Assembly (NCBI RefSeq): GCF_004363005.1 | Contig: NZ_SNYH01000005.1 | Location: 124,001-188,000, forward strand | Length of the DNA stretch: 64,000 nt | Direction: 5' to 3' | DNA from: Tenacibaculum caenipelagi | GTDB lineage: Bacteria > Bacteroidota > Bacteroidia > Flavobacteriales > Flavobacteriaceae | Shown: positions 1 to 64,000 of the stretch, piece by piece | How positions within the stretch are numbered: position 1 is the stretch's first letter | Layout of the letters: every line of letters starts with the position of its first letter | Position numbers and translations under genes: made by a program | The notes under the pieces: generated by a model | Told to the model about the DNA's origin: nothing | Database searches by the model: none | What the model saw: only the letters and a program-made list of their open reading frames with translations

Positions 1-1
1 T

Positions 2-1363
2 ATAACTGATGAGACCTATATAAAATCTATTGTAAAAAACACCTCAAAAGCTTTAATTTCTCCTGTATTTGTTGGAATTGCTAAAAACAACATTGGTGTA
101 AAGGAACTATTAGATGGATTAACAAGTTTCATCAAACCAGATAAGAATATTGCCACACAAGAAACTTCTGCTTATGTATACAAGTTGGAACATCATAAAA
201 CTCATGGTGTTATGGCACATGTAAAAGTTTTTTCGGGTGAGCTATCTTCTAAGTCGGTTATTTATAATCATACACAAGCTGTAGAAACTAAAATAAACCA
301 ATCGAAGGTTTTTCATCATACCAAACATATTGACACTACTATTAAAACTGGTGATATCGGAATTATTACAGGTGTTGTTGATACAAAAACAGGAGACATT
401 CTTGGCAACCCCGAAGGAATTCCAAAACTACCCGAATTAAACACGCCTGTTTTGAGTGTACAAGTAATACCTGATAACGATAAAGATTACAATGCTTTAG
501 CGCAGGCTTTACAAATCATAGACAGAGAAGATCCAACACTACAATTTAAATGGCATAAACCCGAAAAAGAATTATTATTGTTACTAATGGGAGATATGCA
601 AATTGAAGTGCTTACACATGTTTTATTAGAGCGATTTTCAATACCAGCTACTTTTACAGAGCCTCAAATTGTTTATAAAGAAACCATAAGCAAAGCCGCA
701 GAAGGTTATGTTCGTTATTGGATGCCTAAACCTTGTTGGGCAATCATGACTTTTTTAATTGAACCCGCTCCTCTAAATTCTGGTGTTAGTTACCAATCTA
801 TTGTTTCTAAAAATGATATTCATAACAAATATCAAAACGAAATAGCCAGAACGATTCCTAAAGCTTTAGAACAAGGTTTACTTGGCTGGGAAGTAACCGA
901 TGTAAAAATAACATTGATTAAAGGAGAGGATCATAATGTGCATTCAAGACCTGGTGATTTTAACTTAGCTACTCCAATGGGAGTCATGAAAGGTTTACAA
1001 GCTGGTGGAACACATTTGCTGGAACCTTTAGTTCGCTTTGAAATAAAAACCAATGAAGAGTTTTTAAGTAAAATTATTTCAGAACTTACGACGAGAAGAG
1101 CTACTATCAACTCTCCTACTTTTCAAAATGAAATGATGCATCTTACAGGAACGATTCCTGTTGCTACTTCTTTAGATTTAAGTATTAAATTAAATACTCT
1201 TTGCAGCGGTCGTATACGTTTGCGAATGGTTTTTCATGGTTATGACGTATGTCCTGAAGGAGAAGGAAAATCAAGATCTTTTAAAGGAGTTAATCCATTA
1301 GACGAAGCTCAATGGATTTTACATCGACGAGGTGCTTATAAAGCTGACGAACGAGTGATTTAG
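2..1363 (+). CDS. TetM/TetO-like ribosomal protection GTPase, C-terminal part (5' end outside window)
   Basis: The reading frame is open from base 2, so the gene begins before the window and the G-domain motifs are missing. What remains corresponds to domains II-V of the EF-G-like tetracycline ribosomal protection family: the stretch PVFVGIAKNNIGVKEL matches the end of the G domain, PEKELLLLLMGDMQIEV matches domain III, and EQGLLGWEVTDVKI plus GTHLLEPLVRFEI match domains IV and V. Members displace tetracycline from the ribosome; many flavobacteria carry an intrinsic relative whose role in resistance is unproven. It ends 4 bases into the convergent lpxK gene. Family call is firm; a resistance phenotype is only inferred. 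Confidence 0.8.
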   Translation: MTDETYIKSIVKNTSKALISPVFVGIAKNNIGVKELLDGLTSFIKPDKNIATQETSAYVYKLEHHKTHGVMAHVKVFSGELSSKSVIYNHTQAVETKINQSKVFHHTKHIDTTIKTGDIGIITGVVDTKTGDILGNPEGIPKLPELNTPVLSVQVIPDNDKDYNALAQALQIIDREDPTLQFKWHKPEKELLLLLMGDMQIEVLTHVLLERFSIPATFTEPQIVYKETISKAAEGYVRYWMPKPCWAIMTFLIEPAPLNSGVSYQSIVSKNDIHNKYQNEIARTIPKALEQGLLGWEVTDVKITLIKGEDHNVHSRPGDFNLATPMGVMKGLQAGGTHLLEPLVRFEIKTNEEFLSKIISELTTRRATINSPTFQNEMMHLTGTIPVATSLDLSIKLNTLCSGRIRLRMVFHGYDVCPEGEGKSRSFKGVNPLDEAQWILHRRGAYKADERVI

Positions 1364-2391
1364 TTTATCTTATTTATTTCACCCAACACCAAAGAATTAA
1401 AAACTTTCTCTTCACTTATAAAATGACTTTTTATAGAAATATAATAAAGAGGATCAACCTTTCCTTCTAAACGCATATAATCTTTTTCGGTGGTTAGTAT
1501 GATTTTTTGCTGAGAAGTTAATGTTTCATATGATTTCTTGATATTCTCAATATCTTGATTCGTAAAATTATGATGGTCAGGAAAGTTTAGATGTTTGAAA
1601 TGTACTTTCTTTTCTTTCAAAAAACTCAATAAAGGAGTCGGATTCGCAATTCCCGTCACTAACAACATTTCTTTATCCTGCAAATCATCAATTGTTAACT
1701 CATTTGTTCCTTTTAAATTCTCATCGTAAGCTATTGTTGTAAAAAATACTTTTTGATACGGCTTCAGGTTAAGTTTTCTCACTATTTTTTCTTGCACTAC
1801 TTCAGATAAATTTTCAGGACATTTCGTAACCACAATCGCCTTTGCTCGTTTAGCCCCTCTCCTACTTTCTCGCAAATTTCCTGTAGGTAATAAAAAATCA
1901 TCTACAAATAAATCGTTATACTTTGTTAGTAAAATATAACTACTCGCCGTTACTTTTCTATGCTGATAAGCATCATCTAACAATACAATTTCTGGCGGAT
2001 TATTACGCTGTAACAACTGCTGAATTCCATTCGTTCTATCAGCATCCACAGCTACGGTAACATCTTTTTTAAACTTCTTATAAAACTGTAAAGGTTCATC
2101 ACCTACATCTTCTGCAGTATGTGTGTCATTTACTAACTGAAATCCTTCTGTTTTACGTTTATATCCACGACTTAAAACAGCAATGTTATAATCATCTTTC
2201 AGTAATCGTATCAAATATTCAATTTGTGGAGATTTTCCTGTTCCACCTACACTCAAATTCCCAACAGCAATTACAGGAATATCAAAAGAAGTAGATTTTA
2301 AGATACCTATATCGAAAAACCAATTACGAATCCTCGTAATCACATCGTATAAAACAGCAAATGGAAATAATAAAAATCGAAGTAACTTCAT
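1360..2391 (-). CDS. lpxK: Tetraacyldisaccharide 4'-kinase LpxK
   Basis: This 343-residue protein phosphorylates the 4' position of the lipid A precursor at the inner face of the cytoplasmic membrane, a late step of lipid A synthesis. An N-terminal hydrophobic anchor (about residues 1-20) is followed by the P-loop GNLSVGGTGKS at residues 44-54 and by DADRTNG and LLDDAYQHRKV, which are family landmarks including the catalytic Asp region. The length is normal for Bacteroidota LpxK. The gene is convergent with the TetM-like gene and overlaps its end by 4 bases. Upstream is an 11-bp direct repeat (about 2408-2430) of no known role. Confidence 0.93.
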   Translation of the reverse strand: MKLLRFLLFPFAVLYDVITRIRNWFFDIGILKSTSFDIPVIAVGNLSVGGTGKSPQIEYLIRLLKDDYNIAVLSRGYKRKTEGFQLVNDTHTAEDVGDEPLQFYKKFKKDVTVAVDADRTNGIQQLLQRNNPPEIVLLDDAYQHRKVTASSYILLTKYNDLFVDDFLLPTGNLRESRRGAKRAKAIVVTKCPENLSEVVQEKIVRKLNLKPYQKVFFTTIAYDENLKGTNELTIDDLQDKEMLLVTGIANPTPLLSFLKEKKVHFKHLNFPDHHNFTNQDIENIKKSYETLTSQQKIILTTEKDYMRLEGKVDPLYYISIKSHFISEEKVFNSLVLGEINKIN

Positions 2392-2467
2392 TACATCAAA
2401 AGTAATAATTAAGCATTAATTAAGCATTAATATAGGAAGATACTTTTATTTTCATTTTTCTACTTTG

Positions 2468-2475
2468 TAACTTTG
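2468..2475 (+). promoter_or_regulatory. Bacteroidota -7 box for the Nif3-like gene
   Basis: TAACTTTG matches the TAnnTTTG consensus exactly and lies 28 bases upstream of the ATG at 2504. No clear TTTG is seen at -33. Its position supports the ATG at 2504 as start, because the alternative TTG at 2489 would leave a leader of only a few bases. Confidence 0.5.
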
Positions 2476-2503
2476 CTATATTAATACTTTGAAACTTACT
2501 CAA

Positions 2504-3598
2504 ATGCAAATAAAAGACGTTACCAACTATATAGAACAATTAGCTCCACTTTCATATGCTGAAGATTTTGATAATGTTGGCTTATTAATAGGAAACTATA
2601 ACACTGAAGTAACTGGAGTTTTAGTCACACTAGACACTCTTGAAGAAACTGTAGATGAAGCAATTGCTAACAACTGCAATCTTATTGTAAGCTTTCATCC
2701 AATTGTTTTTAGCGGGTTGAAAAAAATTAATGGTAGCAATTATGTGGAACGCGTCGTATTAAAAGCTATTCAACATAACATTGCTATTTATGCTACACAT
2801 ACAGCTTTAGATAATGTTAACAATGGAGTTTCAGCTAAAATGGGAGAAATTTTAGGATTGGAAAATATGAAAACCTTAATTCCTAAAAAAGGAATCATCA
2901 AAAAACTAACTACTTATATTCCATTTGCAGAGGCTAACAATCTTCGCAAAAAATTATTTGAAGCTGGTGCTGGCAACATAGGAAACTACGATCATTGTTC
3001 TTTTAATGTAGAAGGAAAAGGAAGTTATCGAGGAAATGAAAACTCAAATCCTACCGTAGGAGAAAAAGGAACTTTAATGTTTGAAGAAGAAACCTGTATA
3101 ACCGTTACCTTCGATTCTTATTTAGAAAGAAAAATACTTGCTGCTCTTTTTAAAAATCATCCGTATGAAGAAGTTGCTTACGAAGTCATTACCTTAGATA
3201 ACCAAAACCAAAATGTAGGAATGGGAATGATTGGTGAACTTCCTTCGGCGATGAATGAAAAAGACTTTTTGCTGTTTGTAAAAGATACTTTTAAAACAGG
3301 ATGTGTACGACATTCTGAGTTACTTGGCAAACCTATTAAAAAAGTCGCCGTACTAGGAGGCTCAGGTAGTTTTGCTATTAAAAATGCTATCCGAGCAAAT
3401 GCTGATGCTTACATAAGTGCAGATTTTAAGTACCATGAATTTTTTAAAGCGGAAAAAAACATCTTACTTACCGATGTTGGACATTATGAAAGCGAACAAT
3501 TTACAAAAAATCTTTTAGTTGATTATCTTAGCAAAAAATTTAGTACTTTTGCAATTATTTTAAGCGAAAAGAGTACAAATCCAATACACTATATTTAA
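2504..3598 (+). CDS. Nif3-like dinuclear metal centre hexameric protein
   Basis: A Nif3/YbgI (DUF34/NIF3) family protein of about 364 residues, with the long central insert typical of Gram-positive and Bacteroidota forms. Visible motifs are DNVGLLIGN near the N-terminus, VSFHPIVFSGLKK and YATHTALDNVNNG (metal-binding His/Asp), and the C-terminal GHYESEQFT. The biochemical role is unsettled; members bind two metal ions and are linked to cofactor repair. I place the start at ATG 2504 (MQIKDVTNYIEQL), which aligns with family N-termini, rather than the upstream TTG. It lies 3 bases before the coiled-coil partner gene, a frequent pairing in this phylum. Confidence 0.9.
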   Translation: MQIKDVTNYIEQLAPLSYAEDFDNVGLLIGNYNTEVTGVLVTLDTLEETVDEAIANNCNLIVSFHPIVFSGLKKINGSNYVERVVLKAIQHNIAIYATHTALDNVNNGVSAKMGEILGLENMKTLIPKKGIIKKLTTYIPFAEANNLRKKLFEAGAGNIGNYDHCSFNVEGKGSYRGNENSNPTVGEKGTLMFEEETCITVTFDSYLERKILAALFKNHPYEEVAYEVITLDNQNQNVGMGMIGELPSAMNEKDFLLFVKDTFKTGCVRHSELLGKPIKKVAVLGGSGSFAIKNAIRANADAYISADFKYHEFFKAEKNILLTDVGHYESEQFTKNLLVDYLSKKFSTFAIILSEKSTNPIHYI

Positions 3599-3601
3599 CA
3601 G

Positions 3602-4372
3602 ATGGCAAAAAAAGAAGTAACGGTAGAAGAAAAATTAAGAGCGTTATACGATTTACAGTTAATCGATTCTAGAATTGACGAAATTAGAAACGTTCGCGGT
3701 GAATTACCTTTAGAAGTTGAAGATTTAGAAGATGAAGTTGCCGGATTAAACACTAGACTTTCTAATTTAGCTGAGGATGTTAAAAATTTAGAAACTGATA
3801 TTAGTAACAAAAAATTAGCTATTGATGAGTCTAAAACATTAATTGCTAAGTACGAAGAACAACAAAAAAATGTTCGTAATAACCGTGAATTTGATTCTTT
3901 AACCAAAGAAGTTGAATATCAAGAACTAGAAATTCAATTATCTGAAAAGAGAATCAAAGAATACAAAGCCAAAATCGCTCAAAAGAACGAGGTTATTGAA
4001 AATACTAAAGAGAAATTAGCTCAACAAGAAAGTCATTTAGCTCACAAGAAAAGTGAATTAGACGCTATCTTAAAAGAAACTGAAAAAGAAGAGCAGTTAT
4101 TAAAAGAAAAATCTGAAGAATTTTCTCAATCTATCGACGATCATTTATTAGCAGCTTATAATAGAATTAGAACTAAAGTAAGAAACGGATTAGCTGTTGT
4201 AGCTATTGAACGTGGAGCTGCTGGTGGTTCTTTCTTTACTATTCCACCACAAGTTCAATTAGAAATTGCTAATCGTAAGAAAATTACAATTGATGAGCAC
4301 AGTGGACGTATTTTAGTAGATGCTGCTTTAGCACAAGAAGAAAAAGAAAAAATTGATAGCTTATTCGCTTAA
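3602..4372 (+). CDS. Coiled-coil protein of the C4-type zinc-ribbon (DUF164/CT398) family, ribbon degenerate
   Basis: A 256-residue protein dominated by a long heptad-rich helical hairpin (about residues 5-180), ending in a small globular part (GSFFTIPPQVQLEIANRKK, then SGRILVD). In the family this tail is a zinc ribbon with two CxxC pairs; here every cysteine position is replaced (GAAGGS and DEHSG), so the fold may remain without zinc. Cotranscribed with the Nif3-like gene (3-base gap) and closed by a terminator at 4397. In Chlamydia the relative CT398 binds sigma-54 and secretion parts; whether that applies here is unknown. Confidence 0.85.
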   Translation: MAKKEVTVEEKLRALYDLQLIDSRIDEIRNVRGELPLEVEDLEDEVAGLNTRLSNLAEDVKNLETDISNKKLAIDESKTLIAKYEEQQKNVRNNREFDSLTKEVEYQELEIQLSEKRIKEYKAKIAQKNEVIENTKEKLAQQESHLAHKKSELDAILKETEKEEQLLKEKSEEFSQSIDDHLLAAYNRIRTKVRNGLAVVAIERGAAGGSFFTIPPQVQLEIANRKKITIDEHSGRILVDAALAQEEKEKIDSLFA

Positions 4373-4396
4373 TATTTTTTCTAAAATATATATGTT

Positions 4397-4423
4397 AAGC
4401 CCTCTTTTTAGAGGGCTTTTTTT
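4397..4423 (+). terminator. Rho-independent terminator of the Nif3-like/coiled-coil operon
   Basis: An 8-bp stem AAGCCCTC/GAGGGCTT with a 6-base loop is followed by a T run, 24 bases after the stop codon of the coiled-coil gene. Confidence 0.9.
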
Positions 4424-4506
4424 ATCCCTTTAAATTCATATTACTAGTATTTCAAGAAAACTAAACTTTATATGCATGTTACATTTTCGTATCTTGCATT
4501 TTGCTT

Positions 4507-5904
4507 ATGATACAATTTATATTAAATAACCAAGTAGTTAAAACATCTGCAAATGTGGGGATGACCCTACTTGATTTCATTCGAGAACATCAACAATTAA
4601 AAGGAACTAAAATAGGGTGTCGTGAAGGCGATTGTGGTGCCTGTACCGTATTAGTCGGAGAATTACTAGAGAATAAAATAACTTACCAAAGTATTACTTC
4701 GTGTATTTCTCCTTTAGGGAATGCTAACGGAAAACACATCGTTACGGTAGAAGGTATCAATTTACCAAAAGAACTGAATACCGTTCAAAAAGCAATGACC
4801 GATAATTATGCGACACAATGTGGTTTTTGTACACCAGGATTTGTGGTATCTATGACTGGTTATGCTCTTGACAGTAAACAAACAACTTCTTGTAACGATG
4901 CTGTCAGCGGAAACATTTGTCGTTGTACAGGGTATAAATCGATTGAAAAAGCTGGTTTTGAAATAGAACAAAAACTACAACAAAAAGATAAAAACCATCA
5001 AATTGACTGGTTAATCAAAGAAAGGTTTATTCCTAATTATTTTGAAACAATCCCTGAAAAATTAGCACAAATACAACCAAAAGTATTTGAAAAAACAGGA
5101 ATAAAAGTAGCTAACGGAACAGATATTTATGTACAATATGCTGATAAAATGGCGGAAGAAGATGTACATTTATTAACCGATAAAAATGCTTTAAAAGAAA
5201 TTTCTTTTACTGAAGGTTTTTGCACACTAGGTGCTAATACAACAGTCACCGAAATAGCAGAAAGTAAACAATTACAAACTCTCTTTCCTAAACTAAAACA
5301 ATTTTTGAAACTCGTTTCTTCTGAACAAATTAGAAACATGGGAACCATCGGTGGTAACTTTGTAAACGCCTCTCCTATTGGCGATATGTCTATTTTCTTT
5401 TTAGCATTAAATTCAATAGTAACCATTCAAAAAGAAGATGGAAACACGCGACAAATTCCATTTCAAGAGTTTCATCAAGACTATAAAAAATACGATTTAC
5501 AAGAAGGTGAAATCTTACAATCAATACAGTTCAAAGTTCCACAAGCAGAAGACTTTTTTAATTTTGAAAAAGTAAGCAAACGAACACATTTAGATATTGC
5601 TAGTGTAAATTCCGCTGGAAAAATTTCTATAGAAAACAATACAATTACGGGTGCTCATTTTTCTTTAGGAGGTGTAGCAGCTATTCCTAAATATTTATCA
5701 AATACCAATGCCTTTTTAATAGGAAAAACAATCAGTTCAGAAACTATAAAAAAAGCAGAAGCTGTTTTACAATCAGAAATTTCACCTATTAGCGATGTTC
5801 GAGGAACTGCCGAATACAAGCGTTTGCTAGCACGACAATTATTTTTTGCTCACTTTTTAGAGCTTTTCCCTAATCAAGTAGAACTTAAAAAATTGATTGC
5901 CTAA
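4507..5904 (+). CDS. xdhA: Xanthine dehydrogenase small subunit (2Fe-2S and FAD domains)
   Basis: The electron-transfer subunit of a molybdenum hydroxylase that oxidises hypoxanthine and xanthine, passing electrons through two 2Fe-2S clusters to FAD. Cluster ligands are visible as C38/C43/C46 and C66 (plant-ferredoxin type) and C105/C108 with C138/C140 (CGFC and CRC). The FAD part starts near residue 195 with NGTDIYVQ and includes IRNMGTIGGNF. I use ATG 4507; an in-frame TTG lies two codons upstream. The stop overlaps the start of the Mo subunit (TAATG). The fused FeS-FAD layout is the usual XdhA form. Substrate specificity is inferred from the family and from the neighbouring xdhC. Confidence 0.92.
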   Translation: MIQFILNNQVVKTSANVGMTLLDFIREHQQLKGTKIGCREGDCGACTVLVGELLENKITYQSITSCISPLGNANGKHIVTVEGINLPKELNTVQKAMTDNYATQCGFCTPGFVVSMTGYALDSKQTTSCNDAVSGNICRCTGYKSIEKAGFEIEQKLQQKDKNHQIDWLIKERFIPNYFETIPEKLAQIQPKVFEKTGIKVANGTDIYVQYADKMAEEDVHLLTDKNALKEISFTEGFCTLGANTTVTEIAESKQLQTLFPKLKQFLKLVSSEQIRNMGTIGGNFVNASPIGDMSIFFLALNSIVTIQKEDGNTRQIPFQEFHQDYKKYDLQEGEILQSIQFKVPQAEDFFNFEKVSKRTHLDIASVNSAGKISIENNTITGAHFSLGGVAAIPKYLSNTNAFLIGKTISSETIKKAEAVLQSEISPISDVRGTAEYKRLLARQLFFAHFLELFPNQVELKKLIA

Positions 5905-8165
5905 TGAAAACGATGAAGAACATAGACAGTTATACTCATGTAAGAGGAGAATCGTTATTTGTTGACGATTTAATGCTGAGACAGAACACCTTATTCGGAT
6001 TGGTTTTTGACTCGCCAAAAGCGCATGGAAAAATTAAATCAGTAGACTATTCAAAAGCCGAAGCACTAGAAGGTGTAGTAAAAATATTCACCTATAAAGA
6101 TGTCTTAGGAGAAAATCAAATTGGAGGTATCATTCCTGATGAACCTTTATGGGCTGAAGATGAAGTCCATTTTTGGGGACAACCGATTGCCTTTATCGTT
6201 GCAAAAAGTGAAGCTATTGCAAAAAAAGCTAGAACTTTAATTACCATAGATATTGAAGAACTTCCTGTAATCACAACCGCTAAAGAAGCTAAAGAAAAAG
6301 GAAGTTTTATTAATGCTCCTCGTTCATTTAACTTAGGAAATACTCAAAATACTTTTACCGAATGTGAATATGTATTTGAAGGTGAAACTTTTTCGAACGG
6401 ACAAGAGCATTTGTACCTCGAAACACAAGGTTGTTATGCGGTTCCTCAAGAAAACGGGAATATAAAAATTACCTCATCAACTCAAGGCCCTACCGCTGTT
6501 CAAAAAACAACAGCCAAGGTTTTAGGCATCCCAATGCATAAAATTGAAGTAGATGTAATCCGTTTAGGAGGTGGTTTTGGAGGTAAAGAAGATCAAGCAA
6601 CTCCTTGGGCTGTTATGGCTGCTGTAGCAGTGCAACACTTAAACCGCCCAGTTAAATACATGCTGAATCGTCATGACGATTTACGCATGACTGGGAAACG
6701 TCATCCCTATTCATCATTTTATAAAATAGGACTCACCAAAGACTTTAAAATAAAAGCTTTTGAAGCTGAGTTTTTACAAAATTCTGGTGCTGCCGCTGAC
6801 TTATCACCTGCTATTGCTGAGAGAACTTTGTTTCATGCTACCAATAGTTATTTTGTTCCAAACGTACATACTACAGTATATAGCTGTAAAACCAACTTAC
6901 CCCCTAATACCGCTTTTCGTGGTTTTGGTGGTCCGCAAGGAATGTTTGTTATTGAAAGTGCTATTGCAGATGCCGCTGATAAAATCGGAATCAATAAAAG
7001 ATTAATTCAAGAAGCTAATCTATTAGCTGAAAATGATGAGTTTTCTTACGGACAAATAGCTACCGAAGTACAAGCACAAAATTCGTGGTTTAATGCAAAG
7101 GAACAATATCAACTTGAACAGCTAGAACAAGAAGTAGCTGACTTCAATAATAAGAACGACCACTACAAAAAAGGGATTTCATTAATGCCTATTGCTTTTG
7201 GTATTTCGTTTACCAATACTCCAATGAACCATGCACGTGCTTTGGTACATATTTATCAAGATGGAAGTGTTGGTGTCTCAACAGGTGCTGTAGAAATGGG
7301 ACAAAGTGTAAACACCAAAATATTACAAGTAGCACAAAGTGTTTTAGGAATTTCTCCAGATAAGGTTAAACTGGAAACCACGAATACTACACGTGTTGCC
7401 AATACCTCACCTTCTGCAGCAAGTTCAACTGCCGACCTTAACGGAAAAGCAACTGAAATGGCTTGTAATTCATTAGTTGAACGACTAACAGAAGTTGCCG
7501 CTGACATGCTCTCTACAGAAAAAGAAAATATCTCTTTTCAAGAAGGTGCTGTTTTTGTAAGTGGTAAAAAATCAGATCTAACATGGGAAGCTTTAATTGC
7601 TGAAGCTATGCTACGTCGTGTAGCACTCTCTGAAAACGCACATTACGCTACACCTATTATTCATTTTGATAAAACCAAAGAAAAAGGACATCCGTTTGCC
7701 TACCATGTGTATGGTACTGCTATAACAACAGTTACTGTAGATTGTATTCGTGGTAATTATGAAATTGACAGCGTAAAAATTGTACACGACTTTGGTAAAA
7801 GTATGAATATGGGTATTGATTTAGGACAAGTTGAAGGTGCTTTGGCACAAGGAATTGGTTGGATGACTATGGAAGAAATCTCCTATAACAATGAAGGAAG
7901 ATTATTATCGAATGCTTTGTCTACCTACAAGGTGCCTGATATTTTTTCAGCTCCCAAAACTGTGGAGACTATTCCTTTAAAAACTGAAGGAAATCAAATG
8001 GCAATTAAAAAATCGAAAGCGGTTGGTGAGCCTCCATTAATGTACGGAATTGGAGCTTATTTTGCCATCCAGCAAGCGGTGAAAGCTTTCAACCCTAATT
8101 ATAAATTAAAATTCCACGCTCCTTTTACACCTGAAAAAGTGTTGATGGGATTGTATGAAAAATAG
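5904..8165 (+). CDS. xdhB: Xanthine dehydrogenase molybdenum-binding subunit
   Basis: The catalytic large subunit, 753 residues, binding molybdopterin. Seen are GGGFGGKE at residues 222-229, AFRGFGGPQG, the cofactor loop DLGQVEGALAQGIGWM, and the catalytic glutamate in VGEPP (Glu709). Domain order is the a/b hammerhead (about 10-130) followed by the two Mo-cofactor-binding domains. It overlaps xdhA by one base and the downstream membrane-protein gene by 11 bases, so translation is probably coupled through three genes. The protein has no Tat signal, so the enzyme should be cytoplasmic. A closely related hydroxylase with another heteroaromatic substrate cannot be ruled out. Confidence 0.92.
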   Translation: MKTMKNIDSYTHVRGESLFVDDLMLRQNTLFGLVFDSPKAHGKIKSVDYSKAEALEGVVKIFTYKDVLGENQIGGIIPDEPLWAEDEVHFWGQPIAFIVAKSEAIAKKARTLITIDIEELPVITTAKEAKEKGSFINAPRSFNLGNTQNTFTECEYVFEGETFSNGQEHLYLETQGCYAVPQENGNIKITSSTQGPTAVQKTTAKVLGIPMHKIEVDVIRLGGGFGGKEDQATPWAVMAAVAVQHLNRPVKYMLNRHDDLRMTGKRHPYSSFYKIGLTKDFKIKAFEAEFLQNSGAAADLSPAIAERTLFHATNSYFVPNVHTTVYSCKTNLPPNTAFRGFGGPQGMFVIESAIADAADKIGINKRLIQEANLLAENDEFSYGQIATEVQAQNSWFNAKEQYQLEQLEQEVADFNNKNDHYKKGISLMPIAFGISFTNTPMNHARALVHIYQDGSVGVSTGAVEMGQSVNTKILQVAQSVLGISPDKVKLETTNTTRVANTSPSAASSTADLNGKATEMACNSLVERLTEVAADMLSTEKENISFQEGAVFVSGKKSDLTWEALIAEAMLRRVALSENAHYATPIIHFDKTKEKGHPFAYHVYGTAITTVTVDCIRGNYEIDSVKIVHDFGKSMNMGIDLGQVEGALAQGIGWMTMEEISYNNEGRLLSNALSTYKVPDIFSAPKTVETIPLKTEGNQMAIKKSKAVGEPPLMYGIGAYFAIQQAVKAFNPNYKLKFHAPFTPEKVLMGLYEK

Positions 8166-8661
8166 AAGACCTATCAAACTACAATACACCAAACAGAATA
8201 TATTTAGGGGTGCGTTAATTTATAGCATTGGAGATACCATTGCATCCTTTTTACTAAACGAGTTTTCAATATATAGACTTCTCGGAATGGTACTTATTGG
8301 TGCTACTGTTTATGCTTTTGAAATCCCTAATTATTTTAATTGGATAGAAAAAAAGACAGCCAACAATAGCGGACTCAAAAGAACTATAGCAAAAACAATA
8401 TTAGCGATTGCGTACTTTAATCCACTTTGGATTTTTAGACATTTGCTGTTTATCAAGTTATTTTCTGGGAATTTTGAACAAATAACCAGTAACTTATTCA
8501 TTGTTGCTTGTTGGTCGTTTTTAGTGAACATTCCTATTTCATTTATCGCTAATTTTATCATTCAAAATAAAGTAAAACTCGATTGGCGTTTTTTAGCTAG
8601 TGCAATCTTTTCTGCACTAATGGCTATTTATTATGCCCTAAGCGAAACCATTTTTAACTAA
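8155..8661 (+). CDS. Uncharacterised multi-span membrane protein inside the xdh operon
   Basis: A 168-residue protein with about four hydrophobic segments (roughly residues 20-60, 75-95, 110-135, 145-165). It overlaps the end of xdhB by 11 bases and ends 6 bases before xdhC, so it belongs to the operon. The pattern GDTIASFLL ... RLLGM ... EIPNYFNWIEKK, with Pro- and aromatic-rich later helices, loosely resembles Mpv17/PMP22-type membrane proteins, but this is a weak impression and not a firm assignment. A role in purine transport or anchoring the dehydrogenase is only suggested by position. Confidence 0.7.
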   Translation: MKNRRPIKLQYTKQNIFRGALIYSIGDTIASFLLNEFSIYRLLGMVLIGATVYAFEIPNYFNWIEKKTANNSGLKRTIAKTILAIAYFNPLWIFRHLLFIKLFSGNFEQITSNLFIVACWSFLVNIPISFIANFIIQNKVKLDWRFLASAIFSALMAIYYALSETIFN

Positions 8662-8667
8662 GCTTTT

Positions 8668-9612
8668 ATGGAATTTTGGCAACAGTTACATACAAAACTT
8701 CAAAACAAACAGAAGGTATACCTCCTAACAGTAATTGAAAACCTTGGCAGTTCTCCAGGTCGAAAAGGCTTTAAAATGTTAATTGCTGAAGATGGTTTTA
8801 TTTTCGGTTCTGTAGGTGGTGGTGTTATGGAGTTTGCGCTCGTTGAAGAAGCAAAACAATTGTTGCAACAAGAGAATCCGCCAACATTCATCAAAAAACA
8901 AATTCATAAAGGAAATATCAAAGATGGTTCGGGTATGATTTGTTCTGGTGAACAAACTGTAGCCTTTCATTGCTTAGATGCTAAGCATATTTCAATAATT
9001 TCAACTATTATTTCTTCTTTACAACACGGTAAAAAAGGAACATTACATTTATCTCCTATCCAATTTGATTTTACTTCTCATACTCTAGAAAATCAATTTG
9101 AATATAACATCAACTCAAAAGAAGATTGGTACTTTAAAGAACATATCGGCTTTAAAGAAACCTTGTACATTGTTGGTGGTGGACATGTAGGCGTTGCAGT
9201 TTCTGAACTCTTTGTTAAACTTGGTTTCTATGTAGTTGTTTTTGACAATCGAGAAAACCTCAACACTTTAGAAAATAATCAAACCGCTCATAAAAAACAG
9301 GTTATTGATTATAACAATATTGAAAACTACATAGAAAGATCTTCTTCAAGCTATGTAGCCATTATGACCAATAAATACACTGACGACAAATTGGTATTAA
9401 GTAAACTCCTTAAAAATAATTATCCCTTTTTAGGCGTTTTAGGCAGCAAAGCAAAACTACAAACGATGTGGGAAGTTTTACAAAATGAAGGATTTACTCA
9501 AGAAGAATTAAACAAAGTTCACGCACCTATAGGGCTTTCTATAAAAAGTGAAACCCCTGAGGAAATAGCGGTAAGTATAGCGGCACAGATTATTCAAATT
9601 AAAAACACCTAA
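8668..9612 (+). CDS. xdhC: XdhC/CoxI-family molybdenum cofactor insertion protein
   Basis: In studied bacteria XdhC binds the molybdenum cofactor, promotes its sulfuration, and loads it into the XdhB subunit. The N-terminal CoxI part shows GSVGGGVMEFALVEEA (about 50-66). The C-terminal Rossmann part shows YIVGGGHVGVAVSEL, followed by FLGVLGSKAK, HAPIGLSIKSETPEEIAVSIAAQII, the usual end of the family. The length of 314 residues is typical. It lies 6 bases after the membrane-protein gene and 7 bases before a Crp/Fnr regulator gene. Confidence 0.9.
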   Translation: MEFWQQLHTKLQNKQKVYLLTVIENLGSSPGRKGFKMLIAEDGFIFGSVGGGVMEFALVEEAKQLLQQENPPTFIKKQIHKGNIKDGSGMICSGEQTVAFHCLDAKHISIISTIISSLQHGKKGTLHLSPIQFDFTSHTLENQFEYNINSKEDWYFKEHIGFKETLYIVGGGHVGVAVSELFVKLGFYVVVFDNRENLNTLENNQTAHKKQVIDYNNIENYIERSSSSYVAIMTNKYTDDKLVLSKLLKNNYPFLGVLGSKAKLQTMWEVLQNEGFTQEELNKVHAPIGLSIKSETPEEIAVSIAAQIIQIKNT

Positions 9613-9619
9613 ACGAATA

Positions 9620-10222
9620 ATGAATCAACCTAATGAACATAAAGCCTTTTTAACAAGCGTTTTTAATCGTTATGCTACGGTAAGCGACGACTCCATTTCT
9701 TCTTTGTTTTCAGCTGCAAAAATTCATGATTTAAAAAAGGGAACCACCCTATTACCTTTCGGTAAAATATCAAAACACGTTCATGTTCTTTACAAAGGAG
9801 CTGTAGTTTCGTGTTTTTTACATAAAAACGGTACGGTATATCATAAAAACATCTTTTTATCAGGTAGTTTTATAGGTTCTGTAGTATCGTCACTTACTAA
9901 TACACCTTCTCAGTTTTCTTTAGAAGTTATAGAAGACTCAACAGTTATTAGCTTTCCGTATGATGTATACAGACAACTTATTAAGGATAACCAAGATTTA
10001 CAAAACTTTTACATCGCTTATCTTGAAAAGAACTGGGTAATTGATAAAGAAAAACGAGAAATTGATATTGTTTTAAAAGAAGCTAAAGAACGGTATCTCG
10101 ATTTTGTAAACGCTAACCCAAACATAGAAAATAGAATACCATTACACTATATTGCCTCTCACTTAGGCATCACTCCCACTCAATTAAGCCGAATTCGTAA
10201 GAGCATTAAAAAAACTGTATAG
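9620..10222 (+). CDS. Crp/Fnr-family transcriptional regulator
   Basis: A 200-residue regulator with an N-terminal cyclic-nucleotide-binding-type beta barrel (about residues 20-140, including KGAVVSCFLHKNGTVYHKNIFLSGSF as separate strands) and a C-terminal winged helix with SHLGITPTQLSRIRKS as the recognition region. It follows xdhC by 7 bases, so it is probably cotranscribed and may control the xdh operon. The effector is unknown: the phosphate-binding RxS motif of true cAMP binders is not seen. A second paralogue lies at 11528. Confidence 0.85.
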   Translation: MNQPNEHKAFLTSVFNRYATVSDDSISSLFSAAKIHDLKKGTTLLPFGKISKHVHVLYKGAVVSCFLHKNGTVYHKNIFLSGSFIGSVVSSLTNTPSQFSLEVIEDSTVISFPYDVYRQLIKDNQDLQNFYIAYLEKNWVIDKEKREIDIVLKEAKERYLDFVNANPNIENRIPLHYIASHLGITPTQLSRIRKSIKKTV

Positions 10223-10273
10223 CAATCAACATATGTAAAGTAAAAGATCTTATTTCCTTTTCATCTTTGCAGT

Positions 10274-10723
10274 ATGAAAATATTCTTTTTATACTTTTTG
10301 GCCTTTATTGGAGGCGTTTCACTAGCTGTTCAAGCAGGATTCAACACACAATTAGGTGCTATTGTAAAGCAACCTGTTATTGCTGTTATAGCTACCTCTA
10401 TAGCTAGTGCTGTTTTTGGATGCTTATTCATCTTGCTATTCAAAGAAGAAAGTATTCAATTAACTACAGCACAACAAGTACCTTGGTATTTATGGTTTAT
10501 TGGCGGACTTTTTAGCATGATTGGTATTTCTCTTTATTTTTACACCATACCAAAGCTAGGGATTTCAAAAATGATTGCTTTTGGCTTATGTGGTCAATTG
10601 ATTTTTTCGTTATTCGCAGGAAAATTTGGTTGGTTAAACCTGCCTGTTGAGCCTATAACTACCCAAAAATGTATTGGAATTGTTTTCATGGCAATTAGTA
10701 TTCTTTTAATCAACTCAAAATGA
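10274..10723 (+). CDS. YdcZ/DUF606-type small DMT-family transporter
   Basis: A 149-residue protein with five hydrophobic spans and the family opening GGVSLAVQAGFNTQLG, then QVPWYLWFIGGLF and FGLCGQLIFSLFAGKFGWL. DUF606/YdcZ proteins are half-size members of the drug/metabolite transporter superfamily; their substrates are mostly unknown. The stop overlaps the start of the GNAT gene (ATGA at 10720), so the two are cotranslated. Confidence 0.8.
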   Translation: MKIFFLYFLAFIGGVSLAVQAGFNTQLGAIVKQPVIAVIATSIASAVFGCLFILLFKEESIQLTTAQQVPWYLWFIGGLFSMIGISLYFYTIPKLGISKMIAFGLCGQLIFSLFAGKFGWLNLPVEPITTQKCIGIVFMAISILLINSK

Positions 10724-11451
10724 AAAAAATAATATCAAATATTAATAATTTAGCTTCTTTGTGGAAAACTGCTGCGACTCCATATCAAGGCTATCATAAA
10801 GAAACATCTTTTGAAAGCGCTTATATTGAAAATGCTCAATGGCCTAATAGAATCTGGACCAACCTCTCTCCTTCTGAAAACCAACTAAAAGAAGTACAGC
10901 AACAAATGTTAGAAGAAGGTAACCATTTTACATTTTCTTTATTTACACTACCCAATCAAGAAAACAGTATTAAACTTGACGCTAAAATTCAGTTAAAGTC
11001 AACACAATACGGAATGAGTTTAGAGCTAAACGAAAAGTTCGAAACTCAAAGACAGATCAATTTTAAAAGAGTAGAAAACACAGAAGAAGCTGACATTTGG
11101 AGCAACGCTTTTTTTAAAGCCTTTAATTACGAAATAAGCACAGCAACCATTTTAAAAACCAAAGAAACCGTGCCCTACTATCTTGTTTATTTTGAACAAG
11201 AACTTATAGGCACCGTAATTTTATACACTACTAATACTATTGCTGGCTTGCATAGTTTAGGTATTATTCCTGAAAAAAGGAAACAAGGTTTTGCTACCGA
11301 AATTATGCGCCATACATTGAATAAAGCTATTGACCAGAATTTATCGTTAGCTACACTACAAGCCTCAGAAATGGCTAAAGAAATGTATTTAAAACTAGGG
11401 TTTTCTTTAGACTTTTTAATGAAAAATTATAGTGTTATCAATCCTTCTTAA
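10720..11451 (+). CDS. GNAT-family N-acetyltransferase
   Basis: A 243-residue protein whose C-terminal half carries the GNAT fold: strand-rich PYYLVYFEQELIGTVILY, then the acetyl-CoA loop LGIIPEKRKQGFATEIM (about residues 187-203), and YLKLGFSLDFLMKNY at the end. The N-terminal 120 residues are a family-specific extension that I do not recognise. It overlaps the YdcZ-type gene by 4 bases. The acetyl acceptor is unknown. Confidence 0.82.
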   Translation: MKKIISNINNLASLWKTAATPYQGYHKETSFESAYIENAQWPNRIWTNLSPSENQLKEVQQQMLEEGNHFTFSLFTLPNQENSIKLDAKIQLKSTQYGMSLELNEKFETQRQINFKRVENTEEADIWSNAFFKAFNYEISTATILKTKETVPYYLVYFEQELIGTVILYTTNTIAGLHSLGIIPEKRKQGFATEIMRHTLNKAIDQNLSLATLQASEMAKEMYLKLGFSLDFLMKNYSVINPS

Positions 11452-11527
11452 AAACACAGCATATTAACATGCATAACTTTTGAACTTAGTAAAAAAATAG
11501 TAGGTTTGAAGCTACTAATGAGAGAGG

Positions 11528-12109
11528 ATGAATTATAAAGAAGTCTTTAAAACGATTGAGGAAACTTACACTCCACTATCTACTGAGTGTCAACAAGAAT
11601 TAATTGCTAGTTCAAAAGTTTGTGTATATAAAAAAGGAGACATTGTTGTACGAGAAGGTCAATTCTCTAAAAAAGTCTTTTTTATTGTACAAGGATGTTC
11701 AAGAGCATATTACTTAAAAGATGGTAAAGACATTTCTGATTGGTTTACTTTCGAAAATCAGTTTATGGCTTCCATAGTTAGCTTTTTTAGTAACGAACCA
11801 AGTCCACACTATGTTGAATTTATTGAAGATTCAACCGTTTTGGAATTTTCTAAAGATACTGTTGATAAGCTTTCTCAAAAGCATCACGACTTTGAACGCT
11901 TAATTAGTAAAATAGTCACTGAGACCATGTTGGGGCTTTGCGAGCGATTATACACCATTCAATTCAACAAAGCAGAAGAAAGGTATAAACACCTGCTAAG
12001 TATTTATCCTTTTATAACCAACAGAATTCCCCTTACACATATTGCTTCTTATTTAGGAATAACTCTTGAAACGTTGAGCAGGATAAGAAACCCCAAAAAA
12101 CGAATTTGA
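11528..12109 (+). CDS. Crp/Fnr-family transcriptional regulator (second copy)
   Basis: A 193-residue protein with an N-terminal cyclic-nucleotide-binding-like domain (KGDIVVREGQFSKKVFFIV, DWFTFENQFMAS) and a C-terminal HTH (THIASYLGITLETLSRIRNP). The frequent flavobacterial form of this family controls neighbouring reductase or transporter genes. A purine-rich GAGAGAGG just before the ATG could act as a ribosome binding site, unusual in this phylum. It heads a short run with the membrane protein and the flavodoxin-fold reductase. Confidence 0.85.
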   Translation: MNYKEVFKTIEETYTPLSTECQQELIASSKVCVYKKGDIVVREGQFSKKVFFIVQGCSRAYYLKDGKDISDWFTFENQFMASIVSFFSNEPSPHYVEFIEDSTVLEFSKDTVDKLSQKHHDFERLISKIVTETMLGLCERLYTIQFNKAEERYKHLLSIYPFITNRIPLTHIASYLGITLETLSRIRNPKKRI

Positions 12110-12167
12110 TTTATATCAAATGATAAGCCTTCCATTTACAGCAATTTTGCTAACAAATACAATAACA

Positions 12168-12509
12168 ATGGAAGACAACAACAAACAACAACTAAAGTCA
12201 ATTTGGGGAAAATGGTGGGAACCTATTAGAAAGTGGTTTTATCCTGCTTGGTTAATCTATGAAACCTCAATTCGATTTTATGAATATGCCTTATCGGTTC
12301 ATATTTACTTTAAGAATCCGCAAAACAATATCACTTCTTATATAGGAGAAGCTAGCACCCAAATTTTAGGCATTTTTTGTAGCCTCAGCACTTTTGTAAT
12401 TTGTACTGCCTTTTTAACAATACCTACCTGTTTTATACTGTATAAGTTTTTTAAAACAAAAAACTTAACAGGTTCTCAATTTGAAGCAACAATTAAACCT
12501 ATTTTTTAA
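12168..12509 (+). CDS. Small uncharacterised membrane protein
   Basis: About 113 residues with an amphipathic, Trp-rich N-terminus (SIWGKWWEPIRKWFYPAWLIYE) and one strong hydrophobic segment in ILGIFCSLSTFVICTAFLTIPTCFILYKF near the C-terminus, plus a weaker one before it. I chose ATG 12168; an in-frame ATG at 12120 would add 16 residues, and a weak TTTTGC promoter-like box lies between them. It sits between a Crp/Fnr regulator and a reductase with a 5-base gap to the latter. No family recognised. Confidence 0.55.
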   Translation: MEDNNKQQLKSIWGKWWEPIRKWFYPAWLIYETSIRFYEYALSVHIYFKNPQNNITSYIGEASTQILGIFCSLSTFVICTAFLTIPTCFILYKFFKTKNLTGSQFEATIKPIF

Positions 12510-12514
12510 GATAA

Positions 12515-13093
12515 ATGAAGAAAATACTCATTATAAACGGACATCCAGATAAGGAAAGTTTTAATTATGCTCTTTCTGAAGCTTATAAAATAGGCGCTAA
12601 GAAATCGACTGCTGAAATACAAGAAATAAACATCCGAGAATTGAATTTTAACCCCAACCTTCAATTTGGCTACCGAAAGCGAACAGAACTTGAACCTGAC
12701 TTATTAGAAGCGCAAGAAAAACTAAAATGGGCAGACCACTTAGTATTGGTATATCCTATTTGGTGGGGCTCTGTACCTGCAATTATGAAAGGTTTTTTAG
12801 ATCGAGTTTTACTCCCTGGTTTTGCTTTTAAAAAAAGAGAAAAGTCTTTATGGTGGGATAAATGTTTTACAGGAAAAACAGCCAGAATAATTTGCACCTT
12901 AGACCAACCTGCTTGGTACTATAAGTGGATATATAGAAGCCCAAGCCATAATGCAATGAAAAAACTAACATTAAACTACATAGGAGTAAAAAAAGTGCGA
13001 ATTACTACTATTGGTCCTATAAGACTCTCAAAAGAAAAGTTTAGAACTAAATGGTTGAAAAAAGTAGCAACTCTTGGAACAATAAACAAATAA
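12515..13093 (+). CDS. NAD(P)H-dependent flavodoxin-fold oxidoreductase
   Basis: A 192-residue quinone-reductase-type flavoprotein (NQO1/MdaB/KefF group). The N-terminus IINGHPDKESFNYALSEAY is the FMN/FAD phosphate-binding loop, and LVLVYPIWWGSVPAIMKGFLDRVL is the family signature around residues 77-100. It likely reduces quinones or similar electrophiles with two electrons. It lies 5 bases after the small membrane protein and downstream of a Crp/Fnr regulator. Confidence 0.85.
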   Translation: MKKILIINGHPDKESFNYALSEAYKIGAKKSTAEIQEINIRELNFNPNLQFGYRKRTELEPDLLEAQEKLKWADHLVLVYPIWWGSVPAIMKGFLDRVLLPGFAFKKREKSLWWDKCFTGKTARIICTLDQPAWYYKWIYRSPSHNAMKKLTLNYIGVKKVRITTIGPIRLSKEKFRTKWLKKVATLGTINK

Positions 13094-13127
13094 TAATACC
13101 TCTATTATGTATTCAATATGCTAACTA

Positions 13128-13232
13128 ACATTTTTCTACACAATACGATATGTAATCTTTTTATTGTTTGGTCTCACTCCCCTTAGGCTTCGTGTGTTGA
13201 CCCGATAAAAAAGTTACACTTTTTTATCTTAC
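13128..13232 (+). repeat. Copy 1 of an undescribed intergenic element (no gene in 13094-13437)
   Basis: This copy starts with ACATTTTTCTACA (13128-13140), the same 13 bases as at 16235, and ends with CCCGATAA followed by a hairpin: GATAAAAAAG (13204-13213) and CTTTTTTATC (13219-13228) around TTACA. The second copy ends with the same CCCGATAA and a TTACAC loop. The middle part holds one degenerate 23-bp unit (ACTCCCCTTAGG...GTGTTG) like those at 16275. The 3' hairpin with flanking T run could also end transcription of the reductase gene. The rest of the 344-base gap has only the short repeat at 13264 and no ORF I can support. Confidence 0.6.
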
Positions 13233-13263
13233 TTTTTTTATATTTGAGAGTGTTAATAAAATT

Positions 13264-13293
13264 GCTAAAAGTTCCACTTATACTATCGTAAAA
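13264..13293 (+). repeat. Dispersed motif M1, copy a
   Basis: This 30-base block around TTCCACTTA matches the block at 34014-34043 at 24 of 30 positions, with similar AT-rich bases after it, and both sit upstream of accessory genes (the PIN nuclease here, hamA there). Function unknown. Confidence 0.5.
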
Positions 13294-13437
13294 GGAATAT
13301 ATAAGTAATTTTATTGCGTATATAAACTAGTTACCTGTAATCCCTCTCATCAGTAATAATATTAATTCCTAAGCTAATGAATGGTGTATTGAAGTCTGTA
13401 AAAAATAGAATCAAACTTAGTCAATATTAGAAAAATT

Positions 13438-14391
13438 ATGATTTTAGAAAATAGCATTATCGTATTTGACACTAATTCATATAGGAATTTTGTAAAAGAT
13501 AAAACTACACAAGAGGTCATAGAATCCACATTAAAATTAAAAAAAATAGAAAAAGAACTAAACATTGAATCAAACGCTCCTATTATAGTAATTTTCGAAA
13601 TGTTAGCTAATTTAGATAACGAAACAACTAATGATAACTTTACAGAGTGTTTAAAAGGTCTTATTTCTGCATCTTATCATTGCTTTAATCGAAATAATTA
13701 TAGTGTAATTCCTTATTCTGTTCCATTGTTTTGTCATTTTTTACACCAAAAAGTACCTCAAAATATTGAAAACAATATACGAGGGATGTTAGGTGTTTTA
13801 GATTTCATAAAAAAAGACACTGAAAAAGCAATTGAAACACATAAAGAAGATTTCAAAAATTACAAGGAATATATATCTGAAATCGAAAGTAATTATTCAA
13901 AATTACTAAAATCATTCTTAGAACAAATTAATGATTATATAGAAAAGAAATTCCCTAAACTTCAAAATAAACAAAAACGAATTAAAAAATTAGAATATTT
14001 AGATAGTGAAATTTTTCAAAATGATTTTTCATATGGAGTTATAGAATTGATGAACTCTAAATTAGGGAAAACAGTTAAAAAAGAAGAATTAGACAGAATG
14101 GTTATTGAGTTTAATTTAACATTTCCTTTTTCAAATAAATTCTATAAGTATGTATTAAATGAATTAATAAGTAAGAACATTAACCTTGACTCGAAAACTT
14201 CACTGAAGAAAAGATTAAATTGGATATGGGATTACAACATTGGGATAGTTATAACTAATTCAACTATTAGAGATAAAAAGACCTTTGTGGTAACTCAAGA
14301 TAAAGACTTATCAGAGGTAATTAAAAATATAGAAGATTCAAGAGTTATGACTTTATACGAATATTACTCTACTATTGGATATAACGAATAA
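13438..14391 (+). CDS. PIN-like nuclease-domain protein
   Basis: A 317-residue protein with the acidic-residue layout of a large PIN-like ribonuclease. VFDTN gives Asp11, IFEMLAN gives Glu54, WDYNIGIVI gives Asp265, and TQDKDL gives Asp288 and Asp290. Between them is a long, lysine- and glutamate-rich helical insert (about residues 115-200) that standard VapC toxins lack. No antitoxin-like gene precedes it, so a simple VapBC pair is unlikely. It is very AT-rich and lies in the block bracketed by the two intergenic elements, which suggests acquired cargo. A defence or tRNA/mRNA-cutting role is inference. Confidence 0.7.
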   Translation: MILENSIIVFDTNSYRNFVKDKTTQEVIESTLKLKKIEKELNIESNAPIIVIFEMLANLDNETTNDNFTECLKGLISASYHCFNRNNYSVIPYSVPLFCHFLHQKVPQNIENNIRGMLGVLDFIKKDTEKAIETHKEDFKNYKEYISEIESNYSKLLKSFLEQINDYIEKKFPKLQNKQKRIKKLEYLDSEIFQNDFSYGVIELMNSKLGKTVKKEELDRMVIEFNLTFPFSNKFYKYVLNELISKNINLDSKTSLKKRLNWIWDYNIGIVITNSTIRDKKTFVVTQDKDLSEVIKNIEDSRVMTLYEYYSTIGYNE

Positions 14392-14432
14392 TCAAGCAAG
14401 TACTTAAATTTAAGTATAAAAACAACTACAGG

Positions 14433-14474
14433 TAACAATATATAATCGCAATTGCGACAGACTCAATCACGTCC
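14433..14474 (+). repeat. Dispersed motif M2, copy A
   Basis: TAACAATATATAA followed by ATTGCG, AGACTC and CACGTCC. The same order of blocks occurs at 38346, and the first part occurs at 37150. It lies 42 bases after the PIN-like gene. It includes the palindrome TCGCAATTGCGA. Confidence 0.5.
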
Positions 14475-14536
14475 AACTCCACTCAATCAACTCAATAAAA
14501 AGATATTAACTACATTACATTTATCAATCAAAACAA

Positions 14537-14947
14537 GTGAAAATAGACACCGATACACTACCTAAATGCTCATTAGAAGAGAAGAAATTTTCTTGGGGAG
14601 AGCCATATTTAGTTGTAACCCCAATATTTGACATGGTAATACCACAAGAATTTTCTGATATTGAATTTTCTGTTGAAATATTTATAAAAAATAACTTCAG
14701 GAATCAACTATTAGAATTTTACAATGTTTTGATTAATTATGAAGAAAACAATCGGATTGAAAATTTCGAAGACACCATACCAGAACAGCTTCGTAAAGAA
14801 GTGTTAGCAAAAATCAAAAGCTTTCTTGACTCAGAAAAGAAATTAACCCCTTGGGAGAAATACGATGAATATGGAAAAGAACTAGATTTTTTGTATAAGT
14901 TTGAAGAAGAGTTTAACCGAAAAATATTATTTATCAACCCGAAATAG
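14537..14947 (+). CDS. Hypothetical protein, GTG start
   Basis: A 136-residue acidic protein. The only reasonable start is GTG at 14537: no in-frame ATG lies upstream, and the next one is at about residue 34 (FDMVIPQ). The C-terminal two thirds are helical and charged (EEFNRKILFINPK at the end). I recognise no family. The length and acidity are like many immunity proteins or small antitoxins, but nothing in the sequence proves this. It lies 145 bases after the PIN-like gene, separated by motif M2, so it is probably transcribed separately. Confidence 0.5.
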   Translation: MKIDTDTLPKCSLEEKKFSWGEPYLVVTPIFDMVIPQEFSDIEFSVEIFIKNNFRNQLLEFYNVLINYEENNRIENFEDTIPEQLRKEVLAKIKSFLDSEKKLTPWEKYDEYGKELDFLYKFEEEFNRKILFINPK

Positions 14948-15045
14948 AGCCACTTACTGTAATTATTATAAGTAATTCACTAACTCTCGCCTACTTTTTA
15001 TCCTTTTGAACAATAATATACTATGCTAAAAAAACTCTTCTCTAA

Positions 15046-15597
15046 ATGGAAACACCTCAAATGACACAAGAACTATATCAAAAAGCAATAAAGTTTGCTG
15101 GAGAAAAACATAAAGATCAAAAAGTTCCTGGAACAAACTCTAACTATTTGCTACACATCTCTAACGTTGCTATGGAAATAATCATAGCATATAATGCAAA
15201 TAACAATTTCGATTTGAATTACGCTGTTCAATTAGCGCTACTCCACGATACATTAGAAGATACTGATACCGACTTTTCGGATTTATTGAACATGTTTGGT
15301 GAAAAAGTTGCTAATGGAGTTCAAGCATTAACTAAAAATAAAAACATAAGCTCTAAAAAAGAGAAAATGATAGACAGCTTGAACCGAATAAATAAACTTG
15401 AAAAAGAAGTTGGAATGGTAAAATTAGCAGATAGAATTACAAACCTTCAAGAACCACCAAAACATTGGAAAAAAGATAAAATTCAAAACTATTTATCTGA
15501 AGCTATCGTAATTAATCAAACACTAAATAACAAGAATGAATATTTAAATAAAAGGTTAGAAAATAAAATTGCTGAATACAAAAAGTATATTGAATAA
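15046..15597 (+). CDS. HD-domain hydrolase of the SpoT/MESH1-like type
   Basis: A 183-residue single HD domain. Metal ligands are seen as His37 (YLLHISNV), His67-Asp68 with Glu71-Asp72 (LLHDTLEDT), and Asp129 (VKLADRITNL), the pattern of Mn-dependent (p)ppGpp hydrolases such as MESH1 and the SpoT hydrolase half. There is no synthetase, TGS or ACT domain, so it would be a stand-alone alarmone or nucleotide phosphohydrolase. An ATG at 15061 is an alternative start. Within the accessory block it could work on a signal nucleotide, but no synthetase gene is nearby. Confidence 0.82.
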   Translation: METPQMTQELYQKAIKFAGEKHKDQKVPGTNSNYLLHISNVAMEIIIAYNANNNFDLNYAVQLALLHDTLEDTDTDFSDLLNMFGEKVANGVQALTKNKNISSKKEKMIDSLNRINKLEKEVGMVKLADRITNLQEPPKHWKKDKIQNYLSEAIVINQTLNNKNEYLNKRLENKIAEYKKYIE

Positions 15598-15683
15598 AAA
15601 CTGCTATAAGTACTTACTTGCTCTCACTACTTCTAAAAATTCTCATAATAAAATGATATAATAATCTGGCGCAACCATAACAA

Positions 15684-15691
15684 TACTTTTG
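15684..15691 (+). promoter_or_regulatory. -7 box before the lipoprotein gene
   Basis: TACTTTTG fits TAnnTTTG and lies 33 bases upstream of the ATG at 15725. No -33 TTTG is visible at the usual distance. Confidence 0.35.
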
Positions 15692-15724
15692 CATCTACAT
15701 AGTAAATCATTCAAATATTGAGCT

Positions 15725-16171
15725 ATGAAAATTAGAATATCAACTTTACTATTGCTTTTAAGCGCAACGCTTTTTATAAACTGTAATAGCGACAATGAAA
15801 TACCACAAGCTGAAACTATAAACGGAACTTGGAGCTTAAAAAATGTTAATGGAGGCTTTACTGGTGTTGATGTAACCTATGAAAATGAAACCGTTACTTG
15901 GCAGTTTAATGCCAAAACAGAAACCCTTACCGTTAAAAGCACACTAATAAATAACGGTCCGCAAAGCACCTACTTACCTTTACAAAGCGGAACCTACAAC
16001 TATTATCTTTCGGAAGCTAATGGAAACACTTTTGTTCATATTAAAGACTTTGGAATTCATACAAATGACGAGTACGGAAGCTATAGTATACAAGATGGAG
16101 TTTTAATTATTAACCAAGGTGAAAGCTATGAAGGCAGTGCCGTAGATACTTTTGTACTAACTTTTAATTAA
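15725..16171 (+). CDS. Small lipoprotein, lipocalin-like
   Basis: A 148-residue lipoprotein: a signal peptide ends in the lipobox LFINC with Cys20 as lipidation site. The mature part begins with a short acidic linker and then NGTWSLKNVNGGFTG, a start often seen in lipocalin-like Bacteroidota lipoproteins, followed by alternating beta strands up to VDTFVLTFN. A specific ligand or function cannot be given. It is the last gene of the accessory block, 64 bases before the second intergenic element. Confidence 0.65.
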   Translation: MKIRISTLLLLLSATLFINCNSDNEIPQAETINGTWSLKNVNGGFTGVDVTYENETVTWQFNAKTETLTVKSTLINNGPQSTYLPLQSGTYNYYLSEANGNTFVHIKDFGIHTNDEYGSYSIQDGVLIINQGESYEGSAVDTFVLTFN

Positions 16172-16234
16172 AAGCAGTAACCATATTTTAAAAACCATTA
16201 AAACAAGCTCTTTAAAAACTACAACACTTCACAA

Positions 16235-16421
16235 ACATTTTTCTACAGGGTAGCCCCATTCCCCTATAAAAACAGCTCCCATTACTGTGGGAGAGTCATT
16301 CCCCTTAGACAGGGAGTCTCGCTCCCATTATTATGGGAGTGTCGCTCTCCTTATGCAAAGAGTATCATTTTCCTTACCGCTGAGGTGTCGTCCCGATAAT
16401 AATTACACATTATTTTTTTAC
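16235..16421 (+). repeat. Copy 2 of the intergenic element, expanded (no gene in 16172-16578)
   Basis: The left end ACATTTTTCTACA (16235-16247) and the right end CCCGATAA plus a TTACAC-loop hairpin and T run (16392-16421) match copy 1 at 13128-13232 in the same orientation. Between them lies a tandem array (16275-16389). Together the two copies bracket exactly the genes from the PIN nuclease to the lipoprotein. An ORF across the array (16287-16469) has no protein-like composition. The rest of this 407-base gap up to the permease shows nothing I can name. Confidence 0.6.
16275..16389 (+). repeat. Five tandem 23-bp hairpin units
   Basis: Units begin at 16275, 16298, 16321, 16344 and 16367, each exactly 23 bases and ending in GTC or a near match (AGTC, TCTC, TGTC, TATC, TGTC). 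Each unit carries a short inverted repeat: CTCCC/GGGAG, TCCC/GGGA, CTCCC/GGGAG, CTCT/AGAG and CCT/AGG. The arms change together between units, so pairing appears to be kept while sequence drifts. A half unit may precede the first. There are no unique spacers, so this is not CRISPR. Confidence 0.75.
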
Positions 16422-16578
16422 GCTATAAAACAACAAACAAAACTATCCTTTCACACAAAAACACTGTAAAAGAACACATTACTAATACCTTTTAGCCAAA
16501 CCACTCATAAAAAGTGTATTTTTTTTCATATCTTCTCATGGTGTAACCACTTAATAATAAGCCTTAAACGTAAAAGCC

Positions 16579-18711
16579 ATGAGGAACAAACTAAAAAAAG
16601 ACTTAGGATTATTTGATGTTTTTGCCATAAGTACTGGAGCTATGTTTAGTTCTGGTTTCTTTTTATTACCAGGAATCGCCTCACATTACACAGGTCCGTC
16701 TGTGTTTTTAGCGTATTTACTTGCAGGTGTATTAATACTACCCACCATGTTTAGCATTGCTGAAATATCAACAGCCCTACCGCGATCAGGAGGTGCCTAC
16801 TTTTTTTTAGATAGAAGCCTAGGTCCACTCATGGGAACCATTGGCGGACTAGGTACTTACTTCGCTTTAATGCTAAAAACGGCCTTTGCTATTATTGGTA
16901 TTGGTGCTTATGCCGCTATATTTTGGGAAGTTCCTACCAAGATAGTTGCTATCGTAGCCACTCTTTTTTTTATGGCGTTAAACTTAGTAGGTGCTAAAAA
17001 AACCTCCGCCTTTCAAAAGGTGTTTGTCATATTTCTATTAGTCATTTTAGTTGGTTTTATTGCGGACGGTCTTTTTTCCATATTCACCTCAGATACTATA
17101 ACTAACGAATCTATTAACAAACAGTTTACTCCTTTCTTTTCAAATGGATTTGGAGGGATGTTTACAACCATAGGTTTTGTTTTTGTTTCGTATTTAGGGC
17201 TTACCCAAATAGTAAGTGTTGCAGAAGAAATTAAAAAACCCGAAAGAAATATTCCTTTAGGAATGATACTCTCATTAGTCGTTACTGGATTAATTTATGG
17301 TTTAGGTGTTTTTATTATGGTAACTCTTATTGAGCCTACTGCCTTTGCTAACGAATTGGCACCAGCTGCTACAGCCGCAGAACAACTTTTTAAATGGTTA
17401 CCCGATAATGTAGGGGTACTATTAATGTCGGTAGCAGCACTTGCCGCTTTTGCTTCTACAGGGAATGCAGGACTATTATCTGCATCACGATACCCTTTTG
17501 CCATGGGACGCGATAAACTATTTCCTGCTATTCTAGCTAGAATTGGTAAAAAAGGAAGTCCTGTAGTGGCTATATTTTTAACCACAGCACTAATTATTGT
17601 ATTCATTCTAGTACTATCAGAAGAAGGTATTGTAAAGCTTGCGAGTACCTTCCAGTTATTAATTTTTATCTTTATTAACTTCTCTGTTATTGTTTTTAGA
17701 AAAAGTAAAATAGAATCATACGACCCAGGGTATTTATCTCCACTATATCCGTTTATGCAAGTTATCGGAATTACTATTTCCTTCATTCTTATTATTTATT
17801 TAGGATGGATGCCAATACTTTTTACCTCTGGTATTATTGTTATTGGTTTACTTTGGTATCATTTTTATTCCAAAGGAAAAGTAAAACGAGAAGGAGCAAT
17901 TTTTCATTGGTTTGCGCTTTTAGGGAGACATCAATACGATGAATTGGAAAATGAATTAATGACCATTTTAAAAGAAAAAGGACTTCGTGAAGGTGACCCT
18001 TTTGATGAAACCGTTATTAAATCGAAAATAAAAATAATAAAGGATACTACTAACTTTGATGAAATATTAAATAAGGTATCTGATTACTTTTGCAAAGAGT
18101 TAGACCTTAACAAAGAAGGAATACTACACAAATTTTTCCAGTCTATACCTGATGAGTCAGTCATAGCTTTACCTGGTATTTTAGTTTTTCATGCTAAGTT
18201 CAAGAATCTTTTGCATCCTTCCATGAAAATTGTTATTTCTAAAACCCCTATTAACGGAACACTTCCGTATGATGATTATGAATTTAAAAAACCAATTCAA
18301 ATCTGTGCTTTTCTTATCAATTCTGATGAAAACCCCAAGCAACAACTACGTATGTTATCAAGGCTTCTTGATATTTTAGAAAGAGAGCAAATTGTAAAAA
18401 CGTTGCTTAAAATGAATAGCCACAGAGAAATTAAAGAGTTTTTACTACAAAACGAGCGATTTGTAAGCATCAAATTACTAGAAGGAACCCCGCAAGACAT
18501 CATGATTGGGCAGCAGTTAAAAGATATTCAATTGCCAAAAGATGTTTTAGTAGCCTTGATTGAAAGAAATGATAAAACTTTTACCCCCAACGGTTCAACA
18601 GTTTTATTAACGGATGATGTACTCACCATACTTGGAGAAACTAAATCTATAGCAAAATTATACAAGGAATATATGAGTTATGAAATTGAAAAATTAGATA
18701 CTAAAACATAA
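16579..18711 (+). CDS. APC-family amino acid permease with EIIA-like and RCK_C-like cytoplasmic tail
   Basis: A 710-residue fusion. Residues 1-430 form a 12-span APC-superfamily transporter (FAISTGAMFSSGFFLLPG and SGGAYFFLDRSLG are TM1 and TM3 signatures). The cytoplasmic tail resembles a PTS EIIA type-2 fold (about 460-620, VIALPGILVFHAKFKN, CAFLINSDENPKQQLRMLSRLLDIL) and then a TrkA-C/RCK_C-like fold (about 630-705, DVLVALIERNDKTFTPNGS, LLTDDVLTILGE). Such tails are thought to gate transport by ligand or phosphorylation state. The EIIA active His is not clearly in the usual place, so this half may only sense. Substrate unknown. Confidence 0.83.
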   Translation: MRNKLKKDLGLFDVFAISTGAMFSSGFFLLPGIASHYTGPSVFLAYLLAGVLILPTMFSIAEISTALPRSGGAYFFLDRSLGPLMGTIGGLGTYFALMLKTAFAIIGIGAYAAIFWEVPTKIVAIVATLFFMALNLVGAKKTSAFQKVFVIFLLVILVGFIADGLFSIFTSDTITNESINKQFTPFFSNGFGGMFTTIGFVFVSYLGLTQIVSVAEEIKKPERNIPLGMILSLVVTGLIYGLGVFIMVTLIEPTAFANELAPAATAAEQLFKWLPDNVGVLLMSVAALAAFASTGNAGLLSASRYPFAMGRDKLFPAILARIGKKGSPVVAIFLTTALIIVFILVLSEEGIVKLASTFQLLIFIFINFSVIVFRKSKIESYDPGYLSPLYPFMQVIGITISFILIIYLGWMPILFTSGIIVIGLLWYHFYSKGKVKREGAIFHWFALLGRHQYDELENELMTILKEKGLREGDPFDETVIKSKIKIIKDTTNFDEILNKVSDYFCKELDLNKEGILHKFFQSIPDESVIALPGILVFHAKFKNLLHPSMKIVISKTPINGTLPYDDYEFKKPIQICAFLINSDENPKQQLRMLSRLLDILEREQIVKTLLKMNSHREIKEFLLQNERFVSIKLLEGTPQDIMIGQQLKDIQLPKDVLVALIERNDKTFTPNGSTVLLTDDVLTILGETKSIAKLYKEYMSYEIEKLDTKT

Positions 18712-18823
18712 TTTGCCAAATTCACTCAAAATGAATACCACTTTTCTTAGCCTAAAAATAGTAACTTTAACCCCGTAAAGAATAACTTATAAAAAGCTTT
18801 AAGCAACGTTAAATTCAAAGTAG

Positions 18824-18964
18824 ATGGATAAATGTATTTTTTGCGACATCATAAACAACGAATCATCGAACCACAAAATATGGAAAAATAAAGAGCAGGT
18901 GGCATTTTCATCAATATTCCCAAATACAGAAGAATCTACTGTTCTCAACAACAACTATAAGTAG
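18824..18964 (+). pseudogene. Truncated HIT-family hydrolase remnant
   Basis: A 46-codon frame reads MDKCIFCDIINNE, then HKIWKN, VAFSSIFPNTEESTV and stops. This is the N-terminal zinc-site and first strands of a HIT (histidine triad) protein, in which CxFCxIIN and IFPNTxGHTLVIPKxHY are conserved. The frame ends in an asparagine run and a stop just where the VIPK-HY segment should follow, and the catalytic HxHxHxx triad is absent both here and downstream, where an AraC gene begins. So the 3' two thirds are lost. It may still be translated as a short peptide. Confidence 0.7.
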
Positions 18965-18997
18965 TTGCATATTCTCACCTATTCTGAAAAAGAAAAC

Positions 18998-19747
18998 ATG
19001 TTTCAATTTGATAAAAATTTTGGTCTTTTTGTTGGTGATTTAACCACTAACGAATTTCACAAGCACTACGCTTTACAGATAAGTGTTTCTAAAGAATCTA
19101 GTATGAATTTGACCTTAAAAAATGAAACAGAAAAATCAGGAGACTCATTTTTTATTTCATCAAGAATTGAACACAAACTCCTAAGTCCAAAAACTCAACT
19201 AACCATTCTAATCAATCCTTTAAGTTCTTTAGGGCACCAACTTTATATAAATTATGGAAAGTTGAAAGTTTCAACACTTGAAACTGGTTTTAAAAATAAG
19301 TTGGTTGGTATCCTTTCCAAATTCAATACCTCCGAAATTAATTTTAAAGAGCTTTGTGCATTAGTTACCGATGTTTTAAATGAATACCAATGTTCTTGTA
19401 AAATTGAAAACCACTCAAAAGACGATAGAATTATAAAAGCTTTGGAGTTTTTTGATGGTAATTTCGAAAAAGTATACAGTTTAGAGGAGGTTGCTGAAAT
19501 CTGTTGTTTATCCCCTTCTCGTTTCCTTCATCTATTTAAAGAAAAAACAGGACTCAATTTTAGAAGGTATCAACTTTGGAATAAAATGATAAAATCTTTA
19601 CCATATTTATCTGTAAACTCTATTACCGACACTGCCCACATGTTTGGGTTTACTGACAGTTCTCATTACACAAGAACATTTAAAGAAACATTTGGACTAA
19701 CCCCTAAATTTATGGTTCAAAAGAATAGCCAGTTTATACAAGTTTAA
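18998..19747 (+). CDS. AraC-family transcriptional regulator
   Basis: About 249 residues: an N-terminal cupin-like sensing part (MFQFDKNFGLFVGDL, HKHYALQISVS) and a C-terminal double HTH (SLEEVAEICCLSPSRFLHLFKEKTG as two helices, then ITDTAHMFGFTDSSHYTRTFKETFG). I use ATG 18998; the longer TTG frame begins right after the HIT remnant and adds residues that do not look like the family. The gene is followed by a transglutaminase-like gene after 57 bases. Targets and ligand unknown. Confidence 0.85.
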   Translation: MFQFDKNFGLFVGDLTTNEFHKHYALQISVSKESSMNLTLKNETEKSGDSFFISSRIEHKLLSPKTQLTILINPLSSLGHQLYINYGKLKVSTLETGFKNKLVGILSKFNTSEINFKELCALVTDVLNEYQCSCKIENHSKDDRIIKALEFFDGNFEKVYSLEEVAEICCLSPSRFLHLFKEKTGLNFRRYQLWNKMIKSLPYLSVNSITDTAHMFGFTDSSHYTRTFKETFGLTPKFMVQKNSQFIQV

Positions 19748-19804
19748 GTTTGCTCCTCTTACCAACTTTGCATTGTAATTAAATAACAAGCAAACTAAAA
19801 AAGT

Positions 19805-20506
19805 ATGGATAATTATTTAAAGGAAACTAAAATTTTAAACTACTCTGACAATTCCATCCAAAAACTAATAAATGACCGTAATTGGAAACAATTAGATACC
19901 ATAGAAAGAGTCAAAGCTATTTACAACTATGTTAGAGATGAAATAAAATTTGGATACAATATATCTGATGATATCCCTGCAACCGAAGTTTTGAAAGATG
20001 GATACGGGCAATGTAACACGAAAGCTACCTTATTAATGGCACTTTTAAGAGCTACAGGAATCCCTAATAGAATTCACGGATTTACTATTGACAAAGCACT
20101 ACAAAAAGGAGCTATTAGTGGAATTTGGTATACAATATCTCCTCAAAACATTTTACATAGCTGGGTAGAAATTTATATAAATGATACATGGTATTTTTTG
20201 GAAGGTGTTATTCTTGACAAGGAATATTTGAAAAGACTTCAAGAAAAGAACAAAGACTGCAAAACTACATTTTGTGGTTATGGAGCCTATACCGATAACT
20301 TTGAAAATCCACCTATTGAATGGAATTTAAATAATACATTTATACAAGACAAAGGGATAAACCAAGATTTCGGACTCTTTGACACGCCTGATGAATTTTA
20401 CGCTAAACACCAACAAAAGCTAGGCGCTTTTAAAAAGTTTATTTTCCGTAATATTGTTAGACAAAGTATGAACAAGAATGTTAATAAGATAAGAAACAAT
20501 AAGTAA
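19805..20506 (+). CDS. Transglutaminase-like (cysteine protease fold) domain protein
   Basis: A 233-residue cytoplasmic protein with the transglutaminase-like core: Cys70 in DGYGQCNTKATLLMALLRA, His118 in NILHSWVEI, and an acidic third position at Glu133 or Asp138 in WYFLEGVILD. The segment VLKDGYGQCNTKA is the hallmark of bacterial members, which include proteases, peptide cyclases and amide hydrolases. No signal peptide is seen. It is downstream of an AraC regulator in the same direction. Actual substrate unknown. Confidence 0.8.
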   Translation: MDNYLKETKILNYSDNSIQKLINDRNWKQLDTIERVKAIYNYVRDEIKFGYNISDDIPATEVLKDGYGQCNTKATLLMALLRATGIPNRIHGFTIDKALQKGAISGIWYTISPQNILHSWVEIYINDTWYFLEGVILDKEYLKRLQEKNKDCKTTFCGYGAYTDNFENPPIEWNLNNTFIQDKGINQDFGLFDTPDEFYAKHQQKLGAFKKFIFRNIVRQSMNKNVNKIRNNK

Positions 20507-20624
20507 AATGTATCCTGAGTACTTATCCTTAAAAACTTCCATACTACATTCTAAAATGAACTATGCTATAAAAGTGTCATTTACTTTTACACTCCAATAA
20601 TCAACAATTAATTTAAAAGTAACT

Positions 20625-21095
20625 ATGAACGCTATCAAAATTATACTATTAAACTTTTCAGAAACAAGAAGAAGAAGTATCAAGTTATGGGAAAACATTC
20701 CATACGAGTTTTTAAATTGGAAACCAGATCAAAAAGCTTTCTCCATTATTGAAATGATACGACACACTCTTGAAGGTGAGCATTTATTTCATACGATTAT
20801 TAAAAACAGAGGTGATTTAGGTAATTATGTATCTCCTTGGGAAAATTTAGCGTACTCAGATTTAAAAAATGAGCTTAATTTTGCTGAAAAATATCGAAAC
20901 AGTTTTATGGATATGATAAAAACACTTGATGAAACTGATTTAGAGAGCATACGAATAGAACGAAAAGAAGTGGGACAAAGTAAAAAGCTAGGAGATTATT
21001 TAAACAGAATTGCTTATCATGAATCAGTTCATACAGGACAAATGTTAGGTTATTTAAGAACACTAGGAGTAAAACGAGCCCAAATATGGGATTAG
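20625..21095 (+). CDS. DinB-family four-helix metal-binding protein
   Basis: A 156-residue DinB/YfiT-like protein. The metal-site histidines are visible as His47 (EMIRHTLEGE) and His132 with His136 (YHESVHTGQMLGYLR). The domain spans the full length as four helices. DinB relatives act as metal-dependent thiol transferases (bacillithiol or similar) or are stress-induced with unknown activity. It stands alone between a transglutaminase-like gene and a regulator. Confidence 0.85.
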   Translation: MNAIKIILLNFSETRRRSIKLWENIPYEFLNWKPDQKAFSIIEMIRHTLEGEHLFHTIIKNRGDLGNYVSPWENLAYSDLKNELNFAEKYRNSFMDMIKTLDETDLESIRIERKEVGQSKKLGDYLNRIAYHESVHTGQMLGYLRTLGVKRAQIWD

Positions 21096-21114
21096 AAAAC
21101 TATAAAAAGTTACT

Positions 21115-21807
21115 ATCATCGAAGAATTAGAAAATCAGTTTAGTAAAATCGCTGCTATTTTAGGAGATAAATCTCGCTCTATCATCTTATGGAATTTATT
21201 AGATGGTAGAGCATATACCGCTACAGAATTGGCTGCAAGCGCCAATATTTCTTTACAGTCGGCAAGTAATCATTTAAAAAAAATGACTTCAGCTAATCTT
21301 TTAACTGTAGAAAAACAAGGAAGACATCGATACTTTAAACTTGCCAACAATGAAGTAGCTCAGGTAATAGAATCCATGGCTAGTTTAATTTCTGTAGACA
21401 AAGACTACAAAAAAATTAAATCTCCTCAATTAAACGATTTTACGTATGCCAGAACTTGCTATGACCATTTAGCAGGTAAACTTGGGGTTAAATTAACAAC
21501 GTCTTTATTAGACAACGAGATAATTAAAATCTCAGGAAAAGATTACAAGGTTACTGAATCAGGACAAGAATGGTTTCAAAAAATCGGAGTAGACATCCAT
21601 ACTATCCAACAGAAAAAACGCTCTTTTGCTCACCAATGTTTAGATTGGAGTGAAAGGAAACACCATATTGCTGGAGCATTGGGTGCTTCACTTCTTCAAC
21701 TCATGATTGAAAAAGACTGGATTCGTAAAAAAGCCAATTCTAGAGAAGTATTTATTACGTCGGCTGGAAAAATAGAGCTAAAAAATAGATTGAATTTAGA
21801 AATATAA
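21115..21807 (+). CDS. ArsR-family winged-helix regulator, canonical start codon missing
   Basis: The protein reads EELENQFSKIAAILGDKSRS, IILWNLLDGRAYTATELAASA, NISLQSASNHLKKM: a complete ArsR-type winged helix with a C-terminal extension of about 120 residues (RTCYDHLAGKLGVKL is typical of this long subgroup). The frame is open from 21106, after a TAA at 21103, but contains no ATG or GTG, and the first TTG (21229) would remove helices 1 and 2. A start at ATC 21115/21118 or ATT 21157 is possible; the ATAAAAAGTT context also fits a lost ATG. Start is therefore uncertain and the gene may be decaying. Confidence 0.65.
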   Translation: MIEELENQFSKIAAILGDKSRSIILWNLLDGRAYTATELAASANISLQSASNHLKKMTSANLLTVEKQGRHRYFKLANNEVAQVIESMASLISVDKDYKKIKSPQLNDFTYARTCYDHLAGKLGVKLTTSLLDNEIIKISGKDYKVTESGQEWFQKIGVDIHTIQQKKRSFAHQCLDWSERKHHIAGALGASLLQLMIEKDWIRKKANSREVFITSAGKIELKNRLNLEI

Positions 21808-21896
21808 AACTACTTTAAACCTACTCTTTATCAAACAACAAACATGTTAACGATCATCTTCTTTACAAATTAAGCAAGATATTACAGAATTATATT

Positions 21897-21922
21897 ATTT
21901 GATTTTCATAATTTTATCAAAT
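21897..21922 (+). promoter_or_regulatory. Candidate AraC operator, autoregulatory
   Basis: The 17-mer TTTGATTTTCATAATTT (21898-21914) recurs with one mismatch at 22834. Here it lies within the inverted repeat ATTTGAT (21897-21903) and ATCAAAT (21916-21922), and reaches into the start codon of the AraC gene at 21921. Position suits repression by its own product. Confidence 0.55.
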
Positions 21923-22826
21923 GAAATTAAAAGAAACAATAGACGACTTTTACGCGCAACACAATCAAAATAATAAAACTAGAGGTCAGTTCAATATATA
22001 CAAACGTGAAGAATTTGCTTGTGATTCAACTTCACTTCCTACAAACAGAAGAGATTTTTACAAAATCTCGTTAATCTTAAATGGTGAAGGCACTATCTCT
22101 TCTGCCGGAAAATCTATAAACATAAAAGGCAATACTATAACTTTTATGAATCCTTTAATTCCGTATTCTTGGGAGCCTACATCCACAAACCAAACAGGTT
22201 ATTTTTGCCTTTTTACTGAAGATTTTGTAACCCAAAACCTCAAAAGTGAAAGCCTTTCACAATCCCCTTTATTTAAAGTGGGTGGGAATTTTGTTTTTTG
22301 CCCAGATGAAAAAAGTATAAATCTATTAGTCGGAATTTTTGAAAGCATATTTAGAGAAATACAGTCCGATTACCCCAATAAATATGATTTGATACGTAGT
22401 TATGTTCAAATTATTATGCACGAAGCATTAAGAATGCAACCTCCAGAAACTTTCTATAAACCAACTAACGCTTCTGAAAGAATTTGCTCTTTGTTTATAC
22501 AATTATTGGAAAGGCAGTTTCCTATTGATTCTCCTAATCAAATTATCAAATTAAAAAACGCCAACGAATTTGCAACCCAACTTAATGTTCATACAAATCA
22601 TCTTAACCGATCATTAAAAAATATTACCGGAAAAACTACAAGTCAATGGATTTCTGAACGAACGGTTAAAGAAGCAAAAGCACTTTTGCTGAATAGCGAT
22701 TGGGATATTGCTGAAATAGGCTATTCTTTAGGTTTTGAGCATCCTTCAAACTTTAATATTTTTTTCAAAAATCAAACAGGAAACACTCCTAACACTTTCC
22801 GTAAACAAGAGGTTTCTTTTTCATAA
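21921..22826 (+). CDS. AraC-family transcriptional regulator
   Basis: A 301-residue regulator with an N-terminal cupin-type domain (KISLILNGEGTISSAGKSI, NPLIPYSWEP, about residues 45-90) and a C-terminal AraC HTH pair (about 200-297: EFATQLNVHTNHLNRSLKNITG and DIAEIGYSLGFEHPSNFNIFFKNQTG). Such regulators commonly switch on an adjacent oxidoreductase in response to a small molecule. The same 17-bp motif occurs before this gene and before the quinone-oxidoreductase gene 69 bases downstream, linking the two as regulator and target. Confidence 0.87.
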   Translation: MKLKETIDDFYAQHNQNNKTRGQFNIYKREEFACDSTSLPTNRRDFYKISLILNGEGTISSAGKSINIKGNTITFMNPLIPYSWEPTSTNQTGYFCLFTEDFVTQNLKSESLSQSPLFKVGGNFVFCPDEKSINLLVGIFESIFREIQSDYPNKYDLIRSYVQIIMHEALRMQPPETFYKPTNASERICSLFIQLLERQFPIDSPNQIIKLKNANEFATQLNVHTNHLNRSLKNITGKTTSQWISERTVKEAKALLLNSDWDIAEIGYSLGFEHPSNFNIFFKNQTGNTPNTFRKQEVSFS

Positions 22827-22833
22827 TACATAG

Positions 22834-22876
22834 TTTGATTCTCATAATTTAGACCAAAATCAAGATTCTAATTTTG
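22834..22876 (+). promoter_or_regulatory. AraC operator plus -7 box of the oxidoreductase gene
   Basis: TTTGATTCTCATAATTT at 22834-22850 differs by one base from the site before the AraC gene. The exact -7 box TAATTTTG lies at 22869-22876, so the site falls just upstream of -33, where an activator would contact polymerase. The -7 box includes the TTG at 22874, so the real start must be ATG 22895. Confidence 0.55.
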
Positions 22877-22894
22877 CTTCATAAAACAAAAGAT

Positions 22895-23902
22895 ATGAAA
22901 GCAATACAATTAGAACAGTTTGGTATAGACCATTTAGAATTAGTAAACATCCCTTTACCAACCATAAATGAAAACGAAGTGCTGGTAAAAACCTCAGCAG
23001 TTTCACTTCAGTATTTAGATTTGATAATGGTAGAAGGAAACATAATGCCTAACTTAAATTTTCCTCATATACCTGTTTCAGAAGGTATGGGAATCGTTGA
23101 AGAAGTTGGAAAGAATGTAACTCGTTGGAAAAAAGGAGACCGCGTACTTATTCCTTTTATTCCGAGATGGGAATCTGGGAAAATGACATCCTACAATAAT
23201 GAACTTCGTACTGGAATGCAGTTACCAGGAACACTATCTGAATTTACAGTTCAACCAGAAAACACTTTAGTTTCTGCCCCTCGAAACCTTACCGACGAAG
23301 AATCTGCATCACTCTCTGTAGCAGGACTTACTGCTTGGTCTAATTTAGTATCATTAGCAAACATCAAAGCAGGACAAACAATTTTAATTCAAGGTAGCGG
23401 AGGAGTTTCGTTATTTGCTCTGCAAATTGCTAAAGCCTTTGGACTTAAAGTCATCGCCACCACAGGTAGTAAAGAAAAAGAAGCTAAGTTAAAAGCTTTA
23501 GGGGCTGATGAAGTTATCAACTACAATGAAATAAAAGAATGGAGCAGCGAGGTAATACGATTAAATGATGGAATCGGAGTTGATCTTACTTTAGATGTCG
23601 CAGGCAATCAAACTATTAAACAAAGTATTCTTTCTTGTAAAGAAAATGCTTATGTAGGTTTAGTAGGCTTTATGTCGGGAGGTGAAGCAAGCATCGATAT
23701 TTTCCCTTTGATTATGAATTACATAAGACTTCAAGGGTATTCAGTTGGTAATGCACAAGAATTAACCGAATTGGTACACGCAATTGAGAAAAACAACCTA
23801 AAACCTGTGATTGATAGCGTTTTCCCTATAGAAAAAACTAAAGAAGCCTTCTTAAAATTAAAATCAGGGAAATCTTTCGGGAAAATTATCATCAAATTCT
23901 AA
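22895..23902 (+). CDS. Zinc-independent quinone oxidoreductase/alcohol dehydrogenase (MDR family)
   Basis: About 335 residues of the medium-chain dehydrogenase/reductase superfamily: an N-terminal GroES-like part (MKAIQLEQFGIDHLELVNIPLP, EGMGIVEEVGKNVTRWKKGDRV) and a Rossmann part with ILIQGSGGVSLFALQIAKAFG and ADEVINY. The structural-zinc cysteine cluster is absent, pointing to the quinone oxidoreductase side of the family. It is followed after 3 bases by the propeller-decarboxylase fusion gene, so the two are likely one operon under the AraC regulator. Confidence 0.88.
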   Translation: MKAIQLEQFGIDHLELVNIPLPTINENEVLVKTSAVSLQYLDLIMVEGNIMPNLNFPHIPVSEGMGIVEEVGKNVTRWKKGDRVLIPFIPRWESGKMTSYNNELRTGMQLPGTLSEFTVQPENTLVSAPRNLTDEESASLSVAGLTAWSNLVSLANIKAGQTILIQGSGGVSLFALQIAKAFGLKVIATTGSKEKEAKLKALGADEVINYNEIKEWSSEVIRLNDGIGVDLTLDVAGNQTIKQSILSCKENAYVGLVGFMSGGEASIDIFPLIMNYIRLQGYSVGNAQELTELVHAIEKNNLKPVIDSVFPIEKTKEAFLKLKSGKSFGKIIIKF

Positions 23903-23905
23903 AAA

Positions 23906-25486
23906 ATGAAAGTAAAACATATTATTACCCTTACCTTCTTACTACTCTGGAAGGTAAGCTTTTCACAACAAATAACTAATGGCTTTTCAATGCCTGAAAG
24001 TATAATTTCTAATGGTAAACGATTTTTTGTTTCCAATCAGGGTCAAGATTTTATCAAAAAAGATGCTGATGGTTTTATCAGTGAAATTTCAGCAGAGGGT
24101 ACAATTTTAACTAAAAAGTTTCTCCCATTAAAAGGTGTATTAAATGCACCAAAAGGAATGACTATTGTAAATAACGTACTCTTTGTTGCTGATTTGGAGA
24201 GAATTGTTGGTTTTAATATAAACAATAGAAAAACTGTTTTTGAACTTACAATTCCTGAAGCAAAGCTCTTAAACGACATCTGTCAATTGGAAAACGGTTT
24301 TATAGCAGTAACAGAAACCCTTTCTGGTAATATTTATAAAATAGACATCACTAAAAAGACATATGCTATCATTGGAAATATTCCTACGGTTAATGGTATA
24401 ACATACAACCAAAAAACAAAAGAGTTATTAGTATGTAGTAATGGTAAAAATTATGGAGATGGCAATGTTTATTTGAAATCTGAAAATTCAGAATTTAAAA
24501 AACTTCCTAACATTAGCAATGGCTTTTTCGATGGTATCGAATGGATAGACAATGATCACTTATTAATCTCTGACTGGATAACTTTTCCAACAAATGGTTC
24601 TGGAAAACTTTGGATTTATGACCTTAAAAATCAACAAGCCGAGTTCAAATTCACAGGAGAAAGTATTGCAGATATCTATTACGACCAAAAAAGTTCAAGT
24701 ATATATATGCCTCAAATGTTTCATAACCGTGTACTAATTTCTGATTGGAAACAATTAAACAAAAAACAACAAGGTGTCAACAACCTGTACAACTATGGTA
24801 TTATTGACGGCTTTGTTGGCGGACTTTATCGCGGTACGCTTCCTATTAAAAATTTAAAACTAAAAGGAGATTTTGGAATAGGAGCTCCAGATATGTTAAA
24901 TGGTGAGATGACTTTAATTAACGGAAAAGCTTACCAAACAAAGTCAACAGGAGAAACAACAGAACTTGATAATAGTCACCTAACATCATTTGCCTCTGTT
25001 ACATTCTTCAAGTCTGACACTTCTTTTATTCAAACTTCATTAACTGATAAAAATAATTTATTAAGTACTATTAAAAATGTGCTGCCGAGTTCAAATAAAA
25101 TGTATGCCATAAAAATTTCAGGCACGTTTGATTATATGAAAACTAGAGCCTTTTCTCCTGTTGAAAAAGAACCTTTTCCAAAATTGACAAACATGCTCAA
25201 TCAACAACATTTTTTTGAATATAAAAACACCGAGGGGACATTGGTTGGTTTTCTATTACCTAATTATTTAGACGGTATCAATGTTAGTGGTTTTCATTTT
25301 CACTTTCTATCTAAAAATACGAAACAAGGCGGACATACTTTAGATTTTAAAGGAAATAACCTTAAAATTGAAATTGCTGTTTTAAAAACCTTCGAAATGG
25401 ATACTCCAAACAATTCTGATTTTCAAAATTTTGAATTCCAAAAAAGTGAGAAAGCAGAACTAAAAATAGTTGAACATGGTAAATAA
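23906..25486 (+). CDS. Secreted fusion: SMP-30/NHL-like beta-propeller and alpha-acetolactate decarboxylase
   Basis: A 526-residue two-domain protein. A signal peptide (residues 1-20, ending FSQ) is followed by a propeller-like part (about 22-290) with repeated blade strands (KGMTIVNNVLFVADLERIVG, GNIYKIDITKKTY, GSGKLWIYDL). The second part (about 293-525) matches acetolactate decarboxylase: GVNNLYNYGIIDGFVGGLY, GDFGIGAPDMLNGEMTLING, the Arg in TRAFSPVEKEPFP, and the metal site GFHFHF...GGH with His464, His466 and His477. The known enzyme turns acetolactate into acetoin in the cytoplasm; a signal peptide implies an exported enzyme here. It follows an MDR oxidoreductase by 3 bases. Confidence 0.83.
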   Translation: MKVKHIITLTFLLLWKVSFSQQITNGFSMPESIISNGKRFFVSNQGQDFIKKDADGFISEISAEGTILTKKFLPLKGVLNAPKGMTIVNNVLFVADLERIVGFNINNRKTVFELTIPEAKLLNDICQLENGFIAVTETLSGNIYKIDITKKTYAIIGNIPTVNGITYNQKTKELLVCSNGKNYGDGNVYLKSENSEFKKLPNISNGFFDGIEWIDNDHLLISDWITFPTNGSGKLWIYDLKNQQAEFKFTGESIADIYYDQKSSSIYMPQMFHNRVLISDWKQLNKKQQGVNNLYNYGIIDGFVGGLYRGTLPIKNLKLKGDFGIGAPDMLNGEMTLINGKAYQTKSTGETTELDNSHLTSFASVTFFKSDTSFIQTSLTDKNNLLSTIKNVLPSSNKMYAIKISGTFDYMKTRAFSPVEKEPFPKLTNMLNQQHFFEYKNTEGTLVGFLLPNYLDGINVSGFHFHFLSKNTKQGGHTLDFKGNNLKIEIAVLKTFEMDTPNNSDFQNFEFQKSEKAELKIVEHGK

Positions 25487-25520
25487 CACACCAAAAACTC
25501 TTTATTAATAGTCATTTATA

Positions 25521-25559
25521 AATACAGTTTTGATACCTAATCAAAACTGTATTTATTTT
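25521..25559 (+). terminator. Rho-independent terminator after the fusion gene
   Basis: A perfect 14-bp stem, AATACAGTTTTGAT (25521-25534) and its complement (25540-25553), with a 5-base loop and a T-rich tail. The following DNA up to 25765 has no gene I can support. Confidence 0.85.
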
Positions 25560-25765
25560 TCTTTTATATTTACATTTAGCATGAAATTAGAGGTAACAAT
25601 TATTTCTGTTGAAAAATAGATTGAGGTTAGAAGCTTAAAAATTGTTATTTTTAGCTAGATTAAATGTAATTGCTTTTTGGTTGCTAGTGAAAATTCTTAA
25701 AACTTCGTACAACTAAAAAAAACGTGCTATAAATAATACATTTTGGTTAAAAAAACACAGTATAG

Positions 25766-26629
25766 ATGATAAGTGTAGAAAACCTAGAATTAAAAAAACT
25801 CAATCAAGATGGTGTAAATACCCTAGTAGATTGGGCAAAAAATGAAGGATGGAATCCTGGGGAAAACGATTCTACCGTGTTTTGGAAAACAGATCCTGAT
25901 GGTTTTTACGGATTTTATAATGATAAGGAATTAATCGCTGGTGGTGCTGTTGTTTCCTACAACCAAGAGTTTGGTTTTATGGGATTATTCATTGTACACC
26001 CTGATTTAAGAGAACAAGGAATTGGAAAGAAACTGTGGTATTTAAGAAGGGATCTTCTTATCAAAAGACTTCATAACAATGCATCTATAGGAATGGATGG
26101 TGTTGTTGCCATGCAGCCTTTCTATGAAAAAGGAGGCTTTAACATAGCCTTTCGAGATGAAAGGTATGAGTGCATAGGTAAGAAAATGGATGTCAGTACT
26201 AACATATCTCCTATTGAAACAGAAGATTTAGAAAAACTTTTCGAATATGATATTGCTTGTTTTGGTTACAAAAGACAAGAGTTTTTAAAAAGTTGGTTTT
26301 CAATGCCACAAAGCAACACTTTTAAATATTCAGAAAATAATGAGGTTTTAGGCTACGCAGTTATTAGAAAAGTTGATAAAGGCTATAAAATAGGTCCTCT
26401 ATTTGCTAACAACAATCAAATTGCCGAAGAATTGTATAAATCTTGTTTAAACACCGCTTCTGGAGATTCGGTATATCTCGATATTCCTACCATAAATACA
26501 AAAGCGGTTGATTTGGTGAACAAATACGACGCAAAATATGTTTTTGAATGTGCAAGAATGTATTATGGTCAAGCCCCTAAGGTAGCTATTGATAAAATAT
26601 ACGGAATTACAACCTTTGAGTTAGGTTAA
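25766..26629 (+). CDS. GNAT-family N-acetyltransferase, two-domain YitH-like
   Basis: A 287-residue protein with an N-terminal GNAT domain (GFMGLFIVHPDLREQGIGKKLW, about residues 70-92, is the acetyl-CoA loop; AMQPFYEKGGF follows) and a second, degenerate GNAT-like half (about 145-285, VLGYAVIRKVDKGYKIGPLFA, KYVFECARMYYGQAP). This is the layout of the YitH-type group. The acceptor is unknown. It heads a three-gene run with an NTF2-like and a VOC protein. Confidence 0.85.
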   Translation: MISVENLELKKLNQDGVNTLVDWAKNEGWNPGENDSTVFWKTDPDGFYGFYNDKELIAGGAVVSYNQEFGFMGLFIVHPDLREQGIGKKLWYLRRDLLIKRLHNNASIGMDGVVAMQPFYEKGGFNIAFRDERYECIGKKMDVSTNISPIETEDLEKLFEYDIACFGYKRQEFLKSWFSMPQSNTFKYSENNEVLGYAVIRKVDKGYKIGPLFANNNQIAEELYKSCLNTASGDSVYLDIPTINTKAVDLVNKYDAKYVFECARMYYGQAPKVAIDKIYGITTFELG

Positions 26630-26666
26630 AGCTAGTTAACAACGAAAAATCTTAATACAAATTAAT

Positions 26667-27038
26667 ATGAGCGAAAAAGACAAAATAAGACAATCAATTA
26701 TAGATTTTGTAAAAGGTGGTGATGACAGCGATGTTGAACTTTTAGACAAAGTGTTACACAAAGATTTCAGAGTCACCAATAACGGGTTTATGGGGACTTC
26801 TGGAGTTACCGTTATTGATAAACAAGAGTATTTAAATAATATTCAAAATGGCATTTTTGGGGGGCTACCCAGAAAAATGGTTATCGAAGGAATTGACCAT
26901 AGTGGAATTATCGCTTCTGTAAAACTGAGAATTGAAAGTGCTGAAAATAATTTTCTTTCTTACAACTCCCTCATTTTGGATATTGATAACAAATGGAAAA
27001 TCGTCAATAATCTAGCAATTGTAAAAGCTAAAGAATGA
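26667..27038 (+). CDS. NTF2-like (SnoaL/lumazine-binding-like) small protein
   Basis: A 123-residue cone-shaped NTF2-like fold: helical start (KIRQSIIDFVKGGDDSDVELLDKVLHKDFRV) and a four-strand sheet ending in NKWKIVNNLAIVKAKE. Such proteins are enzymes (isomerases, cyclases) or ligand-binding proteins; the pattern is closest to the putative lumazine-binding subgroup. It overlaps the VOC gene by 4 bases (ATGA), so they are cotranslated. Confidence 0.8.
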   Translation: MSEKDKIRQSIIDFVKGGDDSDVELLDKVLHKDFRVTNNGFMGTSGVTVIDKQEYLNNIQNGIFGGLPRKMVIEGIDHSGIIASVKLRIESAENNFLSYNSLILDIDNKWKIVNNLAIVKAKE

Positions 27039-27424
27039 CAAAAATTGATCCTATCATAGCCGTTAAAGATGTAAACAAAAGCTCACAATGGTATCAAGCT
27101 GCTTTTGAGTGTAAAAGAACACACGAAGGAGATAATTTTGCTGTACTGGTTGATAAAAACAATGAAGTCTTACTCTGTCTTCATGTATGGGGAGAACATG
27201 AACACCCTACAATGATAAATTCCGATATCACCCCTGGAAATGGACTGATTCTCTATTTTAAAACAGACGACTTACAGGGAATTCGACAAAATATTGAGAA
27301 AATGGGCTACCCTATTGAAGAGGATATTAACTTAAACCCAAATTCTATGAAAAAAGAATTTTCATTAAGAGACATCGACGGGTATTTTTGGATTATTACC
27401 GAATTCCACAAATACGAAGGCTAA
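27035..27424 (+). CDS. VOC-family (glyoxalase/bleomycin-resistance fold) protein
   Basis: A 129-residue single VOC unit pair: VKDVNKSSQWYQAAFECKR at the start, LCLHVWGEHEHP in the middle, and LRDIDGYFWIITEFH at the end. Metal ligands of this fold are typically His and Glu; the His in CLHVWGEHEHP and the Glu in ITEFH are candidates. It may act on a small hydrophobic metabolite; the neighbours (GNAT, NTF2-like) give no clear pathway. Confidence 0.82.
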   Translation: MTKIDPIIAVKDVNKSSQWYQAAFECKRTHEGDNFAVLVDKNNEVLLCLHVWGEHEHPTMINSDITPGNGLILYFKTDDLQGIRQNIEKMGYPIEEDINLNPNSMKKEFSLRDIDGYFWIITEFHKYEG

Positions 27425-27542
27425 CCTCCCTAAGCAGTAAAAACTTACACTTAAAAACAAGGAGTTTTCCTTTTCTAAGAACAGCATTGAAACAAGTAAA
27501 TTTCAAAAAAAAAATAAATAAAAAAAGTAGATTTATTTTTTT

Positions 27543-27566
27543 AGTTAGGATTCCTTACTATATTTG
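27543..27566 (+). promoter_or_regulatory. Operator 1 and -7 box before the thioredoxin-like gene
   Basis: AGTTAGGATTCCTTACT (27543-27559) is an imperfect palindrome (AGTwAGGAwTCCTwACT) and abuts the exact -7 box TATATTTG (27559-27566). Close matches lie at 27853 and 28881 in the same gene cluster, pointing to one shared regulator, presumably the MarR protein at 28931. Confidence 0.6.
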
Positions 27567-27603
27567 TACCGCAATAATGCATCAACTAAAAAATATTAAA
27601 AAA

Positions 27604-27837
27604 ATGAACAAATCAATTTTCTATCACGCAGGATGTCCAGTATGTGTAAGCGCAGAACAAGACATTGTTAGTTTAATCGGAGAGCAAAATGTTGAAATTG
27701 TAAACATTGGTGAAGACAAAGCTCGTATTTCAGAAGCTGAAAATGCTGGTGTACAATCGGTACCTGCTCTTGTTACCCCAAATGGTAATGCATTGCACAT
27801 AAACTTTGGTGCTTCCATCTCAGACGTAAAAGGGTAA
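27604..27837 (+). CDS. Small thioredoxin/glutaredoxin-like protein with CPVC motif
   Basis: A 77-residue minimal thioredoxin fold: MNKSIFYHAGCPVC with Cys11 and Cys14, then IVNIGEDKARISEAENAGVQSVPALV, where the cis-Pro follows SV. I use ATG 27604; the longer frame from 27388 runs through the promoter, and ATG 27577 would lie only a few bases after the expected transcription start. It is the first gene of a cluster with a periplasmic protein, DUF2024 and a MarR regulator, each new promoter preceded by the same operator. Confidence 0.8.
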   Translation: MNKSIFYHAGCPVCVSAEQDIVSLIGEQNVEIVNIGEDKARISEAENAGVQSVPALVTPNGNALHINFGASISDVKG

Positions 27838-27848
27838 ATCTTTATTTA

Positions 27849-27878
27849 AAGTAGTTAGGATTCCTATCTTAACTACTT
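27849..27878 (+). promoter_or_regulatory. Operator 2, within a stem-loop
   Basis: AGTTAGGATTCCTATCT (27853-27869) repeats the operator core. It sits in a 9-bp stem (AAGTAGTTA and TAACTACTT) between the thioredoxin-like gene and the periplasmic protein gene. It might work in DNA as operator, in RNA as a weak terminator or attenuator, or both. No T run follows. Confidence 0.45.
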
Positions 27879-27899
27879 TAATAACTAAAACACAAAAAA

Positions 27900-28613
27900 A
27901 TGAAATTAATATTATCTTCAGTAATTATACTTTTAAGCATAACAACATTTTATGCACAAACCAATACGTATAAAAATGATGACTTTTCAATTAAGAAAGT
28001 CAACGTAACTCACAAAGCTAAATTAGGAGTAACTGTTTGGGAAATTACCGTTAAAGGAAAAGCAGGAAAAACCACTCCTACAAAAGCAGGAAAATTAGAT
28101 GGTGCTCCTGTTTTAGGTTATGTTTTTCCAACAAACTTAAAACCTACTGATGTTGGCTTTAACAACACTGAAGGAATTGTTGCACTTGCTTTGACTTCAC
28201 ATCCAGATTTTGATGATACTCCGTTATGGGATGAAAATAACGACAAAATCTATGATAATGATGGTATAATTTGGCATCCACATTGGGTAGTGCTTCATAA
28301 AGATGAAAGAGTTGCTGGTGGACTCTCTGTAAAACAATTTAAAAAAGCAGATGAAACGGTAGTATTACCTCCTACAAATCCGGGAATGCCAATGTATATG
28401 GACTCTCCAGGTTACCCAGTGACTACCAAAGAAAATAAAATCAAAGTAGTAGTTCCTGATTATAGAATAAACAACCGAACTGATTTTAACTACGATGGAG
28501 TAGCCGCTTTTATGAAAGTGAATACAAGTAACAAAGACCTTCCTATGTTAGGAGTTTATGAGGTATTTAGTGTTGCTAGCGGAAATTTATCATTACCTTA
28601 TAAAGTTAAATAG
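27900..28613 (+). CDS. Uncharacterised periplasmic protein with HPHW motif
   Basis: A 237-residue exported protein: signal peptide 1-20 ending FYA, then two beta-rich parts. Striking conserved-looking segments are GYVFPTNLKPTDVGF, ALALTSHPDFDDTPLWDENND and GIIWHPHWVVLHKDERVAGGL. The acidic DxNxDxxxD-like stretch (DENNDKIYDNDG) could bind calcium, and the His-rich loop could bind another metal; neither is proven. I do not recognise a named family. It ends directly against DUF2024 (stop then ATG) and shares the operator of the redox-type cluster. Confidence 0.7.
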   Translation: MKLILSSVIILLSITTFYAQTNTYKNDDFSIKKVNVTHKAKLGVTVWEITVKGKAGKTTPTKAGKLDGAPVLGYVFPTNLKPTDVGFNNTEGIVALALTSHPDFDDTPLWDENNDKIYDNDGIIWHPHWVVLHKDERVAGGLSVKQFKKADETVVLPPTNPGMPMYMDSPGYPVTTKENKIKVVVPDYRINNRTDFNYDGVAAFMKVNTSNKDLPMLGVYEVFSVASGNLSLPYKVK

Positions 28614-28877
28614 ATGAAAGTAGCAGTTTGGGACACCTATGTAAAAAGAGACGATGGTAAAATAATGCATTTTGATGTTCTTGTACCTAGCGATGTTAAA
28701 GAAGAAAACTTTGTGTTTGGTTTTGCTAAACAGTACCTTCAAAAAAAGCCTTTCAAAACCAATCAAATATCTTCTAACGAATGTAAGTTTTGTCATATTG
28801 AACAAGCTACACAAGAAATGCTAATCAACATTAAGGCAAATGGTTATTCAATAATTGAAATGGAAAACTGTAATTAA
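28614..28877 (+). CDS. DUF2024-family protein
   Basis: An 87-residue protein: MKVAVWDTYVKRDDGKIMHFDVLVP, FGFAKQYLQKK, and the CKFCHIEQA segment with CxxCH near residue 63. DUF2024 members are small alpha/beta proteins of unknown activity. The CxxCH could bind metal or act in redox chemistry. It starts the base after the preceding stop codon, so it is translationally coupled, and ends 3 bases before the last operator. Confidence 0.82.
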   Translation: MKVAVWDTYVKRDDGKIMHFDVLVPSDVKEENFVFGFAKQYLQKKPFKTNQISSNECKFCHIEQATQEMLINIKANGYSIIEMENCN

Positions 28878-28880
28878 ATT

Positions 28881-28930
28881 AATTAGGATTACTAACTTTG
28901 CCTGTCGACCTATTTCGACAGGCTTTTTTT
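28881..28930 (+). promoter_or_regulatory. Operator 3, -7 box and overlapping upstream terminator before the MarR gene
   Basis: AATTAGGATTACTAACT (28881-28897) is the third operator copy and overlaps the exact -7 box TAACTTTG (28893-28900). Directly after it is a terminator: GCCTGTCGA (28900-28908), 6-base loop, TCGACAGGC (28915-28923), and seven Ts ending at the base before ATG 28931. RNA started from this promoter would begin inside the left arm and so not form the hairpin, whereas read-through from DUF2024 would. Confidence 0.65.
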
Positions 28931-29542
28931 ATGAAGGACAGCACATTTAACCCAGAACAACAGCAAAAAGATATTTCAAGTAAAATTGTTGCAGGATTAG
29001 AACGCGTTTCTGAAGTATTTAAAATCTTATTGTGGGAAAAAGCAAAATTGGTGGGTTTGAGTCCTATTCAAATTCAAATCCTAATTTTTGTTGCTTTTCA
29101 TAAAGACAATTTGTGTAATGTTAGTCATTTGGCTAAAGAGTTTAATGTTACAAAACCAACCATAAGTGATGCCATTCGAGTTTTGGATAAAAAAGGAATG
29201 ATTGAAAAAGATTTTTCATCTTCAGATAATCGTAGTTATTCCATAAAAATTTCAGAACTTGGAAATGATATCATAGCACAAACCTATAACTTCTCAACTC
29301 CCTTAAAAAAACAAGTCGATAACTTGTCTCAACCTCAATTAGAAAGTTTATTTGGTACGTTGAGTCAGCTAATATTCAAGCTGCATCAAAGTGGTATCTT
29401 AAGCGTACAACGAACTTGCTATGGCTGTAAATTTTATCAAAAAAACCAAGATTCTGATTATTGTAATTTATTGCAACAAGAACTCTTACAACAAGATATC
29501 CGTTTAGATTGCCCTGAATATGAAGAAAAACCTAAAGGCTAA
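28931..29542 (+). CDS. MarR-family regulator with C-terminal four-cysteine motif
   Basis: About 203 residues. A standard MarR winged helix (about 30-130: VSHLAKEFNVTKPTISDAIRVLDKKGMIEKDFSSSDNRSY in parts) is followed by a C-terminal tail holding Cys163-x2-Cys166, Cys178 and Cys194, a pattern that could bind zinc or iron or act as a thiol switch. I use ATG 28931, because the upstream TTG (28898) lies inside the -7 box. With a thioredoxin-like gene in the cluster, a redox or metal signal is plausible; the signal itself is not shown. Confidence 0.85.
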   Translation: MKDSTFNPEQQQKDISSKIVAGLERVSEVFKILLWEKAKLVGLSPIQIQILIFVAFHKDNLCNVSHLAKEFNVTKPTISDAIRVLDKKGMIEKDFSSSDNRSYSIKISELGNDIIAQTYNFSTPLKKQVDNLSQPQLESLFGTLSQLIFKLHQSGILSVQRTCYGCKFYQKNQDSDYCNLLQQELLQQDIRLDCPEYEEKPKG

Positions 29543-29546
29543 TTCT

Positions 29547-30227
29547 ATGAAAAAACTCCCTTACTTATTACTATTGATAAGTCTTTCTGTTCAATCTCAA
29601 AACATTTTATTTGTAGGGAATAGTTTAACCTACACTAACGATATGCCGAAAATGTTAGAACAAATAGGCAAGCAAAACGATTTGAAAATCAAGACTACTA
29701 GTTTATGCTATCCTAACTATGCTATTATAGATCATATAAATGAGGGAAAACTTCAAAAACTACTTCAGAAAAAACAATTCGATTATGTCATTATTCAACA
29801 AGGTCCGTCCTCGCAAGAAGAAGGAAAAAGAATGTTGGTCAATGATGGTGCAACCATCAAAGCTCTTTGTGAGCAGTACAATATTCAACTGGGGTATTTT
29901 ATGGTATGGCCTTCAAAACACTACTATAATACCTTTGATAAAGTTATAGCCAATCATGAATTTGCTGCCAAACAAAATAATGCCTTGTTATTTCCTGTAG
30001 GAAAAATTTGGAAACAATATAACGAACATGAAAGTAACACTTCTTCTTTGTATAGTTCTGATAATTTTCATCCCTCAACGGCAGGAAGCTTTTTAGCAGC
30101 CTTAACCATTTTTCATCAATTGCACCCTACAAAAAACATCGAGCAGCTTCCGTTTAAAAAATACCAAAAATGGGTAGCTGATAAAGGCTCTTTTGATTTT
30201 CTAGTACAACTGGTACAAAAGCAATAA
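29547..30227 (+). CDS. Secreted SGNH/GDSL-type hydrolase
   Basis: About 226 residues: a signal peptide (MKKLPYLLLLISLSVQSQ) and an SGNH fold with the nucleophile Ser26 in LFVGNSLTYTNDM, block III in YVIIQQGPSSQE, and the Asp-His pair in SDNFHPSTAGS. Members deacetylate or de-esterify carbohydrates and lipids in the envelope. ATG 29547 is chosen over an in-frame ATG at 29520 that overlaps the MarR gene and adds a charged stretch before the signal peptide. Confidence 0.82.
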   Translation: MKKLPYLLLLISLSVQSQNILFVGNSLTYTNDMPKMLEQIGKQNDLKIKTTSLCYPNYAIIDHINEGKLQKLLQKKQFDYVIIQQGPSSQEEGKRMLVNDGATIKALCEQYNIQLGYFMVWPSKHYYNTFDKVIANHEFAAKQNNALLFPVGKIWKQYNEHESNTSSLYSSDNFHPSTAGSFLAALTIFHQLHPTKNIEQLPFKKYQKWVADKGSFDFLVQLVQKQ

Positions 30228-30410
30228 CTAGTTAAAACCTCCCCTACTCTTTACCTTTTAGCAAGAAAAATAACAATGTCTTAACAGACCGTTTACGCTC
30301 TCTTCACTCATAAAAACAATTAGTTTATAAATTTGATAGTTAATCAATTAACTATTTCTGTAGACTAGATTCTATAAGAATTTATACACCATTAAACTAA
30401 TTTAACCCCC

Positions 30411-32741
30411 ATGAGAAAAACTATTCTTTTTACCTGCTTCTTATTAGTAGGAAGCCTTATCAAATTACACGCGCAAAGTGTAAACCCTTCAAAAACCACT
30501 TATGCTCCTAACGAAACTATTACTATCAATTTTTCTAACGGTCCTGGCAATGCAAAAGACTGGATTGGTATTTACCACCAAGGAGATACTCCTGGTCTTG
30601 TAAGTTCTATTGATTGGTTGTATGTAAACGGACAAAAAAGCGCCACCAAAAAACTTAAAAATGGTACGGTTACCTTTTCAGCTGGTTTGCCAAATACAGG
30701 AACTTATAAAGTGTACTTTTTACAGAATGACGGATACACGATATTAGCCTCTTCAAGTTTTACGATAGGTACAGAAACTCCAACCTGTACCCCTATTCCA
30801 CAATCTGGATGGAGTTTACAGTATGTAGACAGTCAGGAAACATCAGGAGAAAATGGAGTAGCTACCAATGCCTTTGATGGCGATACTTCAACTATTTGGC
30901 ATACCGAATGGAATGCTAGTCAACCTACACACCCGCATGAAATTCAAATTAACTTAAACGGTGTCTACGATGTTTGTGAGCTAAAATACTTACCTCGCCA
31001 AACAGGAACCAATGGTACAATTGCCGATTATCAAATTTATGTAAGTGATACCCCTTCTAATTGGGGAACAGCCGTTGCGACTGGAACCTTTGCTTCCAAT
31101 CAAACAGAAAAAACAGTTGGTTTTCCTAAAAAACAAGGACAATATGTGCGTTTAGTTGCTACTTCTGATATCAACGGTGGAAATTATACCTCTGCTGCGG
31201 AGATTAATATTGGAGGAACTTTAATTCAAGCAGGAGCTCCAGTAGCTAACTTCACTTCAAACACCACTTCTATTATTTCAGGACAACAAATTTCTTTTAC
31301 AGATAGTTCTACGAACAATCCTACCTCTTGGAATTGGGCATTTGAAGGAGGAACGCCTGCTACAAGTACAGCTCAAAATCCAGTAGTAACCTATACTACC
31401 GAAGGAACTTATAATGTTACTTTAACAGCAAGCAATACTACGGGTAGCCATACCATTACTAAAACAGGCTATGTTACCGTACGTAACACCAATAGCCTTA
31501 AAGTATTGCAATTTAATATTTGGCAAGAAGGAACTTCAGTACCTAACGGAATGACCTACATTAGAGATGTTATTGCCAACGTGAATCCAGATATTGTATG
31601 TTTTAGTGAAGTAAGAAACTATACAGGTGATTGGACCACTAAAATTGTAAACAACCTTGCAGCTATTGGCTTAAACTATCACAGAGGTTATGCTTATGGT
31701 GATGTTTCTATCATTAGTAAATACCCTATCACCTCATCGGGTACGAACCTTGGAGCAATTTCGATTTTTGAGGTAGATGTTAACGGACAAAGTGTGGTGG
31801 TAGCAACTGCACACTTAGATTACACCTATTACGCTAACTATCTTCCAAGAGGATACAACTGTGGAGGTTCTTCACCTTACAGCGGATGGAGTAAAATAGG
31901 TGCTGCTAACCAAGATCCGCAACCCGTTACGGATCCTGCTATCATTGCAGAACAAAATTTAGGTTCACGAAGAGATGAGCAAATTGCTGCCTTTATCAAT
32001 CATGTAAAAAATGAAACTCGCCCAGTAATTTTAGTGGGGGATTTTAACGAACCTTCACACTTAGACTGGACAGCAAGACAAGCCAATATGTTTGACCACC
32101 ATGGAGTGGTATTTCCTTGGCATACGACCAAAACTTTAGAAAACAACGGTTTTGTAGATGCTTTTAGAGAAGTATATCCTGATGAAGTTGCCAATCCTGG
32201 TATCACGTGGCCTTCGGTAGCAACAGGGGTTGGAAGCACTAGCTGGACACCAGAAGCTGACGAAAGAGATCGTATTGACTATATTTTTTACCGAGGAGCT
32301 ACCCTTTCTGCAACCAGTGCTGCTCTTGTAGGTCCAAAAGCTTCCTATGTTAACAATGTATCGAGTACCGCAAACACCCAAAACGATACCTTTGAAGCTG
32401 ATCTATTATCGTGGCCTTCTGACCATAAAGGAGTAAGTGCTGTAATTAACCTATCTGCAAATACTGCTGCTAGAACGTTTGAAACAACCGATAACACTTC
32501 ACAAACCAATAATACCTTTAGCATATATCCAAACCCAACAAAAGGTATGGTGAATATCAAGTGTGAAGACTGTGCTCCTTTTTCGTATACAGTACGAAAC
32601 TTTTTAGGAGAAACAATTTTACAGCAAACTGCCACACAAAACAACATGAGCATTAACCTAAAATCGGTGCCTAAAGGTTTGTATTTTGTTGCTATAAAAA
32701 CGAAAGAAAAAACAGTTACCTATAAAATTATAAAAGAATAA
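30411..32741 (+). CDS. T9SS-secreted multidomain EEP (endonuclease/exonuclease/phosphatase) protein
   Basis: A 776-residue exported protein. Order: signal peptide (1-22), an Ig-like N-terminal part (about 23-120), a discoidin F5/8-type-C domain (about 125-275, AFDGDTSTIWHTEW), a PKD domain (about 278-360, SWNWAFEGGTPATST), the EEP catalytic part (about 362-690, KVLQFNIWQEG, VCFSEVRN, LVGDFNEPSH, ADERDRIDYIF, WPSDHKGVSA) and a type IX sorting tail (FSIYPNPTKGMVNIK ... LYFVAIKTKEKTVTYKI). EEP members cut phosphodiesters in nucleic acids or lipids; this one should act at the cell surface. Confidence 0.9.
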   Translation: MRKTILFTCFLLVGSLIKLHAQSVNPSKTTYAPNETITINFSNGPGNAKDWIGIYHQGDTPGLVSSIDWLYVNGQKSATKKLKNGTVTFSAGLPNTGTYKVYFLQNDGYTILASSSFTIGTETPTCTPIPQSGWSLQYVDSQETSGENGVATNAFDGDTSTIWHTEWNASQPTHPHEIQINLNGVYDVCELKYLPRQTGTNGTIADYQIYVSDTPSNWGTAVATGTFASNQTEKTVGFPKKQGQYVRLVATSDINGGNYTSAAEINIGGTLIQAGAPVANFTSNTTSIISGQQISFTDSSTNNPTSWNWAFEGGTPATSTAQNPVVTYTTEGTYNVTLTASNTTGSHTITKTGYVTVRNTNSLKVLQFNIWQEGTSVPNGMTYIRDVIANVNPDIVCFSEVRNYTGDWTTKIVNNLAAIGLNYHRGYAYGDVSIISKYPITSSGTNLGAISIFEVDVNGQSVVVATAHLDYTYYANYLPRGYNCGGSSPYSGWSKIGAANQDPQPVTDPAIIAEQNLGSRRDEQIAAFINHVKNETRPVILVGDFNEPSHLDWTARQANMFDHHGVVFPWHTTKTLENNGFVDAFREVYPDEVANPGITWPSVATGVGSTSWTPEADERDRIDYIFYRGATLSATSAALVGPKASYVNNVSSTANTQNDTFEADLLSWPSDHKGVSAVINLSANTAARTFETTDNTSQTNNTFSIYPNPTKGMVNIKCEDCAPFSYTVRNFLGETILQQTATQNNMSINLKSVPKGLYFVAIKTKEKTVTYKIIKE

Positions 32742-32790
32742 AACGTCCCCAAGAAGCTACTACAGAAATAGATTAACATTGATACCATAA

Positions 32791-32819
32791 AATCCCAAGT
32801 TATTGACTTGGGATTTTTT
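32791..32819 (+). terminator. Terminator after the EEP gene
   Basis: A 10-bp stem AATCCCAAGT/ACTTGGGATT with a 5-base loop and a T run. Confidence 0.88.
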
Positions 32820-32949
32820 AGTTCATATATAAACAAGTTAGCTCTTATTGGAGAAAAAAATTGTTCTAAAGTTGAACGAATACGGAAACCCGCAAATTCT
32901 TTTTTTGAGAAAAGTATAGATTACAACTTTTAAACAAAAAAGGAAAACT

Positions 32950-33843
32950 ATGGTAGGAATTTTAGGATTATTAAACTTTGCTCTATTTATAGCATTAATT
33001 GTTGGACTAGTAAAACCATCATTAATATTACGTTGGACAAATAAACCTACTCGACTAAAAGTTCTTGGATATTGGTTTTTAAGTACCATCGTTATAGGGA
33101 TTCTAGGAGTAACATTTATTGACGACACAATAGATACAAAAGCAAGTATTGAAAATGCGAATAAATTTATAGAGCAACGAAATTATTCAAACGCTATTAC
33201 AACATTAGAAAGAATAAAAGAAACTGACACTTTATATAATAAAGCTCAATTATTAATAAAAAAGGCTGACAGCTTAAACAATTTATCTGACGAAGAAAAG
33301 CTAATAGCACAAAAACTAAAAGAAGAAAACGCTAAAAAGGAAGGACTTTTAAGACAAAAAGAACTACTTGAAAGGGAAATTAAATCAATAGATAAGGGAA
33401 TAAAATTTGCTAACGGAAACACAATTGATGAACTTCAAATGGATATTGTTCTTTTCGCTACTTGGTCAAAAATAATCAAAGAAGCTGAAGAATCGGAAGA
33501 ATCGGAGATTAAGGATTTAGGAAAAAAACTTAAATCAAAAGTTTCTCAAATACAAATTAGAGAATTTCCTAATTTAAGGAAACAATATGCGAAAATTGTT
33601 GCAAATAAAATGTGGGAAAACGACATTGAAGTCTATGCTAATGGAACAGGAAAAAAATATATAAATTTTACAGGAGGGATTTTTGCTGCTAATAAAAATA
33701 AAAAGGATTTTCAAATTCAAGTTCAAGAAATTTTGAAAATTTTTAGGTTTAAACAAGCAAGGTATCGTTGGTACAAAGGAGAAGATGAATATACTTATTA
33801 CACAATCTACCAAGGAAAAGACTCTGAACCAGTAACATTTTAA
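32950..33843 (+). CDS. Membrane-anchored coiled-coil protein, function unknown
   Basis: A 297-residue protein: two N-terminal membrane spans (about 5-22 and 37-55), then a short TPR-like helix pair (ANKFIEQRNYSNAITTLERIKETD), a charged coiled coil (about 105-150), and a C-terminal beta-rich part (YANGTGKKYINFTGGIFAANKNKKDFQ ... YRWYKGEDEYTYYTIYQ). I recognise no family for the whole. Base composition is like the accessory genes. It stands alone between a terminator and the Hachiman locus. Confidence 0.6.
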   Translation: MVGILGLLNFALFIALIVGLVKPSLILRWTNKPTRLKVLGYWFLSTIVIGILGVTFIDDTIDTKASIENANKFIEQRNYSNAITTLERIKETDTLYNKAQLLIKKADSLNNLSDEEKLIAQKLKEENAKKEGLLRQKELLEREIKSIDKGIKFANGNTIDELQMDIVLFATWSKIIKEAEESEESEIKDLGKKLKSKVSQIQIREFPNLRKQYAKIVANKMWENDIEVYANGTGKKYINFTGGIFAANKNKKDFQIQVQEILKIFRFKQARYRWYKGEDEYTYYTIYQGKDSEPVTF

Positions 33844-34013
33844 GATATAAAAATGTTTGTTAACACCGTATTTATTATAAACTTAACCAAAAGTCATTTC
33901 AGTTTTGTTACGCTTAATTATTCTACGGAACTCTCTAACAAACGAAACTATAAACCAGCACCTTAGGAATTTTTACTATATTTAATTCGCAAAAATGAAA
34001 AAAGAATATAATT

Positions 34014-34043
34014 GCTATAACTTCCACTTAGTCTACTGTAAAA
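34014..34043 (+). repeat. Dispersed motif M1, copy b
   Basis: A 30-base block around CTTCCACTTA, matching 13264-13293 at 24 of 30 positions, 83 bases upstream of hamA. A promoter-like TATATTTAATTCGC (33978-33991) precedes it and resembles TATCTTTAATCCGC at 38441. Confidence 0.5.
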
Positions 34044-34126
34044 AAAGTAATAGTAAGTTTATTCTGCATATAAAAAATTAAGAATATTTGATAGATTCCT
34101 TGATTTAAAATTAAAAACTAAACTAA

Positions 34127-34807
34127 ATGAATGGATATGATATAATATATAATAATAAAATTGATGACCATATTACATTTATTCGAATCAACCCTACTGA
34201 TATAAAAGTAACATTAAGGGAAATTTTTAATTCAATTTCTAATATTGCTTGGATAAGTTCTTTCGATGAAGATTATATTAAGGATGGTTTTAAAGTTAGA
34301 GCAGAAGCAACTATTGACTATATATCCAAAAATATAATAAGATCAAATGAAGATGAAGTGACTAAGAATTCTGGAGAATGCCTTGTTTCTGAATTAGCAA
34401 GAAAGACGGTTGTTAGTGAAATGAAATATTTAGATATCCCTTTGGGTGAATTAATAAAAGAGAAAGATTTTGGTAATCATGGTTTTGATTTTTTTTCAAA
34501 AAACAATGATAACATTTTACTCTTTGGAGAAGCTAAATATGTGGCTGCTCAGAATGCTTATGGTAAAGCTTTGAAGCAAATTGTAAAGTTTATTGGTAAA
34601 AAAGATAAATCGGATGTAATAGCTATAGATAAATTTTGTTGTGAAGACTCAAAGCGAAATTTTGCTTCAGGAAATAAAGGATTTATGGCTGCTTTTGCAG
34701 CTAAATCTACATCTACAAAAAAAATTATAAAAGGCATTCAAGAAAATACTGATTTTCAGGAGTTAATCAAGTATAATGAGTTAATTTGTATTGCTGTTAA
34801 TATATGA
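34127..34807 (+). CDS. hamA: HamA (DUF1837) nuclease-type effector of a Hachiman defence system
   Basis: A 226-residue protein with a PD-(D/E)xK-type core: Glu84 in SGECLVSELARK, Asp121 in NHGFDFFSK, then Glu135-x-Lys137 in LFGEAKYVAAQNAYGKAL. This matches the DUF1837 HamA arrangement, in which HamA cuts DNA once released by HamB on sensing damaged or phage DNA. It overlaps hamB by 4 bases (ATGA), the usual coupling. The call rests on the catalytic layout plus the neighbouring helicase; sequence similarity to named HamA proteins was not measured. Confidence 0.78.
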   Translation: MNGYDIIYNNKIDDHITFIRINPTDIKVTLREIFNSISNIAWISSFDEDYIKDGFKVRAEATIDYISKNIIRSNEDEVTKNSGECLVSELARKTVVSEMKYLDIPLGELIKEKDFGNHGFDFFSKNNDNILLFGEAKYVAAQNAYGKALKQIVKFIGKKDKSDVIAIDKFCCEDSKRNFASGNKGFMAAFAAKSTSTKKIIKGIQENTDFQELIKYNELICIAVNI

Positions 34808-37107
34808 AGGATATAATAAAGAAAATATTAACAGACAAAGATATTGAAGCTATTTTTGAGTATGTTATAGACCGCCTCTATAAAAATGGACCTGTATCCG
34901 TTTGTGATATGGAGATTCTATCTCTTTTGAAACTGTATCACAATGATGTTTTTAAAGAATTTAAAAACTCAATTTTGAACTACATGGCTCTTTTTTATAA
35001 GGATATTAAAAGTAACACCTTAAAAGAGGTTGTATTTGGTCAGTACAAAAAGTATTTAGAAGCTAAATATTCAAAGCATTACACGCCTGTACAAGCAAAT
35101 ATTGTAAAAGGTATAGAAAATAATAATTGTTTTAGTTTTTCAGCTCCAACAAGTACAGGAAAATCATTCGTATTTATGAATAAGATTCAAGAAACAAAAA
35201 ATGATGTAGTTGTAGTTGTTCCATCTCGTGCATTAATTAATGAATACTATTTAAAATTAAACGACAGCATTAAAGACAAGTCTGTCAATGTCTTAACCTT
35301 CATAGATAAGATAAACACACGATTTGCCAAGAGAAATGTTTTTATTGTCACTCCAGAAAGGTGCCGTGAACTATTTAAGTTAAAGAATGATTTTAATGTT
35401 GACTTATTTCTTTTTGATGAAGCTCAACTTAGTGATGAAAACTCGAAGAGAGGGCTTTATTTTGATAGTATAGTACGTAGATGTTATAAAGCTTTTCCCC
35501 AATCAAAATTTGTGTTTGCTCACCCATTCGTCAAAAACCCTGAATCTCAAATTGAAAAAAATCATTTTAAATCGGATAACCTGCATGCAGTTCAGTTTAA
35601 CCAAAAAAGTGTAGGACAACTGTTTTTATGTACTGATGATTTATGGAATTATTATCATTTTGGGATTGACAAAACAATTATGGGAAAGCAAAAACATCCT
35701 TGTCCGTTTGACCCAATTGAACAAACAATCAAAAATAAAGGTTCTGTTTTGTTTTATGTTTCAAAAGCAAAAATCTACAATAAAAAATTTATTAATAGGT
35801 TTAGTAAATACATTAATTTGTGTGAAGACATTAAAGACCCTAAAGCAGATTACTATATAGAACAAATTAAAGAATACACTGGCGGTGATACAAACTCCTT
35901 AAGAAGCCATTATTCACAGTTAATTTCATTCTTAAAAAAGGGAATTGTTATACATCATGGTTCCTTGCCTCTTCAAATCAGATTACTAATTGAACAATTT
36001 ACAAAAGATGGTTTATGTCGATTATGCTTTGCTACTTCTACATTAGAGCAAGGAATTAATATGCCTTTTGATGTTGTATTTCTAGATAGGTTAGATGGAA
36101 GTAAGCCTTTAGCCGTTAAAAATCTTATTGGACGTGCAGGTCGTTCATCTCTTGATAAAGAGTTTGATTTTGGTTATGTTATTGTAAGTTCTCCAGGTAG
36201 AATGTCGAAATTTAGAGAAATAATACAATCAGATGAGATATTAGATAATGTATCCTTATTAGAAAAAGAAGAAACGCAAGATGATGATTACAATGATTTC
36301 AAAGAGGCTATTATTAACGATACATATTCTGATGAGTATAACCTTACTGAAAAAGATCTACAAAAGTTAAGTAATAATGCTGTAGATCCTGTTATTAAAG
36401 ATATCCTTAATTCTGTATTTCACAATGATACTCTAATTCCATTAAAAATTTTAACAAGTACTTCTCAAAATCGTTTGGAATTATATGCCCATTTTCAGAA
36501 GTTATATAGCATTTATCTTGGTAGAAATCTTGAACGAGGTGAGCAGAATGTATTTAATACAGCAATTAAAATAATTCTATGGCAAGTACATGGAAAAACA
36601 TTCAAAAACATATGTTGGTATCGATATGCATATGCAAGTAAATCACATGAGAGAGATATTCAAAAGAAGTTGGGGCAAAACACCGACCGATTAGAAGCTG
36701 CATTCTTTACTGAATACAAAGATTTACCTGACAAAAGGATTAATGTATATAATAAACTTGATGGTGTTAAAGCTAAAAATGTAGACTATGATTTAATTAT
36801 GTTTGATACTTATGATTATATAGATAAATTAATTGGTTTTAAACTGAGTGATATTTTATATGCTACTTTCTATAAATATTATGAACGTAAAACTGATTCA
36901 AGAGCATTAAAATTAGCTAAATTTATTAAATACGGAACAGATAATGAAAAGCATATCTGGATGTTGAGATATGGAATGTCCTTTGAAGATATTGAACTTT
37001 TAGAAAAATATATTGACGATATTAATTCAACACAGATTGTTTTTAAAAATTCTATTTATACTATACCTGATGAAGATAAGAAATCGATTTTGAGATTCCT
37101 AAACTAA
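34804..37107 (+). CDS. hamB: HamB superfamily 2 helicase of a Hachiman defence system
   Basis: A 767-residue Ski2-like SF2 helicase. Motif I is APTSTGKS (114-121), Ia VVVPSRALINEY, motif II DEAQ (205-208, instead of DEAH), motif V ATSTLEQGINMPF (409-421) and motif VI GRAGRSS (443-449). The C-terminal 300 residues are helical and have no recognised motif. In Hachiman, HamB scans DNA and controls HamA. Together with the overlapping hamA gene this forms a complete two-gene system. A different two-gene defence system with the same architecture cannot be fully excluded. Confidence 0.8.
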   Translation: MKDIIKKILTDKDIEAIFEYVIDRLYKNGPVSVCDMEILSLLKLYHNDVFKEFKNSILNYMALFYKDIKSNTLKEVVFGQYKKYLEAKYSKHYTPVQANIVKGIENNNCFSFSAPTSTGKSFVFMNKIQETKNDVVVVVPSRALINEYYLKLNDSIKDKSVNVLTFIDKINTRFAKRNVFIVTPERCRELFKLKNDFNVDLFLFDEAQLSDENSKRGLYFDSIVRRCYKAFPQSKFVFAHPFVKNPESQIEKNHFKSDNLHAVQFNQKSVGQLFLCTDDLWNYYHFGIDKTIMGKQKHPCPFDPIEQTIKNKGSVLFYVSKAKIYNKKFINRFSKYINLCEDIKDPKADYYIEQIKEYTGGDTNSLRSHYSQLISFLKKGIVIHHGSLPLQIRLLIEQFTKDGLCRLCFATSTLEQGINMPFDVVFLDRLDGSKPLAVKNLIGRAGRSSLDKEFDFGYVIVSSPGRMSKFREIIQSDEILDNVSLLEKEETQDDDYNDFKEAIINDTYSDEYNLTEKDLQKLSNNAVDPVIKDILNSVFHNDTLIPLKILTSTSQNRLELYAHFQKLYSIYLGRNLERGEQNVFNTAIKIILWQVHGKTFKNICWYRYAYASKSHERDIQKKLGQNTDRLEAAFFTEYKDLPDKRINVYNKLDGVKAKNVDYDLIMFDTYDYIDKLIGFKLSDILYATFYKYYERKTDSRALKLAKFIKYGTDNEKHIWMLRYGMSFEDIELLEKYIDDINSTQIVFKNSIYTIPDEDKKSILRFLN

Positions 37108-37149
37108 GAGAATAGTTTGAATACCAAACTCTAGCAACAATCATTACCC

Positions 37150-37183
37150 ACAACAATGTATAATGTCGATTATGGCAGATTCG
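37150..37183 (+). repeat. Dispersed motif M2, copy B
   Basis: ACAACAATGTATAAT, followed by ATTATGG and CAGATTC, matches the first part of copies at 14433 and 38346. It lies 42 bases after hamB, the same distance as copy A from the PIN gene. Confidence 0.45.
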
Positions 37184-37326
37184 CCTATTTCTCCCCCTTT
37201 GATTCTTTCCTTTTTTAGTAAATAGTTGTTTAAACGACAACTACTCTTATATAAATTATACCAACAAACTCAAAAAGATCTCTTTTAAAACCTACCTCAC
37301 CTAAAAGGATATTACTTTTTCAAAAC

Positions 37327-37350
37327 AAAACGCAGTTAACTGCGTTTTTT
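37327..37350 (+). terminator. Palindromic terminator-like hairpin upstream of the MarR gene
   Basis: A 9-bp stem AAAACGCAG/CTGCGTTTT with loop TTAA, then a few more Ts. It may end transcription from the Hachiman region just before the MarR promoter. Confidence 0.6.
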
Positions 37351-37353
37351 ATC

Positions 37354-37376
37354 TATCTTTGACCAAAATAGTCAAA
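37354..37376 (+). promoter_or_regulatory. -7 box with overlapping MarR operator
   Basis: TATCTTTG (37354-37361) is an exact -7 box. TTTGAC (37358-37363) and GTCAAA (37371-37376) form a 7-base-spaced inverted repeat running from the -7 box into the A of the start codon. A MarR dimer bound here would block transcription. Confidence 0.6.
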
Positions 37377-37855
37377 TGAACAATGATTTAGTAAGAGAAA
37401 TGGGATATATCGCTTTAGCAACACGACTAAAGCGAATTAGTGATAAAATGACCCATAGTACACGGTTAATGTATCGAAACTTAAATATTGATATAGAACC
37501 TAACTGGTATTTAGTTTTAATAATAGTACAACAAAACCCAAACATTTCAGTAATGGAGATTGCAGAAAGCTTAGGGTTTACGCATCAGTCGGTAATTACA
37601 ATGACCAACAAAATGATAAAAAAAGAGTACTTACAAGCTTCTAAAGACGAAAAAGATAAAAGAAAAACAGTTTTCAACTTAAACCAAAAAGCGATCGAAA
37701 TTCTACCTAAAATAGAACAAATATGGGGCTATGGTAAAGAAGTAATCTATGAGTTACTCAATGAAGATATATCCATTATTGAGCATTTAGAGGTATTAGA
37801 ATCCAATCTCGAAAAAGCATCCTTTGGCGAAAGAATACTAGAAAAAAACAACTAA
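37376..37855 (+). CDS. MarR-family regulator next to OsmC
   Basis: A 159-residue winged-helix regulator: NISVMEIAESLGFTHQSVITMTNKMIKKEYLQASKDEKDKRK gives helix 3, the recognition helix and the wing (in parts). The N-terminal region holds no conserved Cys as in classical OhrR, so if it senses peroxide it does so differently. The OsmC gene follows after 8 bases, so the regulator most likely controls both through the inverted repeat overlapping its start. Confidence 0.85.
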   Translation: MNNDLVREMGYIALATRLKRISDKMTHSTRLMYRNLNIDIEPNWYLVLIIVQQNPNISVMEIAESLGFTHQSVITMTNKMIKKEYLQASKDEKDKRKTVFNLNQKAIEILPKIEQIWGYGKEVIYELLNEDISIIEHLEVLESNLEKASFGERILEKNN

Positions 37856-37863
37856 CAATTCAT

Positions 37864-38334
37864 ATGAAAAAACACAACTACCAAATAAAAGTTGAATGGA
37901 CAGGAAATGAAGGTAACGGAACCTTAAATTATAAGTCGTATAATAGAAACCATAAAATTATAGCACCCGGAAAATATGACGAAATAAAGGGTTCATCTGA
38001 TCCTTCCTTTTTAGGAGACCAAACAAGATATAACCCAGAAGACCTTTTTTTATCTTCCTTATCTGCTTGTCATATGCTTTGGTATTTGCACTTATGTTCT
38101 GTTCACAAAATCACCGTAACTGACTATGTAGATAATGCTACAGGAATTATGGAAGAAACTGAAAATGGAAGTGGAAAATTCACGGAAGTTACCCTCAATC
38201 CAATCGTGAAAATCATTGACGAAAATATGATTCCTAAAGCGAACGAACTACACAAAGAAGCAAATAAAATGTGTTTTATTGCTAATTCTTGTAACTTCAA
38301 AATAGGACATAATCCAAACACATTGGTGGGATAA
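37864..38334 (+). CDS. OsmC/Ohr-family peroxiredoxin
   Basis: A 156-residue OsmC-fold protein with the two reactive cysteines Cys69 (SSLSACHMLWYLH) and Cys143 (CFIANSCNFKIG), plus an extra Cys137. OsmC/Ohr proteins reduce organic hydroperoxides using lipoyl or other thiol partners in the cytoplasm. RYNPEDLFLSSLSACH is the family signature. It is cotranscribed with the MarR gene. Confidence 0.88.
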   Translation: MKKHNYQIKVEWTGNEGNGTLNYKSYNRNHKIIAPGKYDEIKGSSDPSFLGDQTRYNPEDLFLSSLSACHMLWYLHLCSVHKITVTDYVDNATGIMEETENGSGKFTEVTLNPIVKIIDENMIPKANELHKEANKMCFIANSCNFKIGHNPNTLVG

Positions 38335-38345
38335 AAACCAACTAG

Positions 38346-38404
38346 TAACAATGTATAACTGTAATTCCGAATAGATTCGACCACGTCCGAATTTATTCGG
38401 AATT
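38346..38404 (+). repeat. Dispersed motif M2, copy C, with long hairpin
   Basis: TAACAATGTATAACTG, then ATTCCG, AGATTC and CCACGTCC, as in copy A at 14433. Here the element folds: AATTCCGAAT (38363-38372) pairs with ATTCGGAATT (38395-38404), and inside that ATTCG (38375-38379) pairs with CGAAT (38388-38392), leaving a small internal bulge. The following T run could make it a terminator for the osmC gene. Confidence 0.55.
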
Positions 38405-38496
38405 TTTATACTAGCACCAAACCAAAAATTAAAGTATCTTTAATCCGCTAACTGAAGTTATATGAAATCGCTATCATAAAAAGAAAAAGCAACCTT

Positions 38497-38889
38497 ATGA
38501 ACACGCCTATTTTAATCGCTAATATCCTAACCTTATTGGCTTTTCTAATCCATACTTTTATGGGTGACAGAGAATTGAAAATAATTGAGCCCGAAGACGA
38601 TCCAAAACATTTAAAACGAGAAAAATGGACCATGGCGAGAAGTGGTTGGCATTGGATTTCGTTTGATTTATTGTTTGCCTCAATTGGGCTTGGATTTATC
38701 AATTTTACCGACTATTTAGAAAATGAAACGCAGTTACTTCAACTATTAGCCATTTACTTTTTTGGATATGGGATTGCTTGGTTGATTGGAATAACAATTT
38801 CTAAAAAGTTTCCAAAGAACTATTTAAAATTAGGGCAATGGATGTTGTTGTGGCTAATAAGCGGACTCATTTATTGGGGAATACACTAA
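38497..38889 (+). CDS. Small four-span membrane protein, function unknown
   Basis: A 130-residue protein with hydrophobic spans at about 4-22, 50-70, 78-98 and 108-128, and a charged loop (DRELKIIEPEDDPKHLKREKWTMARSG in parts). I recognise no named family. A promoter-like TATCTTTAATCCGC lies at 38441-38454, followed by GAAGTTATATG; the same string recurs at 43478-43502. Confidence 0.6.
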   Translation: MNTPILIANILTLLAFLIHTFMGDRELKIIEPEDDPKHLKREKWTMARSGWHWISFDLLFASIGLGFINFTDYLENETQLLQLLAIYFFGYGIAWLIGITISKKFPKNYLKLGQWMLLWLISGLIYWGIH

Positions 38890-38960
38890 ATAGCTACGCT
38901 AAGTTCAGCAGATATATAAACTTGTCATTAAAACTTCAAAAAAGACATTAAATAAAAATT

Positions 38961-40529
38961 ATGAAAAAAGTAATTCTATTTCTCTCATTAATAACTATTG
39001 TTTCTCTCACTAACGCTGTTACCGCACAAGAAATCAATTCCTCTGAAATTGACGCGCTTGTAAATAGAGCATTAACATCAACTCCTTCAGTAGGAATTGC
39101 AGTCGCTGTGGTGAAAGATGGAAAAGTGATTCATTCAAAAGGATATGGGGTTAAATCCGTCGAAAACAAAGAAAAGGTAGATGAAAACACTTTATTTGCC
39201 ATTGCTTCAAACTCAAAAGCATTTACAGCTGCTACTCTAGCAATATTGGTTGATGAAGGAAAACTAAAATGGGAAGACAAAGTAATTACGTACATTCCTG
39301 AGTTTAAAATGTACAACGATTATGTAACCGCTAATTTTACTATTCTCGATCTTTTAACTCACAGAAGTGGTTTAGGACTGGGCGCAGGAGATTTAATGTT
39401 TTTTCCTGATGGTTCCAATTTCACAATCAAAGATGTAGTAAGTAGTTTTCAATATCAAAAACCAGTTTCTGCATTCCGTACTAAATACGATTACGACAAT
39501 CTTCTGTATATAGTAGCTGGTGAAGTCGTAGCACGAGTTAGTGGTATGAGTTGGGCAGATTTTGTACAGTCAAGAATATTTAATCCGTTAGGAATGAAAA
39601 ATTCTGCTCCTGTAAGTTCTAAATTATCTAAAAATGCAAACCTAGCATTCCCGCATGATTCCGAAGGTGAAAAAATAAAACAATTGGCTACTTACGATAA
39701 CGATTTGATTGCAGCTGCTGGTGGTATTTATACAAGTGTACATGATTTAACCCAATGGATGCTCGTGCAACTAAACAATGGGAAATATGGCAAAGAGTTA
39801 TCCAATAAATTGTTTTCTGAGAAACAGCAAAGACAAATGTGGAAGCCTCATACGAACTTAGGATTCTCCACGAAACCTAACCCTAGAACCCAGCAACATT
39901 TTGCTGCTTATGGTTTAGGGTGGTTTATTGCAGATAAGCAAGGAAAAATTGTCATTAGTCATACAGGTGGTTTACCAGGTATGCTATCAAAAACGGTGTT
40001 AGTTCCTGAACTTAACTTGGGAATTGTGGTTTTGACAAACTCCTTACCTGGAGGAAAAGCATACAGTGCTATTCCTGAAACAATCCTTGATTCATATTTA
40101 AAGATTGAAGAACGAGATTGGGTTAAAATATTAGCAGATCAAGCAAAAGCTACTGGGCAAAAGTCAGATTCTGTTACTACCAAAGTTTGGAAAACTGTTA
40201 AAAAAAACAAATCGTCAATCATAAATACCAATAACTACCTTGGAACCTATAAAGATGATTGGTTTGGTGAGGTAACAATATCTTTAAAGAATGAAAAGCT
40301 TTGGTTTACTTCTAAACGTTCACCTAAGTTGAATGGACAGATGTTCTACTACAAAGCGACTACTTTTGCAATTAAATGGGAATATACAGATATGAATGCC
40401 GATGCGTTTGCTACATTTAATTTAGATGAAGAAGGTAAAGCAATGGGTATAAAAATGAAAGGCATATCTCCTAACATTGATTTCAGTTTTGACTTTCAAG
40501 ATTTAAACTTAAAACGAGTTGAGAAATAA
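38961..40529 (+). CDS. Secreted serine hydrolase (class C beta-lactamase fold) with C-terminal extension
   Basis: A 522-residue exported protein: signal peptide 1-22, then a beta-lactamase/D-Ala-D-Ala peptidase fold with SxxK at Ser83-Lys86 (ASNSKAF), the YxN-type tyrosine in KYDYDNLLYIVAG, and HTGG in place of KTG (VISHTGGLPGML). After about residue 410 comes a DUF3471-like beta domain (NNYLGTYKDDWFGEVTISLK). Family members are peptidases or esterases of the envelope; lactam resistance is not implied. Confidence 0.87.
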   Translation: MKKVILFLSLITIVSLTNAVTAQEINSSEIDALVNRALTSTPSVGIAVAVVKDGKVIHSKGYGVKSVENKEKVDENTLFAIASNSKAFTAATLAILVDEGKLKWEDKVITYIPEFKMYNDYVTANFTILDLLTHRSGLGLGAGDLMFFPDGSNFTIKDVVSSFQYQKPVSAFRTKYDYDNLLYIVAGEVVARVSGMSWADFVQSRIFNPLGMKNSAPVSSKLSKNANLAFPHDSEGEKIKQLATYDNDLIAAAGGIYTSVHDLTQWMLVQLNNGKYGKELSNKLFSEKQQRQMWKPHTNLGFSTKPNPRTQQHFAAYGLGWFIADKQGKIVISHTGGLPGMLSKTVLVPELNLGIVVLTNSLPGGKAYSAIPETILDSYLKIEERDWVKILADQAKATGQKSDSVTTKVWKTVKKNKSSIINTNNYLGTYKDDWFGEVTISLKNEKLWFTSKRSPKLNGQMFYYKATTFAIKWEYTDMNADAFATFNLDEEGKAMGIKMKGISPNIDFSFDFQDLNLKRVEK

Positions 40530-40569
40530 CTAGTTTTTACCTACCCCCTATAAAAGCCCCCCGATTACT

Positions 40570-41262
40570 ATGAAAAACAATAGATCAACTAAGCTAGACC
40601 AAACCTTTTTAACGGAGTATAAATTATCTACTGCTCCTCCACCAACAGATACTTTGTTCTGGAAAATGTGGAATGCCTGCCAAGACATTGCTAATGAAAC
40701 GTTGAATACTCAATTTATTCAAGAGATTAAATCGGGAACGCTCAACCCTGTACATTATGGAGGGTTTAATATTAGTGACGCCTACTACTGTTTTAAAGGA
40801 GCGCAAGATTATCTAAATGCAATGGACAGAGCTTCAAATCCAACTCTTAAGGCATTTTTACACAAAAAATACAATAGCTATCAAAAATACAATGATACGT
40901 TTCCAAAAACATGGCGTATTAAAGATGCGGAGGGGATTATACCTAGTGAGGTTTGTAAATTGTATTCTAAATTTGAGTCTATGGTAGCCTCTCATCAAGA
41001 TCCCATTTACGCGCTTATAGTCATGATACCTTGTGAATATTTATGGGCTTGGTTAGCCGCACAGCTATCTCCTACTTCTTCAAAAAATCTTTATGCTCCA
41101 TGGATTACTGGCAACAATGACCCTAATGGTGCTTATGCGATGGGGAACTTTTTAGAGGAGTACCAGAAAGAAAATCCTGTAGATGAAAAATTAGCAACAC
41201 AGCTCTATACCCAAGCAATAACCTACGAATATCAAAATTTTAATACTGCATTAAGCAGTTAA
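40570..41262 (+). CDS. TenA/thiaminase-II-like protein
   Basis: A 230-residue all-helical protein of the heme-oxygenase-like fold. Segments pointing to TenA are the N-terminal TLFWKMWNACQDIANETLN, HYGGFNISDAYYCFKGAQDYLN, and PCEYLWAWLAAQLSP followed by NLYAPWITGN. True TenA salvages the thiamine pyrimidine; the divergent Tyr/Cys pattern here suggests a relative with another substrate. No thiamine genes are nearby. Confidence 0.65.
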   Translation: MKNNRSTKLDQTFLTEYKLSTAPPPTDTLFWKMWNACQDIANETLNTQFIQEIKSGTLNPVHYGGFNISDAYYCFKGAQDYLNAMDRASNPTLKAFLHKKYNSYQKYNDTFPKTWRIKDAEGIIPSEVCKLYSKFESMVASHQDPIYALIVMIPCEYLWAWLAAQLSPTSSKNLYAPWITGNNDPNGAYAMGNFLEEYQKENPVDEKLATQLYTQAITYEYQNFNTALSS

Positions 41263-41266
41263 AAAA

Positions 41267-41298
41267 AACTTCCTTACTAAATAGTAAGGAAGTTTTTT
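41267..41298 (+). terminator. Terminator after the TenA-like gene
   Basis: A 13-bp perfect stem AACTTCCTTACTA and complement with a 2-base gap (loop opens to 6), then T run. Confidence 0.85.
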
Positions 41299-41346
41299 GA
41301 AAACAGATATCTCTTTATCTAGACACTATTTAAGTAAATTTTAATA

Positions 41347-41853
41347 TCAATACTCTTCAAATTCCGTAACAAAAAAGTAATCGGCATCTTTATTATTTAC
41401 AAAGTAAATACCTTCACCAAAAATATACTCCACATATTTTTTGTTAACTTCCACGTTAAACCCTCTCTTTGTAGGTTTAAGTTTAAAGCTATCATTTGGG
41501 TCTTTTTTGTATCTTAAAACAATGTAAGTATCATAAATATTATCAACATCTTTATCAACATAAATTAGCTTTGTTACATATTGTGGACTATAAGCTCTAG
41601 CTTGATTAAGCTTCATTTTATCTTTTGATGCAAATTTTATTCTAGATCTTCTAGTTTCGTTTACTCTAATTTTATAAGGAATGGTCTTTCCATCCATGGT
41701 TTCAACATTTACGATATAAACATTAGTTGTTTCCATTCTTTGCTTATTTTCTTGTGCATTTATGCTCGTTACTATTAAAAACGGCAACAGCATTACCGCT
41801 ATTTTAATTGCTTTACTAATTGATGTAAAGCATGTTGGAAGTAAATTTTTCAT
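41347..41853 (-). CDS. Hypothetical secreted protein
   Basis: A 168-residue protein with a long signal peptide (hydrophobic core about residues 15-30, cleavage near INAQ). The mature part is beta-rich and lysine-rich (TIPYKIRVNETRRSRIKFASKDK, EYIFGEGIYFVNNKDADYFF). No family recognised. It follows the outer-membrane-like protein gene on the minus strand by 27 bases and may share its transcript. Confidence 0.6.
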   Translation of the reverse strand: MKNLLPTCFTSISKAIKIAVMLLPFLIVTSINAQENKQRMETTNVYIVNVETMDGKTIPYKIRVNETRRSRIKFASKDKMKLNQARAYSPQYVTKLIYVDKDVDNIYDTYIVLRYKKDPNDSFKLKPTKRGFNVEVNKKYVEYIFGEGIYFVNNKDADYFFVTEFEEY

Positions 41854-41880
41854 CTTTATTGTTTTTAAAGTTAATTATTA

Positions 41881-42369
41881 TTAAAACTGGTATCTAATAC
41901 CAATTGCTATATCAAAGTCTAAATCATTGTTATCATAAATCTCATTACCAAAACCTATTTCAGGTCTAAAATCTAATGAAAGCAATAGTGGAATATCAAA
42001 ATTATATTCAATCCCTATATCACCTGCTGCAAACACAAAAGTGTCTGTAAAATCATTCCCATTGTTATTATTAAAGCTATAGGATCCTAAACCACCACCA
42101 AGACCAACATACCAATTAAAACCTGCATCAATATTCCAAACCCATTGATATAAACCAGCTAGCTTAAATCCATCATAATTTTTACCATCTCTCCAACCTA
42201 AGTCAAACTCCAATCGATTGTTTTCACTTAAACCTCTTTGATAAGATACTTCTGCTCCAAAACCATCACTATCTCCTAATCTTAATCCTAAAGCATTTTT
42301 TGAAATATCTTGAGCATTCATGGTGAATCCAATTATCAACATTATACTAGCAATTATTGTATTTTTCAT
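41881..42369 (-). CDS. Small outer-membrane beta-barrel-like protein
   Basis: A 162-residue protein with signal peptide (1-19, ending MNAQ) and alternating strands with aromatic girdle residues: GAEVSYQRGLSENNRLEFDLGWRDG, WNWYVGLGGGLGSYSF, and a terminal aromatic FDIAIGIRYQF, as expected for an eight-strand outer membrane barrel. Role unknown. It lies just after the broken lipoprotein gene. Confidence 0.7.
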   Translation of the reverse strand: MKNTIIASIMLIIGFTMNAQDISKNALGLRLGDSDGFGAEVSYQRGLSENNRLEFDLGWRDGKNYDGFKLAGLYQWVWNIDAGFNWYVGLGGGLGSYSFNNNNGNDFTDTFVFAAGDIGIEYNFDIPLLLSLDFRPEIGFGNEIYDNNDLDFDIAIGIRYQF

Positions 42370-42380
42370 GTTCTTCTAAT

Positions 42381-42734
42381 TTATATTATTGTTTTGTTTT
42401 CGCTTTTTTTTGATTTTGTCCCCATTCTATTTAGGGCGTACATAGGTGCAAACTTTTGTTTTAATCTAGCTAACTCTTCAAATTTTTGAGTTGCTTCTTC
42501 TATATCTCTTTTTTAAGATTCTTTAAGTTTTGTTGGCAGTATTTTGGGAGTCGTGTAAGGTTTTCAATATTTTCCAATTAGAATTGGCTCGTGCAAAATC
42601 TAAATTAGACATCAAATCTACATAGCTTGTATATTCATCTACGTTTTGTTTGGCTACTTCCCTTTTTTCATCTCTACAAGATGTGAATAGTAAACTTAAT
42701 ATGCATATGAGGACTTTAATTTTATTGTTCTCAT
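42381..42734 (-). pseudogene. Frameshifted stress-type lipoprotein gene
   Basis: Reading the minus strand from ATG 42734 gives MRTIK and then the frame is lost. One base over, the frame reads KVLICILSLLFTSC (a lipobox) and EVAKQNVDEYTSYVDLMSN, ANSNWKILKTLHD, stopping at 42523. After two more shifts it continues KRDIEEATQKFEELARLKQKF and ends at 42381. At least three indels are needed to restore one protein of about 115 residues. Flavobacteria carry such small YVDSxxN / NW-repeat lipoproteins beside lmo0937-type genes. Sequencing error is possible for one indel, not easily for three. Confidence 0.6.
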
Positions 42735-42761
42735 GATTTTAATCTTTAATCTCTTTTATTA

Positions 42762-42914
42762 TTAAATTCTTTTCCCTCCTATTAATCTAAACAGAACTGC
42801 TATGACTGCTATGACTAATAAAATGTGTATTATTTCGCCAGCATTATATACAAAAAAACCTAATAACCAACCTATTACAAGTATAACTGCAATGATGTAT
42901 AATAAATTTCTCAT
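42762..42914 (-). CDS. Lmo0937-family (DUF5670) small membrane protein
   Basis: A 50-residue protein, too short for many gene finders: MRNLLYIIAVILVIGWLLGF, FVYNAGEIIHILLVIAVIAV, LFRLIGGKRI. Two membrane helices separated by a short loop with NAG are typical of this family, which is often stress-induced and of unknown activity. It lies 27 bases upstream of the broken lipoprotein gene on the same strand. Confidence 0.82.
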   Translation of the reverse strand: MRNLLYIIAVILVIGWLLGFFVYNAGEIIHILLVIAVIAVLFRLIGGKRI

Positions 42915-42965
42915 TTCTTTATGTTTTTAATTGTTAAAATCTTAACCTACTTTTTATAGAGATAT

Positions 42966-42991
42966 TAAAAAGCAGACTTAATAAGTCTGCT
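42966..42991 (-). terminator. Leader hairpin with T run upstream of the small membrane protein gene
   Basis: AGCAGACT and AGTCTGCT around TAATA; on the minus strand five Ts follow. It lies about 55 bases before the lmo0937-like start codon, so it could attenuate that transcript or end an upstream one. Confidence 0.5.
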
Positions 42992-43373
42992 CTATACAGC
43001 CAAATAATATTATTCATCTGGAACCAAACCCATATAACTCACTTAAAAACAAATAGTTAATCATATAAAGATAGTTAATTAAACAGCTATTTACTTACAT
43101 AATGTTGAATTAGATTTACATATATCACAGGTTCTCTAAATTTGCTTTTCTTTTTCGTTTATACTTTTACGAAAGGAAGGAGATTATCCCCTTACTTTTT
43201 TTGAATTGATTGGACGAACCTTACATATTTTTGAAGATTGTCTATATTCTTTTTTCTTTCTGATTTTTAATGCTAAAGTAGGGTACTTAATCAACGTAAA
43301 AAATCTTATACGAACCGTTACCAAACATTAAAAACCTTGGTAGTTTACAAAAATTCAGCGCTATACCAACACC
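42992..43373. other. Gene-free AT-rich stretch
   Basis: No ORF with protein-like composition, RNA gene or clear repeat is seen on either strand. It must contain the promoter(s) of the minus-strand genes 42914 and below. AAATAGTTAATC and GATAGTTAAT near 43050-43070 resemble bases at 30337-30352, but too weakly to name. Confidence 0.4.
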
Positions 43374-43418
43374 GCCAAATCGTAAGATTACTCTTGCGGG
43401 GTAATCTTACGATTTGGC
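43374..43418. terminator. Perfect 18-bp hairpin, probable terminator of the minus-strand TPR gene
   Basis: GCCAAATCGTAAGATTAC (43374-43391) and its exact complement (43401-43418) around a 9-base loop TCTTGCGGG. The plus strand continues TTTT; on the minus strand no T run follows. It is far longer and more perfect than other terminators in the window. Confidence 0.55.
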
Positions 43419-43504
43419 TTTTAGGAATAACTAAATTAAAACAAACTACTTTCTACTGCCCTACTTTTCTATACCTTTAATCCGAAACAGAAGTTGTATG
43501 TAAT

Positions 43505-44131
43505 TTAAGGATTCATACACTTTTTTAGCACCCCTTCCGCTCTTTGTACATTAAACTTTGGGTAAAATTTTTCAGTTATTTTCTCTTCTTTTCCTAACTC
43601 AATTGCCTTCTTGATATTATTACAAAAAGGTTCTGTAGACTGACCAAAAAAACGAGCGGCTCCCATATCTGACTCTGCTTTACTTAACACAACTCTTGGA
43701 TTGTTAGGAGCTAATTTTAATGCTTTCTCATACAATGTTGCATTTTTCATGGACATGGTCATTCCATATTTTTGACCATCAAAAACCATATAAGCGATGT
43801 TTAATAAAGCCTGCGTAATTAAAATTTCTGGATTCTCTGGAGATATTGACTTCGCCGTATCTAAAAACCCTTGTGCCTTGGTTAACTTCGTAGTCAACGT
43901 TGCCTCGTCTTTAATTTGAAAACTCTCTATAATTTCAATAGTAGCTGCATAATACGGAGGTAACCAGTTGTTCTTTTCAGCTTTTGATATTCTTTCAAAC
44001 AACTGAGCTGCTTCGGTTGTTTTGTTGGTTTTCCATAGCTCAAATGCTTTGGTCATTCCTTTTTCGTATTGACTTTGTGCTGATACATTTATAGCGAATA
44101 CTATTGCTAAAAGGGTAATAATTTTTTTCAT
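43505..44131 (-). CDS. Secreted TPR-like protein
   Basis: A 208-residue protein with signal peptide (1-18, ending VSAQ) and helical repeats of TPR type: GMTKAFELWKTNKTTEAAQLFERISKAEKNNWLPPYYAA, TAKSISPENPEILITQALLNIAY, YEKALKLAPNNPRVVLSKAESDMG (in parts). Likely periplasmic, a protein-interaction scaffold. It sits just downstream of a TonB-dependent receptor gene on the same strand, across a 222-base gap with a palindromic repeat, so cotranscription is uncertain. Confidence 0.75.
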   Translation of the reverse strand: MKKIITLLAIVFAINVSAQSQYEKGMTKAFELWKTNKTTEAAQLFERISKAEKNNWLPPYYAATIEIIESFQIKDEATLTTKLTKAQGFLDTAKSISPENPEILITQALLNIAYMVFDGQKYGMTMSMKNATLYEKALKLAPNNPRVVLSKAESDMGAARFFGQSTEPFCNNIKKAIELGKEEKITEKFYPKFNVQRAEGVLKKCMNP

Positions 44132-44237
44132 TTTTGATTGATTTTAATTGATAGTTCAAATATCTTATGATTGTTATTGTTTATATAAAATACTATACCG
44201 AGTTGTTATTTTTTATGACTGAATTGTTATAAAGAGC

Positions 44238-44319
44238 AGATTTCTCACTATGTTCGAAATGACAAGCTATGTCTACATCCGTCATTTCGAAAGAATGAGG
44301 AACGAGTGATGAGAAATCT
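44238..44319. repeat. REP-like interrupted palindrome
   Basis: AGATTTCTCA (44238-44247) pairs with TGAGAAATCT (44310-44319), and TTCGAAATGAC (44253-44263) pairs with GTCATTTCGAA (44281-44291). Palindromes built from GAAATGAC and GAGAAATCT are common intergenic repeats in flavobacterial genomes. Here it lies between the receptor and the TPR gene. Confidence 0.7.
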
Positions 44320-44353
44320 AACTAAATGTATCCTTATACTTTTTTAAAAACTC

Positions 44354-46510
44354 TTATAAATTGTTTAGTTGGTTATCTTTTTTATTATCGCTAATCGTCC
44401 AAAAGAACCCGACAAAAAAGAAACGATCTGCTGAAGGCGTAACTGCTTGTCGCTCGTAAACACCTGTTGAATTTGGAGTGTTTTTATAATCATATCCAAA
44501 TACATTTTGGGTGCCTAACACATTGTTTACCGAGAAATACAAGATTTTTTGTTGACTGATTAAATACGCCCAGTTCACACTTACAGAATTGTAGTTTTTA
44601 GTTTTTTTATTTAAAAATCCGCTGGTATTAGGATTGGTATAACTTCTTCCCGAAGCAAAAGTATAGCTCATTCCTACTTGACTTTTCCAATCGGTTATCC
44701 AATGCTTTGCTACTACCGATACATTGTGTTTTGAAGCGAAGTTAGGTGTCGCCTTTGTTGTGTAATTTTTATAATCTCTTTTGGTATCTAAAAACGAATA
44801 CGACACCCAATAATCTGTATTTTTTATGTTCTTGTTATCTCTCCAAAAAACATCAATCCCTTTAGAAAAACCTTCCCCTAAATTTGAATAATTCGAATTG
44901 GGTTCGGTAAAATCAGTATCGTACTTTACCAAATCTTGATATTTTTTATAGTAGCCTTCTATTCTTAAAATCTGCTTGTCTTTTACATATTGATAATTGG
45001 CAATAAAATGCGACGTATTCTCTGCTTTAAATTCCGTGTTGAATTTTAAATACTCATTCTTCGGATTTTGATAAAAGCGTCCATACGCTAATGAAAACTG
45101 AGCATTGTCTCCAGATTTATATGCTATCGATGCTCTAGGAGATACCGTAAACTCATTTAATAACTCAGAATACTCACCACGAACTCCTACTTTAGATCCT
45201 AGCTTTTTAGAGAAGAAAATATCCACTTCGGCAAAACCTCCTAAAATGTTATTGTTAAATTCGTAAGTGGCATTCCCGTTGGTTTCATTTTGATAATCTT
45301 CAGTGAAATTGGTTACAAAATATTCTGTCCCAAAATTGAGTTTAAATCGATTAGATAATCGCTTTTTCAAAACCACTTTAAAGTGCGCTGAATTTTCATC
45401 GTCATTAATCTTACTTTCAGAAATTCCTACCTTAGAATGGTCGTTAGCAAATGATACTCCACCAGAAACAGTCCAATTGTTTGCTAAATGTCGTTTATAC
45501 GATCCGTTGAAATACAGGTTTCTATTCTGTAAAGCAAAGTGAAAACCATTTTCGTAATTGATATTATCTTGAATCATATCAAAGTCTGTATAGCTATAAG
45601 CTCCATATAATTTTAATAGTGATTCATCGTCAAACTTAAATCGATACACAGCTTCTCCACTTAACGATTGTACTGGCTTATTCCACTCATTTCTATCTGG
45701 AAACAATTTTTGATACGGTGCTAAATTGATATACGATGCATTCACACTTAATGAACTTTTGCCAAACACTTGTGTATTACCCACTCCCAAACCTACCGTC
45801 ATCAGCGATATATCTGTTTTTTCTTTTACTGACTCATCATTCGTATTTAACAACAAAACACTTGACAATGCTTGTCCATACTCTGCCGAATACCCTCCTG
45901 TAGAGAATGTAATTCCTTTAAACAAAAATGGAGAAAAGCGACCACGTGTTGGAATATTTGGAGCGGTAGGCGTATACGGAGAAAACACACGCATTCCATC
46001 AACAAAAATTTGTGTTTCATCAGCTTCACCACCACGCACAAACAAACGTCCATCCTCACTCACCGATGATGTTCCTGGTAAGGTTTGTAAGGCTCCAACA
46101 AAATCTCCCAAAGCACTTGCTGTTGTTACTACATCTAAAGGTTTTAATGCAGTTACTTTTGCATTATCTCCCGCTTCAAAAGTCCCTGCATTAATCGTTA
46201 CGGCATCTAAAGTGGTTACATCTTCACGAAGAACAATTTTCATGTTTATGAATGTGGAAACATCTCCAGTTTTAATACAAGTTTCAAAAGAAATAAAAGA
46301 TACAACCAACGTTTGCTTTCCTGTTTCAGAAGTAGTAAACGAAAAATTCCCTTTTGCATTAGACGAAGTTCCGTCATAGGTTCCATCTAAATATACATTC
46401 GCTCCTTCTATTGGGTTTCCTTGCTTATCTGTTATTTTTCCTGAAATAGTGGTTTGAGCAATTAATATTACATGAACAAAAAGACATATAATAAGTAAAA
46501 AGTGTTTCAT
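44354..46510 (-). CDS. TonB-dependent outer membrane receptor with carboxypeptidase-regulatory-like N-terminus
   Basis: A 718-residue protein: signal peptide (1-18), CarboxypepD_reg-like domain (about 20-100: ISGKITDKQGNPIEGANVYLDGTYDG), plug (about 115-230: GDFVGALQTLPGTSSVSEDGRLFVRGG, IFVDGMRV), then the 22-strand barrel ending in an aromatic-terminated strand. It has no SusD partner beside it, and its size is nearer the siderophore/cofactor type than SusC. The following TPR gene might be a periplasmic partner. Substrate unknown. Confidence 0.9.
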   Translation of the reverse strand: MKHFLLIICLFVHVILIAQTTISGKITDKQGNPIEGANVYLDGTYDGTSSNAKGNFSFTTSETGKQTLVVSFISFETCIKTGDVSTFINMKIVLREDVTTLDAVTINAGTFEAGDNAKVTALKPLDVVTTASALGDFVGALQTLPGTSSVSEDGRLFVRGGEADETQIFVDGMRVFSPYTPTAPNIPTRGRFSPFLFKGITFSTGGYSAEYGQALSSVLLLNTNDESVKEKTDISLMTVGLGVGNTQVFGKSSLSVNASYINLAPYQKLFPDRNEWNKPVQSLSGEAVYRFKFDDESLLKLYGAYSYTDFDMIQDNINYENGFHFALQNRNLYFNGSYKRHLANNWTVSGGVSFANDHSKVGISESKINDDENSAHFKVVLKKRLSNRFKLNFGTEYFVTNFTEDYQNETNGNATYEFNNNILGGFAEVDIFFSKKLGSKVGVRGEYSELLNEFTVSPRASIAYKSGDNAQFSLAYGRFYQNPKNEYLKFNTEFKAENTSHFIANYQYVKDKQILRIEGYYKKYQDLVKYDTDFTEPNSNYSNLGEGFSKGIDVFWRDNKNIKNTDYWVSYSFLDTKRDYKNYTTKATPNFASKHNVSVVAKHWITDWKSQVGMSYTFASGRSYTNPNTSGFLNKKTKNYNSVSVNWAYLISQQKILYFSVNNVLGTQNVFGYDYKNTPNSTGVYERQAVTPSADRFFFVGFFWTISDNKKDNQLNNL

Positions 46511-46613
46511 TGTTTTTTATTTTTTTGATGCTACAAAACTGCTCCCTTTTTCTTTTTTTGCACAAAAAGAAATACTCAACTGTATAATTTTGCTGACGAA
46601 CTGTTTTGAATAC

Positions 46614-46642
46614 CAAAACTAGCATTGAATAGCTCTTTCAAA
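46614..46642 (-). promoter_or_regulatory. Promoter candidate of the TonB-dependent receptor gene
   Basis: On the minus strand, TTTG (46642-46639) and TAGTTTTG (46621-46614) are separated by 17 bases, close to the Bacteroidota -33/-7 layout. It lies 104 bases before the start codon, giving a long leader. Confidence 0.4.
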
Positions 46643-46749
46643 TTTTACCTTTCTTGCTTTTAATTATTCAAATCTTGCTAAATTTTAAAGTATAAAAGCA
46701 ATGATGCATTTGATAAAATTGTACTTTTACCTAGCATAAATTAACAGTA

Positions 46750-47397
46750 ATGGCACACGATTTAAGTGACTATAGAAAATCTTACGAAAAGAGAGAATTA
46801 CTAGAAAGTAATTGCCCAGAAAATCCAATTGAGTTATTTAGAGATTGGTTTTTTGTTGCCGATGAATCAGAAATGGTAGATGAAGCCAATGCTATGACTA
46901 TAGCCTCTATAGGATTAGATGGTTTTCCAAAAAGTAGAGTGGTTTTATTAAAAAGATATACTTGGGAAGGATTTATTTTTTACACCAATTACAATTCAGA
47001 AAAAGGAAAGGCTATTTTAAATAATAACCGCGTGTGTTTATCTTTCTTTTGGTCTGGTTTAGAACAACAAATAATTATTAAAGGTACTGCTGAAAAATTA
47101 GCAGAAAATCTTTCTGATGGTTATTTTGAATCGAGACCTGATGGCAGTAAATTAGGGGCTTGGGCTTCTGAACAAAGTGAAGTGATTACTTCACGAGAAG
47201 AGCTAGACCAAAGATTAGCTTCCTTTGAAAAACAATTTGAAAATAAAGAAATCCCAAGACCAAAACACTGGGGTGGTTTTATCGTAAAACCTGTTTCAAT
47301 TGAGTTTTGGCAGGGGCGTCCAAATCGTATGCACGACCGCATTCGATACACTTTGCAAAAAGATTTTTCTTGGAAACTTGAACGTTTAGCTCCTTAG
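46750..47397 (+). CDS. pdxH: Pyridoxamine 5'-phosphate oxidase
   Basis: A 215-residue FMN enzyme that makes pyridoxal 5'-phosphate from the pyridoxine or pyridoxamine phosphate. Motifs: PKSRVVLLKRYTWEGFIFYTNYNSEKG (FMN site, in parts), SRPDGSKLGAWASEQSEVI, and the C-terminal WGGFIVKPVSIEFWQGRPNR, HDRIRY and LERLAP. Full length. It starts a same-direction run with sixA and ppx/gppA. Confidence 0.95.
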   Translation: MAHDLSDYRKSYEKRELLESNCPENPIELFRDWFFVADESEMVDEANAMTIASIGLDGFPKSRVVLLKRYTWEGFIFYTNYNSEKGKAILNNNRVCLSFFWSGLEQQIIIKGTAEKLAENLSDGYFESRPDGSKLGAWASEQSEVITSREELDQRLASFEKQFENKEIPRPKHWGGFIVKPVSIEFWQGRPNRMHDRIRYTLQKDFSWKLERLAP

Positions 47398-47426
47398 TTT
47401 TATATTTACATAGTATTTATATTTGA

Positions 47427-47915
47427 ATGAAAACACTATATATCGTTCGTCACGCTAAATCATCTTGGGAATATGATAGCGTTAAAGATATTGATAGACC
47501 ATTAAAAGAACGTGGTATTAACGATGCCCATCTTTTGTCTAAATACCTAGCTAAAGAAATAAAAAAACCTGATGTTTTTCTTTCTAGTAGTGCCAATAGG
47601 GCATTGCATACAGCAGTTATTTTTTGTGAGAATTTTGGATACCCATTGTCCAACCTCAAAATAAAACGTCAACTATATAATTTTAGCGATGGCTATTTGG
47701 TAAAAACAGTAAAAGCACTTGATGATAGTTTTGACAGTGCTATTGTATTTAGTCATGACCACGGTATTAATAGTTTTGTAAATAAATTTGGAAGCAAACC
47801 AATTGCCCATGTAACTACCTGTGGAGTTATAGGAATTCGGTTTGATATAAAACATTGGAAGGATATTAAAAAAGGAAATACAATATTGGTAGAATTTCCT
47901 AAAAACCATAGATAA
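47427..47915 (+). CDS. sixA: SixA-type phosphohistidine phosphatase
   Basis: A 162-residue histidine phosphatase with the RHG-type motif as VRHAKSSWE (Arg8-His9), DVFLSSSANRALHTA and a second catalytic His in VFSHDHGINSF. SixA removes phosphate from histidine in phosphotransfer proteins. It lies 11 bases before the ppx/gppA gene. Confidence 0.85.
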   Translation: MKTLYIVRHAKSSWEYDSVKDIDRPLKERGINDAHLLSKYLAKEIKKPDVFLSSSANRALHTAVIFCENFGYPLSNLKIKRQLYNFSDGYLVKTVKALDDSFDSAIVFSHDHGINSFVNKFGSKPIAHVTTCGVIGIRFDIKHWKDIKKGNTILVEFPKNHR

Positions 47916-47926
47916 ATCTATATATT

Positions 47927-48820
47927 TTGAAGATAAAGAAGTACGGCGCTATTGATATTGGATCTAATGCAGTAAGGTTATTAGTAGCTAACGTTATTGA
48001 AGAAAGAGATAGAGAACCACAATTTAAAAAATCATCATTAGTTCGTGTACCTATTCGTTTAGGAGCTGATACTTTCGTTTCTGGACGCATTTCTGAAGCA
48101 AATACACAACGAATGATTGATGCTATGCAGGCTTTTAAGCTTATCATGAAAATTCATGGAGTAGAACGATATAAAGCTTGTGCTACCTCAGCAATGAGAG
48201 AAGCTGGAAATGGTGAAGAAGTAGCTAATTCTATTTTACAAGGCACTGATATTGAAATTGATATTATTGATGGTAAAAAAGAAGCTGCCATTATTTTTTC
48301 TACAGATTTAAACCAATTAATAGAATCTGACTCAACTTATCTGTATGTAGATGTAGGTGGTGGTAGTACTGAGTTTACTTTGTTTTCAAAAGGAAAAATA
48401 ATCAACTCTAAATCCTTTAAAATAGGAACCGTACGTTTACTAAACAATAAAAAATCAGAAAATAAACTTCTTTTTAAAAAAGTACAAAACTGGATTGAAG
48501 AAAACACCAGCGAATATAAACGCATTTCTTTAATTGGATCGGGAGGTAACATTAACAAGATCTTTAAAATGTCTGGTAGAGATCTGGGTAAGCCAATCTC
48601 TTATATTTACCTAAATGCGCAATATCAGTTCTTAAAAAAAATGAGTTATCAAGAACGAATTTCAGAATTGGGGTTAAACCCTGATAGAGCCGATGTTATT
48701 GTTCCTGCTACAAAAATTTACTTATCTGCTATGAAGTGGAGCGGTGCTAGAAAAATTTATGTTCCAAAGATTGGACTTTCTGACGGAATTATTAAAAGCT
48801 TGTATTTTAATAAGCTTTAA
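47927..48820 (+). CDS. Ppx/GppA-family exopolyphosphatase (TTG start)
   Basis: A 297-residue ASKHA-fold phosphatase: YGAIDIGSNAVRLLVANV at the N-terminus, SAMREAGNGEEVANSI, YVDVGGGSTEFTLFSKGK (phosphate loop) and LIGSGGNINKIFK. It is the short two-domain form without the C-terminal HD part of E. coli Ppx. Substrates are polyphosphate or pppGpp. The only start that keeps the first strand is TTG 47927. The usual partner, polyphosphate kinase, is not in the window. Confidence 0.87.
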   Translation: MKIKKYGAIDIGSNAVRLLVANVIEERDREPQFKKSSLVRVPIRLGADTFVSGRISEANTQRMIDAMQAFKLIMKIHGVERYKACATSAMREAGNGEEVANSILQGTDIEIDIIDGKKEAAIIFSTDLNQLIESDSTYLYVDVGGGSTEFTLFSKGKIINSKSFKIGTVRLLNNKKSENKLLFKKVQNWIEENTSEYKRISLIGSGGNINKIFKMSGRDLGKPISYIYLNAQYQFLKKMSYQERISELGLNPDRADVIVPATKIYLSAMKWSGARKIYVPKIGLSDGIIKSLYFNKL

Positions 48821-48845
48821 ACAATATTAAGATATAATCAAAAAT

Positions 48846-48872
48846 AAAAACCGAGGAATTTCCTCGGTTTTT
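48846..48872. terminator. Bidirectional terminator between ppx/gppA and the YciI-like gene
   Basis: A 12-bp stem AAAAACCGAGGA/TCCTCGGTTTTT with a 3-base loop; A and T runs on each side serve both strands. It touches the stop codon of the minus-strand gene. Confidence 0.85.
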
Positions 48873-49158
48873 ATTTTACATATGATTTTAAATTTTCAGC
48901 ACTCATTAATGGCGTAAACTCAGTTAAACTATATTCTGCTACTCCTTCAACTATTAATGGGTCTTTTTTCAAAACTTCGATAATTTCTTCTTTCTTTTTC
49001 ATGTCAGAAATTACAATACCTCCGCTTCTTGGTTCTAGTGGACCTCCTATTATAAATCTTCCCTCTTCATATTGTTTTGCTACATAGTTTCTATGTTGCT
49101 CGGTATATCTATTGACTTCTTCAATAGGTTTTATAAAATTGAAATTGATAATAAACAT
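48871..49158 (-). CDS. YciI-like (YCII-related) protein
   Basis: A 95-residue ferredoxin-like-fold protein: HRNYVAKQYEEGRFIIGGPLEPRSGGIVISD, DPLIVEGVAEYSLTEFTPL. The conserved His in QHRNYV and Asp in KKDPLIVEG mark the putative active site. YciI proteins are small enzymes or accessory domains of uncertain activity. It lies 10 bases after the HxlR gene and shares its promoter. Confidence 0.85.
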   Translation of the reverse strand: MFIINFNFIKPIEEVNRYTEQHRNYVAKQYEEGRFIIGGPLEPRSGGIVISDMKKKEEIIEVLKKDPLIVEGVAEYSLTEFTPLMSAENLKSYVK

Positions 49159-49168
49159 ATGCTATTTT

Positions 49169-49495
49169 TTAATTAAACTTTTTTGACCACTCCCTCGACC
49201 AGTTTCTTAAAGGTTCAAACAATAGAAATAATTCCTCTCCTATTTCTGTTAATTGATACCCTCCTACTATTTTCTCTATAATAAAGGTTTTTTGAAGTTC
49301 TTTTAATCTTGTATTTAGCGTAGTTGGCGATATATCATCACAAAGCTTTTCTAAATCACTAAATGATTTTGGCGAATCATTCAAATGCCAAATGATACTC
49401 ATTGTCCAACTACGTCCTAACAAATCAAAAAGTGCCATAATTGGTTTTCCTGATTTTGAACCTCTAACTGATTTTCCTGGGGTTGGTATATTCAT
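49169..49495 (-). CDS. HxlR-family winged-helix regulator
   Basis: A 108-residue HxlR-type regulator: MALFDLLGRSWTMSIIWHLNDSPKSFSDLEK, DISPTTLNTRLKELQKTFIIEK. Members respond to aldehydes, quinones or redox stress. The upstream 34-bp palindrome covers its promoter, so it represses itself and the cotranscribed YciI-like gene. The HxlR plus YciI pairing suggests detoxification of a small reactive metabolite. Confidence 0.88.
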   Translation of the reverse strand: MNIPTPGKSVRGSKSGKPIMALFDLLGRSWTMSIIWHLNDSPKSFSDLEKLCDDISPTTLNTRLKELQKTFIIEKIVGGYQLTEIGEELFLLFEPLRNWSREWSKKFN

Positions 49496-49502
49496 AATAA
49501 CA

Positions 49503-49541
49503 CAAAACTACAATTTTTGTAGTTAACTACAAAAATTGTAG
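49503..49541 (-). promoter_or_regulatory. HxlR promoter inside a perfect 34-bp palindrome
   Basis: The palindrome (49508-49541) consists of CTACAATTTTTGTAG, TTAA, and CTACAAAAATTGTAG: two near-identical 15-bp operators side by side. On the minus strand, -33 TTTG (49533-49530), a 19-base spacer and -7 TAGTTTTG (49510-49503) fit the Bacteroidota promoter exactly and are covered by the palindrome. Confidence 0.75.
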
Positions 49542-49556
49542 TAATTTATTTAAAAT

Positions 49557-49587
49557 AAAAGCTGATTAAATATTTTTATCAGCTTTT
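49557..49587 (-). terminator. Terminator of the DUF389 gene
   Basis: A 10-bp stem AAAAGCTGAT/ATCAGCTTTT with an 11-base loop, directly after the minus-strand stop codon at 49596. Confidence 0.8.
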
Positions 49588-49595
49588 ATCATTAT

Positions 49596-51044
49596 TTATT
49601 TCCTTCTAATTTGAAGATTTGTTGTTTTTAACTCCTTTTCTATCCAACTTTTAAGTTCTTTCTCGTTTTTTACAACAATAGAATCGGCTAATTTTTTATT
49701 CCATTTAATAGAAATCACAGTAGAAGTATCTGTTTTAATAAAATCACTAGACGATAATACTTTTGCTAAACTTATTTCTTTGATATCATTATACCTGATT
49801 TTTGCCTCTTTACTAATTTTGTTAAAAGGTATCGAGTTCTTATCTTTATCTAATGCATCTTTCTCTATTCGTTGATTTAAACTAGCTATCGTTTTCTTCA
49901 AATCATCAATTTCCATATGTAATCCTTTAATGATATTATCTTTTTCATCTAACTCCGATACAGCCCTATCATATGCATCTACTACCCTATCAACACTTCG
50001 TGCTTTATTTTCATTAATTACAAGATGATACGAATCTATTCTCGAAAAACTTTTCAATTCATTCTTTAAAAAGGACTCTGTTGCATCACTCACATCCCCA
50101 TTAAAAAACAAGTTTATTGTTTTCTCTTTAACATTAATATTCTCGCGCTGTAACCATAAATTAGGGTTATCATACACCTTTGTCTTTAAGAACTTTTTAT
50201 AGTTTGCATCGACAACACTTTCATTATACACACCTACAAAAGTAAATACAGCTGGTACCATTACTAAAAAAGCTATAGAAGATGCTATTTGAGCTATTCT
50301 TTTACGTTTGGCAGAATTTACATAGCGAATCATCGTAAACCCTAATAACTTCAACACTAAAAAAGTTGCTAAAGCAATAAAAATAGTGTTGATTGTAAAT
50401 AAATACATTGCGCCTAAGAAATAATCAAAATTTCCTATAGCTAAACCATATCCCGCTGTACACAATGGAGGCATTAAAGCCGTTGCAATAGCTACCCCAA
50501 ATATTACAGACGCAATAGTACCTTTTTTGGTTCGAGCGATAATCAATGCCAAACCACCAAAAAAAGCGATTAATACATCACGTATATCGGGTCTAACCCT
50601 ACCTAACAGTTCTGAAGTTTCTTCACGAAGTGGAAATAAAAAGAAAAATAAAAAAGCCGTTAATAAACTAAGCACAATCATTGTTGCTAAGTTGGTTAAC
50701 GATTTTCTTAAAGTATCAATATCATTAATAGCTATCGACATTCCTACCCCCAAAATAGGCCCCATTAAAGGAGATATTAACATGGCTCCAATTACTACTG
50801 CCGTTGAATTTGCGTTTAATCCAATAGATGCTACAAATATAGAACACACTAAAATCCATGCGGTGGCTCCTTTAATAGAAATATCACTTTTTATTGCTTC
50901 AATTGTAGCACTATGATCTGTATCATCTCTAAAATCTAGTAACTCTAGTATAAATTTTTTAATCTTTTCCCATAAGCCTTTCGCATCTTCTTGTATTGCT
51001 TGCTTTGATTGCTCTACAACTTCTTCATGCTTATTTTCTTCCAT
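49596..51044 (-). CDS. DUF389 multi-span membrane protein
   Basis: A 482-residue protein: cytoplasmic start, six to seven membrane spans (about 60-280) with the family signature GLNANSTAVVIGAMLISPLMGPILGVGMSIA (in parts), GRVRPDIRDVLIAFFGGLALIIAR, VAIATALMPPLCTAGYGLA, and a long C-terminal domain with a coiled coil (about 345-395). DUF389/TIGR00341 proteins are of unknown function. It stands alone between terminators. Confidence 0.88.
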   Translation of the reverse strand: MEENKHEEVVEQSKQAIQEDAKGLWEKIKKFILELLDFRDDTDHSATIEAIKSDISIKGATAWILVCSIFVASIGLNANSTAVVIGAMLISPLMGPILGVGMSIAINDIDTLRKSLTNLATMIVLSLLTAFLFFFLFPLREETSELLGRVRPDIRDVLIAFFGGLALIIARTKKGTIASVIFGVAIATALMPPLCTAGYGLAIGNFDYFLGAMYLFTINTIFIALATFLVLKLLGFTMIRYVNSAKRKRIAQIASSIAFLVMVPAVFTFVGVYNESVVDANYKKFLKTKVYDNPNLWLQRENINVKEKTINLFFNGDVSDATESFLKNELKSFSRIDSYHLVINENKARSVDRVVDAYDRAVSELDEKDNIIKGLHMEIDDLKKTIASLNQRIEKDALDKDKNSIPFNKISKEAKIRYNDIKEISLAKVLSSSDFIKTDTSTVISIKWNKKLADSIVVKNEKELKSWIEKELKTTNLQIRRK

Positions 51045-51101
51045 ACACTTTGTTTTTGTTATCTCGGGAAAGATACAAATTTCTCTAAATAGGCAGAAAA
51101 T

Positions 51102-51134
51102 AAAAAGCTTGAAGTCTACAACCTCAAGCTTTTT
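51102..51134 (-). terminator. Terminator of the C1 peptidase gene
   Basis: An 11-bp stem AAAAAGCTTGA/TCAAGCTTTTT, 22 bases after the minus-strand stop. Confidence 0.8.
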
Positions 51135-51155
51135 ATAATTTCTAAACTCTTTTTA

Positions 51156-52268
51156 TTAAATATTTAATTTCTTTTTTAATGACGATGATAAAGCATCCTT
51201 ATGTAATAAAACTGAAATTGTTTTCAGCTTAAAATAAGGAACTGACATGTATACATATCCTTTATTTCCTTGGTTAGCTCCCCATGAATTCTTTACCTTA
51301 AAATAGGCATTTCCTTTTTGATCTTTAACCAAACCAACAATATGCATCAAATGATCATCGGTAGTATTAAAGTTCTCAAATTCTGCTTGACGTAAACTTG
51401 GTGTTATCTTTCTTTCTTGAACAATTTCGGTTAATGCCTTTTGGTTTTCTGAACTACTCGCAGGAATTACTGCTACTCCCGATTTTGACGAAAATGTTTT
51501 TTCTGACACATCACAATCTAATTCTACTGTATATCCATTTTTAATAGCATTCTCTGTTGTCGAAACTAATTCGTCTAACGAAACATTATAAAACGCTCCA
51601 TTTGAAAAGTTATCAGGAATATTTAAAATAAATTTATCATATTTCTTAGCATGCTCAAACGAAGTTATCGTTACATAATTTGATGGGTTTATCTTTACAT
51701 GTTCTCTAAACGTTTTTGGAGTATATGTTTTTCCTTCAAAAACAAATTCTTCTTTATTCTTTCCTAAATAAACATCTAAAACACCTTCTGTTGCTTGTTT
51801 CCATTTCGGACTCAATTCTCCTGCTGGATTCTTAATATAAGCGTCTAACATTGATTTTAACACCGAAACCATTTCAGCATGATTATGTTTATCCTGTCCT
51901 AAATCTAACCCCGTAAAAACCTGCTCTGGTACTAAACCGTACTTCGCTACAGAATTGATAACATCATGTGCTAAACCTCCCTCACTAAACTGTGCTTTTC
52001 CTTGGCGGTATAAATAATTATTTGCTTTATCTGAATACGTATTCCTTACAGTATACATTTCTGATAAATCAATATTCTTACCAGTTAATCTAATAATTTC
52101 AGATTCTAAAAAAGAAGTAGTAGAAAAACTCCAACAGGTTCCTGTTCTTCCTTGACTTTTTACTTCAGTATCTTCAATATCTTTTACTGTTTTAAACTGA
52201 TATTCTTGCGCAATAATGGAGTTCATAGCAAAAAAGCTAAATGCTGCACCTATTAGGAATTTCTTCAT
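51156..52268 (-). CDS. Exported C1-family cysteine (amino)peptidase, bleomycin-hydrolase type
   Basis: A 370-residue papain-fold peptidase with signal peptide (1-20, IIAQ). Catalytic Cys45 lies in RTGTCWSFSTTSFLESE, the His in TDDHLMHIVGLVKD, and the Asn in VKNSWGANQGNKGYVYMS. These are the PepC/bleomycin hydrolase signatures, but the signal peptide places it in the periplasm, as in many Bacteroidota. The C-terminal tail that limits PepC to aminopeptidase action ends LHKDALSSSLKKKLNI. Confidence 0.9.
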   Translation of the reverse strand: MKKFLIGAAFSFFAMNSIIAQEYQFKTVKDIEDTEVKSQGRTGTCWSFSTTSFLESEIIRLTGKNIDLSEMYTVRNTYSDKANNYLYRQGKAQFSEGGLAHDVINSVAKYGLVPEQVFTGLDLGQDKHNHAEMVSVLKSMLDAYIKNPAGELSPKWKQATEGVLDVYLGKNKEEFVFEGKTYTPKTFREHVKINPSNYVTITSFEHAKKYDKFILNIPDNFSNGAFYNVSLDELVSTTENAIKNGYTVELDCDVSEKTFSSKSGVAVIPASSSENQKALTEIVQERKITPSLRQAEFENFNTTDDHLMHIVGLVKDQKGNAYFKVKNSWGANQGNKGYVYMSVPYFKLKTISVLLHKDALSSSLKKKLNI

Positions 52269-52377
52269 TTTATTGAATCTTTTATAAATTAAACGAGCAA
52301 TTTACTCTTTTTAATAAGACTACTAAAATTGAATGTCGTTAAATATTGACAAAAGCTTGTTCTACTTTTTAACAACA

Positions 52378-52410
52378 AAAAAACCTCAATCGTTATGATT
52401 GAGGTTTTTT
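52378..52410 (-). terminator. Terminator of tRNA-Tyr
   Basis: A 13-bp stem AAAAAACCTCAAT/ATTGAGGTTTTTT, directly 3' of tRNA-Tyr on the minus strand. Confidence 0.85.
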
Positions 52411-52411
52411 G

Positions 52412-52494
52412 TGGGGAGAGCAGGATTCGAACCTGCGAAGTCGTAAGACAACGGAGTTACAGTCCGTCCCATTTGGCCGCTCTGGAATCTCCCC
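52412..52494 (-). tRNA. tRNA-Tyr (anticodon GTA)
   Basis: The minus strand reads GGGGAGA ... TCTCCCC as 7-bp acceptor, with a T loop GGTTCGAATCC, the anticodon loop ACTGTAACTC (GTA), and a long variable arm, as in bacterial class II tRNA-Tyr. The 3' CCA is not encoded: the acceptor is followed by ACAAAAA. Confidence 0.95.
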
Positions 52495-52503
52495 AAAGCT
52501 TTT

Positions 52504-52534
52504 AAAAAAAGCTTCTCTTTTATCGAGAAGCTTT
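52504..52534 (-). terminator. Terminator between tRNA-Lys and tRNA-Tyr
   Basis: A 10-bp stem AAAGCTTCTC/GAGAAGCTTT (52508-52534) with a 7-base loop; on the minus strand seven Ts follow. It should reduce read-through from tRNA-Lys into tRNA-Tyr. Confidence 0.7.
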
Positions 52535-52539
52535 ACTAG

Positions 52540-52612
52540 TGACCGGGCTGGGGCTCGAACCCAGGACCCTCTCCTTAAAAGGGAGATGCTCTACCAACTG
52601 AGCTACCCGGTC
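52540..52612 (-). tRNA. tRNA-Lys (anticodon TTT)
   Basis: The minus strand reads GACCGGG ... CCCGGTC as acceptor stem, D arm AGCTCAGTTGGTAGAGC, anticodon loop CTTTTAA (TTT), and T arm CTGGGTTCGAGCCCAG-like. CCA is not encoded. Length 73 bases. Confidence 0.96.
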
Positions 52613-52647
52613 ATTTTATCGCTTTTGCTTTTCTGCGTTTGCGGGTG

Positions 52648-52678
52648 CAAATATAGAAGGTTTTATTGTTTCAGCAAA
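52648..52678 (-). promoter_or_regulatory. tRNA-Lys promoter
   Basis: On the minus strand, -33 TTTG (52678-52675), a 19-base spacer and -7 TATATTTG (52655-52648) match the Bacteroidota consensus exactly, 36 bases before the tRNA. It is the clearest promoter in the window. Confidence 0.85.
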
Positions 52679-52746
52679 CATTTTTTTGAATTTATTTTCA
52701 AAAAAAAACAACCTTTTTCATTACTCATTAAAACACAGAAAGTTAC

Positions 52747-53511
52747 CTAAATATCATTTAAGTAAGCCTGCCTAACTTTTTTAAATAAGTTAGATGAATA
52801 CACAAAATCTACTACTGCTTCGTTATCAGTTTTGAAGATTTCTTTGTGTGACCCCTCCCAAGCTTTTACTCCGTTTTTAAGAAAAACTATCTTATCTCCT
52901 ATTTCCATCACCGAATTCATATCGTGTGTATTGATTACCGTGGTTATTTTATATTCATCGGTAATCTCTTTAATTAAGTTGTCGATAACAATAGCAGTTT
53001 GCGGATCTAATCCTGAATTTGGCTCATCACAAAACAAAAATTTTGGATTCATTACAATAGCACGTGCTATAGCAACACGCTTTTGCATTCCTCCTGATAA
53101 TTCTGCTGGAAATTTTTTATTAGAATTTTCTAAGTTTACTCTATTTAAAACAAAGTTCACTCTATCTAACATTTCGTCTTCTGGCTTTTTGGTGAACATT
53201 TTTAGCGGAAACATCACATTTTCTTCAACTGTTTGTGAATCAAACAAAGCACTTCCTTGAAAAACCATTCCTAATTCTTGACGGAATTGACGTCTATCTT
53301 CTATCGTCATATCTACATTTGCTAATCCATCATATACAATCGTTCCTTCTTCAGGAGTATGCAAACCTATCAATGATTTTAAAAATACTGTTTTACCTGA
53401 ACCACTTTGACCAATAATCAAACTTGTTTCCCCTGGTTTAAACGAAGTGGTTATTCCTTTTAAAATCTCAACACCGTTAAATCCTTTACGTAAATTATTT
53501 ACTTCTATCAT
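52747..53511 (-). CDS. MlaF-like ABC transporter ATP-binding protein
   Basis: About 254 residues: Walker A GQSGSGKT (34-41), signature LSGGMQKRVAIARA, Walker B FLFCDEPNSGLD, and the H-loop INTHDM. This is the MlaF/Ttg2A type that, with MlaE, moves phospholipids between the membranes to maintain outer-membrane asymmetry. The start is ATG 53511, overlapping the stop of the permease gene by one base; the longer frame reads into that gene. An MlaD-like (MCE) gene is not next to it. Confidence 0.9.
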   Translation of the reverse strand: MIEVNNLRKGFNGVEILKGITTSFKPGETSLIIGQSGSGKTVFLKSLIGLHTPEEGTIVYDGLANVDMTIEDRRQFRQELGMVFQGSALFDSQTVEENVMFPLKMFTKKPEDEMLDRVNFVLNRVNLENSNKKFPAELSGGMQKRVAIARAIVMNPKFLFCDEPNSGLDPQTAIVIDNLIKEITDEYKITTVINTHDMNSVMEIGDKIVFLKNGVKAWEGSHKEIFKTDNEAVVDFVYSSNLFKKVRQAYLNDI

Positions 53512-54251
53512 TAGGTTAATAACATTTGAGTTAAGAAATAATTGGCTATTACAATAAGCACAGTAGTCCACACTACCGATTGGGTACTTGCTTTACCTAC
53601 TTCTAGCGACCCTCCTTTTACATAATATCCGTGGTACGAAGGTACAGTAGCAATTAAGAAAGCAAAAACCACTGTTTTTATTAAGGCATAGGTAATCAAA
53701 AACGGATCAAAATCCATTTGAACACCAGTAACAAAATCCATCCCTGAAAATAATCCTGAGATAACACCAGCTATCCATCCTCCAAAAATTCCTAAAAACA
53801 TTCCTAGTATTATTAAGAACGGATAAAAAAACACGGTTGCAATTATTTTAGGTAATACTAAATAGTTTAAAGAATTGATTCCCATTACCTCTAACGCATC
53901 AATTTGCTCTGTAACCCTCATAGTACCTATACTTGAGGTTATATATGAACCAACCTTTCCTGCTAAAATAATAGAACAAAAAGTAGGTGCAAACTCTAAA
54001 ATTACTGAACGCTTAGCCGCAAAACCAATTAAAGATTTGGGTATAAACGGACTTTCTAAATTTAAGGCTGTTTGTAATGCGATTACTCCTCCAATAAAAA
54101 ATGAAATAAAAGCTATAATTCCAATTGATTTATGCCCCAACTCATCAATTTCTCTAAATAAGGCTTCACGAAATACTCTGGCTCTTTGAGGTTTAGTAAA
54201 AACCTGTTTAAGCATTGTAACGTATTTACCTATATGCTCAATGTAGTTCAT
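53511..54251 (-). CDS. MlaE-like ABC transporter permease
   Basis: A 246-residue MlaE/Ttg2B permease: FREALFREIDELGHKSIGIIAFISFFIGGV, SVILEFAPTFCSIILAGKVGSYITSSIGTMRVTEQIDALEVMGINS (family signature, in parts), and about five membrane spans. It is translationally coupled to the ATPase gene. The pair should form the core of a phospholipid transporter in the inner membrane. Confidence 0.92.
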   Translation of the reverse strand: MNYIEHIGKYVTMLKQVFTKPQRARVFREALFREIDELGHKSIGIIAFISFFIGGVIALQTALNLESPFIPKSLIGFAAKRSVILEFAPTFCSIILAGKVGSYITSSIGTMRVTEQIDALEVMGINSLNYLVLPKIIATVFFYPFLIILGMFLGIFGGWIAGVISGLFSGMDFVTGVQMDFDPFLITYALIKTVVFAFLIATVPSYHGYYVKGGSLEVGKASTQSVVWTTVLIVIANYFLTQMLLT

Positions 54252-54338
54252 TAAATGAATTCTATTTTCTTTTTTGCTAAAGTATTAAAAAACCATTAAC
54301 TCATCATCCTATTTATAAGTTTTAGCTTCCTTTTTATG

Positions 54339-54346
54339 TACCTTTG
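54339..54346 (+). promoter_or_regulatory. -7 box of the alkaline-phosphatase-family gene
   Basis: TACCTTTG is an exact -7 box, 25 bases before ATG 54371. It overlaps the TTG that opens the longer reading frame (54344), which excludes that start. Confidence 0.6.
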
Positions 54347-54370
54347 ACATTAAATTTTTTAAAATTTAAC

Positions 54371-56008
54371 ATGAAAAAAATAGCATTTTTAGCAGCTATA
54401 ATATACTTAACTAGCTGTGTTACTAATACAAAAACTAAGGCTCAAAAACCGAAACTAATGGTTGGAGTTGTTGTTGACCAAATGCGCTACGACTACCTCA
54501 TTCGCTTTGCTAATAAGTATGGAAACGATGGCTTTAAACGTTTATTAAATAATGGATTTTCTTTAGAAAATGCTCACTATAACTATATTCCTACTTACAC
54601 TGCTGTTGGACATACTTCAATATACACTGGTACAACTCCAACCAACCACGGAATAATTAGTAATCATTGGTATGATAAATATGAAAAGAAGACTATTTAT
54701 TGTGTAGATGACAACAACTATAAAACTGTAGGAAATGATGGTGAGGGAGGTAAAAAGTCTCCTTATAGAATGATGACAACTACGATGACCGATCAATTAA
54801 GATTAGCGCAAAATATGAATGGAAAAACTATTGGTATTGCACTTAAAGATCGTTCTGCAATTTTACCTACTGGTCATACTGCAAATGCTGCATATTGGTT
54901 CGATGGAGGTGAAAAAGGGCAATGGGTTTCTTCATCTTTTTACTTGAATGAATTACCTGCTTGGGTACAAGATTTTAATAAATCTGGTAAAGTGGATGAA
55001 TATTTAAATAAACCTTGGGAAACATTGTACGACATTAATACTTATACAGAAAGTATTGAGGATGATAACAATTTTGAAGTTACATTTGAAGGAGAAGAAA
55101 GACCTGTTTTCCCTCACGATATTCCTTCTTTAAGAAGCAAGAATAACAACTATAGTATTATTAAAGCTACACCTGCAGGAAACTCACTTACAACCGATTT
55201 TGCTAAAGCAGCTATTGTTAATGAAAAACTAGGAAAATCTGAGTATACTGATTTTATCGCTATCAGTTATTCTTCTACTGATTATGTGGGACATCAATTT
55301 GGAGTTGCATCTAAAGAAATTGAAGACACTTATTTACGTTTAGATCAAGATTTAGCTGATTTATTTAAATTTTTAGACACACAACTAGGAAAAGACAACT
55401 ACACATTGTTCTTAACTGCTGATCATGCTGCGGTTCAGGTTCCTTCCTATTTACAGTCGATAAAAATTCCTGCAAACTACATTAAACCTGTTGCTTTTAA
55501 AAACTTTTTAAATGAGGTTACTTTAAAATATTTCAAGTCTGATGAAATCATTGAAAATGTTTCTAATTTTCAAGTTTTCTTAGCTAAAGATAAAATTCAA
55601 GATTTAAAACTTGACTATGAAACCGTAGCACAAACCATTGCTGATGAAGCCATCAATTATAAAGGAATTTATAAGGCTGTTACTGCTAAAACTTTACAAA
55701 CTACCACATTTACCAATGGAGTATTAAACTCTTTACAAAACGGTTATAATCAAAAGTTTTCTGGAGATGTTATGTTAATCCCTACTCCATCAACAATTAG
55801 TAGCAGTTCTAAAAAAGGAACCACACATGGTTCAGGATATACATATGACACCCATATTCCTATGATTTTTTACGGAAACGGAATCAAACAAGGTTCTTCA
55901 AAAAAGAAATATGAAATTGTAGATATTGCTCCTACAATCTCTAATTTATTACAAATTCAGTTTCCAAATGGATGTTCTGGTAAAATTATAGATGAAGTAT
56001 TTAAGTAG
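54371..56008 (+). CDS. PafA-type alkaline phosphatase, lipoprotein
   Basis: About 545 residues of the nucleotide pyrophosphatase/alkaline phosphatase superfamily. A lipobox (YLTSC) ends the signal peptide. Metal and nucleophile sites: VVVDQMRYDYL, the Thr nucleophile in PTYTAVGHTSIYTG, ISYSSTDYVGHQFG, TADHAAVQVPSY and THGSGYTYDTHIPMIFYG. These match the phosphate-irrepressible PafA of flavobacteria, which releases phosphate from monoesters in the periplasm or at the surface. Confidence 0.88.
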   Translation: MKKIAFLAAIIYLTSCVTNTKTKAQKPKLMVGVVVDQMRYDYLIRFANKYGNDGFKRLLNNGFSLENAHYNYIPTYTAVGHTSIYTGTTPTNHGIISNHWYDKYEKKTIYCVDDNNYKTVGNDGEGGKKSPYRMMTTTMTDQLRLAQNMNGKTIGIALKDRSAILPTGHTANAAYWFDGGEKGQWVSSSFYLNELPAWVQDFNKSGKVDEYLNKPWETLYDINTYTESIEDDNNFEVTFEGEERPVFPHDIPSLRSKNNNYSIIKATPAGNSLTTDFAKAAIVNEKLGKSEYTDFIAISYSSTDYVGHQFGVASKEIEDTYLRLDQDLADLFKFLDTQLGKDNYTLFLTADHAAVQVPSYLQSIKIPANYIKPVAFKNFLNEVTLKYFKSDEIIENVSNFQVFLAKDKIQDLKLDYETVAQTIADEAINYKGIYKAVTAKTLQTTTFTNGVLNSLQNGYNQKFSGDVMLIPTPSTISSSSKKGTTHGSGYTYDTHIPMIFYGNGIKQGSSKKKYEIVDIAPTISNLLQIQFPNGCSGKIIDEVFK

Positions 56009-56040
56009 AGAATTTAGAAAAGAAATACTAGATTATAGAA

Positions 56041-56077
56041 AAACTCCAATTTGATAAAATCAAGTTGGAGTTTTTTA
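56041..56077 (+). terminator. Terminator after the phosphatase gene
   Basis: A 15-bp stem (56041-56055 with 56059-56073, one mismatch) built on AAACTCCAA/TTGGAGTTT, with T run. Confidence 0.85.
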
Positions 56078-56114
56078 ATTAATTCATTTTCAAATTACCG
56101 AATTACCACATTGC

Positions 56115-56270
56115 TTATTTAGGATTATTCAGTATCACTAATGCTCCAATAACTCCTGGCACCCATCCGCAAAGGGTCAATAAAAATACAATCACCACCG
56201 ACCCACATCCTTTTCCTAGTACTGCCAAAGGAGGAAAGAAAATTGCTAATAAAACTCTTAGTAAACTCAT
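56115..56270 (-). CDS. Pmp3/YqaE-family small membrane protein
   Basis: A 51-residue protein: MSLLRVLLAIFFPPLAVLGK, GCGSVVIVFLLTLCGWVPGV, IGALVILNNPK. Two helices with FPPLAV and LTLCGWVPGVIGAL are the hallmark of the Pmp3/YqaE family, linked to membrane potential and salt stress. It is below common ORF length cut-offs. It is transcribed alone on the minus strand. Confidence 0.9.
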   Translation of the reverse strand: MSLLRVLLAIFFPPLAVLGKGCGSVVIVFLLTLCGWVPGVIGALVILNNPK

Positions 56271-56366
56271 AGTCTTTTTTTGGTTAATACACTTAAAAGA
56301 CGATTTTCACTGAAAAATGTTACAGTTGCTCCATTATTACTAAAGTTTTTTATTTCTATTTTTTTC

Positions 56367-58865
56367 CTACATCAACTTTCCAAAGAAAATTGCATTCATC
56401 AATAACTTGTTAGTTCCATACCAAAAAGCTCTAAAATTAGTATTATCAGTGAAAATGATTACTCTCCCGCTTCCTAATTTTTCTGCTTTAAATGGAACCG
56501 TATTTTTTAATGCTTTTAAATTTTCTTTTGAGATATAACCACTCAATAGCGGGTTACTTGTATATTGAATAGGATTATTATAACTCTTAGCATCTGGCTG
56601 TATAAACTGTTTGGTGTTTCTAAACAAAGCTATTCTGTCGTTTTTATAACCAAAGTTAATTGGATGTGAACGGTCTAACTTTGCTTCAAAAATGGCTCCT
56701 CCAATTACTTGCGCTCCCGATTGTAATGAACGATTTTCAAACGATACATTGCTAATCGTATCTATTTTTACCTTATTAAATTTTACATCAATAAATCCTT
56801 TGTTTGATAACCAATCCACTGCATTTCGGTATCCGATTAACATTCCTCCATTACGTACCCATACTTTTAACTTTTCTTCCAAATTCTTATCAATAGGTTG
56901 ACTATTGGGAACAATAATCGCTGTGTATTTTGCTAAATTTATTCTTGAAGCATAATCTGTATCTAGCTTTGTTACTTTCATATTATAACGTTGATCAAAC
57001 AAATGCCAAATCTCTCCAGCATCACTACTTGTAATCTTGTTTCCTACCAACATCGCTACTTTTTGTTTCTTGATAGCTTCAAAATTTCTACTTCCTAAAT
57101 CAATTCCTTCATTTAAACCTGTAGCTACTCCTTTAATCTCTATATGATTTTCATTTGCAACTTTACCCAAGAAGTCAAATAGTTCACTTCCGTTTAATTC
57201 TTGATTTTGAGCTGGAATGAAAATGGTTCCGTAATCGTAAGAATCGTTACCATTTACAAAGTTCTTCATCGCAACTTTTGCGCGCAATCCTTTTTCTAAA
57301 ATAGCATTCAATGCTCTTGGTGTATTATACTCATTCCAAGAAAATAAATATCCTACACTACTTTTCTGCTGAATTGTTCCTAGCTTTGATCCTAATTCAG
57401 TTACCTCTACTCCAGCTTTTGACAACGATACGTTATCAACAAAATCAACTCCAAACGCATAATTAAAAGTCCAAGCAGACACATCATAAAACAAGCTATC
57501 TTTAAACGTAGTTCGTACGTCAAACATTGCTTTTATCAATCGATGATTTTTCTGATTCATTGGCACTACATAACTATATCCTTTTTTGAAATTTTTCCCT
57601 TTAGAAGTAAAATTTTCTTTTAGCTCGTGAAGTTTAATTTGATGACGTTGCAAAACCTCTGCCAAACGATTTGTTTTTGTTGCATCCTTTTCATCCCCAA
57701 AAACGATGGCTTTATTAGTTGTTGTATTTCTTGAATTTTTATAAAAATCTTGTTGATATTGCAAAATTTTAGTTCTCATTTTTTTAGCAGCATCCAAAGT
57801 TGATAAAGCTGCAGTAAACTGATTACGAATTGTAAACGGAAAAGTTAACACCCCATTCTCACTTTCTTGTGCATGTCCGCGAGAACTTCCTTGCTCAAAC
57901 AAAATCCCAATACCTCCATTAATATCTGGAAAAGTTGAACCTTTTCCGTAATAAAAATCATCAAAACTTTCTTCTGAATAATAAGTCGAACCAATTTTAT
58001 CTAGCGCTTTTGCATGGTAGGCAGCAATTTCTTTCGTCAATTCCTGATTCATTTTTGGTGTAAATGGATTGGTTCTACTAGGAATTCCCGGTTGAAAAAA
58101 GAACGTTGAATTGGTTCCCATTTCATGATGATCGGTTAAAATATTTGGTAACCAATGGTGAAATGTTTTAATTCTCGCTTTGCTTTCAGGTAATTGAACT
58201 GGTAACCAATCACGATTCATATCAAACCAATAGTGATTTGTTCTTCCCCCAGGCCAGACCTCATGATACTCTCTATCATTTGGATCAGGGTTGATGTTAT
58301 TTGCTTTATTCGTGTTTACCCAATAGGCAAATCGCTGTAAACCATCTGGATTCAACGACGGGTCAAATAAAATCACTGTCTTCTCTAATAATTTTTCTAT
58401 TTTCTCTCCTTCTCCTGCCGCTAAGTAATATGCTACAGCTAAAGCTGCGTTAGATCCACTAGCCTCATTACCGTGAATTGAAAACCCTTGATATACCACA
58501 ATCGGACTATTAGTTATATTAACCGAAGCATCTTCCGTTGCTTTGATGTGATTTTTTCTTATTAGTTCTAAATTCTGGTGATTTTTAGGTGATGTAATTG
58601 TCAATAATAATAAAGGTCTTCCTTCATATGTTCTCCCTCTATTTTCAAGTGTTACTCTATCTGAAAATTTTGCTAAAGCCTTCATGTACTCCACTAATTT
58701 ATCATGTGTTACATGCCACTCTCCTACTTCATGCCCTAAAACTGATTTAGGTGTAGGAATATTTTCGTTATAAGAAATATCTTTAGGTAAATAATAACTC
58801 AAATCGATTGTTTGAGCAGATAATGTTGTACAGATAAATAATAATAGTGTAGATAATCTCTTCAT
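56367..58865 (-). CDS. Secreted M14-family zinc carboxypeptidase
   Basis: About 832 residues: signal peptide (MKRLSTLLLFICTTLSAQ), M14 catalytic domain with the zinc motif IHGNEASGSNAALAV (HxxE), DPSLNPDGLQRFAYWVN, the third zinc His in LTDHHEMGTNSTFFFQPG, and the catalytic Glu in GIGILFEQGSSRG. After about residue 400 a second part with a class-I amidotransferase-like fold follows (KYTAIIVPNSQPIDKNL, LKVWVRNGGMLIG). The start is ATG 58865; ATG 58877 would add four residues. Role: peptide breakdown outside the cell membrane. Confidence 0.9.
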   Translation of the reverse strand: MKRLSTLLLFICTTLSAQTIDLSYYLPKDISYNENIPTPKSVLGHEVGEWHVTHDKLVEYMKALAKFSDRVTLENRGRTYEGRPLLLLTITSPKNHQNLELIRKNHIKATEDASVNITNSPIVVYQGFSIHGNEASGSNAALAVAYYLAAGEGEKIEKLLEKTVILFDPSLNPDGLQRFAYWVNTNKANNINPDPNDREYHEVWPGGRTNHYWFDMNRDWLPVQLPESKARIKTFHHWLPNILTDHHEMGTNSTFFFQPGIPSRTNPFTPKMNQELTKEIAAYHAKALDKIGSTYYSEESFDDFYYGKGSTFPDINGGIGILFEQGSSRGHAQESENGVLTFPFTIRNQFTAALSTLDAAKKMRTKILQYQQDFYKNSRNTTTNKAIVFGDEKDATKTNRLAEVLQRHQIKLHELKENFTSKGKNFKKGYSYVVPMNQKNHRLIKAMFDVRTTFKDSLFYDVSAWTFNYAFGVDFVDNVSLSKAGVEVTELGSKLGTIQQKSSVGYLFSWNEYNTPRALNAILEKGLRAKVAMKNFVNGNDSYDYGTIFIPAQNQELNGSELFDFLGKVANENHIEIKGVATGLNEGIDLGSRNFEAIKKQKVAMLVGNKITSSDAGEIWHLFDQRYNMKVTKLDTDYASRINLAKYTAIIVPNSQPIDKNLEEKLKVWVRNGGMLIGYRNAVDWLSNKGFIDVKFNKVKIDTISNVSFENRSLQSGAQVIGGAIFEAKLDRSHPINFGYKNDRIALFRNTKQFIQPDAKSYNNPIQYTSNPLLSGYISKENLKALKNTVPFKAEKLGSGRVIIFTDNTNFRAFWYGTNKLLMNAIFFGKLM

Positions 58866-58945
58866 TAGTGAGTTCATTAATTTAATTAGGTTTATAAAAA
58901 TAGATATTTCTCAGGTATTTGGAATTCTCTCTTTCGTATAAGAAC

Positions 58946-58967
58946 AAAATCCCACATTGGCGTGGGA
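58946..58967 (-). terminator. Terminator of the thioredoxin-fold gene pair
   Basis: A 6-bp stem TCCCAC/GTGGGA with a 6-base loop; on the minus strand TTTT follows. It lies 30 bases after the stop at 58997. Confidence 0.7.
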
Positions 58968-58996
58968 CTTTATTCAATGATTTTTTATGTATGTAG

Positions 58997-59617
58997 CTAC
59001 CTTCTTCTCTTATCCTTTATAGAACATCCAATAGCTCTGGTATCAGTTTTTGTAGGTTTTTCTCCTTTTAATAAAGCATCTACTGCATTTTCAACAAAAC
59101 GCTCCTTTACATTGTTCTCATCACGAGAACTATCATCTATAGCTCCTATGTATTCTACAATTAACTTGTCATTTTTTTTGTTTAAAATGAATACATGAGG
59201 TGTTTTAGTTGCTCCGTATTTCGGGTACACTTCTTGTCCTTCATCAAACAAATACGGAAATGTAAATCCTTTTTCTTTGGCACGTACTTTCATTGCTTCA
59301 AAACTATCCCCTTTTGATACCTCTGAATCATTTGAATTAATAGCAATTACCGGAAAACCTTTCTTTTTATATTTTTTATCCAAAGCAATTAATCGATTTT
59401 CATTTGCTTTTGAATATGGACACATATTGCACGTAAATACCACTATAAAACCTTTTGCATCTTTATAGTCTGCCAAAGAAACCATAGTATCATCAATATT
59501 CTTTAGTTTAAAATCTGAAGCTTCGTCTCCCACTTTATACCCTTTGGAACTGTTTACTGTAAATGCTGATATGCTAGCAACTACAAGTAACATCAATATA
59601 ATTTTAAATGTTTTCAT
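58997..59617 (-). CDS. Exported AhpC/TSA-type thioredoxin-fold protein
   Basis: A 206-residue protein with signal peptide (1-20) and peroxiredoxin-like fold: GDEASDFKLKNIDDTMVSLADYKDAKGFIVVFTCNMCPYSKANE (in parts) with the CNMCPYS redox motif near residue 69, then GATKTPHVFILN with cis-Pro. Proteins of this CxxC-P-Y-S type are common next to TlpA-like proteins in Bacteroidota. It follows the TlpA-like gene by 5 bases, so both may work in one periplasmic thiol pathway. Confidence 0.87.
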   Translation of the reverse strand: MKTFKIILMLLVVASISAFTVNSSKGYKVGDEASDFKLKNIDDTMVSLADYKDAKGFIVVFTCNMCPYSKANENRLIALDKKYKKKGFPVIAINSNDSEVSKGDSFEAMKVRAKEKGFTFPYLFDEGQEVYPKYGATKTPHVFILNKKNDKLIVEYIGAIDDSSRDENNVKERFVENAVDALLKGEKPTKTDTRAIGCSIKDKRRR

Positions 59618-59622
59618 GCTAT

Positions 59623-60129
59623 CTAGTTTAAAAAGGTTTGTAATTCGTTTTGCAATTCTTCATAGCTAAATGATTGTTCATAAAACTTTCTTTTTTGCGC
59701 ATTGTAAATTAGTGTAGCAGGTATAGAGCCTGACCAATTTTCTGCAATATCTCTAATCCAAAACTGTTCATTTGAATCTTCAAAATGAAGCACTTTTGAT
59801 TGTATCTTCTTTTCTTTTATAAACGGTTTTAAGTCACTTTCAATTTGTCTCAAAAAATCTAAGCTCACCAAAACAACTTCTACATTTTTATCTTTAAACT
59901 TTTCATTTAATTTCTCGAAAGCAGGTAGCTCCTTTACACAAGGCATACACCATGTTGCCCAGAAGTTGAATACATATGTTTTATCGTCTTTTTTATGTAG
60001 CAACGGTTTTAATTGTTCGTAATTTAGTGTAGTGATAGTTACTTCTTTACTTTCTGTGCTTTCTTTTGGCATTTTCTTACAAGAAAACAATACTAAAACA
60101 ATTAAAAGAAAGAATTGTGCTTTATACAT
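59623..60129 (-). CDS. TlpA-like thioredoxin lipoprotein
   Basis: A 168-residue lipoprotein with lipidated Cys17 (VLFSC) and a thioredoxin fold with active-site Cys61-x2-Cys64 in FWATWCMPCVKELPAFEK, then SGSIPATLIYN with the cis-Pro. It likely reduces disulfides in the periplasm, perhaps for the next gene's product. The two genes form an operon ended at 58946. Confidence 0.88.
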   Translation of the reverse strand: MYKAQFFLLIVLVLFSCKKMPKESTESKEVTITTLNYEQLKPLLHKKDDKTYVFNFWATWCMPCVKELPAFEKLNEKFKDKNVEVVLVSLDFLRQIESDLKPFIKEKKIQSKVLHFEDSNEQFWIRDIAENWSGSIPATLIYNAQKRKFYEQSFSYEELQNELQTFLN

Positions 60130-60204
60130 TATATGATATCATTTCTCTCAAAATTAACCATTTAAAATATTCAAAAAATAGAATTAACTAAAGATTAACA
60201 AGAA

Positions 60205-60235
60205 AAAAAGCTCGGAAAAAATTCCCGAGCTTTTT
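60205..60235 (-). terminator. Terminator of the S1/P1 nuclease gene
   Basis: An 11-bp stem AAAAAGCTCGG/CCGAGCTTTTT with a 9-base loop, 26 bases after the stop on the minus strand. Confidence 0.88.
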
Positions 60236-60260
60236 AGTTTTTTTGTTCTGCTGATTAAGT

Positions 60261-61049
60261 TTAATCAAAAATTTCATTCAATAATTTAGCTAAACGTAAT
60301 CCTCCTTTTTGTAATTGTTCTCTCACTACAGGAAAGTATACATACGAATAACGGTAACGTAAGTTCTCTCCTGCCTCAGCAGACTTATATACTTCTTTTG
60401 TCAATTGATGTGTGTCTTGTAACCAATCTATTACACTTCCTTTTTGAATAACTTTTATTTGTTCTTTTGATAAATTTTTAGCGTTCTCTGCTAATTCTAT
60501 ATAGCTCATATCATATTTATCAATCAAGTTCTCATCCCAAACTCTGTGTAAATTAGATCCTTTACCATGCCATTGAACCTGTATTGTATTTCCTCCTTTA
60601 TCTTCTTTTTGACCTATATGCATTGGTTGATGTAAGTCTCCTATTAAGTGTATTAACATCTTCAAATAAAAACGTTTATCTTCTACCGAGCTACTAGCAT
60701 CCTTTAATACTTTCACGCATTCTCCTATACCTGTTACTAAATCACCATCCGGATTTTTCTCAGTATCTTCATAACGGGTATCTAATGGCATATTCACATA
60801 ATGCCAAGTATAAAACTTTCCGTATTTTTTTCTATCAGATTTGATTTCATCAGCATAGGTTGATACAAACGCTAAACTCTCCCCTTGTAATAATTTTTCT
60901 ATTTTCTTTTTAGCTCTTTTAGTTAAATGCTTCTCTGCAATTTTTCCTGTAGCTCTATGACCTGTAGATCCCCAAATATCTTCATTATTAGCAGCAAAAG
61001 AAACACTGATAAATAAAATAGATACTAATAGTAAAAGCTTTGTTCTCAT
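60261..61049 (-). CDS. Exported S1/P1-family nuclease
   Basis: A 262-residue zinc nuclease: signal peptide ends SFAA-N; the mature start supplies the N-terminal Trp zinc ligand near DIWGSTGHRATGKIAEKHL. Further zinc ligands lie in HYVNMPLD, HLIGDLHQPMHIG and NLHRVWDENLID. It hydrolyses single-stranded DNA or RNA and 3'-nucleotides in the periplasm or outside, possibly feeding the phosphatase above for phosphate and nucleosides. Confidence 0.92.
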   Translation of the reverse strand: MRTKLLLLVSILFISVSFAANNEDIWGSTGHRATGKIAEKHLTKRAKKKIEKLLQGESLAFVSTYADEIKSDRKKYGKFYTWHYVNMPLDTRYEDTEKNPDGDLVTGIGECVKVLKDASSSVEDKRFYLKMLIHLIGDLHQPMHIGQKEDKGGNTIQVQWHGKGSNLHRVWDENLIDKYDMSYIELAENAKNLSKEQIKVIQKGSVIDWLQDTHQLTKEVYKSAEAGENLRYRYSYVYFPVVREQLQKGGLRLAKLLNEIFD

Positions 61050-61176
61050 CTATAATTTATAATTAAAATTGAGTGCTAAATTATAAAATATTTGCTCAAA
61101 AACTTGGGTTCAATAAAATTACCCCATGTCTTTTTAAGATCACTTTAATTTAAAAAAAATAGTTTTAAAATAACAC

Positions 61177-61341
61177 ATGGTAAAAAAGAACGCATTTGCA
61201 TTGCGTATCAATGAAGATATATTAAAAGCCTTTGAAAAATGGGCTTCTAATGAATTTCGATCTACCAATGGTCAGATCGAATGGATGCTTATGCAAACTC
61301 TTAAAGAAGCCAAACGAGAACCAAAAAAGAAAGAAGACTAA
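61177..61341 (+). CDS. Arc-like ribbon-helix-helix DNA-binding protein
   Basis: A 54-residue protein, below common ORF cut-offs: MVKKNAFALRINEDILKAFE, KWASNEFRSTNGQIEWMLMQ, TLKEAKREPKKKED. The strand KNAFALRI followed by two helices with RSTNGQIEWML matches the Arc/MetJ-type family. It lies divergent from the S1/P1 nuclease gene, 127 bases away, and may be a local or global regulator. Confidence 0.85.
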   Translation: MVKKNAFALRINEDILKAFEKWASNEFRSTNGQIEWMLMQTLKEAKREPKKKED

Positions 61342-61410
61342 GGATAACAAATTAGAAATAAGCTCAAATAACTTTAACAATATAACTTTTAGTAAGAGTT
61401 CTTTAGTTTA

Positions 61411-61469
61411 TATTTTTGTCAATATAACACACAAATCTCCCACATAGCTATTACATGGGGGATTTTTAA
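61411..61469 (+). promoter_or_regulatory. -7 box and leader hairpin before the DUF2490 gene
   Basis: TATTTTTG (61411-61418) fits the -7 consensus. An imperfect hairpin follows (AAATCTCCCACAT at 61433, ATGGGGGATTT at 61455) with a T run. If the promoter is real, the hairpin lies in the leader; otherwise it ends the Arc-like transcript. Confidence 0.4.
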
Positions 61470-61495
61470 TATCACAAAGAACCACTAAAATTATT

Positions 61496-62161
61496 ATGAG
61501 AAAACTATCTTTATTAATTATTACTTTAATTTCATTAAACAGTTTCGCACAACAAGTAGCCGAATCAAATCCTGCAAAAGAATTAGGTGTTTGGTATATG
61601 TACAACGGATCACATCAAATTTCTAATAAGTTTAGCTTAAAAACCATGGCACATTTTCGCTTTTTTGAAATTGGAGACGATATGCAGCAATTTATTGGAC
61701 GTTTGGGAGGTAATTATAAATTCAACAAAAATATAAGTGCAACTCTAGGATATGCTTTCTTAAATACTGATCGAACTTTTGAAATTAATAATGGAGACTT
61801 TAACGAACATCGTATTTATGAAGATTTAAATGTAAACCATAAAATAGCGAGTTTAAGTTTAGCACATCGTTTTAGAGCTGAACAACGTTTTTTCGAATCT
61901 ACTACAGGTAATTTTTTTCGTTATCAATTAGCATTAAGCCATCCCATTAATAAGAAATGGTCTACTTACTTATACAACGAAACCTTTTTTGACTTTGACG
62001 GTGAAGCTTACAATCAAAACTGGTTTGGCGGAGGCTTTAAATACAAAATATCAGACATTATAAAACTTCAAGTAGGATATCAACTAATTAATGTAAATGA
62101 GGTTAATAATTTTAATAGAATTCAACTAGGTGTTGCTATCAGTACTGACCATAAAAAATAG
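61496..62161 (+). CDS. DUF2490 outer-membrane beta-barrel protein
   Basis: A 221-residue protein with signal peptide (1-19, SFAQ) and barrel strands: LGVWYMYNGSHQISNKFSLKTMAHFRFFE, ISATLGYAFLNTDRTFE, HRIYEDLNVNHKIASLSLAHRFRAEQRFFE (in parts), ending IQLGVAISTDHKK. DUF2490 proteins are of unknown role. It precedes the DUF819 gene by 43 bases in the same direction. Confidence 0.88.
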   Translation: MRKLSLLIITLISLNSFAQQVAESNPAKELGVWYMYNGSHQISNKFSLKTMAHFRFFEIGDDMQQFIGRLGGNYKFNKNISATLGYAFLNTDRTFEINNGDFNEHRIYEDLNVNHKIASLSLAHRFRAEQRFFESTTGNFFRYQLALSHPINKKWSTYLYNETFFDFDGEAYNQNWFGGGFKYKISDIIKLQVGYQLINVNEVNNFNRIQLGVAISTDHKK

Positions 62162-62204
62162 AACTAACTATTATTTCATACTTTAGCAAAAATTAAATTT
62201 TAAA

Positions 62205-63512
62205 ATGGGAGCACCTCTTTTTACTAACGATGCAATTGTATTTGGTATTCTAATGATTTCTTTAGGTTTTGTGTTTTATACAGAATCGAAAACTTCAGGA
62301 TTTTGGCACAAGTTTTATAAAATAGTTCCAGGTTTATTCATGGCATATTTTATTCCTGCAATATTCACCACTTTAGGTGTGATTTCTCCCGAATGGGAAA
62401 TTACAAATACTGCAGGTGAAGTTGTAAAAAACGAATCTCAGTTATATTATGTATCTAGTCGATTTTTATTACCTGCTGCCTTAGTTTTAATGACATTAAG
62501 TATCGATTTAAAAGCTATTTTTAACTTAGGTTCTAAAGCATTAATCATGTTCTTTACAGGAACTGTTGGTATCATAATTGGTGGTCCTCTTGCTATTTTA
62601 TTAATCTCTATTTTTTCACCAAAAACTGTAGGTGGCTCAGGATTTGATGCTGTATGGAGAGGTTTATCAACCCTTGCAGGAAGCTGGATTGGTGGTGGAG
62701 CCAACCAAACAGCTATGCTTGAAATTTACCAATATAATCCTGCAAAATATGGAGGAATGGTAATTGTCGATATCGTTGTTGCCAATATATGGATGGCTAT
62801 TTTACTAATAGGAATTGGTAAAAAAGATAAAATCGACAAATGGTTAAAAGCTGATAATTCTGCTATTGAAGATTTAAAAGAACGTGTTTCGAAATTTACC
62901 TTAAGTGTTAAGAAGAATCCTACTTTAACCGATTTCATGATTATGCTAGCTATAGGTTTTGGTACTGTAGGTTTTGGACACTTTACTTCAAAATTTTTAG
63001 CTGATTTTTTTAGTAATATAGTTGCTAATATTTCGTCTCAAACATGGAGAAATATCTTTTCTTTCTTAGGCTCAAGTTTCTTTTGGTTAATTAGCATCTC
63101 TACTATTGTAGCTATTTTATTATCATTTACCAAAGCAAAAAATTACGAGGGTGCAGGAGCTAGTAAACTGGGAAGTGTATTTATATACATATTAGTTGCA
63201 ACCATCGGTATGAAAATGGATTTAAACCAAGCTTTTGAAAACCCTGGATTAATTGCTATCGGATTAGTATGGATGTCTATACATGCAGGTTTATTAATCT
63301 TAGTAGCTAAATTAATTCGTGCACCGTACTTTTTCTTAGCTGTAGGTAGTCAAGCTAATGTAGGAGGTGCCGCATCTGCTCCTATCGTAGCACAAGCTTT
63401 TCATCCTTCGCTAGCAACAGTAGGTGTTTTGTTAGCCGTTTTTGGCTATGCTATTGGAACTGTTGGTGCGATAGTATGTACAATTTTAATGGAAATAGCC
63501 TCTAAAGTTTAA
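62205..63512 (+). CDS. DUF819-family integral membrane protein
   Basis: A 435-residue protein with about ten to eleven spans. Family signs: FYKIVPGLFMAYFIPAIFTTLGV, LGSKALIMFFTGTVGIIIGGPLA, RGLSTLAGSWIGGGANQTAMLEIY, and AVGSQANVGGAASAPIVAQAFHPSLATVGVLLAVFGYA (in parts). The paired inverted halves with GGGAN and NVGGAASAP loops suggest a transporter fold; substrate unknown. Confidence 0.9.
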   Translation: MGAPLFTNDAIVFGILMISLGFVFYTESKTSGFWHKFYKIVPGLFMAYFIPAIFTTLGVISPEWEITNTAGEVVKNESQLYYVSSRFLLPAALVLMTLSIDLKAIFNLGSKALIMFFTGTVGIIIGGPLAILLISIFSPKTVGGSGFDAVWRGLSTLAGSWIGGGANQTAMLEIYQYNPAKYGGMVIVDIVVANIWMAILLIGIGKKDKIDKWLKADNSAIEDLKERVSKFTLSVKKNPTLTDFMIMLAIGFGTVGFGHFTSKFLADFFSNIVANISSQTWRNIFSFLGSSFFWLISISTIVAILLSFTKAKNYEGAGASKLGSVFIYILVATIGMKMDLNQAFENPGLIAIGLVWMSIHAGLLILVAKLIRAPYFFLAVGSQANVGGAASAPIVAQAFHPSLATVGVLLAVFGYAIGTVGAIVCTILMEIASKV

Positions 63513-63552
63513 GAGAAATCTGCATATTTGCATCTTATAAATTTTGAACTCA

Positions 63553-64000
63553 ATGAAGAAAATTATTACTCTTTTCGCAATTGCCCTAGTAGCTTTTGCT
63601 TGTTCCTCTAAGAAAGAAGGAAATATGATTGTTAAAGGTCAGATTAAAGGATTAAAAAAAGGTACTTTATATCTTCAAAAAATGAAAGATACAGCTTTAG
63701 TATCTGTAGATTCAATGGCTTTGTTAGGTGATGATAAATTTACATTGACTGATGACGTTCAATCTCCTGTAGTATATTATTTAACTTTTGATGGTAATAC
63801 AACTGATAAGCATATTATGTTTTTTGGTGAAGAAGGTGAAATTACTATTAACGATAATGTTGAAGAGTTTGGTTTTAAACCTGAAATAAAAGGTTCTAAA
63901 AACCAAGAAGTAATGGACAAATACCGTGAAATAAATCAAAAATTTACAGATCAACGTTTAGATTTCTTCAAAAAAGAAGTAGAAGCCCGCCAAGCTAAAG
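63553..64000 (+). CDS. DUF4369-type lipoprotein, N-terminal part (3' end outside window)
   Basis: The frame from ATG 63553 runs to the end of the window (149 codons). Signal peptide MKKIITLFAIALVAFAC ends in a lipobox (AFAC, Cys17). The next part, VKGQIKGLKKGTLYLQKMKD, LLGDDKFTLTDDV, matches DUF4369, which in Bacteroidota is normally followed by a TlpA-type thioredoxin domain; that part would lie beyond the window. Confidence 0.82.
   Translation, partial: MKKIITLFAIALVAFACSSKKEGNMIVKGQIKGLKKGTLYLQKMKDTALVSVDSMALLGDDKFTLTDDVQSPVVYYLTFDGNTTDKHIMFFGEEGEITINDNVEEFGFKPEIKGSKNQEVMDKYREINQKFTDQRLDFFKKEVEARQAK

Follow-up and report, generated by a model that had tools for sequence, protein, structure and literature searches.

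Among described systems, integrons, clusters of attC sites lacking integron-integrases (CALIN, as defined in the accessible part of PMC9024848), Xer recombinases and REP/BIME palindromes with their RAYT transposases provide the closest comparisons for the locus presented here. One genome survey, according to the accessible part of its text, chose integrases by their additional domain or patch (PMC2426708), and a transition from Xer to IntI has been proposed and is discussed in the part of PMC4792948 that could be consulted. For Tenacibaculum larymnensis, the accessible text of PMC10013915 records no integrons by IntegronFinder 2.0. In the literature on integrons of Bacteroidota, Flavobacteriia and Tenacibaculum, partly covered and with subscription journals mostly outside our scope, we found no description of the system below; for hairpin arrays such as those reported here, we found no relevant description in the literature consulted either.

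The window, the whole stretch of DNA analysed, comprises 64,000 nt of Tenacibaculum caenipelagi GCF_004363005.1 (genome G000), NZ_SNYH01000005.1 positions 124,001-188,000, forward strand, and all coordinates are relative to it. It contains a block that is probably an orphan, dispersed integron-type platform lying beside a hairpin minisatellite, the recombination being putative and read from sequence. Shared with integrons are a GTT-ending site, cassettes in a single orientation, an attC R'' complementary to the cassette start, accessory and defence-like cargo and, in relatives, the order integrase-attI-array. The differences are that the Tenacibaculum integrase lacks most of the presumed IntI-specific additional domain, that integrase, attI and cassettes are codirectional in the loci read, and that T. 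caenipelagi has no such integrase, yet carries many scattered attI-like sites. Like CALIN, these loci have attC-bearing cassettes and no integrase; unlike CALIN as characterised in the accessible part of PMC9024848, in each of them an attI-like site and a promoter-like box come first, the loci are dispersed, and the attC of the window is degenerate.

Two phenomena would be superimposed, hairpin minisatellites and an integron-type gene-cassette platform. The minisatellites, copies A and B, consist of the following features.

13124..13176, + strand: copy A leader (CTAACATTTTTCTACACAATA...), from sequence and leader comparisons
13177..13199, + strand: copy A single 23-nt hairpin unit, from sequence and unit alignment
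13204..13228, + strand: copy A terminal hairpin GATAAAAAAG-TTACA-CTTTTTTATC, then T-rich tract, from sequence and folding
16231..16275, + strand: copy B leader, from sequence and leader comparisons
16276..16390, + strand: copy B five 23-nt hairpin units, loops TTACTG, TTAGAC, TTATTA, TTATGC, TTACCG
16391..16421, + strand: copy B end, TCCCGATAA and terminal hairpin (AATAAT-TACAC-ATTATT), from sequence

A preliminary description had noticed two copies of an intergenic element in the same orientation, which the exact matches confirm. The leader 13-mer ACATTTTTCTACA lies at 13128 and 16235 and has no further exact match in the 3.27-Mb genome (two forward matches, none reverse; the reversed pattern, as a control, gives none), and CCCGATAA with its hairpin follows at 13201-13228 and 16392-16414 in identical orientation. 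Both copies are genuine, with a common leader, 23-nt units (one in A, five in B) and a terminal hairpin. The element is not spread all over the genome: with all of its 25 candidates scored and an E of 0.31 for the next best, copy B as query returned no third full copy, and copy A none among the 4 of 87 candidates scored, where the remaining three matches covered the tail only. The pattern CCCGATAAN{2,10}TTACA occurs at two extra genomic places (control 1), both devoid of 23-nt units. Both copies fold better than their dinucleotide shuffles (z -2.6 for A, -2.4 for B). By eye, the terminal hairpin and T-rich tract of copy A are terminator-like; a terminator scan did not call copy A, and in a search of the window for known RNA families just two tRNAs reached gathering scores. 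At the A locus of relatives there are at least two units, the T. discolor contig breaking within the array, and the long part of the G027 array has a 21-nt period. A and B would be minisatellites of 23-nt hairpin units placed behind a conserved leader at fixed loci, the terminal hairpin coming last, and most likely grow by slippage. Tentatively, they may be hairpins that insulate transcription, separating the upstream gene from the promoter that follows.

The putative platform comprises the following features.

13239..13246, + strand: TATATTTG, promoter-like box, from sequence by eye
13249..13332, + strand: attI-like cassette site, 84 bp (model R1, E 9e-24, the site itself being in the training set)
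13330..14436, + strand: first cassette, start GTTACCTGTAA, end CTACAGGTAAC (10/11 inverted), from start/end comparison
13438..14391, + strand: cassette gene, 317 aa, an ORF called PIN-like in the preliminary description only
14426..14475, + strand: cassette end (inverted start) and degenerate attC-like left half, the attC part inferred
14537..14947, + strand: GTG-start ORF, 136 aa, no passing Pfam family, in 3/6 orthologous loci
15046..15597, + strand: HD_4 hydrolase (7e-10), in 6/6 orthologous loci
15603..15644, + strand: attC left-half remnant, 83.7% over 43 nt to the attC of an integrase-bearing array
15725..16171, + strand: lipocalin-like lipoprotein gene, just under the Pfam cut-off, in 3/6 orthologous loci

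Similarity to other loci stops at the GTT at 13330-13332, about 100 bp past copy A. The earlier suggestion of a recombination or insertion site is borne out in that a recombination-type site is involved, but this site is not copy A or B. The 84-bp sequence recurs at many Tenacibaculum loci with different genes behind it, and in six genomes with identical flanking genes the A-side site is followed each time by a different first cassette start. Among 34 aligned site sequences, 33 end in GTT. Since RNAalifold found no base pair in a consensus fold, R1 was built as a sequence-only model; with at most 25 candidates scored per genome, it recognises at least 18 places in T. caenipelagi at E<=0.01. 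As in integrons, a GTT-core attI-type insertion site is joined to unrelated cassettes, the crossover point being deduced from the junctions. No empty site was seen among the loci compared. The -7 promoter box of Bacteroidota has the consensus TAnnTTTG, which the candidate box TATATTTG resembles, and boxes like it stand upstream of many attI-like sites as judged by eye.

The genes between the copies are indeed accessory, their content differing between species. In the comparison of six orthologous loci (the G027 region being spread over two contigs), the PIN-like gene is present in one and only the HD gene in all; a common order of the four genes is not kept across these genomes. The label of HD hydrolase holds, and the lipoprotein resembles a lipocalin with a score slightly short of the cut-off; the PIN-like assignment has no Pfam support. 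The 317-aa protein has no passing Pfam family and no PADLOC match, and a relative with 25% identity, likewise inside a cassette, occurs in G150; a structure prediction for the 317-aa protein, made without an alignment, was discarded (pLDDT 37.5), which leaves the PIN identity unproven. Within the block, one attC half was recognised by BLAST and one is inferred, and the right halves between cassettes are missing throughout the window.

The end of a cassette often repeats its start in inverted form, a feature of integron attC as well. An inverted end reaching 10/11 was found at 10 of 31 sites against 30 of 924 mismatched pairs (binomial P 3e-8, for sites that are not fully independent), one of the ten, L178, being probably due to chance in view of its context. 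The other 21 stay below 10/11, including the first cassettes of G022, G080 and G101 and the second platform of G150. In T. caenipelagi, 8 of the 13 sites examined have an inverted end of at least 9/11 within 18 nt of the stop of the picked ORF. At some loci, both of relatives and of T. caenipelagi, the attC R'' is complementary to the cassette start. Four integrase-bearing arrays, chosen for their R1 matches, allow the full attC to be read, and for 21 of their 30 candidate starts a matching end is present. The attC of one dispersed locus in G088 and of one in T. caenipelagi have their best matches to these arrays at 91% over about 155 nt, and others reach 80-90%. At one T. caenipelagi locus (C3:58k), one full attC was read and a second BLAST match lies about 1.25 kb behind the site. 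For two attC bottom strands the predicted folding is strong (z -4.0 and -5.0), the R and L boxes not being paired throughout in these structures.

Relatives have cassette arrays with full attC that open with a tyrosine recombinase gene, and a comparable site follows this gene. T. gallaicum and another species share one cassette (82.5% identity over 2080 bp), which lies behind that gene in the former and at a dispersed site in the latter; the homology begins at the site, and the upstream DNA of the two places is unrelated. A sequence pattern for attI, composed after viewing such loci, was found at 10 of the 12 top TIGR02249 loci (one of the ten, in L193, probably at a spurious place), at none of 11 Xer-like loci and at one of 53 window ORFs. 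It misses L186, L192, L281 and L282; a GTT site is present by eye in L186, L192 and L193, and the integrase-like gene of L281 is not followed by an attI-like sequence. R1 matches behind the integrase in L225-L229 and L282, weakly in L279 and L189, and fails to match in the majority of L183-L194. The recombinases align with integron integrases, and TIGR02249, whose cut-off is reached in none of 166 genomes, matches them in two pieces omitting about positions 180-239, a stretch that we read as the IntI-specific additional domain. The R-to-H spacing is 88-89 aa in the 17 integrase-like proteins in which a protein pattern allowed it to be measured, against 132 in 2a3v by alignment count. This short spacing is Xer-like, and the one integrase-like protein scanned scores best against the XerA-type model NF040815 (215.5 bits, cut-off 220). 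In contrast to Xer/XerA, the scanned protein is encoded at the head of an array of cassettes that has an attI-like site, and about 90 aa precede its first recognised domain; the 11 Xer-like loci have no such site behind them. An integrase-like gene adjoins the attI-like site in relatives; T. caenipelagi has no integron integrase gene and contains only Xer-like and weaker tyrosine-recombinase matches; no match beyond the Xer level was found in this genome or in G022, G088, G101, G150 and G142. T. larymnensis (G080) has an integrase-like gene with an attI-like site behind, and at least 14 R1 matches among at most 25 candidates scored.

The 84-bp sequence ending in the GTT at 13332 is similar to the attI site that follows an integron-integrase-like gene in other Tenacibaculum. 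Circular cassettes would be inserted at this GTT by an integrase-like recombinase and come under the upstream promoter-like box; they would later be lost or replaced, older ones behind (GTG ORF, HD) keeping only degenerate attC. What speaks for this putative course of events is the common site, the precise A-side junction, the inverted ends at part of the loci, the integrase-attI-attC arrays in relatives and the cassette common to an integrase-adjacent and a dispersed site.

The preliminary description had proposed that copies A and B, or their homologues, recombine with each other and swap the intervening block. Their shared orientation and leader, the accessory genes in between and the variable gene content of the bracket are in keeping with such an exchange, and the G150 A leader (gapped identity of 0.88-0.93 to third-array-locus leaders vs 0.81-0.85 to other A leaders) suggests that array copies may convert one another. 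In six of six Tenacibaculum genomes, however, both copies are present, the upstream neighbour of copy A always being the same flavodoxin-like gene and the downstream neighbour of copy B the same permease, and neither a single-copy locus nor an A/B hybrid copy was seen. In all six, the B-type motif GGTAG is confined to the B locus of the two, and ungapped leader identity is 0.38-0.56 between A and B against at least 0.90 among A leaders in five genomes (labels assigned via GGTAG, in agreement with the loci). The HD gene retained at every locus, the junction outside the element, and an extra ORF (serine-hydrolase-like by eye) before copy A, outside the bracket, in T. discolor and T. gallaicum also speak against exchange, which with fixed loci and no A/B hybrid is not supported and appears most improbable. 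It is somewhat less implausible, though still doubtful, that the arrays belong to the capture platform, for instance by helping to open or fold DNA at the attI-like site. In the clade, such sites are preceded by minisatellites of three unrelated types (23, 21/42 and 41 nt), an association biased by the partial selection of array loci with an array-containing query; on the other hand, of 15 T. caenipelagi sites examined only that beside A has a unit (one), the others having no array of this type within 1.5 kb upstream, and no site stands behind copy B. Mobilisation of the arrays as REP/BIME-like palindromes by a RAYT (Y1) transposase seems hardly probable. The short palindromic units, of alternating types and intergenic, resemble REP/BIME, and Y1_Tnp occurs in T. 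caenipelagi and in 10 of 16 genomes tested, but the 23-nt units here are repeated in tandem and confined to few fixed loci, inspection by eye showed neither a GTAG nor a CGTC tag at the ends, and G022, G080 and G088 carry arrays with 0 Y1_Tnp matches, which leaves RAYT-driven palindromes unsupported.

Instead of being moved by a site-specific recombinase, cassettes at dispersed sites might also be swapped by ordinary homologous recombination, with conserved 5' sites and attC remnants as the regions of homology. The conserved flanks and the six genomes with nothing beyond the Xer level agree with this explanation, and swaps at orthologous loci could indeed be homologous recombination between conserved flanks. 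As a general account we consider it unlikely: homologous recombination does not create a complementary cassette start and end, and one cassette was found at two places with unrelated upstream DNA.

Under the integron-type reading, the site would apparently be part of a gene-capture system missed by standard integron searches. Going further, the case is about evenly balanced for a Tenacibaculum integron lineage whose integrase, without the IntI-specific domain, stands near the proposed Xer-like ancestor, and whose attI has spread as orphan chromosomal platforms loaded in trans with accessory and defence genes, escaping standard finders. A patch-less integrase with attI and attC would render the transition from Xer to IntI, as outlined in the accessible part of PMC4792948, testable, and dispersed orphan attI sites would alter the picture of one platform per integron. 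Matches to defence models in several cassettes suggest that the sites may be a source of defence-gene turnover.

The genomic feature at issue consists of two direct copies of an intergenic element, a claim of the preliminary description that holds: across the T. caenipelagi genome, an exact-match search placed ACATTTTTCTACA at 13128 and 16235 only. A full reading of the sequence revealed that both copies are built as a leader, then 23-nt units, then a terminal CCCGATAA hairpin, and two further places in the genome match the tail pattern, both without any unit.

13124-13228: copy A
13177-13199: single 23-nt unit of copy A
16231-16421: copy B
16276-16390: five 23-nt units of copy B

Among 68 distinct units, out of 150 parsed from this genome and its relatives, pairing of positions 1-6 with positions 13-18 is found in 68% of cells; shuffling the 3' halves gave a mean of 60.5% (0 of 2000 shuffles reach 68%), and sliding the halves gave 41-58%. 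The inner two pairs of the unit are weak (0.56 and 0.40). On the + strand, copies A and B both fold better than shuffles, as copy B does on the - strand (z -2.25). In longer arrays identical units sit at the downstream end, and T. discolor contigs terminate within an array, from which we read the hairpin arrays as recently expanded.

The B-type leader pattern, with at most one mismatch, was matched in 10 of the 166 genus genomes, six of which harbour true elements (T. caenipelagi, T. discolor, T. gallaicum, T. larymnensis, T. sp. 1_MG-2023 and G101); by eye, the remaining places appear coding. With four candidates scored per genome, a copy A query additionally found leader and unit in G088 and G028, and unit and tail in G142. 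In all six genomes a flavodoxin-like gene precedes copy A and a permease gene follows copy B, the two copies lying on separate contigs in T. gallaicum and T. discolor. Two array loci of G028 (C1:507.5-512.5k and 944.5-949.5k) are alike over ~1 kb including flanks, with 93-96% identity, and on their sequence are a duplicated unit. At C3:433032-433199 of T. caenipelagi, within a 62-aa open frame, lies a stretch with 84% identity to part of the permease encoded at 16579-18711 (its residues 654-709).

The block between the copies is accessory and variable, as had been proposed: the HD hydrolase occurs there in 6/6 genomes, the GTG-start ORF and the lipoprotein in 3/6 each and the PIN-like ORF in 1/6, the T. 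gallaicum region being divided over two contigs in these counts. The proposed exchange of this block via the copies was not supported: the two leader types remain bound to their own loci. Over 52 ungapped nucleotides, A leaders are at least 0.90 identical among five genomes (0.60-0.63 to T. sp. 1_MG-2023) and B leaders 0.62-1.0, against 0.38-0.56 between A and B. Compared with gaps over 60 nt, the A leader of T. sp. 1_MG-2023 (C23:106.9k) is nearer to leaders of a third array locus (0.88-0.93, a likeness unseen in the ungapped table) than to other A leaders (0.81-0.85), a hint that array copies possibly convert one another.

Behind copy A, the junction is identical in T. caenipelagi, T. discolor, T. 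larymnensis, G101 and two places of T. sp. 1_MG-2023, the similarity ending directly after TATATAAACTAGTT or a slightly altered form of it. In T. gallaicum, the A array runs on into a 21-nt minisatellite and then the site variant TATATAACGAGTT. Minisatellites of 21- and 42-nt period (up to ~24 copies) also lie upstream of attI-like sites at L146, L147, L148, L160 and L290, as does a 41-nt one at L157. The copy A query matched in at least 30 of 166 genomes (four candidates scored per genome); rows covering the tail mostly stop at query 208-212, the terminal GTT of the attI-like site (13249-13332) being query 207-209, and several of the remaining rows consist of short A+T-rich segments. From the 38 stretches retrieved and six loci, 34 site sequences were aligned, leaving aside the near-duplicate L161; one site (L176) carries GTA in place of GTT. 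With at most 25 candidates scored per genome, the resulting sequence model R1 reached E<=0.01 in 86 of 166 genomes, in many of them with a single weak match, and at 18 places in T. caenipelagi. By eye, many sites have upstream a TATATTTG-like box, which we take to resemble the Bacteroidota promoter box.

Several R1 matches in other Tenacibaculum adjoin the 3' side of genes matching the integron integrase model TIGR02249 in two pieces. An attI-like pattern, composed after such loci had been viewed, lies within 240 nt past the stop at 10 of the 12 best-scoring TIGR02249 loci (one of the ten probably spurious), compared with 0/11 Xer-like loci and 1/53 window ORFs; R1 detects just part of these sites. 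Four such genes, selected by an R1 match at their site, are followed by cassette arrays with attC, many of ~120-130 nt, and matching ends were found for 21 of their 30 candidate cassette starts. One T. gallaicum cassette behind an integrase-like gene is also the cassette at a dispersed T. sp. 1_MG-2023 site (82.5% over 2080 bp), the similarity beginning at the site with none upstream. Dispersed-locus attC of T. caenipelagi (C3:58k) and G088 have best array matches of 91% over ~155 nt, others reaching 80-90%. In T. sp. 1_MG-2023, a relative (25% identical) of the 317-aa cassette protein of the window is likewise encoded between an attI-like site and an attC that is followed by another cassette start.

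The 387-aa integrase-like protein of locus L227 combines Phage_integrase and Phage_int_SAM_4 domains and falls below the cut-offs of XerA-type and integron models alike. It aligns in two pieces with IntI4 (2a3v), showing ~18 residues where IntI4 has ~61; from this gap, our reading is that the absent stretch would be the IntI additional domain, reportedly required for activity. Among integrase-like proteins, the 17 measurable by pattern have an R-to-H spacing of 88-89 aa; that of the T. caenipelagi XerD is 96 aa. A genome search of T. caenipelagi found just Xer-like and weaker matches and no TIGR02249-type integrase; in G028 broken integrase pieces occur.

Integron-type cassettes are expected to carry their first bases inverted at the cassette end. 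Such ends were found at 10 of 11 positions for 10 of 31 sites and at 9 of 11 for 13 more, whereas 924 mismatched start/end pairs gave 3.2% at >=10 and 36% at >=9 (P 3e-8 for the ten, sites treated as independent). At L178, one of the ten, the cassette-end AAC is absent and the match is probably due to chance. In T. caenipelagi, 13 of the 16 sites listed were examined; in 8 of these an inverted end matching at 9 or more of 11 positions lies no further than 18 nt from the stop codon of the longest ORF nearby.

13330: cassette start, GTTACCTGTAA
14426: cassette end, CTACAGGTAAC

Elsewhere in the window, an attC right-half match with a cassette start (GTTACCAAACATTAAAAACC) lies at 43261-43335, with no ORF >=90 aa directly behind it on the + strand, and an attC left-half match (18946-18990, 82.6% over 46 nt) lies downstream of the permease gene.

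Behind the gene come the array, with its terminal hairpin and a T-tract, then a promoter-like box, the docking site and the cassette, an order which suggests that the arrays may insulate. A terminator scan of the region called 4 sites against 1.1 expected, two of them within copy B and none in copy A. Among 15 T. caenipelagi sites examined, the one behind copy A alone has a 23-nt-type unit upstream.

Among the first genes behind the A-side site are those for an ApeA-type HEPN protein, in G101, and for a caspase-like protein, in T. larymnensis. At other attI-like sites of T. caenipelagi, the first ORF matches a UG17 reverse transcriptase (C6:15.3k, E 7e-130), an RTasMBL/LmuA-type metallo-beta-lactamase (C4:429k) or a GmrSD/Schlafen protein (C4:47k). 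A second attI-like site of the window, having lost its GTT (34001-34082, R1 E 1.8e-13), directly precedes two genes (34127-37107): a 226-aa ORF without PADLOC hit, and a helicase of 767 aa that matches models of HamB from the Hachiman defence system.
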